Origin: Candidatus Epulonipiscium sp.
GTDB taxonomy: Bacteria; Bacillota; Clostridia; Lachnospirales; Defluviitaleaceae
Length of the DNA: 34,827 nucleotides
Direction: 5' to 3'
Assembly (NCBI GenBank): GCA_012519205.1
Contig: JAAYQR010000018.1
Location: forward strand, 1-34,827
Of this stretch, positions 1 through 34,827 are shown in pieces (positions within the stretch are counted from its first letter, which is position 1; each line of letters begins with the position of its first letter). The notes beneath the pieces were generated by a model. The model worked only from the letters and a program-made list of their open reading frames with translations. It was not told the DNA's origin and made no database searches. The translations under genes were made by a program, and so were the position numbers.

Positions 1-53
1 TCAAGGATCAATTTGTTGTGTGCTTGTTTATCTTAAAAGCGACAACGAATCAT

Positions 54-82
54 ATCTTATCACAAAATTTTTATCGTGTCAA
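54..82 (-). promoter_or_regulatory. Sigma-A promoter reading left (downstream of two tandem promoters)
   Basis: On the minus strand there is a perfect TTGACA (77-82), a 17-base spacer and TAAGAT (54-59). It reads off the left edge of the window. The roughly 50 bases after it have no good ORF and end in TGATCCTTGA, which resembles the leader before 16S rRNA in many Firmicutes. The gene it drives is outside the window, so its identity is inferred. Confidence 0.7.
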
Positions 83-147
83 TACTTTTTAATTTTACAT
101 TTTGTGACATTTGTTGCTTTTTTTGTCTAACCGTGTCGACAAAAACT

Positions 148-176
148 ATAATAACAAATTAAAATCACTTTGTCAA
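148..176 (-). promoter_or_regulatory. Sigma-A promoter reading left (upstream of two tandem promoters)
   Basis: On the minus strand there is a perfect TTGACA (171-176), a 17-base spacer and TATTAT (148-153). It lies 94 bases upstream of the second leftward promoter at 54-82 and points the same way. The DNA behind it (about 180-300) is extremely AT-rich and could act as UP elements. Nothing else is recognisable in 1-359. Confidence 0.7.
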
Positions 177-359
177 CACTTTTTCATATTTTATTTTACT
201 CCAAAATAATGTTATTATACATTAAGTTAAAACTTGTTCTGTTAAAGTGCCGAATTGTATTTTATAGCACTATAATTAAAAAGTCAATATCCATTGTAAT
301 AAATTAAAAACATGGGTCATACAATCTTTTAAGAAGTGATTTAATTGGAGAGTGAATAA

Positions 360-632
360 ATGAATAAAAAAAGTTTGTCTCTTAGCGAAGAATTAAATAA
401 AAGACAAATTAACTTAATAATAATTTTATCCCTAATCGGCTTTTTCTTATATGTATTCATTAACATTTTCTTTCCTTATGCCGGAACCTTATCCGTTACA
501 TTTTTGGCTATCACAGTCAGCCTAATACTTTATAGTTTTGTATCTAAAGATAATGGATTGTTAAAATATGCCTTAGTGTCGATTATATTATCTATCCTTT
601 TGGCACTCTGGCACCACCCCTTTTTTATATAA
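360..632 (+). CDS. Small three-pass membrane protein, unknown function
   Basis: A 90-residue protein of a family I do not recognise. A short charged N-terminus (residues 1-17) is followed by three hydrophobic segments at about 18-37, 43-62 and 68-85, so it is probably an integral membrane protein. The ATG has an acceptable ribosome site (GGAGAGTG) about 5 bases upstream. A TATAAT at 271-276 may be the -10 of its promoter, but no good -35 accompanies it. It is a single-gene unit convergent with rplT and shares a bidirectional terminator with it. Its reality rests on the ribosome site, the terminator placed directly at its stop codon and the coherent membrane topology. Confidence 0.7.
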   Translation: MNKKSLSLSEELNKRQINLIIILSLIGFFLYVFINIFFPYAGTLSVTFLAITVSLILYSFVSKDNGLLKYALVSIILSILLALWHHPFFI

Positions 633-662
633 AAATAAGCGCAGGAATCTGCGCTTATTTTT
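631..662. terminator. Bidirectional intrinsic terminator
   Basis: A perfect 14-bp stem (631-644 with 649-662) has a GAAT loop. Its outer arms are A5 and T5, so it can terminate both the rightward small membrane protein gene and the leftward infC-rpmI-rplT operon. Confidence 0.85.
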
Positions 663-668
663 ATATGT

Positions 669-1025
669 TTATTTTACATTAGCCTTAGCCATATCAACTA
701 ATTGTGTGAATCCTTTTGCATCATTAACTGCCATATCAGCTAATACTTTTCTATTGATATTAATTCCAGCTACTTTAAGACCATTCATAAATTTACTATA
801 AGAAAGTCCGTTGATGCGAGCCGCTGCATTGATTCTTGTAATCCAAAGTCTACGAAAATCCCTTTTTCTTTGCTTTCTTCCAATATAAGCATAATTTAAA
901 GATTTCATAACTGCTTGTTTAGCAGTTCTAAATTGTTTGGATTTTGCACCTCTATATCCTTTTGCTAATTTTAAAATTCTCTTATGCCTTTTCTTAGCAT
1001 TTATTCCGCCTTTAACTCTTGCCAT
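669..1025 (-). CDS. rplT: 50S ribosomal protein bL20
   Basis: A 118-residue, very basic protein with the full family length. The N-terminus begins [16 protein letters not shown] and carries the Lys/Arg-rich extension that threads into 23S rRNA; the globular part includes [10 protein letters not shown] near residue 70. It is essential for early assembly of the large subunit. In Bacillus L20 also represses its own operon by binding the infC leader, and a matching leader with an attenuator is present upstream of infC here. It is the last gene of infC-rpmI-rplT, 32 bases after rpmI, with a strong AGGAGGT-type ribosome site and a bidirectional terminator just downstream. Confidence 0.98.
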
Positions 1026-1057
1026 TTTTTAAACCTCCTATTCTATGCACTCAATTC

Positions 1058-1255
1058 TTATGAATATGGTAATAGTCTTTTTATTTGTTTTTCGTTTGTC
1101 TTATCAACCATACCTGGTTGTCTAAGATTTCTTTTTCTTTTTGCAGACTTTTTAGTTAATATATGGCTCTTAAAAGCCTTGGATTTTTTAAGTTTACCTG
1201 TTCCTGTAACTTTAAAACGCTTTGCTGCTCCTCTATGTGTTTTCAATTTAGGCAT
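1058..1255 (-). CDS. rpmI: 50S ribosomal protein bL35
   Basis: A 65-residue basic protein starting [20 protein letters not shown], the standard L35 N-terminus, with further basic clusters through the middle ([20 protein letters not shown]). It is a component of the large ribosomal subunit. It lies 39 bases after infC and 32 before rplT with a good ribosome site (AGGAGG), in the conserved order infC-rpmI-rplT. Confidence 0.98.
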
Positions 1256-1294
1256 TGTTGTATCCTCCTTTTTAATGATTGTATATAATATACG

Positions 1295-1804
1295 TTACAT
1301 CTGTTTTGGTGTAACGATTATTACCAAATTTTTACCTTCTAATTTTGCCCTTTTTTCAGTTTCACCATAATCTTTTAATTCTTGTACAATACCATCTAAA
1401 AGCTCATTTCCTTTTTCAGTATGGGCCATTTCTCTTCCTCTAAATCGCACGGAAATCTTTACTTTGTCCCCATCTTTTAAAAACTTAATTGCCCTTTTTG
1501 TTTTGGTATCTAAATCGTGTTTATCGATGTTCGGGGATAAACGTATTTCTTTAACGTTAATAATCTTTTGTTTTTTACGAGCTTCTTTTTCTTTCTTAGC
1601 TAAATCAAACCTATACTTTCCATAATCCATAATCCTACAAACTGGCGGATTGCCCTTAGGCGCAATTTTAACTAAATCAAGATTCCTCTCTCTCGCCAAT
1701 GTCTGTGCCTCTTTAGTTGAAACAATCCCCACCTGATTCCCATCCACATCAATGAGTCTTACTTCCTTATCACGAATTTGCTCATTAATAATTAACTCGC
1801 TAAT
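1295..1804 (-). CDS. infC: Translation initiation factor IF-3, ATT start
   Basis: IF-3 binds the 30S subunit, keeps it apart from 50S and checks start-codon and initiator-tRNA pairing. The nearest conventional start is a GTG at 1747, but the reading frame stays open upstream and encodes the conserved N-terminus (SELIINEQIRDKEVRLIDV). Within it an ATT at 1802-1804 is preceded by a strong AGGAGGTG (1812-1819) at normal spacing. Starting there gives 169 residues, the usual length; starting at GTG would delete the first 19 residues of the N-domain. An AUU-type start is a known feature of infC and lets IF-3 repress its own synthesis by rejecting non-canonical starts. The rest shows the linker (KKEKEARKKQK) and C-domain (GDKVKISVRFRGREM). 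It is the first gene of the operon. Confidence 0.95.
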   Translation of the reverse strand: MSELIINEQIRDKEVRLIDVDGNQVGIVSTKEAQTLARERNLDLVKIAPKGNPPVCRIMDYGKYRFDLAKKEKEARKKQKIINVKEIRLSPNIDKHDLDTKTKRAIKFLKDGDKVKISVRFRGREMAHTEKGNELLDGIVQELKDYGETEKRAKLEGKNLVIIVTPKQM

Positions 1805-1811
1805 AGCCGAG

Positions 1812-1819
1812 CACCTCCT
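1812..1819 (-). promoter_or_regulatory. Shine-Dalgarno site that fixes the ATT start of infC
   Basis: AGGAGGTG on the minus strand ends 7 bases before the ATT at 1804. No comparable site precedes the internal GTG at 1747, so this site decides the start. Confidence 0.85.
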
Positions 1820-1843
1820 AATTATATTTAAATCTTTCTATTA

Positions 1844-1861
1844 AAACCCCCTAGGGGGTTT
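1844..1861 (-). repeat. Perfect 18-base palindrome in the infC leader
   Basis: AAACCCCCTAGGGGGTTT is a perfect inverted repeat that would fold to a GC-rich hairpin between the attenuator and the infC Shine-Dalgarno. It is too GC-rich to be chance in this AT-rich leader. It may be part of an alternative structure or a second stop or pause site, since U residues follow it. Confidence 0.6.
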
Positions 1862-1887
1862 ACAACAAAACTAATAACAATGTACGC

Positions 1888-1913
1888 AAAAAAGCGGATA
1901 GAACACTATCCGC
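1888..1913 (-). terminator. Attenuator terminator upstream of infC
   Basis: On the minus strand an 8-bp stem GCGGATAG/CTATCCGC with a four-base loop (1902-1905) is followed by six T (1888-1893). It lies inside the leader, about 150 bases after the predicted transcription start and 84 before the infC start. Confidence 0.8.
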
Positions 1914-2063
1914 CTATAGACATATATTAAAGAATATCTAGCAGTATAAAACTACCAATATCATCTCTAAATAATCATATATATACCCTGTCGACTGCTG
2001 TGCAAGGTGAGAAACGGATGTTTCTACTTGTTATAATTTTATTAAATTAATACAACATAAATT

Positions 2064-2092
2064 AATATATCACTAATCTAGATGACTGTCAA
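2064..2092 (-). promoter_or_regulatory. Sigma-A promoter of infC-rpmI-rplT
   Basis: A perfect TTGACA (2087-2092), a 17-base spacer and TATATT (2064-2069) on the minus strand lie directly after the thrS stop codon. The infC operon can therefore be transcribed independently of thrS. Confidence 0.8.
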
Positions 2093-2096
2093 GTTT

Positions 2097-4007
2097 TTAT
2101 TTTATTTTTTTGGATTTTATTTCAGCTTTGACCCTTTGGGCAAATTCCAATAAATCCTGGCTTCCTTCATCGCCCCCTATGCGGCTTCTAACAGATACCT
2201 TATTTTCTTCTTCTTCCTGTTGCCCCACTATGAGCATATATGGTATCCTTTGAAGTCTTGCTTCACGGATTTTATACCCGATTTTTTCAGCTCTAAAGTC
2301 AGCTTCAACCTTTATTCCTTCTTTATTCAATTCCGTGATAACCTTATTGGCATATCCATGATATTTTTCAGAGATTGGCAGAACCTTTACTTGTATCGGT
2401 GCAATCCAAGTTGGAAAGGCCCCTGCAAAATGTTCTATCAAAATACCAATAAATCTTTCAATACTACCAAATACAACCCTGTGAATCATAACAGGACGGT
2501 GCTTTTCTCCATCTTGTCCAGTATATACTAAATCAAAACGTTCTGGCATTTGAAAATCCAATTGAATTGTTCCGCATTGCCATGTCCTTCCAAGACAATC
2601 TTCCAAATGAAAATCTATTTTGGGTCCATAAAAAGCCCCATCCCCTTCATTTACTATATAATCATATCCCTTCTCCTCTAGGGCCTCTTTTAATGCCTGG
2701 GTTGCTCTTTCCCAATCTTCATCTTTTCCCATACTATTTTCCGGTCTAGTTGAAAGTTCAACATGATATTTGAATCCAAAAACACTGTAAAACTCATCTA
2801 TTAAACTAATTACACCTTTTATCTCATCTTTGATTTGCTCAGGAAGCATAAATATATGTGCATCGTCTTGGGTAAAGTTTCTCACCCTCATAAGTCCATG
2901 AAGAGCCCCAGATAATTCATGACGGTGAACTAGGCCTAGTTCCGCCATTCTAAGGGGCAAATCCCTATAGGAGTACATTTTAGTTTTATACACTAACATG
3001 CTTCCGGGACAATTCATAGGTTTTACAGCATAATCCAAATCATCTATCTTGGTTACATACATATTATCTTTGTAATGTTCCCAGTGCCCGGAGCGATACC
3101 ATAGTTCTTGATTTAATATAATGGGGGTGCATATTTCTTTATATCCTGCTTTTTTATGTTTTTCTCTCCAGTAGTCTATCAATGTATTTCTAAGTTCCAT
3201 ACCCTTAGGAAGGAAGAATGGGAAGCCTGGTCCTTCATCCATTAACGCAAAAAGTTCCAATTCCTTTCCAAGTTTTCTATGATCCCTCTTTTTTGCTTCT
3301 TCTAATTTATTAAGATATTCTTCCAAATCAGCTTTCTTTGTAAAAGAAGTGCCATAAATCCTTGAAAGCATTTTGTTTTTCTCGCTACCCCTCCAATAGG
3401 CTCCAGCTACAGATAAAAGCTTAAAAGCTTTTACAGGCTTTGTTGATAAAAGATGGGGTCCTGCGCATAAATCAACAAACTCACCCTGTTTATAAAAAGA
3501 AATGATGGAGTCCTCTGGAAGATCATTGATTAATTCAACCTTGTAATCTTCCTCCTTTTCCTTCATAAGTTTTATAGCTTCTTCTCTTGGTAATTCAAAT
3601 TTTTCAAGTTTTAAATTTTCTTTTACAATTTTCTTCATTTCTTTTTCAATTTTTTCTAAATCTCCAGGGCTAAAAGCTTCCTCAGTATCAAAATCATAGT
3701 AAAAACCATCTTGAATGGAAGGGCCGATAGCTAATTTCACATTGGGAAATAATCTCTTTACAGCCTGAGCCATTATGTGGGATGTAGTATGATGAAAGGC
3801 ATCCTTTCCTTCTTCGCTATCGAAGGTTAAAACGCTTAAATCACAATCTTCATTAATAGGTGTTCTAAGATCTACCTTCTCTCCATTAATTAAACCTGCA
3901 CAGGCAACCCTTGCCAAACCTTCGCTTAAATCTCTAGCAATTTCAATTATAGATATTCCCGCTTCATACTCTTTTACTGCTCCGTCTTTTAACTTTACTT
4001 TTACCAT
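2097..4007 (-). CDS. thrS: Threonyl-tRNA synthetase
   Basis: Charges tRNA-Thr with threonine and edits mischarged serine. Its 636 residues are the usual bacterial length with all domains in order: the N-terminal TGS domain (about 1-62), the editing domain with a zinc-type HHTTSH motif near residue 72, the class II catalytic core (about 270-535) with FTQDDAHIF and CPGSM zinc-site regions, and the C-terminal anticodon-binding domain starting around VKVLPISEKY. The ATG follows a good ribosome site (AAAGGAG). A T-box leader with its own promoter lies upstream, so expression should rise when uncharged tRNA-Thr accumulates. It sits between ytxC and infC, an order known from other spore-formers. Confidence 0.98.
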   Translation of the reverse strand: MVKVKLKDGAVKEYEAGISIIEIARDLSEGLARVACAGLINGEKVDLRTPINEDCDLSVLTFDSEEGKDAFHHTTSHIMAQAVKRLFPNVKLAIGPSIQDGFYYDFDTEEAFSPGDLEKIEKEMKKIVKENLKLEKFELPREEAIKLMKEKEEDYKVELINDLPEDSIISFYKQGEFVDLCAGPHLLSTKPVKAFKLLSVAGAYWRGSEKNKMLSRIYGTSFTKKADLEEYLNKLEEAKKRDHRKLGKELELFALMDEGPGFPFFLPKGMELRNTLIDYWREKHKKAGYKEICTPIILNQELWYRSGHWEHYKDNMYVTKIDDLDYAVKPMNCPGSMLVYKTKMYSYRDLPLRMAELGLVHRHELSGALHGLMRVRNFTQDDAHIFMLPEQIKDEIKGVISLIDEFYSVFGFKYHVELSTRPENSMGKDEDWERATQALKEALEEKGYDYIVNEGDGAFYGPKIDFHLEDCLGRTWQCGTIQLDFQMPERFDLVYTGQDGEKHRPVMIHRVVFGSIERFIGILIEHFAGAFPTWIAPIQVKVLPISEKYHGYANKVITELNKEGIKVEADFRAEKIGYKIREARLQRIPYMLIVGQQEEEENKVSVRSRIGGDEGSQDLLEFAQRVKAEIKSKKIK

Positions 4008-4045
4008 TACTATTCTCCTTTCGTATATTAGCTAATTAAAACACA

Positions 4046-4285
4046 AAAACTCCCGTCCTTTTCATAACGAAAAGGGACGAGAGTTATATCTCCCGCGGTT
4101 CCACCCTCATTGCTCCATGAGAAACCACTTTAATTTGGATTATAACGGTATCACCGGACCCCATTAAGGCCACTTAGAGGTGGTCTTCATCAAGCTCTGT
4201 TTAAAGATACTCACAACTATGTATCTTCTCTCTGAAAACTTATGCCTGATTACTCTTCTCTTCATCGTATTATTAAATATTTGAT
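4046..4285 (-). ncRNA. T-box leader of thrS
   Basis: On the minus strand the conserved T-box sequence AGGGTGGAACCGCGGG occupies 4092-4107. It is followed by a long terminator hairpin (4046-4086), whose two arms are near-complementary runs around CTCTCGTCCC and GGACGGGAG, and then by a T-run. Upstream is a Stem I-like region with GAGAGAAG. A plausible threonine specifier, ACC, lies at 4182-4184 within GAAGACCACC. Uncharged tRNA-Thr would pair with specifier and T-box and stabilise the antiterminator. Confidence 0.92.
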
Positions 4286-4291
4286 TTTATA

Positions 4292-4319
4292 ATTATAACA
4301 TCTATTGGTTCTTTGTCAA
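4292..4319 (-). promoter_or_regulatory. Sigma-A promoter of the thrS T-box leader
   Basis: TTGACA (4314-4319), a 16-base spacer and a perfect TATAAT (4292-4297) on the minus strand begin immediately after the ytxC stop codon. Confidence 0.85.
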
Positions 4320-4324
4320 GGAGC

Positions 4325-5233
4325 TTACGTTAATTGATTTCCATGGAAATTTTTACAAAATTCACAGGTAGAACAAATAGTTACTTTCCCTTGAAAAATA
4401 TTGTTAATAGTTTCAATCAAAGTTTTGTTTTGTATTAATTCATAATGATGAATTAATATCTGTCTAGGAGCAATAGTAATTAGTGTACTAACTAGCAAAT
4501 CATCGTAATTGTCCGATTTACTTTTAAAATCCTCTTCAAATTCTTCCTCACAACGTTCAGTTATATCCTTTTTATCCTTGTCGTATATCCTAAATCGACC
4601 TTCTTTACTACCTACAATATGGATTGTCTCTTCTTTTGTTTCCTGTGTATCCACAAAATACTTTAATAACCGTAAAAATTCCTTGTATTCCTTTTGCGCT
4701 TCATATTCCTTAATTATATAGACAATAATTTTTTCTAGATTTCTTTTGTATTCTTGTAAACGGAATTGTATAAAACCTTCTAACACAAATTCGTTACTGT
4801 CTTCAAAAAAATCCATTAGCATACTCATTATTTCTTTTCTATAAGAATAATATATAGATTCCCTATCGTCGTTGTCTTCATTTTCAGTTAAAAGTGATTT
4901 AATCATATAAATTATTTTAGAGTGTTCAGAATGTGAATACTTCGGAAACTTATATTCTAAAATTTCTTTTATGATGTCAAATCGAACGAATTCTAAAATT
5001 ATCTCCGTTATAGAGCTACTAGCATATAACTTTATAGCATCACTAAAAAAAAAGTTGTAGTTTTTAGCCAATACCTCATCTTTTATTTCGTAGTATAAAA
5101 AATCAATCTCCCCTTTTTTTATGCTTGTATAGGTGGGAATCAATGCTTTTGGAGTAATTTTACTAAACTCTAAGGAAATTTGCTTTTCAACTTCTTCTAT
5201 ATGTCTAATTGCTCCTATTGTAAGCACCATCAT
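4325..5233 (-). CDS. ytxC: YtxC-family putative sporulation protein
   Basis: A 302-residue soluble protein, rich in Glu/Lys and mostly helical by eye, with a cysteine-containing C-terminus (CSTCEFCKN) that could bind metal or be redox active. It resembles the YtxC family, whose gene stands just upstream of thrS in Bacillus; the same order here is the strongest support. Its molecular function is unknown; the link to sporulation is by family only. Start is the first of two adjacent ATG codons (5233 and 5230); a GTGAGTGACAG stretch just upstream gives a poor ribosome site, so the exact start is uncertain. No clear promoter was found in 5234-5433. Confidence 0.8.
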   Translation of the reverse strand: MMVLTIGAIRHIEEVEKQISLEFSKITPKALIPTYTSIKKGEIDFLYYEIKDEVLAKNYNFFFSDAIKLYASSSITEIILEFVRFDIIKEILEYKFPKYSHSEHSKIIYMIKSLLTENEDNDDRESIYYSYRKEIMSMLMDFFEDSNEFVLEGFIQFRLQEYKRNLEKIIVYIIKEYEAQKEYKEFLRLLKYFVDTQETKEETIHIVGSKEGRFRIYDKDKKDITERCEEEFEEDFKSKSDNYDDLLVSTLITIAPRQILIHHYELIQNKTLIETINNIFQGKVTICSTCEFCKNFHGNQLT

Positions 5234-5433
5234 AAACTGTCACTCACTTTCATTCAAATTCCTACCTGGTTGTATTTTTAAAACAACTAAGTGTAGAGTT
5301 ATCCTGTCTTTTATAGTATATGCATGAATCAGGGAGGGGTTACTTTGTCCGTATACATTTGGAAAAGTACCCATTGTACTTCTTTCCTATTTTATTTTAC
5401 TTTATTTTATCATATTCGATATGCAATAACAAA

Positions 5434-6309
5434 TTACCTAGTCAATTCGTCTATAATCGTTTTTAAGTTATCTTCTTCAAAAATATAACTCTTATTACAA
5501 AAATGACACTTTAATTCTGCTTTTTTATCCGTATCATATATTTCTCTTAAATCCTTTAATCCTGTACTGATTAATGCTTTTTCGACCCTTTCTCTCGAAC
5601 AATTGCAATGAAAGTTTACTGGGAGCCTATCCATTACCTCTATATCCCCGATTAGAAGCCTTAGGATATCCTCTGGGTTTTTCCCTTCTTCTAAAATCTC
5701 TGTTACGGATTTTATAGTTTTTAGACTGTTTTCTAATTGGCTGATAGTTTCATCATCTGCCCCTGGCATAAGCTGAATGATAAATCCTCCAGCTTGCTTT
5801 ATAGAGTAATCCCTATCTACCAATACTCCAAGACCGACTGCCGAAGGTGTTTGCTCAGAATTTACAAAATAATAGGTTAAATCCTCTGCTATTTCACCTG
5901 AAACCAAATTGGTTTGCCCAATATATGGCTCTTTAAGACCTAAGTCTTTGATTACTGTCAAATAACCTTGCCCTATTGCTCCGCTTACATCTAACTTACC
6001 AATGGCATTTAAAGGCAAATCGACTGCAGAGTTATAGGGATATCCTTTAACATTTCCCTTGCTATCAGCCGTAACAATTAGTCCTTTTAAAGGACCATCC
6101 CCCCTTATTTGAAGAGTAATGATATCCTTATCTCCTTTTAACATATAACTCATCATCCCTGCTGCCGTCATTAGTCTTCCTAGGGCAGCAGATACTACTG
6201 GGGTTGTTTCATGAATCTTTCTTGCATCCTCTACTGATTCGGTGGTTATTGCAGCAAAAGCACGAATCTGCCTTTTTTTATCAGTTGCACGAATAATATA
6301 ATCCTTCAT
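5434..6309 (-). CDS. hslO: Redox-regulated chaperone Hsp33
   Basis: Hsp33 is a cytoplasmic holdase activated when oxidation releases zinc from its C-terminal four-cysteine centre. The 291 residues match the family length. The N-terminal substrate-binding domain begins MKDYIIRATDKKRQIRAFAA. The zinc ligands are visible as a CxC pair (C235, C237) and a CxxC pair (C268, C271), so the redox switch should be intact. The gene is 18 bases downstream of a methyltransferase gene on the same strand and probably shares its transcript. A good ribosome site (AGGAGG) precedes the ATG. Confidence 0.97.
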   Translation of the reverse strand: MKDYIIRATDKKRQIRAFAAITTESVEDARKIHETTPVVSAALGRLMTAAGMMSYMLKGDKDIITLQIRGDGPLKGLIVTADSKGNVKGYPYNSAVDLPLNAIGKLDVSGAIGQGYLTVIKDLGLKEPYIGQTNLVSGEIAEDLTYYFVNSEQTPSAVGLGVLVDRDYSIKQAGGFIIQLMPGADDETISQLENSLKTIKSVTEILEEGKNPEDILRLLIGDIEVMDRLPVNFHCNCSRERVEKALISTGLKDLREIYDTDKKAELKCHFCNKSYIFEEDNLKTIIDELTR

Positions 6310-6327
6310 AAGGTTTCCTCCTAAACA

Positions 6328-7083
6328 TTATTTACCTCTTTCCTTGGCAATAAAATAAATCCTCTCACTATTTTCTCTTGGAGATTGAAATGTGTAAGCA
6401 TCATATACTGCCAAAAACTCCATTCCCGCCTCTTTAATCAAATCAATCATAGTTTCAATAGAATACATTCTCTCATAATGAAGTTCTTCAGATTTAGTAT
6501 AATAGTTTTTATCAAGCTGTTTAATAAAAAGAGTAAGGTTATATTCATTTATACTTTCATTTTCATTATAGAAATTTTCCCATATGAATGAGGCCTCTTT
6601 CATATTTTCCGTAAAAATATTTTCTCCCAATAGTTCTTTATATTTATATTCTGTATTTAAGTCAAAAATAAAAAGCCCTTTTGGGTTAAGATAATTATTC
6701 ACCCATTTAAAAGTCTTAAGTATGTCTTTCTCATCTAAGATATAGTTCATACTATCACATACGCTAATTATACAATCTACAGTTCCATATAATTCAAACT
6801 CCCTCATATCCTGAAGAAGATAAAGTATATCAACATTTTGATGAATTGCCTTTTCTTGTGCCATAGATAACATGGCTTCTGATGAATCAATTCCAATCAT
6901 CTCTATACCTTTTTTGGCAAAAAGCGTAGTCATAGTTCCTGTTCCACAGCCCAATTCCGCCATCAATTTAGGCTCACAATTAAACTTTTTCCAAATTGCT
7001 TCGATATATTCAACCCATTTATCATAGGGAACATCCTTCATGAACAGATCATAAACCTGTGCAAAATCTTGATATGCTTCCAT
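6328..7083 (-). CDS. Class I SAM-dependent methyltransferase
   Basis: A 251-residue protein with a Rossmann-type methyltransferase fold. The AdoMet-binding motif I is LMAELGCGTGTMT (about residues 40-52), motif II includes IEMIGIDSSEAML, and a motif near CIISVCDSMNYI corresponds to the post-I acidic region. The N-terminus (YQDFAQVYDLFM) is typical of this soluble subfamily, often found beside hslO in Clostridia. The substrate cannot be read from the sequence. The ribosome site GGGAAGGTG is 6 bases from the ATG. It is the first gene of a likely two-gene unit with hslO. Confidence 0.88.
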   Translation of the reverse strand: MEAYQDFAQVYDLFMKDVPYDKWVEYIEAIWKKFNCEPKLMAELGCGTGTMTTLFAKKGIEMIGIDSSEAMLSMAQEKAIHQNVDILYLLQDMREFELYGTVDCIISVCDSMNYILDEKDILKTFKWVNNYLNPKGLFIFDLNTEYKYKELLGENIFTENMKEASFIWENFYNENESINEYNLTLFIKQLDKNYYTKSEELHYERMYSIETMIDLIKEAGMEFLAVYDAYTFQSPRENSERIYFIAKERGK

Positions 7084-7182
7084 TAATTCACCTTCCCACC
7101 ACCGACTATTTATATGAGCGACATCACAGTTTACTCCCCTTACATTAAATGCATACTATATTATAAAAACAAATACATAAAA

Positions 7183-7221
7183 AAGCAACAGACTCAGAAT
7201 CAACTCTGAGCCTGCTGCTTT
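7183..7221 (-). terminator. Intrinsic terminator overlapping the SASP 3' end
   Basis: On the minus strand a long stem formed by AGCAGCAGGCTCAGAG and CTGAGTCTGTTGCT (one mismatch) is followed by T6. The 5' arm lies inside the last codons of the SASP gene, so the coding sequence itself forms half the hairpin. Confidence 0.8.
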
Positions 7222-7406
7222 AAAGTTTCTTTTTTCCTCTTGGTCATAAGACCCCCAATGCGGCCCGTTTCCTTAGCAGTTAATGACTTCCATCCACCGG
7301 AATTTACCTTATCTATTAAACCAAGCTCAGATGCTATTTCATATTTAAGTTTATCATCCGGTGTCATAGGCTTATCCTTTTTAGTTTGCTTTTTATTATT
7401 ACTCAC
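7200..7406 (-). CDS. Small acid-soluble spore protein, alpha/beta type
   Basis: A 68-residue protein with the two conserved blocks of alpha/beta-type SASPs. KYEIASELGL (about 25-34) contains the Glu-Ile-Ala site where the germination protease GPR usually cuts, and TAKETGRIGGLMTKR (about 44-58) is the DNA-binding block. Such proteins coat spore DNA in the forespore and protect it from UV and heat, then are degraded as amino-acid stores at germination. The DKV-x-GGW segment is the variant common in Clostridia. The start is a GTG at 7406 with a perfect AGGAGG five bases upstream. It is a single-gene unit with a forespore-type promoter candidate and its own terminator. Confidence 0.92.
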   Translation of the reverse strand: MSNNKKQTKKDKPMTPDDKLKYEIASELGLIDKVNSGGWKSLTAKETGRIGGLMTKRKKETLKQQAQS

Positions 7407-7464
7407 ATTGTCCTCCTTCTGCTTTTATGGCATCAATTTTAAAATTTAAATACCTTGTTATTAA

Positions 7465-7494
7465 AAGTATGGATATCCCAATGGCAAAATATAC
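7465..7494 (-). promoter_or_regulatory. Candidate sigma-G (or sigma-F) promoter of the SASP gene
   Basis: On the minus strand GTATA (7490-7494), an 18-base spacer and CATACTT (7465-7471) match the forespore consensus GHATR-N18-CATnnTA with one mismatch at the last base. It lies 58 bases before the GTG start. Forespore control is what is known for SASP genes. Confidence 0.6.
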
Positions 7495-7536
7495 ATTTCT
7501 TTGTAAAAATATATATTAGATATTTTCTAAAAACAT

Positions 7537-7565
7537 TTGACATGCATAAAGCCAAATGGTATAAT
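7537..7565 (+). promoter_or_regulatory. Sigma-A promoter of the lysine riboswitch unit
   Basis: A perfect TTGACA (7537-7542), a 17-base spacer and a perfect TATAAT (7560-7565) lie about 25 bases before the riboswitch. Confidence 0.9.
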
Positions 7566-7591
7566 GTTAAAAATTTCATATTTAATTATCA

Positions 7592-7772
7592 TAGGATAGA
7601 GGCGCATTTTTCATCAGTATATATGTGGATGTGGGTAGGCACAGTTAAAACATATAGAAAGGGAGAAATGCCGAAGGACTAAGACCCTACAGTTTTTTGT
7701 CCTGGTTGTACAGTCAATAACTGTATAACTGTCATCGATTAATATATTTTTATTCGATGGAGTGCTATCTGT
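7592..7772 (+). ncRNA. Lysine riboswitch (L box)
   Basis: Conserved L-box elements occur in order. GATAGAGGCGC opens P1/P2. GAAAGGGAG and ATGCCGAAGGAC are the core of the five-way junction. GTCCTGGTTGTACAGTC is the P4 region. A terminal GGAGTGCTATC pairs back with GATAGAGGCGC to close P1. The unit stands before asd-dapA-dapB, the lysine branch of aspartate metabolism. Bound lysine would favour the terminator at 7803-7826 and shut the genes down. Confidence 0.93.
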
Positions 7773-7802
7773 GTTGTCGGTTTTTTCTATAATCGTATTC
7801 AC

Positions 7803-7826
7803 AGTTGGCATATGCCAACTTTTTTT
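7803..7826 (+). terminator. Expression-platform terminator of the lysine riboswitch
   Basis: AGTTGGCATATGCCAACT is a perfect inverted repeat followed directly by a T-run, about 80 bases before the asd start. Confidence 0.88.
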
Positions 7827-7907
7827 ATACCCTATAACAGATTTTTGTTTAACTTTTTAATTATAACTAGTATAATTAAATGACTAATATTTTAAGGAGG
7901 ATTTTGA

Positions 7908-8903
7908 ATGAAAAAAATTAATTTAGCCATTGTTGGTGCTACCGGTATGGTGGGCAATACCTTCCTAAAGGTATTGGAAGAAAAAAATCTACCCATTGAA
8001 AATCTTTATCTGTTTTCTTCCGCGCGCTCCGCAGGAAGTAAAATTACTTTCAAAGGGAAGGAATATACCGTCGAAGAATTAACCGAAAGTTCTTTTGATA
8101 GGGGAATAGATATCGCTTTGTTTTCTGCAGGGGGTAGCATAAGCCTTAAATTTGCTCCTATTGCAGCTGAAAAAGGATGCATCGTTGTAGACAATAGCTC
8201 TGCTTGGAGAATGGACCCCGAAGTTCCCCTTGTTATACCTGAGGTAAACCCTGAAGATATTAAACTTAATAAGGGGATTATCGCTAATCCGAACTGTTCT
8301 ACAATCCAGGCCCTTGTAGCACTAAAACCTTTAGATGAATACTATAATATCAAACGTGTTATTTATTCAACTTATCAAGCAGTTTCTGGTGCGGGAATGG
8401 GAGGATGGAAGGATCTTGAGGAAGGCTTAAAAGGAAAGCCACCAGCTAAATTCCCTCATCCGATTGCAAATAACTGTATTCCACATATAGATGTATTTAC
8501 TGAAAACGGTTATACAAAAGAAGAACTTAAAATGATTGAAGAAACTCGAAAAATCTTACACCGTCCTAACCTAAAGGTTACTGCGACTACCGTAAGAGTG
8601 CCTGTATTTAACAGCCATAGCGAGTCAATCAATATAGAGTTTGAAAAATCATTCGAATTAAATGAATTGGTAGATGTACTGCAAAAATCTCCCGGAATAA
8701 TCGTTCAAGATGATCCTACAAATAATGTATATCCCTTAGCTAATACTGCTACAGATTGTGATGAAGTATTTGTAGGTAGAATCCGTAGGGATGAAAGTGT
8801 TGAAAATGGTGTGAATATATGGGTTGTTGCTGACAATATCAGAAAAGGGGCTGCAACCAATACAATTCAAATTGCAGAACTTTTAATCAAAGATATGCAA
8901 TAA
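7908..8903 (+). CDS. asd: Aspartate-semialdehyde dehydrogenase
   Basis: Reduces aspartyl phosphate to aspartate semialdehyde with NADPH, the branch point to lysine, diaminopimelate, threonine and methionine. It has 331 residues, normal for the family. The N-terminal dinucleotide-binding motif is GATGMVGNTF (about 9-18). The active-site cysteine is C130 in NPNCST, and the dimerisation domain holds the VSGAG and GKPPAKFP regions. A strong ribosome site (AAGGAGG) is 7 bases upstream of the ATG. It is the first gene behind the lysine riboswitch. Confidence 0.97.
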   Translation: MKKINLAIVGATGMVGNTFLKVLEEKNLPIENLYLFSSARSAGSKITFKGKEYTVEELTESSFDRGIDIALFSAGGSISLKFAPIAAEKGCIVVDNSSAWRMDPEVPLVIPEVNPEDIKLNKGIIANPNCSTIQALVALKPLDEYYNIKRVIYSTYQAVSGAGMGGWKDLEEGLKGKPPAKFPHPIANNCIPHIDVFTENGYTKEELKMIEETRKILHRPNLKVTATTVRVPVFNSHSESINIEFEKSFELNELVDVLQKSPGIIVQDDPTNNVYPLANTATDCDEVFVGRIRRDESVENGVNIWVVADNIRKGAATNTIQIAELLIKDMQ

Positions 8904-8918
8904 GAGGGGATGATAGGT

Positions 8919-9800
8919 ATGGAGCTTTTCAGAGGTTCTGGTGTAGCAATAGTTACTCCTTTTAAGGAAGATGGAGAAGTTAATTATGGGCTTTTAGAAG
9001 ATTTAATAGAATTTCAAATACAAAATTATACTGATAGTATCATAATTTGTGGTACTACAGGAGAATCTTCAACATTAAATGACAATGATCACTTAGAATG
9101 CATTAAGGTCGCTGTTGATAAGGTAAAAGGACGAGTACCCGTTATTGCAGGAACAGGCAGTAACGATACAGAACACGGGGTTTTTTTAACAAAACGCGCA
9201 AAAGAATTAGGTGCCGATGCTGCTCTTATAGTTACCCCATATTATAATAAAACTACTCAGAAGGGATTAATCGAACATTATAATTATATTGCTAAAAATG
9301 TAGATATTCCCATAATTTTATATAATGTACCTTCTAGAACAGGATTAAATATAACCCCTAAAACAGCCCTTGAGTTATCTAAAATTGACAATGTCATTGC
9401 AATTAAGGAAGCTAGTGGCAATATATCTCAAGTTGCTGAGCTTATGAGCTTATGTGGAGATAGGCTGGATTTATATTCTGGAAACGACGATCAAATTGTT
9501 CCCCTGCTCTCCTTAGGAGGTAAAGGAGTTATTTCTGTTGTTGCCAATATTGCTCCTAGACAAACCCATGACATTGTTGATAAATACCTAAATGGCAATG
9601 TTGCAGAAAGTAGAAAACTACAGTTAGAAATGCTTCCGCTTATTAATGCCCTTTTTTCTGAGGTAAACCCCATCCCCGTTAAAGCTGCCCTTGAACTTAT
9701 GGGATATGCCGTTGGCCGATGCCGAATGCCTCTTACTTCGATGGAAGATATTCATCTTGAATTGTTAAAGAAAGAAATGAAGAATTACGGTTTGTTTTAG
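8919..9800 (+). CDS. dapA: 4-hydroxy-tetrahydrodipicolinate synthase
   Basis: Condenses pyruvate with aspartate semialdehyde, the committed step of lysine and diaminopimelate synthesis. The protein is a TIM barrel of 293 residues. The Schiff-base lysine is K163 in AIKEASG. The GTTGES motif and LYNVPSRTG, with the catalytic tyrosine, are also present. An ATG at 8910 abuts the ribosome site AGAGGGG (8903-8909), so it cannot be used well; the ATG at 8919 is 9 bases from that site and begins MELFRGSGVAIVTPF, the usual N-terminus. It lies 15 bases after asd in the same riboswitch-controlled transcript. Confidence 0.97.
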   Translation: MELFRGSGVAIVTPFKEDGEVNYGLLEDLIEFQIQNYTDSIIICGTTGESSTLNDNDHLECIKVAVDKVKGRVPVIAGTGSNDTEHGVFLTKRAKELGADAALIVTPYYNKTTQKGLIEHYNYIAKNVDIPIILYNVPSRTGLNITPKTALELSKIDNVIAIKEASGNISQVAELMSLCGDRLDLYSGNDDQIVPLLSLGGKGVISVVANIAPRQTHDIVDKYLNGNVAESRKLQLEMLPLINALFSEVNPIPVKAALELMGYAVGRCRMPLTSMEDIHLELLKKEMKNYGLF

Positions 9801-9808
9801 ATAATATT

Positions 9809-9840
9809 AAAGTGCAGAGGTGTCCTATCTGCACTTTTTT
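9809..9840 (+). terminator. Hairpin with T-run between dapA and dapB
   Basis: A perfect 10-bp stem, AAAGTGCAGA with TCTGCACTTT, a nine-base loop and a run of T to 9840. It has all marks of an intrinsic terminator but stands inside a gene cluster, 16 bases before the dapB start. It could reduce dapB expression or act as a partial terminator or processing site. Confidence 0.75.
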
Positions 9841-9856
9841 CGAAAGGAGATTATAT

Positions 9857-10615
9857 ATGATAAAAATTATTATGCACGGTTGTAACGGAAAAATGGGGCA
9901 GGTAATCTCTAGTCTGGTTGAAGAAGATAAAGAATGTTCAATGGTCGCCGGAATTGATCCCTACGTCAACAAATCAAACCCCTATCCTGTTTTCAGTAAA
10001 ATAGAAGATTGTGATGCCCCAGCAGATGTCATCATAGATTTTTCAACCGCCTCTGCAGTAAAACCTTTATTAGAATATGCCTCAAAAAAACAAATACCCT
10101 TAATTTTATGCACTACAGGACTATCGGATGAGCTTTTGGACTTAGTTAAAAAAACAGCGGTAAAAATCCCCGTATTCTTTTCGGCTAACATGTCCCTTGG
10201 GGTCAATCTACTTATCAATCTTGTAAAAAGGGCTTCCGAGGTGTTATACGATGTCGATTTCGATATTGAAATAATCGAAAAACACCATAATCAAAAAATA
10301 GATGCTCCTAGTGGAACTGCCCTTGCCCTTGCTGATGCCATTAATGAATCCCTAGATTCTAGGTATGACTATAAATATGATAGGCATATTGAAAGAAAAA
10401 AACGGGATAAGAATGAAATTGGTATTCATGCAGTAAGAGGAGGTACCATAGTAGGGGAACACTCTATCCTTTTCGCTGGAAAAGATGAGGTTGTCGAATT
10501 AAAACACACTGCTATGTCGAAAGAAGTTTTTGCAGTGGGGGCTTTAAAGGCAGCTAAATTTTTAGCTGGTAAGGCTCCTGGGTTATATAATATGGAAAAC
10601 CTAATTAACGAATAA
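9857..10615 (+). CDS. dapB: 4-hydroxy-tetrahydrodipicolinate reductase
   Basis: Reduces the DapA product with NAD(P)H to tetrahydrodipicolinate. The frame is open from 9812, but the segment before 9857 is the hairpin and not protein-like. The ATG at 9857 has a strong AAAGGAGA site 7 bases upstream and begins with the canonical MIKIIMHGCNGKMG nucleotide-binding motif. This gives 252 residues. The catalytic signature EKHHNQKIDAPSGTA is complete, and the C-terminal region contains AVRGGTIVGEH. No promoter is visible between dapA and dapB, so it probably depends on readthrough of the hairpin. Confidence 0.97.
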   Translation: MIKIIMHGCNGKMGQVISSLVEEDKECSMVAGIDPYVNKSNPYPVFSKIEDCDAPADVIIDFSTASAVKPLLEYASKKQIPLILCTTGLSDELLDLVKKTAVKIPVFFSANMSLGVNLLINLVKRASEVLYDVDFDIEIIEKHHNQKIDAPSGTALALADAINESLDSRYDYKYDRHIERKKRDKNEIGIHAVRGGTIVGEHSILFAGKDEVVELKHTAMSKEVFAVGALKAAKFLAGKAPGLYNMENLINE

Positions 10616-10645
10616 AAAACCGGGTGTTTAATAGCACCCGGTTTT
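10616..10645. terminator. Bidirectional terminator between dapB and cobO
   Basis: An 11-bp stem AAAACCGGGTG/CACCCGGTTTT with an eight-base loop sits between two convergent genes. T-runs on both strands let it serve dapB and cobO. It touches the stop codons of both. Confidence 0.85.
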
Positions 10646-11174
10646 AATATTCTATCCCTTTTCTTGCTTCGATTCCACCACTTATAGGATGTTTTACTGA
10701 TTCAATCACAGATATATAATGAACCCTATCTTTAATTGCATTTGTAAGTTTTCTACCCGTTAGTATTACTTCCATTTCTCGAGGCTTATGATCTAAAAGA
10801 TTACAAACTTCCTTCTCATCTACTAAATCATTTTCAATTGCCCCTAGTATTTCATCTAATATTAGTATATCACATTCCCCTGTATCTAAAACTTTATTAG
10901 CAAAGTTCATTGCATTTATAATTTCATTTTTTAGTTCTTTTTTTTCATCTTCATTTAAGTTCCAAAAAAAGTCCCTAGGTTTCTCAAAGCGAAAAACTTT
11001 AAAATCCGGTTCCAACTTTTTCAGGGTCTGTAGTTCTCCTGTATAAGAGGATTTTAAAAACTGAATCATAATAACTTTCATCCCCTGGCCAATAGCCCTT
11101 ATTCCCTGTCCGATGGCTGCCGTTGTTTTTCCCTTCCCATCGCCACTGTAAACTTGAATTAAACCTAGATCCAT
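10644..11174 (-). CDS. cobO: Cob(I)alamin adenosyltransferase, CobO/BtuR type
   Basis: Transfers the adenosyl group of ATP to cob(I)alamin to make adenosylcobalamin. The P-loop is near the N-terminus (VYSGDGKGKTTAA, about 8-20), followed by MIQFLKSSYTGE and the DEILGAI Walker B region, with the LTGRKL and HPISGGIEARKGIEY ends typical of the family. A GTG at 11183 lies inside the Shine-Dalgarno itself, so the ATG at 11174, 9 bases from AGGAGG, is the likely start (176 residues). The cofactor it makes is needed by the class II ribonucleotide reductase encoded 1.8 kb away, a sensible functional neighbourhood. It has its own sigma-A promoter candidate. Confidence 0.93.
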   Translation of the reverse strand: MDLGLIQVYSGDGKGKTTAAIGQGIRAIGQGMKVIMIQFLKSSYTGELQTLKKLEPDFKVFRFEKPRDFFWNLNEDEKKELKNEIINAMNFANKVLDTGECDILILDEILGAIENDLVDEKEVCNLLDHKPREMEVILTGRKLTNAIKDRVHYISVIESVKHPISGGIEARKGIEY

Positions 11175-11193
11175 TTTTCTCACCTCCTTTAGT

Positions 11194-11222
11194 ATTATAA
11201 TATTATATTATAATTTTTTCAA
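11194..11222 (-). promoter_or_regulatory. Candidate sigma-A promoter of cobO
   Basis: TTGAAA (11217-11222), a 17-base spacer and TATAAT (11194-11199) on the minus strand, shortly before the cobO ribosome site. The DNA is very AT-rich, so the -10 match is less telling. Confidence 0.55.
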
Positions 11223-11231
11223 TTTTAATTA

Positions 11232-11267
11232 GAAAAACATCTTTTTATTAATAAAAAGATGTTTTTC
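11232..11267 (-). terminator. Terminator after the SSB-like gene
   Basis: A perfect 36-base palindrome (GAAAAACATC...GATGTTTTTC) just after the stop codon of the SSB-like gene. Its T5 arms fit a terminator on either strand. Confidence 0.75.
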
Positions 11268-11272
11268 ATTGA

Positions 11273-11947
11273 TTATTCTTTATTACCTAGCTCGTCATCA
11301 TCCTCATCTTGCCTATTATTATCATCATCTATTTCCATCTTTGAAATGGAAACTTCATAAGCAATCTTAGATAGAACTTCTCCATCTTCCTTCTTTTTTT
11401 GATATTCTCGGCTTTGCACCCGTCCCCAAATTTTTAAATGATCCCCGACTTTTAGATGCTGGGCATATTTTGCATTTCTTCCCCAGGCTATACTTGGAAT
11501 GTAATCCGACTTATGGTATGACCTATTTACAGCAAGAAGCATATCTGTTATCTCCCTACCAAATGGAGTTGTTCTATAGATAGGCTCTTTACATATGAAT
11601 CCGTCTAAATAAATTTGATTCACATGTTTAATCTCTTCCTCGTCTTCGATAATCCCAAAATCAAGGGCAAAAATCGTAAGCAATAGTCTATTTTTCCCCT
11701 GCTCATATTGATTGTAGGAACGAAATTGTCCTTGCACTTCTACCATCGAATTTAAAATCCCCGTCTTTTCCCCTAACAATCTTTCAGAAATAGTTACCGG
11801 AAGGACATCTGAAATATTACTTAATCTAGGAACCTCTACCTTAAAAGTGTAAAAACCCTCCCCGTATACCCGATGGCTAAATTCGATATCTTTAATCACT
11901 TTTCCTATGATTTTGACTTGATTATTCTGTATAACATGCTCTGTCAC
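11273..11947 (-). CDS. Two-OB-fold single-stranded DNA-binding-like protein
   Basis: Two OB-fold-like segments can be read in tandem: residues about 6-95 (NNQVKIIGKVIKDIEFSHRV and VEVQGQFRSYN) and about 108-205 (NQIYLDGFICKEPIYRTTPF, MLLAVNRSYHKSDYI, IAWGRNAKYA, LKIWGRVQSREY). The second is close to the PriB/SSB pattern. The C-terminus is strongly acidic (DDDNNRQDEDDDE), like SSB tails, but lacks the canonical DIPF ending. The frame is open to an ATG at 12007, but that has no ribosome site; a GTG at 11947 lies 6 bases after GGAGAGGTG and gives an SSB-like N-terminus (224 residues). A standard single-fold ssb beside rpsF-rpsR probably exists elsewhere, so this looks like a paralogue. Function is inferred from fold only. 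Confidence 0.8.
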   Translation of the reverse strand: MTEHVIQNNQVKIIGKVIKDIEFSHRVYGEGFYTFKVEVPRLSNISDVLPVTISERLLGEKTGILNSMVEVQGQFRSYNQYEQGKNRLLLTIFALDFGIIEDEEEIKHVNQIYLDGFICKEPIYRTTPFGREITDMLLAVNRSYHKSDYIPSIAWGRNAKYAQHLKVGDHLKIWGRVQSREYQKKKEDGEVLSKIAYEVSISKMEIDDDNNRQDEDDDELGNKE

Positions 11948-12096
11948 TGCTCTCACCTCTCCCTTATTATCCTTATGTTCTTTAAATGTTTTTTCTATCA
12001 ATACCATCTTTATTCTTAGATTTGATTTTTTAGAAGTGTTTTTTTTATTAGATAATGATAAAAGAAATTTTTTAACCCTATACGGGTGTTCATTAC

Positions 12097-12753
12097 TTAA
12101 ATTTTATATTTACACCCTATGTCAATATCATTAATCATGGCGGCGGTAACTGCAGCTAAGGCACTATATACTTCTTGTTCTTGGTTGAGGGGTAATGTAA
12201 TCGAAAACTCTTGAGGCTCTAACTTTTTTCCGCTAAAAGTTGTTAAGGTCCTTTGAACGCAAAATTGAAGCCTTTTATTAATATCTTCTTGTTGTATACT
12301 AGAAGTTGTAATGCTCGCTCTAGGGTTAAAGCCATAGGTAATTAAACGTGTTCTGCTCCCTTTTAAAAGCTTAAAAGCTCCCCTGTCATCTGCATTCATT
12401 ATATATACCCCGTCGGCATTTAACGCAAAAAATAGTTTTCCTTTGTCTAAATAAAATTTTTTATATTCCTCCTCACCTCTATCAATAGTATAAATGATAA
12501 TATCGAAGGCAATGCCAAGAAAGTAATTGTTTTTTATACCCTCTTTTGTCAATCTTAAAATTGCTATATCAATATTATTTTTTTCTAATTCCTTAATATA
12601 ATTCAAAAAGCAAACTTCTTCCCCGTATACTACAGAACCTAAATTTAGTTCCTTGATTATACCCACTTTCATTCCCGAATTTCTACATAACTGAGCTAGT
12701 ATATCTATGGTTCTTGACTTCCCTTGATTTCCAAGTACACCTATCTTAACCAT
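12097..12753 (-). CDS. Stand-alone Mur-ligase-like central (ATPase) domain protein
   Basis: A 218-residue protein. The N-terminus has a P-loop of Mur-ligase type (VLGNQGKSRTIDIL, about 6-19). Further on are IMNADDRGAFKLL (about 118-130), like the NADD segment of MurE/MurC, then a TYGFNPRASI strand. The C-terminus (PLNQEQEVYSALAAVTAAM) resembles the F-N-x-x-N-x-LAA helix that ends the central domain of Mur ligases. The UDP-binding N-domain and the C-terminal ligase domain are both absent, so it cannot be a normal peptidoglycan ligase. ATP binding is likely; the substrate is unknown. It lies 150 bases upstream of the SSB-like gene on the same strand. Confidence 0.65.
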   Translation of the reverse strand: MVKIGVLGNQGKSRTIDILAQLCRNSGMKVGIIKELNLGSVVYGEEVCFLNYIKELEKNNIDIAILRLTKEGIKNNYFLGIAFDIIIYTIDRGEEEYKKFYLDKGKLFFALNADGVYIMNADDRGAFKLLKGSRTRLITYGFNPRASITTSSIQQEDINKRLQFCVQRTLTTFSGKKLEPQEFSITLPLNQEQEVYSALAAVTAAMINDIDIGCKYKI

Positions 12754-12888
12754 ATCAAAGCCCCTTTTTTAGTCATTATTTTATATTTTATATTGATAGT
12801 TTTTGTATTCTTCTATACATTTATGTATATTTTTCGCCAAAAAACCACTTGAATTCCTGTATAATCAGGAAGTAAATAGAAACAAAAA

Positions 12889-12904
12889 AATCTATATATT
12901 GATT
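12889..12904 (+). promoter_or_regulatory. Candidate NrdR box 1 upstream of nrdJ
   Basis: AATCTATATATTGATT matches the NrdR consensus ACACwATATATwGTGT at 11-12 of 16 positions, including the whole CwATATATwG core. It overlaps the -35 of the nrdJ promoter. Confidence 0.65.
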
Positions 12905-12926
12905 TTTTAAAAAAGAATGATACAAT
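12899..12926 (+). promoter_or_regulatory. Sigma-A promoter of nrdJ
   Basis: TTGATT (12899-12904), a 16-base spacer and TACAAT (12921-12926), about 48 bases before the nrdJ ATG. Both hexamers are covered by the NrdR-box-like sites. Confidence 0.7.
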
Positions 12927-12935
12927 ATGTAGTGG
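12920..12935 (+). promoter_or_regulatory. Candidate NrdR box 2 upstream of nrdJ
   Basis: ATACAATATGTAGTGG matches the NrdR consensus at 13 of 16 positions. It starts exactly 31 bases after box 1, the three-turn spacing known for paired NrdR boxes, and overlaps the -10. Confidence 0.7.
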
Positions 12936-12974
12936 ACACAGCTTTACCAATCCAAAATGCAGGAGGAATAATTT

Positions 12975-15920
12975 ATGGAGCTAAAGGACTTACTCTTTCG
13001 TCATTACACAAAAGAATTACAAGATTCTACAAAAACTGTATATGACCTTTTTCAATGGAAAAATATCGATATTAAGATTGTCGACTACAGTACGGGGAAA
13101 ATCATTATTGACATGGAAAACTTAGAATTTCCTACCCATTATTCGCAATCTGCTTGCGATATAATAGCAAGCAAATATTTTAGGAAAAAAGGGGTTCCAA
13201 ATGATAGAGGCTATGAATACTCTCTCAAACAAGTTGTACATAGGATGACCGCCTTCTGGGTTGAATCGGCCTTACATGAGGGTTTAATCGATGAATCTAA
13301 AAAACAAATAGTATATGATGAACTGGCTTATATGATGTTAAACCAAATGTGGGCCCCTAATAGTCCTCAATGGTTTAATACGGGTTTAAAAATGGAATAT
13401 GATATTGACGGCCCCCCCCAAGGACATTATTACTATGATGAGAAAAAGCAAGATGTTCTCCCTTCCGGGGATGCTTATACACGAACACAGGGTTCTGCTT
13501 GTTTTATTGTTAGCGTTGATGATTCTCTATTAGGTGAAAAATCTCTTACCGATCAACTTGTCACAGAAACAAGGCTTTTTAAATACGGTTCAGGAGTTGG
13601 GAGCAATTGGTCATCTATAAGGGCAAAAGGAGAACCTCTATCTGGTGGTGGAAAATCCTCTGGACTTATTAGCTTTTTAAAAGTATTCGATAGGAATGCC
13701 GGAGCAATCAAATCTGGCGGAACAACTAGAAGAGCAGCAAAGATGAATATCCTAGATATAGACCATCCAGAAATAGAAAATTTTATAACTTGGAAAGCCA
13801 AAGAAGAAGAAAAAGTGGCAGCTCTAGGTAAGATGGGATACTCCACCCACTTTGATAGCGAAGCTTACGAAACAGTCTCAGGACAAAATGCTAATAACTC
13901 TGTACGAATCTCCGATAAATTTATGGCTTCTCTCGATACCCCTGATGCCAAATGGAATCTTAAAGGAAGAATCGATGCTTCTATGGACAGGGAGATTTCT
14001 GTATCAGAACTTTGGGAAGACTTGGTTTATTCTGCCTGGCGATGTGGTGACCCTGGGGTACAATTTGATGATATCATCAATGGGTGGCATACCTGTCCTG
14101 CTGGTGAAGACGGCGAACTAGGTAAAAAGCATAACCGCATTAATGCCAGCAACCCATGTTCTGAATACATGTTCTTAGATGATACTGCATGTAACCTTGC
14201 AAGTATTAATATTACAAAGTACTATGACCACGAAAACAACCGTTTTGATATTGAAGGATATCTTCACTCAATAAAAATGGTCCAAATTGTTCTAGAGGCA
14301 ACTATACATTGGGGGCAATTTCCTACTGCAGATATAGCAAGGAAATCCTATCACTTTAGAACCACAGGTTTAGGCCTGACTAACCTTGGGGCACTGTTTA
14401 TGTTAATGGCAAAACCTTATGATTCTGATGAGGCAAGAAATATCTCTGCTTCCCTTATGAGCATATTAACTGGATATTCTTATTACATTTCTTCATTATT
14501 TGCAAAACAATTAAAACCCTTCACCTATTTTGATATTAATAAAGAAGAAATGTTAAGGGTAATTAAGAATCACGCTAAAGCTGCCAATTACGATAAATAT
14601 GAAGAGGATTTCCAAGGACTTAATTATGACCCCGTAGTGATAGAGCATTCTATCCTTACTAAAGAAAACCATAGAAATATTTCCGATTGCTTAAAAATAG
14701 TATGGGAAAATGCCCTGGAATACGGGAAAGCTTATGGATTTAGAAATGCCCAAGTTTCGGTACTTGCTCCAACGGGGACAATTGCCTTTGCTATGGACTG
14801 CGCAACCACCTCATCCGAACCTTTCTTTAGTCATGTGGCCTATAAAAAGCTGGTTGGTGGGGGTAGTATGGAAATCGTAAACCCTATTATACCCATTGCC
14901 CTAAAAAAACTTGGATACACCAAAGAGCAAACAGAAGATATCGTTAAATATGTTCTTCGCAGAGAAAATAAAAATGGGTTTGATATAATCGCCGATGGAA
15001 AAATCGAAGGAGCACCCCATTTAAAGGAAGAGCACTATCCTATCTTTGACACCGCCAATCGTTGTGGAAGTGGAAAAAGATATATTCTCCCTGAAGGTCA
15101 TGTGAGAATGATGGGAGCATTAACCCCCCATATTTCTGGGGCAATAAGTAAGACCGTAAATCTACCCCATGATGCATCTGCAGGGGATATCAAAAAAATT
15201 TATCTTTTGTCTTGGAAACTTGGTGTTAAGGCCATTGCTCTTTATAGGGACGGGTGTAAGGCATCCCAGCCTCTTAACACCACTATAGAAGAACAAAAGG
15301 AAATAAGTATAGAGGATTTAACTTATAAGGAACTATTGGAATATGTGAAAAGCAAACATATAGAATACAAACCAACAAGGGTAAAGCCAGATGGCATCAG
15401 AAATGCTAGAGTTCATGAGGGGGAAATTGGCGGGCTTAAATTATACATTACTACTTCTTTCTATGAAGATGGAAGATTAGGTGAGGTTTATGTAACCGCA
15501 GGACGTCAAGGCTCCCTTGTTAAAGGTCTTCTCGATAGCCTATCGACCACTATATCAAAAATGCTTCAATACGGGGTCCCCCCTGAGGACATTGCCAAAA
15601 TGTATAAGGGACAAAAGTATGAGCCCAGTGGCTTTGTAGGGGGACATCCCTATATAAAAAGTGCCGATTCTATTTCTGATTTAATTAGTAAAATAATCGA
15701 AATAGAATTAGGGGATTACTCTCACTGTCAGGTTAAACCTGGGGAAATCCACACAATAACCCCTACTAGCCCCAAGTACATTAATACTACCGGAAATTCT
15801 AAAGCTTCCCTCGAAATAATATATGGTGAAATCTGTTCGAATTGTAAGAGTACAAAACTAGTCAAAAATGGTACCTGTAAAGTATGCCTTGATTGTGGCA
15901 CCACCACTGGCTGTAGTTAA
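12975..15920 (+). CDS. nrdJ: Adenosylcobalamin-dependent (class II) ribonucleotide reductase
   Basis: Reduces ribonucleotides to deoxyribonucleotides using a thiyl radical made from adenosylcobalamin, independent of oxygen. The protein has 981 residues. QGSACFIVS carries one redox cysteine (C176). NASNPCSEYMF holds the asparagine, the radical cysteine (C395) and the catalytic glutamate (E397). TACNLASIN and APTGTIAF follow, as in the RNR barrel. The C-terminus ends in a zinc-ribbon-like stretch with several CxxC pairs (from CSNCKS to TTGCS), thought to relay reducing power in this subfamily. A clear ATP-cone is not visible at the N-terminus. The ribosome site GGAGGA precedes the ATG. Paired NrdR-like boxes suggest dATP-linked repression, and cobO nearby can supply the cofactor. 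Confidence 0.97.
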   Translation: MELKDLLFRHYTKELQDSTKTVYDLFQWKNIDIKIVDYSTGKIIIDMENLEFPTHYSQSACDIIASKYFRKKGVPNDRGYEYSLKQVVHRMTAFWVESALHEGLIDESKKQIVYDELAYMMLNQMWAPNSPQWFNTGLKMEYDIDGPPQGHYYYDEKKQDVLPSGDAYTRTQGSACFIVSVDDSLLGEKSLTDQLVTETRLFKYGSGVGSNWSSIRAKGEPLSGGGKSSGLISFLKVFDRNAGAIKSGGTTRRAAKMNILDIDHPEIENFITWKAKEEEKVAALGKMGYSTHFDSEAYETVSGQNANNSVRISDKFMASLDTPDAKWNLKGRIDASMDREISVSELWEDLVYSAWRCGDPGVQFDDIINGWHTCPAGEDGELGKKHNRINASNPCSEYMFLDDTACNLASINITKYYDHENNRFDIEGYLHSIKMVQIVLEATIHWGQFPTADIARKSYHFRTTGLGLTNLGALFMLMAKPYDSDEARNISASLMSILTGYSYYISSLFAKQLKPFTYFDINKEEMLRVIKNHAKAANYDKYEEDFQGLNYDPVVIEHSILTKENHRNISDCLKIVWENALEYGKAYGFRNAQVSVLAPTGTIAFAMDCATTSSEPFFSHVAYKKLVGGGSMEIVNPIIPIALKKLGYTKEQTEDIVKYVLRRENKNGFDIIADGKIEGAPHLKEEHYPIFDTANRCGSGKRYILPEGHVRMMGALTPHISGAISKTVNLPHDASAGDIKKIYLLSWKLGVKAIALYRDGCKASQPLNTTIEEQKEISIEDLTYKELLEYVKSKHIEYKPTRVKPDGIRNARVHEGEIGGLKLYITTSFYEDGRLGEVYVTAGRQGSLVKGLLDSLSTTISKMLQYGVPPEDIAKMYKGQKYEPSGFVGGHPYIKSADSISDLISKIIEIELGDYSHCQVKPGEIHTITPTSPKYINTTGNSKASLEIIYGEICSNCKSTKLVKNGTCKVCLDCGTTTGCS

Positions 15921-15927
15921 TAAACAT

Positions 15928-15959
15928 TAAAAGGCGTGCAAAAATTTGCACGTCTTTTA
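15928..15959. terminator. Bidirectional terminator between nrdJ and yunB
   Basis: A stem of TAAAAGGCGTGCAAA against TTTGCACGTCTTTTA with a single mismatch, with A- and T-runs on both sides. It lies between convergent genes and includes the yunB stop codon. Confidence 0.8.
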
Positions 15960-16661
15960 ATTTATAGGTGAGTAATCAAAAATTTTCGGTTCTTTAAAGG
16001 GATCATGGAATTCCACATAAGTAGGGGGTACCTTTCCACTTAATACTTTGTCTATTAAAATAACTTTTCTTGATACCTTTATTTGTTCTGAACTTAGTGG
16101 TATAACTACCTGAACCATAGTATCAATATTCAGCCACACAGTATGGTTAATCTGGTTTATCCCTGTTGAACGAAACTCCCTATCATAATTAATAACAGCT
16201 GTCCCTAGGGGCAGCACCTTAATTCCTATTTCGGGGCCAACATTTGCAAATATCCTGTTCCCAGTTATATTCCCTAAGGGAACCTTGAATGTGGCTGGAG
16301 AAACCTCCTCTAATTCCTTTGATACGCCTGTTATTATATTTGCTGATAGTTCGTTAACCACAGGAGTGTTTAGTGTCCAGGATATTACCTCTCCCCCCTC
16401 ATTATAATCATATATAACTAAATCCTGTACAGTAACCTCCTTAAATACATCATTTATGGCATTACTAATTGCATGAGTTGCAATTGTATTTGCTTTAATA
16501 TATGCCATATTCATAACTATGGGCATGATTTTTTTATCTAAACTTAAATAAATAACAATTGATATAACAATACTAAATATAAAGAAAAGTGCTATTCGGA
16601 ATTTGCAAATAAGCTTTTTCCTATGTTTTTTTGGTTTCCTTCCTTTTAGGGTTTTTTTCAC
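15957..16661 (-). CDS. yunB: Sporulation protein YunB
   Basis: A 234-residue protein with a very basic N-terminus (residues 1-20) and one transmembrane segment (about 23-41, RIALFFIFSIVISIVIYLSL), then an extracytoplasmic domain containing ANTIATHAISNAIN and PLGTAVINYDREFRSTGINQ, as in the YunB family. Family members are made in the mother cell and are needed for normal spore formation; biochemical role unknown. The start is a GTG at 16661 with AGGAGGGAT upstream. It is a single gene divergent from the PBP gene. Confidence 0.88.
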   Translation of the reverse strand: MKKTLKGRKPKKHRKKLICKFRIALFFIFSIVISIVIYLSLDKKIMPIVMNMAYIKANTIATHAISNAINDVFKEVTVQDLVIYDYNEGGEVISWTLNTPVVNELSANIITGVSKELEEVSPATFKVPLGNITGNRIFANVGPEIGIKVLPLGTAVINYDREFRSTGINQINHTVWLNIDTMVQVVIPLSSEQIKVSRKVILIDKVLSGKVPPTYVEFHDPFKEPKIFDYSPIN

Positions 16662-16679
16662 GCTTATCCCTCCTCTTTA

Positions 16680-16706
16680 TAATCTATGCTTATTCTTGCA
16701 AAAAGT
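16680..16706 (-). promoter_or_regulatory. Candidate mother-cell (sigma-K-like) promoter of yunB
   Basis: On the minus strand AC (16705-16706), a 16-base spacer and CATAGATTA (16680-16688) match the sigma-K pattern AC-N16-CATAnnnTA. Sigma-E recognises a similar -10, so a mother-cell promoter is as far as this can be taken. Confidence 0.4.
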
Positions 16707-16753
16707 GCCGGCAAAATAATATATCAATTTCTCTTTTTTAAGTACTGCTTATC

Positions 16754-16762
16754 TGCTATAAT
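16754..16762 (+). promoter_or_regulatory. Extended -10 promoter of the PBP gene
   Basis: TGCTATAAT is a perfect -10 with the TGn extension, 76 bases before the PBP start. No good -35 is visible at normal distance, which is common for extended -10 promoters. Confidence 0.5.
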
Positions 16763-16838
16763 GATTAAGAATAAAATTGCTCCATAAACATTCATGGTAC
16801 GAATATAAAATAAGTCGTATCAATTAAGGAGGCTTAAA

Positions 16839-19595
16839 ATGAATTTTTCAAAAGAATCTAATGCTAAAAAGAAAAAATCCATAAATTCTAAGAATAAAAA
16901 AGTCAAAAATCGCCTTGGAATAATTTTATTTAGAATTTTATTCATTGTTTTAATCTTTGGAGCATTTGCTGCTGTGGGTGGAGGATTGGGAGCATTATTA
17001 GGAATCATTAATACTGCCCCTGATGTAAAGAATATTAATCTTACCCCCAAAAAATTCACTTCCATTATTTATGATTTAAATGGAAATGAAATCGACCGCC
17101 TTCACGGGGAGGAGAACAGAATCTATGCCGAATTAGACAATATACCTGTCGATTTACAACATGCCTTTGTTTCTATTGAAGACGAAAGATTTTATACCCA
17201 TAGTGGAATTGATTTTAGGGGTATGGTAAGAGCCTTAGTTGTTAACATAAAAGAACGCTCCTTTAGCGAAGGTGCTAGTACCATCACCCAGCAATTAATT
17301 AAAAACAGAGTCTTTACCAATGAGAAAAAGATGCAAAGAAAATTACAGGAGCAATATTTAGCAATACAATTAGAAAAGATTTATAGTAAGGACCAAATCC
17401 TTGAATGGTATTTGAATGAAATTGCCCTAGGTAGAGGTTTCAATGGGGTTCAAGCAGCATCCAAGGGCTATTTTAATAAGGATGTATCAGAGCTCACTTT
17501 AGCAGAATCTGCAGTTGTTGCATCTATTACTCAAAATCCATCTAAATACGACCCCATAAGGTTCCCGGAAAATAATAAGGATAGGCAAAAAATAGTACTT
17601 GCAAAAATGTTGGAACAGGGCTATATCTCACAAAGTAAATACAATAGTGCCCTCTCTGAAGACGTATATTCTAAAATTCAAAAGACTAGCCAGCAATTTA
17701 TAGAGGACTCAAAACACACATATTATGTAGACCAAATTATAGAAGATGTCATAAGAGATCTTCAAGAAAAAAAAGGTTATACCGCAAATGAAGCCATCAA
17801 TATGGTCTATAGCGGAGGATTAAGTATTTATACCCCTTTTAACCAAAAGATACAGGATGTTATGGACAAACATTATGAAAATGATGAATTGTTTCCTCCA
17901 AAGGCATTTGAAATTAAAGTAATATACAATCTTACATTGCAAAAATCTAATAAAAATGAAGAAAACTTTTATGCTGAGGGTATTGTACCTAATAAAGATT
18001 CCGTCGAACAATTTAAAAATGATAAAAAGGAAGAATGGGGAATATCAGCTTCTGATAAAATATTAGAAACTGTCCATACCATTCCCCAACCTCAATCAGC
18101 CATGGTTATCATGGATTATCATAACGGTCACGTTTTAGCTATATCCGGCGGCCGCGGAGAAAAAATAGGTAATTTAATGTTTAACCGTGCCACCCATGCA
18201 AAACGTCAACCCGGATCTGCATTCAAAGTTCTAGCTTCCTATGCTCCTGCCCTTGATACAGGGAAGGCAACCCCCGGTACTGTTATAGATGACGTACCGC
18301 TAAAAGTTAAAGATGGTTCTAAAGACAAATGGATTCATAACTGGACCGGTAGGTATGACGGACTAAGTACAGTTCGAGAAGGAATCTATAGATCCATGAA
18401 CATCTTGGCAGTTAAAACTCTTCTGGATACGGGATTTGATACAAGTTTTGACTATCTCCAACACTTCGGGTTTACAACCCTTATTGATAGAGAAGAACGA
18501 AGTGGTAGGATACATTCAGATAAAGTTCCCGCTTTGGCCCTTGGAGGCATAACCGATGGGGTAACTCCCTTAGAGCTGACTGCAGCTTATGGGACCATAG
18601 CAAACAAAGGAGTTTATAATGAACCTGTATTTTATACAAAAATTTTAGATCATGATGGGAATATGCTTATAGATAATACTCCAATACAGCGTAGAGTATT
18701 AAAGGAAACCACTGCTTTCCTTCTAACGGATATGATGAAAGACGTACTAAATCCAAGCCGACGCGAAGCTACTGGATTGCTAGCAAGATTTAAAAATAGT
18801 CGAATGCCTATAGCAGGTAAAACCGGAACAACCTCTAATGATGTTGACCTAGTATTTGCTGGGTATACACCCTATTATGTAGCAGGAATTTGGCTTGGCC
18901 ACGATACCCCCAAACGGCTACGCTATGATAGGAGTTATCATAATCTACTTTGGGCGGCTATCATGGAAGAAATCCATGAGGACTTACCTGTTAAAAACTT
19001 TGAAGTACCCCAAGGGATAGTACAGGCAAGAATATGTTCCGAATCGGGTAAATTGGCTACAACTACTTGTGAGCAGGATCCAAGGGGTTCTACTGCCATA
19101 ATGGAATATTTCGAATCAGGAACACAACCTAAAGAGTATTGTGATGTCCATACCATCGAAAAGATATGCATCGAATCTGGGCTACTTGCCAACGAATACT
19201 GCCCAGAAGAAGTTATAAAAGAAAAAGTATTCATCAAAAGGCCTGTACCTTATGTACCCGAAAGTAAAAACGGTCCTTTCCCTGCCGATGCACAATATGA
19301 ACTCCCTACTTCTAAGGAAGAAGCCTATTGTAATGTTCATGGACCTGATTCAATTTTCCCTTCGGACCCTAATGATGATTTCAATATACCTGAAGCGGAC
19401 GAAAACGGAAATATCGATAGTGGTGATGTGCCTGATACCCCTGGTGGTCCTAATAAGCCTAACAAGCCCAATAAACCCAGTGATCCTGTAGAACCCCTAG
19501 ACCCCTTTATACCACCTAAAGAACCTGATACTCCTAATTCGAGTACTGTAAATATGCCTAATAGCATGGATGATTTTTTCATGCCATTGCCATAA
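16839..19595 (+). CDS. Class A penicillin-binding protein (glycosyltransferase plus transpeptidase, PBP1A type)
   Basis: Polymerises lipid II and cross-links peptidoglycan. The 918 residues read in order: a basic cytoplasmic tail, one transmembrane anchor (about 24-52, IILFRILFIVLIFGAFAAVG), a GT51 glycosyltransferase domain with catalytic E114 in EDERFYTHSG and GASTITQQL, then the transpeptidase domain. In the latter the active serine is S460 in SAFK, SMN is at 519-521 and KTGT begins at K661. After residue 730 there is an extension with several cysteine-containing repeats (ICSESGKLATTTCEQD; CIESGLLANEYCPEE) and a Pro/Asn/Asp-rich tail. It could be vegetative or sporulation-associated; nothing here decides. 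The ribosome site is AAGGAGG. It is a single-gene unit with a terminator. Confidence 0.96.
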   Translation: MNFSKESNAKKKKSINSKNKKVKNRLGIILFRILFIVLIFGAFAAVGGGLGALLGIINTAPDVKNINLTPKKFTSIIYDLNGNEIDRLHGEENRIYAELDNIPVDLQHAFVSIEDERFYTHSGIDFRGMVRALVVNIKERSFSEGASTITQQLIKNRVFTNEKKMQRKLQEQYLAIQLEKIYSKDQILEWYLNEIALGRGFNGVQAASKGYFNKDVSELTLAESAVVASITQNPSKYDPIRFPENNKDRQKIVLAKMLEQGYISQSKYNSALSEDVYSKIQKTSQQFIEDSKHTYYVDQIIEDVIRDLQEKKGYTANEAINMVYSGGLSIYTPFNQKIQDVMDKHYENDELFPPKAFEIKVIYNLTLQKSNKNEENFYAEGIVPNKDSVEQFKNDKKEEWGISASDKILETVHTIPQPQSAMVIMDYHNGHVLAISGGRGEKIGNLMFNRATHAKRQPGSAFKVLASYAPALDTGKATPGTVIDDVPLKVKDGSKDKWIHNWTGRYDGLSTVREGIYRSMNILAVKTLLDTGFDTSFDYLQHFGFTTLIDREERSGRIHSDKVPALALGGITDGVTPLELTAAYGTIANKGVYNEPVFYTKILDHDGNMLIDNTPIQRRVLKETTAFLLTDMMKDVLNPSRREATGLLARFKNSRMPIAGKTGTTSNDVDLVFAGYTPYYVAGIWLGHDTPKRLRYDRSYHNLLWAAIMEEIHEDLPVKNFEVPQGIVQARICSESGKLATTTCEQDPRGSTAIMEYFESGTQPKEYCDVHTIEKICIESGLLANEYCPEEVIKEKVFIKRPVPYVPESKNGPFPADAQYELPTSKEEAYCNVHGPDSIFPSDPNDDFNIPEADENGNIDSGDVPDTPGGPNKPNKPNKPSDPVEPLDPFIPPKEPDTPNSSTVNMPNSMDDFFMPLP

Positions 19596-19604
19596 TATAA
19601 TAAT

Positions 19605-19639
19605 AAGAATAGCCGTAATTTAGAATTACGGCTATTCTT
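19605..19639. terminator. Terminator between the PBP gene and spoVAE
   Basis: A perfect 16-bp stem (AAGAATAGCCGTAATT against its complement) with a three-base loop, followed by T4 on the plus strand. The spoVAE stop codon lies inside its right arm, so it may stop both convergent units. Confidence 0.8.
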
Positions 19640-19988
19640 TTGCTTTGGAATTAAATATAAGGGCGGCTATAAATGCAAATAAAACAGCTGCTGTAATCCC
19701 TGCTGAGGTTGCTTTTAATCCCCCCGTAAAGGCACCCTTAAGCCCTATTTTATCTACTTCCTCGATTGCCCCCTTTGCTAGGGAATATCCGAACCCTGGA
19801 AGAGGGACTGTAGCCCCTGCTCCCCCAAATTTAACTAGGGGTTCATATAATCCCATTCCATGAAGTACTGCCCCAAGAACAACAAATAAAACTAATATCC
19901 TGCCAGACATTAATTTGGTTTTATCTATCAGTATTTGTCCAATTACACATATGATTCCACCGATAATAAAAGCTTTTACATAATCCAT
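19632..19988 (-). CDS. spoVAE: Stage V sporulation protein AE (SpoVAEb type)
   Basis: A 118-residue membrane protein with about four hydrophobic segments. It includes the motifs AFIIGGIICVIGQILID and the GAGATVPLPGFGYSLAKGA loop that are shared with SpoVAC, its paralogue. It belongs to the SpoVA channel in the inner spore membrane that takes up dipicolinic acid during sporulation and releases it at germination. The GGAGGAAGG ribosome site overlaps the stop codon of spoVAD, so the two are translationally close. It is the last gene of the operon. Confidence 0.93.
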   Translation of the reverse strand: MDYVKAFIIGGIICVIGQILIDKTKLMSGRILVLFVVLGAVLHGMGLYEPLVKFGGAGATVPLPGFGYSLAKGAIEEVDKIGLKGAFTGGLKATSAGITAAVLFAFIAALIFNSKAKE

Positions 19989-19998
19989 GTCCTTCCTC

Positions 19999-21015
19999 CT
20001 ACGCCCATTTATTCTCTATAGCAACTGCATGTGCAATACTTGGAATCGATTCTCCCTGCTGTGTGCTTCCAGGACTCATCAAGGCACCTGTAGGTATAAA
20101 TAGGATTCGACTCCACTTGTTATTTTGCATTTCTTTATATAGGTATCCTGCAAAGGTTACAGCAGAACAACCGCAACCACTACCACCGGCATGGGTATCC
20201 TGAGTGGCAGCATCAAATATTTCTACCCCACAATCAGAGAATATACTTTCAATGTCATAACCTGACTTTTTAACTAATTCTAGAGCTAATTCTTTACCTA
20301 CCGAACCTAAATCACCAGTAATTATTAAATCATAATCCTTAGGTGTACGGCCGGTATCTTGGAAATGATTAATGATTGTGTCCGCTGCCGCTGGAGCCAT
20401 TGCAGCCCCCATATTCATTGGGTCCTTTATGCCTAAATCTATTATCTTGCCTGGTGTTATATATGTTATATAGGGCCCCGGACCATTTTTCCCAAGTATA
20501 ACGGCTCCACTCCCAGTTACTGTCCATGAAGCAGTAAGCGGTCTTTGGGTTCCTAATTCCAAGGGAAATCTAAACTGTTTTTCTGAGCCACAAAAATGGC
20601 TGGACGCCTCTGCAACTACATAATTGGCAAATCCTCCATCTATAGTCATAGCACCTAAAGCCATACTTTCGCCCATAGTAGAACATGCCCCAAATAAACC
20701 AAAAAAGGGTATATCAAAACTCCTTAATCCAAATGTGCTGGCTGTCAATTGATTGAGTAAATCTCCTGCAAAAATGTATTGGATATCTTCTGGAGTTAGA
20801 TTGGCCTTTTGGATAACTCTTTCTATAGTTTTTTGGACTAATTTACTTTCTGCCTTTTCCCAGCTATCTTCCCCCCATAAGGGGTCTTGTAGCACCACAT
20901 CAAAGTAGGTACCTAAAGGCCCTTTCCCTTCCTTAGAACCCACTGTAGATGCAGCCGAGATGATGCTAGGGGGCAAATCAAATTTAATGCTTTGTTTTCC
21001 TATATGTTTTGCCAT
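19999..21015 (-). CDS. spoVAD: Stage V sporulation protein AD
   Basis: A soluble, thiolase-fold protein that binds dipicolinic acid in the SpoVA complex. The core segments GLFGACSTMGESMALGAM, TGDLGSVGKELALEL and THAGGSGCGCSAVTF are family hallmarks. The frame opens with an ATG at 21027, but that ATG overlaps the ribosome site; the second ATG at 21015 follows GGAGG by five bases and gives 338 residues, the family length. It lies between spoVAC and spoVAE in the operon. Confidence 0.96.
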   Translation of the reverse strand: MAKHIGKQSIKFDLPPSIISAASTVGSKEGKGPLGTYFDVVLQDPLWGEDSWEKAESKLVQKTIERVIQKANLTPEDIQYIFAGDLLNQLTASTFGLRSFDIPFFGLFGACSTMGESMALGAMTIDGGFANYVVAEASSHFCGSEKQFRFPLELGTQRPLTASWTVTGSGAVILGKNGPGPYITYITPGKIIDLGIKDPMNMGAAMAPAAADTIINHFQDTGRTPKDYDLIITGDLGSVGKELALELVKKSGYDIESIFSDCGVEIFDAATQDTHAGGSGCGCSAVTFAGYLYKEMQNNKWSRILFIPTGALMSPGSTQQGESIPSIAHAVAIENKWA

Positions 21016-21064
21016 TGTATCCTCCATTCTGCCTATTCTAGCTTAAATTTAGACTGAATCTTAT

Positions 21065-21511
21065 CTATTTCATAAAATAATGAATAATCCCTACTACTAC
21101 GGATGCTGTTAGACCATATACAATAACAGGCCCTGCTATGGTAAACATCCTAGAACCAACTCCAAATACATAACCTTCTTTTTTATATTCGATAGCAGGG
21201 GAAACCATGGAATTTGCAAAACCTGTAATCGGAACAATAGAGCCTGCCCCAGCGTATTTTCCTAGGGAACTGTATATGTTAAGGCCTGTTAGGAGAATCC
21301 CTAGAAATACTAGAACAATGGTTGTCAGCATACTGGCCTCATCTTTATTATATCCAAAACTTTTAATGATATTATTTATGAGCTGTCCTATTGTACATAT
21401 GACTCCTCCCACCCAAAAGGCCCTTGCACAATCCCTTAAGAGATTTGATTTTGGCGATATCTTCTCTACCATCTGGGCATATTCTTTTTTCATATTTTGA
21501 ATTTGATCCAT
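21065..21511 (-). CDS. spoVAC: Stage V sporulation protein AC
   Basis: A 148-residue integral membrane protein. After a soluble N-terminus (MDQIQNMKKEYAQMVEKISP) come about four transmembrane segments, with the AFWVGGVICTIGQL motif and the GAGSIVPITGFANSMVSPA loop common to SpoVAC and SpoVAEb. In Bacillus SpoVAC behaves as a mechanosensitive channel for dipicolinate release. The ribosome site is GAGGT, 8 bases before the ATG. It is co-directional with spoVAB (19-base gap) and spoVAD. Confidence 0.95.
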   Translation of the reverse strand: MDQIQNMKKEYAQMVEKISPKSNLLRDCARAFWVGGVICTIGQLINNIIKSFGYNKDEASMLTTIVLVFLGILLTGLNIYSSLGKYAGAGSIVPITGFANSMVSPAIEYKKEGYVFGVGSRMFTIAGPVIVYGLTASVVVGIIHYFMK

Positions 21512-21530
21512 AACATTACCTCGCTTTCAA

Positions 21531-21962
21531 CTATTTATATTGAATAAATCCTGGTAAAATCCAATATATTATTGCACCAACCATTTTTCCTATAGCAATA
21601 CTGATAATAAGAAATTCGATTCCCCTTTTTAAACTTAGTCTTCTTGTTACAACAGGTATAACGTTTAATATTTCTGCTAAGGATACTGCCAGGCAACCTG
21701 TAAAAATCCCAAAGCAAAAGCCAATGATAGCTGCCCCTATCTTGCCAATGGGCGCCGAAAAGTCCCAAATCATTGTAAGACAACCTAAAATCCCTCCCGC
21801 AATGATTACAGTTTCATACAAAATCAAGTACTTTTCTGTTTTTGTCTTTTCCATAAGCCGTGGGATAACGCCTATGATTGCAATAAAGGCAAAAATTCCT
21901 CCAGCAATAACCACTCCGCCACTAAATCCTATTAAAACAGAGACTATTTTCCCAAAAAACAT
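21531..21962 (-). CDS. spoVAB: Stage V sporulation protein AB
   Basis: A 143-residue membrane protein with about four hydrophobic segments and the family pattern GGVVIAGGIFAFIAIIGVIPRLMEKTKT near the N-terminus and VIPVVTRRLSLKRGI later. Its exact role in dipicolinate uptake is unknown. The ATG overlaps the stop codon of spoVAA (TAATG), so the two are translationally coupled. Confidence 0.9.
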   Translation of the reverse strand: MFFGKIVSVLIGFSGGVVIAGGIFAFIAIIGVIPRLMEKTKTEKYLILYETVIIAGGILGCLTMIWDFSAPIGKIGAAIIGFCFGIFTGCLAVSLAEILNVIPVVTRRLSLKRGIEFLIISIAIGKMVGAIIYWILPGFIQYK

Positions 21963-22578
21963 TAATTGTTTCCTCTTTTCTGTTCTGTAATTTTACTAAT
22001 GATATAATTTTCGACATTATCTTCATAAGAAACCATTTCTACTTCTATGGGAGTGGGGTCCTCAGTTATTTTTTTAGGTGAAAAATGATTGAAAAAGACA
22101 ATAATACCTACAGCAATACCTAAGGAATAAGGTATCTGAATCCAATAGGGCTTATCTGTTTTAATCCCAGTGAAAATTTCGTAAAGTTGTTTTAATACAT
22201 CGGGAAGGGCAGAATCAGTATGAAATGTCATAATCGCAATGCCGCCTCCTGCAAATAATATCAAACATGTGCTAATTACTTTTAAGAATGTAAAAATCCT
22301 ATTTTCTTCCTTTTTATTAGGATAGTATTCTACGATACTATCCATTTCACCTACATTTGATACATCCATATCTGGATGTTTATCATTAATAGCTTTTATA
22401 ATATCTATAATGGAAATAATATATTTCTTTTTATTAATATCTTGTATATCCATCAATTTAATTTCTTCTATGGATGTTTTCATATACTCTGGGGCTACAA
22501 CCTCGGCAATGTCCCTAATAATTATTTGGTTTTTTTGTAAACAGATGTCTTTTTATACGGCTTTATATATATTGTCAC
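21962..22578 (-). CDS. spoVAA: Stage V sporulation protein AA, apparent frameshift near the N-terminus
   Basis: The 173 residues from an ATG at 22483 look like SpoVAA without its beginning: a soluble part, two transmembrane segments (about 64-83 and 113-130) and LYEIFTGIKTDKPYWIQIPY, as in the family. That ATG lacks a ribosome site, and the frame continues upstream as DICLQKNQIIIRDIAEVVAP until a TAA. In another frame a GTG at 22578, after GGGGGT, encodes MTIYIKPYKK, just the expected N-terminus. Adding one A to the A5 run at 22550-22554 joins the two into 205 residues, the known size. So the gene is either disrupted, mis-sequenced or rescued by slippage. It is coupled to the small ORF before it (3-base gap) and to spoVAB after it. 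Confidence 0.82.
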
Positions 22579-22581
22579 GTT

Positions 22582-22740
22582 TTATACCCCCATACATATT
22601 TTAAATTCGTTTTTTACAAAGACTCCTCTTGAAGGAATGGGGTGGTTAGATAATGATATATAGTACCATGTTGCAAACACTCCTATCATCAGAATAAATA
22701 AAAAAAGTACAATACCACTCCACACTTTTTTACTGGTCAT
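22582..22740 (-). CDS. 52-residue single-pass membrane protein between sigF and spoVAA
   Basis: A small ORF starting MTSKKVWSGIVLFLFILMIG, with one transmembrane segment (about 8-30) and a short outer part ending FKICMGV. The ATG has a strong AAAGGGTG ribosome site 5 bases upstream. Its stop lies three bases before the spoVAA GTG, and the spoVAA ribosome site lies inside its last codons, an arrangement expected for translational coupling. It comes after the sigF terminator, so it is likely the first gene of the spoVA transcript. I do not recognise the family. Confidence 0.7.
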   Translation of the reverse strand: MTSKKVWSGIVLFLFILMIGVFATWYYISLSNHPIPSRGVFVKNEFKICMGV

Positions 22741-22831
22741 TTTTTCACCCTTTCAAACTAATATCTAAGTCAATCAATTTATATGTATTTTTTGTTATTA
22801 GGCAAAAACATATTCTAACAAGAAATACCAT

Positions 22832-22864
22832 CAAAAAAAGAAATGCTCTTAACCGAACATTTCT
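22832..22864 (-). terminator. Terminator of the spoIIA operon (after sigF)
   Basis: On the minus strand AGAAATGTTC pairs with GAGCATTTCT (one G-U pair) around a GGTTAA loop, followed by T7. The left arm and loop contain the last sigF codons and its stop. It separates spoIIA from spoVA. Confidence 0.8.
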
Positions 22865-23565
22865 CGCATTGATTTTAATATTTTCTTTTCTATTCTTGAA
22901 ACTTGAACCTGAGAAATTCCTATAACATCTGCAATCTCTGTTTGTGTTTTATCCTTAAAGTATCTCATTGTTATTATTTGTTTTTCCTTTGGTCCTAGAC
23001 TCTCTATAATCTGGGATAAGGCAATTTTGTCAATCATGTTAGCCTCAGGGTTAGCATCTAAATATATTTTGTCCACCAAAGTAATAGGATTTCCTTCCCC
23101 CTCGTGAATAACAGATTGCAATGATTCCACATCACTATTAGCCTCTAAAGCCATCACTAATTCTTCTACATCTATCTCCATGGCAGCAGCCAACTCTTGG
23201 ATACTTGGCTCCTTTTCCATTTCCTTTGTTAAGTTTTCTTTTAAAATTCTAGCCTTAAGCCCTATTTCCTTTAAAGAACGGCTTACTTTTATCATTCCGT
23301 CATCTCTCATAAATCTTTTGATTTCACCCATTATCATAGGAACCGCATAGGTTGAAAATCTAACATTATAATCTAAATCAAATTTATCGATGCTCTTTAT
23401 AAGCCCAATGCTTCCTATCTGAAATAAATCTTCAATATCATAGCCCCTATTTCTAAAACGCTTCACAATACTCCATACTAATCCTACGTTTTCTTCTACG
23501 ATTTTGTCCCTGGCAGCTGTATCCCCTGATTGCGCTTTTTTAATCAATTCCAATGTTTTATCCAT
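22849..23565 (-). CDS. sigF: RNA polymerase sporulation sigma factor SigF
   Basis: The first forespore-specific sigma factor. It has 238 residues: region 2 with ARDKIVEENVGLVWSIVKRF and DLFQIGSIGLIKSIDKFD, region 3 around MIKVSRSLKEIGLKAR, and region 4 with a helix-turn-helix at TQTEIADVIGISQVQVSRIE. It is held inactive by SpoIIAB and released by unphosphorylated SpoIIAA. It lies 17 bases after spoIIAB with an AGAGGTGG ribosome site, in the universal order spoIIAA-spoIIAB-sigF. Sigma-G is similar in sequence, but the operon context assigns it to sigF. Confidence 0.97.
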   Translation of the reverse strand: MDKTLELIKKAQSGDTAARDKIVEENVGLVWSIVKRFRNRGYDIEDLFQIGSIGLIKSIDKFDLDYNVRFSTYAVPMIMGEIKRFMRDDGMIKVSRSLKEIGLKARILKENLTKEMEKEPSIQELAAAMEIDVEELVMALEANSDVESLQSVIHEGEGNPITLVDKIYLDANPEANMIDKIALSQIIESLGPKEKQIITMRYFKDKTQTEIADVIGISQVQVSRIEKKILKSMREMFG

Positions 23566-23582
23566 CTGCCCACCTCTTTTAG

Positions 23583-24014
23583 CTATTCCAAACTCTTGAG
23601 TTTTTTTCGCATCCTAATAGCCGTTCCTTTTTCTCTTACGGATTCAATTTCTATCTCATCCATAAAGGTTTCCATTACGGTAAAGCCCATACCTGATCGC
23701 TCTAATTCGGGTTTTGAGGTGTAGAGGGGTTCTCGTGCCTTAGAAATATCCTCAATTCCTTTACCCTTATCTTCAATAACTATCTCAACCGTATTATTGA
23801 AGAAACTACAACTTACATTTATCATTCCCTCACTGTTCTCATATCCATGAATTACAGCATTTGTAACAGCTTCAGATACAGCAGTCTTGATATCGGATAT
23901 TTCTTCAAGGGTAGGGTCCAGCTGAGAGATAAAGGCTGCTACAGCTACCCGTGCAAACCCCTCATTTTGTGATTTGCTTATAAATGATATCTTCATTGTA
24001 TTTTGATATTCCAT
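23583..24014 (-). CDS. spoIIAB: Anti-sigma F factor and serine kinase SpoIIAB
   Basis: A GHKL-fold kinase of 143 residues that binds sigma-F and phosphorylates SpoIIAA. The N box is SEAVTNAVIHGYEN (about 47-60), the G1 box is VIEDKGKGIEDI, and the G2 region is LERSGMGFTVMETFMD. All expected ATP-binding residues are visible and the length is right. It starts 11 bases after the corrected spoIIAA stop with a GGGGGAG ribosome site and is followed by sigF. The gene looks intact, unlike spoIIAA. Confidence 0.97.
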   Translation of the reverse strand: MEYQNTMKISFISKSQNEGFARVAVAAFISQLDPTLEEISDIKTAVSEAVTNAVIHGYENSEGMINVSCSFFNNTVEIVIEDKGKGIEDISKAREPLYTSKPELERSGMGFTVMETFMDEIEIESVREKGTAIRMRKKLKSLE

Positions 24015-24025
24015 AACAACTCCCC

Positions 24026-24366
24026 CTATTGCAAACTTAATATTGCTTCATCTAAGCTATGATATTGATTAATTATTTTATATAAGCCTGAAAGCTGTAA
24101 AACCCTATCTACCTGTGGTGCAACATTATATACCCCTACTTGTCCCCCCCCCGCTCTTTTACATTTTTGTATCTCCCCATTATCACACCTATTCCTGAAC
24201 TATCCATAAATTGAATACCCGAAAAATCAAATACAATGTTTTTTACATTATGTTTAATGAATTCCCTATCCAACTTATCTCTTATGGTCTCGGAAGTATG
24301 ATGGTCAACTTCTCCTGATATTTTAGCTATAAGACTTCCTTTTTTTATTGAATATGTTATGGTCAT
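24026..24366 (-). pseudogene. spoIIAA: Anti-sigma F factor antagonist SpoIIAA, frameshifted in a G9 tract
   Basis: A STAS-domain protein that, when dephosphorylated by SpoIIE, frees sigma-F from SpoIIAB. The start is the ATG at 24366 with AAAGGGG upstream, although the frame is open further. The phosphorylation motif DSSG is at 55-58. The frame runs through MGRYKNVKERGG into a run of nine G (24144-24152) and stops two codons later, after 76 residues. In another frame the missing third is intact right up to the SpoIIAB ribosome site (GQVGVYNVAPQVDRVL through DEAILSLQ). Seven G would restore the usual ERGGQVGV, and ten G would also restore the frame, giving 112-113 residues. As read, the product lacks its last helices and should not activate sigma-F. 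It is classed as a pseudogene only because of this frameshift; error or phase variation are open. Confidence 0.88.
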
Positions 24367-24420
24367 TGTTTTTCCCCTTTCATTTTCATCATTTAGGCAT
24401 AAAAAATCTTCTATATAATA

Positions 24421-24448
24421 CATTCTCCATAAAATGGAATATACCTTT
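24421..24448 (-). promoter_or_regulatory. Candidate sigma-H promoter of the spoIIA operon
   Basis: On the minus strand AAAGGTATA (24440-24448), an 11-base spacer and GGAGAATG (24421-24428) fit the sigma-H consensus RnAGGAwww-N11/12-RnnGAAT with one mismatch in the -35. It lies 55 bases before the spoIIAA ATG. Sigma-H is the known regulator of this operon in Bacillus. Confidence 0.55.
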
Positions 24449-24454
24449 AAAAAT

Positions 24455-24483
24455 AAAAAAATAATACCAATCCTTGGTATTAT
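24455..24483 (-). terminator. Terminator of the TPR-protein gene
   Basis: A perfect 10-bp stem ATAATACCAA/TTGGTATTAT with a three-base loop and T6 on the minus strand, directly after the stop codon at 24486. It separates the folC-TPR unit from spoIIA. Confidence 0.8.
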
Positions 24484-24485
24484 TT

Positions 24486-25844
24486 TTATTTTAATTTTCC
24501 TAATCTCCATTTTGAATTGGCAGCCCCATCCGTTCCTGGATACTGATCTATAGCTTGGCTATAAAATTCTTTGGCTTTTTCTATATTATCTTGTTCCTCG
24601 TATATTCTACCTAGATAATACAATGCATTATCCGAATAATATTGTTCCCTAGCATATAGGAGTGATTTTTCTAGTTCTACTATTGCCTTATCATAGTCTT
24701 TTCTAGAATAAGCACTTTGCCCATTATTATAATGAGCACTTGCCGCATCGATAAATACCTTGTTACTTAATTCATCATAGGTAGCTCTATTTTCTTCGGG
24801 AATATTAAAGGCATCCAAAGAATATAAAAGAACCGCCGCATCTTCTATCTTTTTATTATTATATAAAATCTGCACTTGATTTATTTTTTGAACTTCCTCT
24901 AGAGCAATTTGTCTTTGTTGAAGCTGTCCATTCATGTCTAGTACTTTCCTATTTTCTTCTTCTAAATCACTGATTGTTTCTTGACTTTCCTGTTTTAGTC
25001 TACTGTACTCTATTTCAAGATTTTGGTTTTTAATATCGAGATCTTCAATTTGTTTGGTGAGCACATTAACTCTATCGGGAATAACCAAAATAAGCAATAA
25101 TGCAGCAGTACAAATAGCCCCCACTACAAAACCAATAATGTGACCCATAGGAGAAAATGGGGCTTTTGACTTTCTCCTTCGATGAGCCCTAATAGTTGCT
25201 GTAGATTTATCTTCCCTTCTTGGTATGAAAGAGTTAGGCCTTAATTCCCTATAATACCTTATAGCCTTAGAATTTGACATGTCAATCTCTAGGGCTTTTT
25301 CAATATAGGGCAGAGCCTTTTCCTTTTCGTTTTCTTTTAGTAGGCATAAAGCTACAAGACAACAGGCCTCAACAAAATTAGGATTTAACTGGAGGGCCTT
25401 TTTAAGCTGTATAATGGCTAGATCTTCACTTCTTTGGCCGGCATATTCTATTGCTTGGTTAAACATTCTTATCGAATCGTTATATTGTTCTAACTTTCTG
25501 CCGCTTCTTTGAATTCTTTTAATATAATCCAAAGCAATATTATCTTCCTTTTGAAAATGGGTACTAATCACCCACTCTGCCAATGCTTGCCCAAATTCTC
25601 CGATTTCATAATAAACCAATCCTAAAAGGTTCCTTGCATTTATATTGGTTTTATCAAACTCCACTGCCTTAGACAGAGAGCCAATAGCATTGGTAAGCTC
25701 CCTATTATTTGCTTGTTCTAAGCCCTTATTGTAAAGTCGAAGAGAAATAGCTTTAAGTTTCCTATACAAAAAAATATTAAATTGACATCTAGGACATTGA
25801 CTGAGGTTTTCTTGAATTTCTATATGGCATGCTGGACAAATCAC
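24486..25844 (-). CDS. Zinc-ribbon, TPR and coiled-coil membrane protein
   Basis: A 452-residue protein built of clear parts. There is a zinc ribbon (C3, C6, C17, C20). TPR-like helices follow at about 35-105 (SLRLYNKGLEQANNRELTNA; NARNLLGLVYYEIGEFGQAL) and 130-200 (LNPNFVEACCLVALCLLKEN). A basic stretch (RRRKSK) precedes one transmembrane segment (about 232-252). A coiled coil follows (about 258-320), then two more TPRs near the C-terminus (AHYNNGQSAYSRKDYDKAI; ALYYLGRIYEEQDNIEKAK). TPRs on both sides of the membrane suggest a scaffold. The specific role is unknown. It follows a 51-residue ORF and folC, probably in one transcript, with AAGGAG as ribosome site. Confidence 0.85.
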   Translation of the reverse strand: MICPACHIEIQENLSQCPRCQFNIFLYRKLKAISLRLYNKGLEQANNRELTNAIGSLSKAVEFDKTNINARNLLGLVYYEIGEFGQALAEWVISTHFQKEDNIALDYIKRIQRSGRKLEQYNDSIRMFNQAIEYAGQRSEDLAIIQLKKALQLNPNFVEACCLVALCLLKENEKEKALPYIEKALEIDMSNSKAIRYYRELRPNSFIPRREDKSTATIRAHRRRKSKAPFSPMGHIIGFVVGAICTAALLLILVIPDRVNVLTKQIEDLDIKNQNLEIEYSRLKQESQETISDLEEENRKVLDMNGQLQQRQIALEEVQKINQVQILYNNKKIEDAAVLLYSLDAFNIPEENRATYDELSNKVFIDAASAHYNNGQSAYSRKDYDKAIVELEKSLLYAREQYYSDNALYYLGRIYEEQDNIEKAKEFYSQAIDQYPGTDGAANSKWRLGKLK

Positions 25845-25850
25845 AACAAT

Positions 25851-26006
25851 CTACTCCTTACCTTCTGACTTTATTTCTAAATTTCTTGTAATATGTGTTA
25901 ATAAATCAATCATGTCCTTTATTTCATTGGATTTAATCACTTCTTCTATACCGTCCACTTCTAAGGCTGGTTTGAATTTACGTAGCTCTTCTTTAAAATC
26001 AATCAC
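25851..26006 (-). CDS. Small 51-residue protein between folC and the TPR gene
   Basis: Starts at a GTG (26006) and reads MIDFKEELRKFKPALEVDGI, ending KSEGKE; acidic and basic residues alternate as in a soluble helical protein. The ribosome site AAGGGG overlaps the folC stop codon, and its stop lies 6 bases before the TPR gene, whose AAGGAG ribosome site covers its last codons. This tight packing supports a real gene. The family is not recognised. Confidence 0.65.
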   Translation of the reverse strand: MIDFKEELRKFKPALEVDGIEEVIKSNEIKDMIDLLTHITRNLEIKSEGKE

Positions 26007-26010
26007 AATT

Positions 26011-27303
26011 TCAACCCCTTTTTCTTTTTAATATATTTTTTAATTCAGATATCAAATACAGTGATCCTGCGCAACACAGAATATCCTCCTTAGAGGTTAA
26101 ACTAAGGGCCAATTCAAATGCTTCTTGAATATTTTTGTTTTTATAAACTGAATTAGGATACTTCTTCATAGCTTCTTCTAATTCGTCTACGGATAGTTTT
26201 CTAGAATTTGATGGTTCTGTAATAATAACATCCCCTACTTGGGGCATGATTTGTTCTAAAATATTTTTGTAAGGTTTATCTTTTAGAATTCCAATTAATA
26301 AAGTAATTTTCCTGTCTTTAAAATATTGTTTAAATGCCTTTTTTAAGGCTATAGCGCCTCCCTCATTGTGGGCCCCATCAAAGATAACCAAAGGCATTGT
26401 ACTAACAATCTCCATACGCCCAGGCCAAAAACTTTCCCTTAAACCATCCCTAATATCTTTTTCGCATATTACAATGCCCTGCTTCTTTAAAACCTCTATG
26501 GTCAAAAGTGCCGTTGCCGCATTGTATATTTGATGTTCTCCTAAAAAGGAAAACTCCAAATTATCATAGGAATAAAATTCGGTTTCAATGGAAAAACGAG
26601 TTCTTTCTATAGTAAAACTTTTATCTTTAATATTTGTCTTATACGCATAAAATAAAGTTGAATCTAATTCTTTGCATATATCTTTAATAATATTATACAC
26701 TTTAGTATTTGGAAAATACAATACAGTATTGCAATTTTTCTTTATAATTCCCGCTTTTTCGTGAGCAATTGACTCAATATTATCTCCTAATACATCCATA
26801 TGGTCCATTCCTATTGAAGTTATAACAGAAACTAAGGGGTTTTCTATCACATTGGTGGCATCATATCGACCCCCTAACCCCACTTCCAAAATCACAAAAT
26901 CTACCTCGCTTTCTGCAAAATAAAGCAAGGCCATGGCTGTTAGAGATTCGAATACCGTGGGATGTTCTTCTTCTTTGCACTTTTTAGATGCTGTAATTAT
27001 CTTTTCCCCGACCTTGGCAAAATCTTCGTCGGAAATATTTATGTTATTTATTTTAATCCTCTCATTGTAACTCTCCAAATGAGGGGATGTATACATGCCT
27101 ACACGATACCCTGCCTTCATTAAGATGAATTCTAACATGGTGGCAACTGATCCCTTTCCATTAGTACCGGCGATATGTATGACCTTAAGAGATTTTTCCG
27201 GGTTTTTAAGCCGTTCTAGAAGGTTTTGCAGCCTTATAAGACCTGGTCTTGAGCCAAAACGTTCTATCGAATTTATATATTCAATGATTTCATTATAATC
27301 CAA
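26011..27303 (-). CDS. folC: Folylpolyglutamate synthase / dihydrofolate synthase
   Basis: Adds glutamate to dihydropteroate or folates using ATP; a Mur-ligase superfamily member. It has 430 residues, normal size. The P-loop is IAGTNGKGSV (about 44-53), the ISDEDFAKV and FESLTAMALLYF regions follow, then the ATP/Mg site in GLGGRYDATNV and the second-domain FDGAHNEGGAIA. The start is a TTG at 27303, 8 bases after a perfect GAGGAGG site. It heads the folC, 51-residue ORF, TPR gene group. A terminator upstream separates it from valS. Confidence 0.96.
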   Translation of the reverse strand: MDYNEIIEYINSIERFGSRPGLIRLQNLLERLKNPEKSLKVIHIAGTNGKGSVATMLEFILMKAGYRVGMYTSPHLESYNERIKINNINISDEDFAKVGEKIITASKKCKEEEHPTVFESLTAMALLYFAESEVDFVILEVGLGGRYDATNVIENPLVSVITSIGMDHMDVLGDNIESIAHEKAGIIKKNCNTVLYFPNTKVYNIIKDICKELDSTLFYAYKTNIKDKSFTIERTRFSIETEFYSYDNLEFSFLGEHQIYNAATALLTIEVLKKQGIVICEKDIRDGLRESFWPGRMEIVSTMPLVIFDGAHNEGGAIALKKAFKQYFKDRKITLLIGILKDKPYKNILEQIMPQVGDVIITEPSNSRKLSVDELEEAMKKYPNSVYKNKNIQEAFELALSLTSKEDILCCAGSLYLISELKNILKRKRG

Positions 27304-27398
27304 TGTATTATCCTCCTCGGGATTGTACTTAACAAATCCCTGTTCTTATGGGTTAAACATTCTACCTTTTCCTATAAGTATAAATATAAATATAAAAA

Positions 27399-27425
27399 AA
27401 ACAAGGCCCTCAAGGGGTCTTGTTT
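27399..27425 (-). terminator. Intrinsic terminator of valS
   Basis: On the minus strand AAACAAGACCC pairs with GGGCCTTGTTT with one mismatch around a five-base loop, followed by a T-run. It begins 3 bases after the valS stop codon. Confidence 0.85.
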
Positions 27426-27428
27426 AAC

Positions 27429-30074
27429 TTATTTCTTTAATAGGGCTTCAAGTCTTTCTTTAACCTGTTTAAGCATAGTTTCATATTGAATTCCTTTTTC
27501 TTTTTCCTCCTGTATAACCGCCTGTGGCGCCTTATCTACAAAGCCCTTATTGTTTAGTTTCTTTTCTACTCTTGCAACTTCTTTTTCTAGCTTTTCTTTT
27601 TCTTTTTTAAGTCTTTCTATTTCTTTTGTAATATCAACCAATTCAGCAAAAGGAATAAAAATTGTAGCTCCCGGTATAACGGTAGATATGGCATCTTCAT
27701 CGATACCTGTCTTATCCTTTTGAACCGATACCGAACTGCCATAGGCTAAGGATGCAAAAAATAACTTTCCCCTTTCAAATATATCTAGGACATCCTCTTT
27801 TTTGGAAACAACTATGAGATTTGCTTTTTTGGATGGTGCAACATTCATTTCAGCCCTTATATTTCTGATATTCCTAATCGCTTGTTTCATTAATTCTATT
27901 TCATTTTCCTCTACCTTGAAGTTCCACTCATCCTTGTACTCTGGCCAGGTGGAAAGCATAATTGTCTCTTCTTCCTCCTGAATATAAGTAAATATTTCCT
28001 CGGTAATAAAAGGCATATATGGGTGAAGGAGTTTAAGAGCATTCATAAGTACTGTTTTAAGAGTCCAAAGAGCTGCTTTTCTAGTTTTATCTTCCTTATT
28101 GTAAAGTCTTGGTTTTACCATCTCAATGTACCAATCACAAAATTCTTCCCAGAAGAAATCGTACAATTTAGAAACCGCAACCCCTAACTCATATTTATCC
28201 ATGTTATCCGTTACCTCTTTGGCTAAGGTATTTACTTTAGATAAAATCCATTTATCAGCACCACTTAAATCTTCAAGTTTTACTTTAATATATTCTTCGT
28301 CTTCAAGATTCATTAATATAAATCTTGTAGCATTCCAAATCTTATTCCCAAAGTTCCTATTTGCCTCTACTCTTTCATAATAAAAACGCATATCATTTCC
28401 TGGGGCATTCCCAGTTACTAAGGTTAAACGTAGAGCATCAGCTCCATATTTAGCTATAATCTCCAATGGGTCTACTCCATTCCCTAAGGATTTACTCATT
28501 TTTCTACCCTGTGAATCCCTTACAAGCCCATGGATTAAGACATCTTTAAATGGTATCTCTCCCATTTGTTCAATTCCTGAAAACACCATCCTAACAACCC
28601 AAAAGAAAATGATATCATACCCTGTAACTAATACATTGGTAGGATAAAAATAATCTAGTTCTTCTGTTTTATCAGGCCACCCTAAAGTAGAAAAAGGCCA
28701 TAGGGCAGAACTAAACCAAGTATCTAGGGTGTCATCATCTTGCTTAAAGGAAGTGCCTTGGCATTTTGAACAGGACTGAGGCATCTTGCGGGCTACTTCG
28801 ATGTGGCCACAATCTTGACAGTAATAGGCAGGAATCCTATGCCCCCACCACAATTGTCTTGAAATACACCAATCACGAATGTTTTCTAACCAGTGAAGAT
28901 ATATTTTACCAAAACGTTCCGGTACAAATCTAAGTTCTTTTTCCCTTAAGGCCCCAATTGCAGGCTTTGCTAAATCCTCCATCTTAACAAACCACTGCAT
29001 CTTGATCATAGGCTCAATAACTGTATCACATCTATCGTGAATCCCTACATTATGGAGATGCTCTTCAATCTTAACTAAAAAGCCTCCTTCTTCCAATGCT
29101 TTAACGATGGCTTTTCTAGCTTCATATCTGTCCATCCCAGCATACTTACCTGCTTCAACATTTAGAGTGCCATCATCATTTAAAATGTTGATTTGGGATA
29201 AGTTATGTCTTTGCCCTACTTCGAAATCATTAGGATCATGGGCCGGTGTAATCTTAACAACTCCTGTTCCAAATTCTTTGTCCACATACGCATCGGCAAT
29301 AATAGGTATTTCTCTATTTACTATAGGCAGTATTACTGTCTTTCCGATAAAATCCTTATACCTTTCATCTTCAGGATGAACTGCTACGGCTGTATCTCCA
29401 AACATGGTTTCGGGGCGGGTGGTTGCTATTTGAATATATCCACTGCCATCTTTTATAGGGTAACGGATATGCCAGAAATGGCCCCCCTTTTCTTCGTGTT
29501 CTACTTCAGCATCTGAAATAGACGTCTGGCATTCTGGACACCAGTTGATTATCTTTGCTCCCCTATATATATATCCCTTTTCATATAAACGGATAAACAC
29601 TTCTAAAACAGCCTTCGATAATCCTTCATCCATGGTAAATCTTTCCCTATCCCAATCACAGGAACTTCCTAGTTTTTGAAGCTGCTTTAATATTGTGCTT
29701 CCATATTCCTCTTTCCATTGCCATGCTTTTTCTAGGAAAGCTTCTCTACCAAGTCCTTCTTTTGTTAGCCCTTCTTCATTTATTTTTTGGACAATCTTAA
29801 CTTCTGTTGCAATACTGGCATGATCCGTCCCAGGCATCCAAAGAGTGTTATACCCCTGCATTCTTTTCCAGCGGATAAGAATATCCTGTAAGGTATTATC
29901 AAGGGCATGGCCCATATGAAGATGTCCTGTAATATTGGGAGGTGGAATTACGATAGTAAAGGGTTCTTTAGAACGGTCTACCTTAGCGTGAAAATACTTA
30001 TTATCAAGCCACTTTTGATACAATCTGTCTTCTACAACTGAAGGATCGTATACTTTTTCTAGATTTTTAGCCAT
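27429..30074 (-). CDS. valS: Valyl-tRNA synthetase
   Basis: Charges tRNA-Val. It is a class I enzyme of 881 residues with the HIGH motif as HLHMGHA near residue 51, the CP1 editing domain (about 190-340), a zinc-type [16 protein letters not shown] segment, and KMSKS near residue 525 ([11 protein letters not shown]). The C-terminal anticodon-binding domain and the valyl-specific coiled-coil arm (about 810-881, rich in Lys/Glu) are present. The ribosome site is TAGGAGG. A T-box leader with its own promoter lies upstream. Confidence 0.98.
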
Positions 30075-30105
30075 ATTTTATTCCTCCTAAGAATATAAAT
30101 CATAA

Positions 30106-30364
30106 GATAAAAAAATCCCCTTCACCCCCATAAAGGACGAAAGAGATTTCCGTGGTACCACCTTTGTTTCTTTTAATAAATTATAAAAAGACACTTAAAA
30201 CAATAACGGAGTCACCCGTTCGCATCTACTAAAGGTTCAATACGAAAGCTCAGAAGCTACCTTCTACTATGCATTGTTCAAAAAACCTTCCAGCCTATGG
30301 GTTTTTCTTTCTAGGAGATGCATTAGTATACTCCTCTTCTTCATTGCCAATATCTTAATTTGTT
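30106..30364 (-). ncRNA. T-box leader of valS
   Basis: On the minus strand the T-box element AAAGGTGGTACCACGG lies at 30150-30165. It is followed by a terminator (about 30106-30149) whose arms, around AAATCTCTTTC and GAAGGGGATTT, pair with several G-U pairs and end in T7. A Stem I-like region precedes it. A possible valine specifier GTA is at 30258-30260 in GAAGGTAGCTTC. Terminator readthrough would depend on uncharged tRNA-Val. Confidence 0.9.
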
Positions 30365-30370
30365 TGTTTA

Positions 30371-30399
30371 ATTGTATTAAAAGGTTGTTTTTTTGTCAA
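30371..30399 (-). promoter_or_regulatory. Sigma-A promoter of the valS T-box leader
   Basis: A perfect TTGACA (30394-30399), a 17-base spacer and TACAAT (30371-30376) on the minus strand. Confidence 0.85.
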
Positions 30400-30413
30400 G
30401 GTTCTATCGACTT

Positions 30414-31592
30414 TTATTGAATTTCTTCTAAATAATTTTCTATTATTTTTCCTACTACTTTATCTTCCGTATCATCGTTATCTTTTAATTCATTTAACTG
30501 AAGCCATATATCTTCTTGGTAAGTATCGAGAAGGGCCAATTGTGATTCTAGAGATACCCTTTCATTTTGAATATCTTCTAAGGCTTTTCTTCTTTCCTCA
30601 ATCTTACTCCATTTCTTAACATCTTCAAAATATTCCACATAGATTTTTCTTTTTTTTAGAATCCCTAATACCTCATCTTCTATCCTAGTCATGGTAGAAT
30701 TAATACTTTTAAATCGCTTTTCATTATGCTTATTCTTCTTATATAGCTCCCAATTTCTTTCCAATTGTTCTGCACTGTCTACATTAAATTTTCCGTATTC
30801 ATATTCTAAAAAATTTGTATAATACACATAGCGAATTTTGGCTTTATTTAATAGTTTTATTGCCCTTGCTTGCATACGTCCATTTTTTTTAAGCTCATAG
30901 TCTAATCGCCTTCTAAATATATAAATCCATGTTCCTATTCCCACTGCCAGTATCCCAGTAATAGTAGCAGGAACCAAAATTCTAGTTTCTTTATTCATGA
31001 TAATATACGAAAAAACAAGAGCAACAGCTCCTAATATTATGATCATTCCTATAGATACCTTATGCATTATAATCTGAGCATTTTCTATCTGCTCTCTGCT
31101 GTATATTAAAGCTTCCTTTTCCCCTTCTAAATAATCCACATCTCTTTTTACCCCCGTTTGCTTTCCCTCTGCTTCTTCTATTTCATTCATAATTTCAGGG
31201 AATTCACTTTCGTATTGCTGAATCTTACTAAGAATCCTATTTTTACTTATTAATCTTCCCTTTAAGGATTCTTTTTCCTCTATTACAGCTTTATAATCAA
31301 AAAGAAGATGCCTAATACGCTTTAAATCTTCAGCAGTCAATAATTTAAACTTTTCAAGTTCTTTTGCTTTCTTAGATAACTCTTGAAGCATCTTCAGTAA
31401 GTTAATTTTTTGTTTACCTATATCCATCAATTCTTCGCAAAGGGCATTGGCTTTCTGGGCATCATCATAAAATTCATCTTTTTGATATAATTCATCAAAT
31501 TTCTTTATTTTGTTTCTAAAAAAAACACCAAAAGTAATTTTATTTAAAAAAACTGTCATGACTCTATTTAACTTACCTATAAATTCAGACAT
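30414..31592 (-). CDS. Coiled-coil protein with two central transmembrane segments, unknown
   Basis: About 392 residues. A long, charged, helical N-terminal half (about 35-180, coiled-coil-like with many Glu/Lys) leads to two hydrophobic segments at about 181-202 and 208-230, joined by a very short loop. Another helical, coiled-coil-like half follows to the C-terminus. Both large halves would thus face the cytoplasm. I recognise no family or motif. An ATG at 31604 lacks a ribosome site; the ATG at 31592 follows GAGGGG by four bases and is preferred. It stands between the LysR gene and the valS leader. Confidence 0.75.
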   Translation of the reverse strand: MSEFIGKLNRVMTVFLNKITFGVFFRNKIKKFDELYQKDEFYDDAQKANALCEELMDIGKQKINLLKMLQELSKKAKELEKFKLLTAEDLKRIRHLLFDYKAVIEEKESLKGRLISKNRILSKIQQYESEFPEIMNEIEEAEGKQTGVKRDVDYLEGEKEALIYSREQIENAQIIMHKVSIGMIIILGAVALVFSYIIMNKETRILVPATITGILAVGIGTWIYIFRRRLDYELKKNGRMQARAIKLLNKAKIRYVYYTNFLEYEYGKFNVDSAEQLERNWELYKKNKHNEKRFKSINSTMTRIEDEVLGILKKRKIYVEYFEDVKKWSKIEERRKALEDIQNERVSLESQLALLDTYQEDIWLQLNELKDNDDTEDKVVGKIIENYLEEIQ

Positions 31593-31674
31593 ATTACCCC
31601 TCATTGTTTTTGATTTTTGTTATATTATATCATATATCTTTTTATTGGTATAAGAAAAATGAATTTATACTGCT

Positions 31675-32568
31675 TTAAGAGATATATTCTAAAATAAAGT
31701 TTTCCCAAATGTTCTCTATCTCTTCTTTTATCAGCTCATTTTTTAGGTAAACAAAATTAAACTCTCTTTGAAGGACAAAGTCTTTTATTTTAATCTCCCT
31801 CAATTCTCCTTCTTTTATTTCTTTTCTTACAGCATCCTCATACATAAATCCAATGCCTATATCATTTTTTATCATTTCTTTTGTTATGTTTACGTTCCCT
31901 ATCTCTATAATCTTTTTAAAGCTATTTAAAGTATAATTTCCATCGAATAATCCCCTCTCAAGTACCTCTCTTGAACCCGAACCCTTTTCCCGGATTATGA
32001 TTGTTTCATCCTTAAGATCGTCTAGATATACTATTTTTTTAGATGCTAGTTCATGTTTTGGTGAAGCCACTAATATAAACCTTGCCACCTTGAATAATCT
32101 GGTTTCATACTCAGCTTTGTTAAACAATCCTTCTATTAAGGCAAACAAAATTTCCCCTTTTTGTAGCATATCAAGGACAACCTCTGTATTATCGACATAC
32201 ATGGTTATATCATAATTGCTTAATTTTCTAATAAAATCTCCTACAATCGGAGCTAAGGTAAATTCCCCGATAGTTAAGGTAGCTGCAAAAGATAATGTCT
32301 TTTTTTCTTTTTGCACTTCTTCTAGCTTTTTCATTATGATTTGTTCGTTGCCCTTTGCATTTAAGATATATTTATAAAAGAGTTTCCCCTCGGAGGTGAA
32401 TCTTAATTCCCTATTAGAGTATTTAAAGAACTTACATCCATAATATCTTTCTAAAAATTGAATATGCTGGGTCACTGCCGGTTGAGTTATGTTTAGCTCT
32501 TCTGCGGCTTTGGTATAACTCTTGTTTTTGTACACAGCTAAAAATGAATCTACCCTTATATCTAGCAA
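31675..32568 (-). CDS. LysR-family transcriptional regulator
   Basis: A 297-residue LysR-type regulator. The N-terminal winged helix-turn-helix is clear (SYTKAAEELNITQPAVTQHIQFLE, about 17-40), followed by the linker helix and a periplasmic-binding-protein-like effector domain (about 90-295) containing FILVASPKHELASKK and REKGSGSREVLERG. The start is a TTG at 32568 with AGAAGGTG upstream. It is divergent from a YeiH-type transporter, whose promoter it probably controls; in Enterobacteria a LysR protein (YeiE) is likewise next to YeiH. The ligand is unknown; an oxidised sulfur compound would be a guess from the family. Confidence 0.92.
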   Translation of the reverse strand: MLDIRVDSFLAVYKNKSYTKAAEELNITQPAVTQHIQFLERYYGCKFFKYSNRELRFTSEGKLFYKYILNAKGNEQIIMKKLEEVQKEKKTLSFAATLTIGEFTLAPIVGDFIRKLSNYDITMYVDNTEVVLDMLQKGEILFALIEGLFNKAEYETRLFKVARFILVASPKHELASKKIVYLDDLKDETIIIREKGSGSREVLERGLFDGNYTLNSFKKIIEIGNVNITKEMIKNDIGIGFMYEDAVRKEIKEGELREIKIKDFVLQREFNFVYLKNELIKEEIENIWENFILEYIS

Positions 32569-32674
32569 AACATCACCTTCTATAATTACAATTTATGAAT
32601 ATATAATAATTTATAATTAGATTTTATCAGTAAATGGTGTTAAAATCAATAAAAACAAAAGAAAGGCTGATTAC
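32569..32674. promoter_or_regulatory. Divergent control region between the LysR gene and the YeiH-type gene
   Basis: 106 bases of AT-rich DNA. It contains partly symmetric AATTTATGA and AATTTATAA elements (about 32590-32615), with T-N11-A arrangements typical of LysR sites, and a TTAAAAT that could be the -10 for the transporter gene. The sites are plausible, not proven. Confidence 0.35.
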
Positions 32675-33694
32675 ATGACATTTATTAAAAATTACTCCGG
32701 CGGCATTTTACTTACATTTTTGCTTTCTTTGCTTTCTGCTTTTATAAGTAGTTTACTCCCTTATAATCTTATAAGTGCAGGAGTTTTTGCATTGCTAATT
32801 GGTATGGTTCTTAATCCCACCATCTCAAAATACAAGATTTTCGAACAGGGACTGGGATTCACAGCTAAAAAAATACTCAAATTTGCAATCATTCTAATGG
32901 GGGTATCCCTTAGTTTTTTCCAAGTTCTAGAAGTGGGTAAATTCTCTTTGTTCGTTATGACCTTTACCCTTTTGGCTGCTTTTGGCGGAGGGTATTTATT
33001 AGGGAAGTTATTTAAGATGGATTGGAAATTATCGGGGCTTATATCTGCCGGTACAGGAATATGTGGCGGTTCTGCGATCGCCGCTATTGCTCCGGTTATC
33101 GATGCCGAGGATAGTGATGTAGCATATGCCATATCTGCAACTTTTATATTTGATGTGGCAATGATTGTTCTTTTTCCTATTATGGGACGTTATTTCAATA
33201 TGACTGATTTGGGGTATGGACTCTGGGCAGGCACTGCAGTCAACGATACTTCTTCTGTCGTAGCGGCAGGATACGCTTTTTCAGATGCTGCCGGTGAATT
33301 TGCCACCATTGTTAAACTCACTAGAACCTTATCCATCATTCCCACGGTTTTAATCTTTTCGTATATAAACGAAAAAACTTCCATTCTAAATGGAAGTGCT
33401 ATCAGTCCTACCCATAAAAAAGTGGACCTAAAGAAAATTTTCCCTTGGTTCATCCTTATGTTTCTTATGGTTGTCGGAATTAAAAGTATGGGGATTATAC
33501 CTCAAGGCATTAGCCAATCTCTTTCCTCCATAAGCAAGCTGTTTATGGTTATGTCCCTAGGGGCTATAGGACTTAGGACAAATTTTAAAAAGCTTGCAAA
33601 GTCGGGATTTATGCCTATGCTCCATGGATTTCTAATTTCCTTATTGGTAGTGCTAGTTTCATTCTTAGTTCAATTATTCATTGGACAGATGTAA
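32675..33694 (+). CDS. YeiH/UPF0324-family membrane transporter (putative sulfate exporter family)
   Basis: A 339-residue integral membrane protein with about 9-10 hydrophobic segments. Family signatures are visible: FALLIGMVLNP near 38, LKFAIILMGVSLSF near 68, GTGICGGSAIAAIAPVI (about 126-142) and GLWAGTAVNDTSSVVAAGYA (about 185-204). The real substrate of the family is not settled. The ribosome site is AAAGAAAGG, 8 bases before the ATG. A LysR regulator is divergently encoded. After the stop, 33695-33757 is AT-rich and shows no convincing terminator before the CRISPR array. Confidence 0.9.
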   Translation: MTFIKNYSGGILLTFLLSLLSAFISSLLPYNLISAGVFALLIGMVLNPTISKYKIFEQGLGFTAKKILKFAIILMGVSLSFFQVLEVGKFSLFVMTFTLLAAFGGGYLLGKLFKMDWKLSGLISAGTGICGGSAIAAIAPVIDAEDSDVAYAISATFIFDVAMIVLFPIMGRYFNMTDLGYGLWAGTAVNDTSSVVAAGYAFSDAAGEFATIVKLTRTLSIIPTVLIFSYINEKTSILNGSAISPTHKKVDLKKIFPWFILMFLMVVGIKSMGIIPQGISQSLSSISKLFMVMSLGAIGLRTNFKKLAKSGFMPMLHGFLISLLVVLVSFLVQLFIGQM

Positions 33695-33757
33695 ATAAGA
33701 ATTTAAATATTTTTATGTGCCTTCCTAAATTAATTATTGTATAAACACCTTTTCTGC

Positions 33758-33789
33758 GCCTAAATCCACGCCCCTGTATGAGGGTCGAC
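33758..33789 (-). repeat. Degenerate terminal CRISPR repeat
   Basis: It keeps the core from ATCCACGCCC to the final CGAC but differs from consensus at four of its first five bases, and has T for G near the other end (GGGTCGAC). This decay is typical of the repeat farthest from the leader. Confidence 0.85.
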
Positions 33790-34209
33790 GGAGGAGGTGA
33801 ATCAGATACCAACAATGGTGGGATTTCAATCCACGCCCCTGTATGAGGGGCGACTCTGTTATTGTATTTTTTGCATTTTCAATTATATTTCAATCCACGC
33901 CCCTGTATGAGGGGCGACTAAGATTAAGGGGGTTTTATTATTATGACTAAATTTCAATCCACGCCCCTGTATGAGGGGCGACGTCAATTTTATTTTGGTA
34001 TGATTTTGTTAAGCAATTTCAATCCACGCCCCTGTATGAGGGGCGACTTTAAATACATGACAAAATCAACTGATGAAGATATTTCAATCCACGCCCCTGT
34101 ATGAGGGGCGACCTTGATACCTTTGCATATAGCAATGTAATATTATTTCAATCCACGCCCCTGTATGAGGGGCGACTCATCAAGCATGGAACCAAAATCA
34201 GGGAGCCAA

Positions 34210-34240
34210 ATTTCAATCCACGCCCCTGTATGAGGGCGAC
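34210..34240 (-). repeat. CRISPR repeat with a one-base deletion
   Basis: This copy reads TGAGGGCGAC where the other full repeats have TGAGGGGCGAC, so it is 31 bases with G3 in place of G4. It shortens one arm of the palindromic core. Confidence 0.9.
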
Positions 34241-34827
34241 TCGTCCTACGACCTTGACATTGTGCCGCGAAAAATTTCAATCCACGCCCCTGTATGAGGG
34301 GCGACAAAAGTAATATCTAGCCTGCCCAGTCATACAATAATTTCAATCCACGCCCCTGTATGAGGGGCGACAAAAACGGGTTTCTTCTTATCTTGATACT
34401 ATAATTTCAATCCACGCCCCTGTATGAGGGGCGACTAATTATGGATATATATTCTTAACCTTAACTGTATTTCAATCCACGCCCCTGTATGAGGGGCGAC
34501 CCTTAAAACTTTGATTTGGTTCTGTTGTAAGCGATTTCAATCCACGCCCCTGTATGAGGGGCGACAAAGAGTAGCACGCAGAAAAACCCTACCCCAAATT
34601 TCAATCCACGCCCCTGTATGAGGGGCGACCCGTCTAAAAAAACTAAAATATGTAAATGGGGATATTTCAATCCACGCCCCTGTATGAGGGGCGACCAAGT
34701 ATGGTTGCACATATTTTGAGAGCAAAGGAATTTCAATCCACGCCCCTGTATGAGGGGCGACTTATCAATCGTCACGTTAAAATTAGCAAAACAAATTTCA
34801 ATCCACGCCCCTGTATGAGGGGCGACA

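Follow-up and report, generated by a model that had tools for sequence, protein, structure and literature searches.

A spoIIAA reading frame lost at a run of nine G in a Candidatus Epulonipiscium genome with damaged mutS and mutL

The window analysed in this work is the whole stretch of 34,827 nucleotides, which is contig 18 of a Candidatus Epulonipiscium sp. genome of 2.13 Mb in 28 contigs that is 98.75% complete. The complement strand of the window carries the spoIIA operon (spoIIAA, spoIIAB, and sigF) followed by the spoVA genes. The genes downstream of the spoIIAA piece, spoIIAB for anti-sigma F (23583-24014) and sigF for the sporulation sigma factor (22849-23565), are intact, and both of their proteins match their profiles above the cut-offs. 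The genes spoVAB, spoVAC, and spoVAD and the gene next to them are also intact (19632-21962). The first three are matched by Pfam, and the fourth is taken to be a spoVA gene from its position. The nearest relatives that were compared are related at family level, and none of them is of the same genus. The closest SpoIIAA homolog loci are in genomes named Defluviitalea phaphyphila and in Candidatus Epulonipiscium bins.

The start frame of spoIIAA (24136-24366, complement strand) encodes 76 amino acids with a STAS domain that includes the DSSG motif, and it is truncated after ERGG. The frame is lost at a run of nine G on the coding strand, read as nine C on the forward strand (24144-24152). The start frame, which begins at 24366, ends in VKERGGDK with its stop at 24136-24138. 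The original prediction that the protein reads normally up to ERGG agrees with this frame, but the stop is not inside the run as had been stated; it is 5 nt past it. The remainder of the protein lies in another frame (24026-24148, complement strand) and was matched by tblastn with residues 73-112 of the relatives' SpoIIAA. It ends in GQVGVYNVAPQVDRVLQLSGLYKIINQYHSLDEAILSLQ followed by a TAG at 24026-24028 that abuts a G-rich ribosome site, after which spoIIAB starts at 24014, so the predicted open continuation up to that site is present. The first piece is matched by STAS and by TIGR02886 (spore_II_AA); its 84.8 bits on the latter fall short of the cut-off of 114.75, which is set for the whole protein, and the piece is truncated. 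No backup copy of SpoIIAA was seen in the genome, where the sole other match at E <= 0.001 is on contig 21 and has 30% identity.

The two halves of SpoIIAA are about equally similar to those of three relatives, with 59-60 of 74 residues alike in the first half and 27-28 of 38 in the second. The remainder has thus not decayed, which means that the break is young, or is not real, or is bypassed. The presence of the run alone is within chance. Long G tracts had been described as rare in this DNA, whereas a shuffled window is expected to hold 0.43 runs of nine G, and such a run occurred in 21 of 100 shuffles. The run had also been called unusual at this site of the gene. The homologs are G-rich there too, at a Gly-Gly turn; a run of at least five G is found in 19 of 80 homologs and a run of seven in one of the 80. 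It is the loss of frame in spoIIAA that needs explanation.

SpoIIAA is whole and in frame at all 25 related-genome loci that were read (L010-L034); the search also gave four more distant STAS loci, which this reading left out. The comparison of the tract between relatives, which had been suggested as a check, revealed no long tract in the family, as the site of the nine G is a run of just 2-4 G in seven family relatives. The frame also continues through the C-terminal part at 80 further SpoIIAA homolog loci. In all of these 80 homologs, two conserved motifs are separated by a segment of 28 residues (75 by script and five by eye). The tract of the window is two bases over the length that gives a 28-residue segment, that is, more than one single-base step. 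The arithmetic by which seven or ten G would restore the whole protein is correct, but the two lengths do not have equal standing, since the extra residue added by the longer one is found in none of the 80 homologs. The frame of spoIIAA is broken while its homologs are intact, as in a pseudogene.

A second sporulation gene of the window, spoVAA, has also lost its frame. Its GTG start is at 22578, about 1.6 kb beyond spoIIAA, and is followed by 18 codons that resemble the start of the relatives' gene and then by a stop (22522-22578, complement strand). The frame is lost at a run of seven A (22530-22536, complement strand). The rest of the protein is in another frame (21962-22552, complement strand). 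The part of it that starts with ATG is matched by Pfam SporV_AA, the rest has no NCBIfam match, and by tblastn it matches residues 10-203 of SpoVAA of relative G001 at 64%. The evidence for the break is an N-terminal piece of just 16 residues (27 bits), as small as edge hits in the relatives that were set aside; the break was accepted because the relatives' gene starts with this piece. The other sporulation genes are whole where they were checked, namely two genes with a Spo0A C-terminal domain, spoIIIAA, spoIIE, sigF, sigE, sigG, and sigK. No frameshift was flagged by the census against relative G003 in the 32 kb from spoIIIA to past spo0A.

Two pairs of contig ends in the assembly overlap by exactly 127 bases, and the same 127-base overlap is common to three further pairs. 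These overlaps point to a de Bruijn assembly with k = 127. Such an assembly is usual for Illumina short reads and is also used for Ion Torrent reads. A metagenome bin was suggested by the missing 16S gene, and this suggestion was dropped: contig 6 reads N where it was inspected, and several contigs stop at what is presumably the start of a 16S gene. A CRISPR-like array is located near the end of the window's contig (33750-34827), where 16 repeat copies were found, the first of them degenerate, and the repeat includes ATTTCAATCCACGCCCC. The copy at 34202-34244 has a G run that is one G shorter, a change of the slip type. Contig 28 opens with the same repeat.

Both mismatch repair genes, mutS and mutL, are located outside the window and both are damaged; the disruption of either one is one mark of a mutator lineage. 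The mutS gene is in two parts, with the N-terminal part at the 3' end of contig 7 (L228) and the C-terminal part at the 3' end of contig 10 (L227/L238). The gene order miaB-mutS-mutL-miaA is the same as in relative G003. Both contigs exit mutS after a common TAA and then have a 124-nt tail, and these 3 + 124 nt equal the 127 of the assembler. Imperfect inverted repeats stand at the start of the tails (local score 14, matched in none of 2000 shuffles). The flanks of mutS, when they are joined through one TAA, are open in frame. Of the 392 genomes searched, five others have a match to the tail of contig 7, and the match is at a contig end in three of them. Two copies of this tail in genome G005 have unrelated flanks, which is like multi-copy elements. 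With its inverted repeats and 3-bp duplication, the interruption of mutS looks like the insertion of a mobile element. The interior of this putative element is not in the assembly. No second copy of it was found in the assembly either. This is unexpected for a repeat at which contigs break, but it would be explained if other members of a mixed sample carry the copies. The mutL gene is in two frames that diverge at a run of seven A between the N-terminal and C-terminal domains. The C-terminal parts of both genes remain open frames. Both genes are full-length in four of the five other genomes searched for them, and the fifth genome is 69% complete.

The census of frameshifts used the proteins of relatives G003 and G001 as queries and covered 166 gene loci in 759 kb of the genome. 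Internal frameshifts were accepted in three of these loci, namely spoIIAA, spoVAA, and mutL. The reverse census accepted none in 164 loci of G003 and none in 46 loci of G001, where the numbers are small and the hits were judged by eye. Several hits were set aside. One of them (L133:3335-5973) aligned an 882-aa reference with two pieces that have 38 extra nt between them, and two others (L238:8583-8678 and 19994-20116 of the window) were upstream edge hits. Flagged edge hits of 9-21 residues, three in G003 and one in G001, were also set aside by eye.

The genome was also scanned for changes of frame with a hidden Markov model, which reported 64 events in a first sample and 52 in a second sample of about 280 kb. 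Most of these events were taken for ordinary gene junctions. The first sample was judged by eye (37 places, one of them added by hand) and the second by a start/stop rule. The scan missed the break in spoVAA, so it is a weak counter. It confirmed no break in the second sample, which was not picked for tracts and was read by a scan blind to breaks of the spoVAA type. The load of slips is thus not heavy everywhere. Four events were left over as candidates (L133:18257, L139:880, L139:10491, and L041:4649). A fifth (L143:17461) was set aside, as we take it to be the start of a ribosomal protein gene.

The scan and the census together give 11 frame breaks in nine genes. By our own reading, eight of the 11 breaks are at runs of at least six bases, and such runs make up 2.3% of bases; this share is biased upward, since two of the nine broken genes (the hydrolase and the ATPase) were found through stretches chosen around runs of eight G. 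The other three breaks are away from long runs. A heavy-metal P-type ATPase gene (L048:8155-10247) has three frame breaks, each at a homopolymer run, and a gene for a LysM and cell-wall hydrolase (Hydrolase_2, L041:5002-6004) is broken at a run of eight G. A gene for a transglutaminase-domain protein (L050:2822-5040) is broken at a run of six A. A gene like those of pyruvate/2-oxoacid:ferredoxin oxidoreductases (L044:13132-15386) has a one-base break with no long run. A gene for a surface-type protein with an Ig-like domain in its first part (L044:18146-20000) and a gene like those of type I restriction R subunits (L050:16678-17638) are each in two frames.

All G or C runs of at least eight bases in the whole genome were inspected, and the 17 places found are 13 runs. 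Six of these runs are in frame within genes, which are hisF (nine G), uvrA, nrdJ, dnaB, gltA, and the gene of a TIG-domain protein. The script called the run in dnaB a change of frame, as the gene starts just before it; the run was counted as in frame on a full-length match to DnaB. Three runs break the frame, in spoIIAA, the hydrolase gene, and the P-type ATPase gene. The remaining four belong to neither group; one is at the end of an ACPS gene, one is near the putative start of an HD-domain gene, and two are without a clear gene. The reference-matched coding DNA has 157 runs of at least seven bases, and breaks were accepted at three of them.

We consider the run of nine G to be probably real, a frameshift allele of spoIIAA that arose recently in a lineage without MutSL mismatch repair. 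The competing explanation with the most weight is an error of sequencing or consensus at the homopolymer, where the true tract would have the length of the family and spoIIAA would be whole. This is possible, though clearly the less likely of the two. Most of the breaks are at G and A runs, and breaks at homopolymers are also what errors of 454 or Ion Torrent reads look like. The one-base break without a long run in the ferredoxin oxidoreductase gene, which is perhaps needed by an anaerobe, could be read as an error as well, and it fits decay equally. Unreliable tract lengths should hit growth genes too. However, six of the nine G or C runs of at least eight bases that are clearly in genes keep the frame, and five of the six are in hisF, uvrA, nrdJ, dnaB, and gltA. 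The accepted breaks at the 157 runs of at least seven bases are confined to mutL and two sporulation genes, the run in spoIIAA departs from the family length by two bases and not by one, and the interruption of mutS is not of the homopolymer kind. A plain pseudogene formed by loss of sporulation in a repair-proficient lineage, with the findings on mutS and mutL separate or artefactual, is unlikely. It agrees with the two broken sporulation genes and with the ready loss of sporulation within spore-forming genera that is described in the available part of one study (PMC3533761), but it leaves the damage to mutS and mutL and the slip-type nature of most breaks unexplained.

The original prediction had also offered a phase-variation switch, that is, a dedicated contingency tract that toggles sporulation in subpopulations. 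A mononucleotide tract inside the gene that decides the activity of SigF, with an intact remainder in another frame, is what such a switch would look like. The comparison with relatives does not favour it. The long tract is absent from the seven family relatives, so there is no sign of selection that keeps it; its length differs from that of the family by two bases, and the longer length that would keep the frame adds a residue that none of the 80 homologs has. Loss of repair already accounts for the slippage, and we regard a dedicated switch as very improbable. Even less credence is given to programmed recoding, where ribosomal or transcriptional slippage on the nine G would supply some full-length SpoIIAA. 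A run of nine is a length where slippage is plausible. Transcriptional frameshifting that rescues an interrupted gene has been published, as far as the available part of the source describes it (PMC4256274). However, no stable structure was found past the tract (z = +0.48, with an equally good fold in 136 of 200 shuffles), and the slippery site is not conserved in the family. Slippage on the run could still occur at a low level.

The frame of spoIIAA was thus most likely lost because the lineage lost mismatch repair, which let runs of one letter slip. The lesions stand in the assembly, and from them we infer how the events followed one another, that the lineage is a mutator, and that sporulation is defective. 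The insertion of an element would have knocked out mutS, after which replication slippage at G and A runs would have stayed uncorrected. Genes that may be dispensable for growth in situ (those for sporulation, the cell-wall hydrolase, the metal ATPase, and mutL) would then gather slips, whereas growth genes with equally long runs would be held in frame by selection. In B. subtilis, the release of SigF from SpoIIAB needs SpoIIAA. In a cell whose SpoIIAA is without its last third, SigF should stay bound by SpoIIAB and sporulation should not complete. Loss of sporulation had been one of the readings first proposed for the locus, and it is supported by the second lesion in spoVAA and is consistent with the damage to mutS and mutL. 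The best reading is that spoIIAA carries one slip among several, in a lineage that is deficient in repair and is losing sporulation.

The absence of repair would let the tract slip in both directions, and the defect may be leaky and reversible without any selection for it as a switch. The available part of a study on conditional hypermutators of B. subtilis reports that rates of insertion and deletion climb with homopolymer length (PMC11890065), and therefore the spoIIAA tract may slip back too. It is conceivable, though rather doubtful, that ordinary coding runs act as accidental switches throughout a genome that has lost MutSL, and that cells flip their competence for sporulation through spoIIAA and spoVAA. 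Such flipping, in the same doubtful case, would be phase variation by general mutability and not by evolved contingency tracts. A literature search that covered part of its matches turned up no account of spoIIAA being switched by a homopolymer.

The slip in spoIIAA is itself ordinary in kind, and the repair defect outside the window is more telling. If the preferred reading of a slip after loss of MutSL is true, this genome belongs to a spore former caught in losing sporulation because it lost DNA repair, while the other checked parts of the programme are whole, and the takeover by a mutator would be linked with the decay of sporulation. Both of these are known mostly from laboratory cultures. 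A lone broken sporulation gene should be judged alongside the mutS and mutL of the same genome.

A lesion in an otherwise largely complete set of sporulation genes is likewise described for non-sporogenous Firmicutes and for B. subtilis in serial culture, in the available parts of two studies (PMC3533761; PMC11914059). Unlike the loss of sporulation through a single gene, two sporulation lesions and damage to both mutS and mutL are found here in the same genome. The genome shares damaged mutS and mutL and indels at homopolymers with MutSL-deficient hypermutators, and its own mutator state is deduced from one assembly. The tract shares with phase variation by mononucleotide tracts that its length sets the frame, but the spoIIAA tract is not conserved. 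A review of phase variation separates, in its available part, genome-wide mutators from localized hypermutation (PMC11868660), and by this division the spoIIAA case would fall with the genome-wide mutators and not with localized hypermutation.
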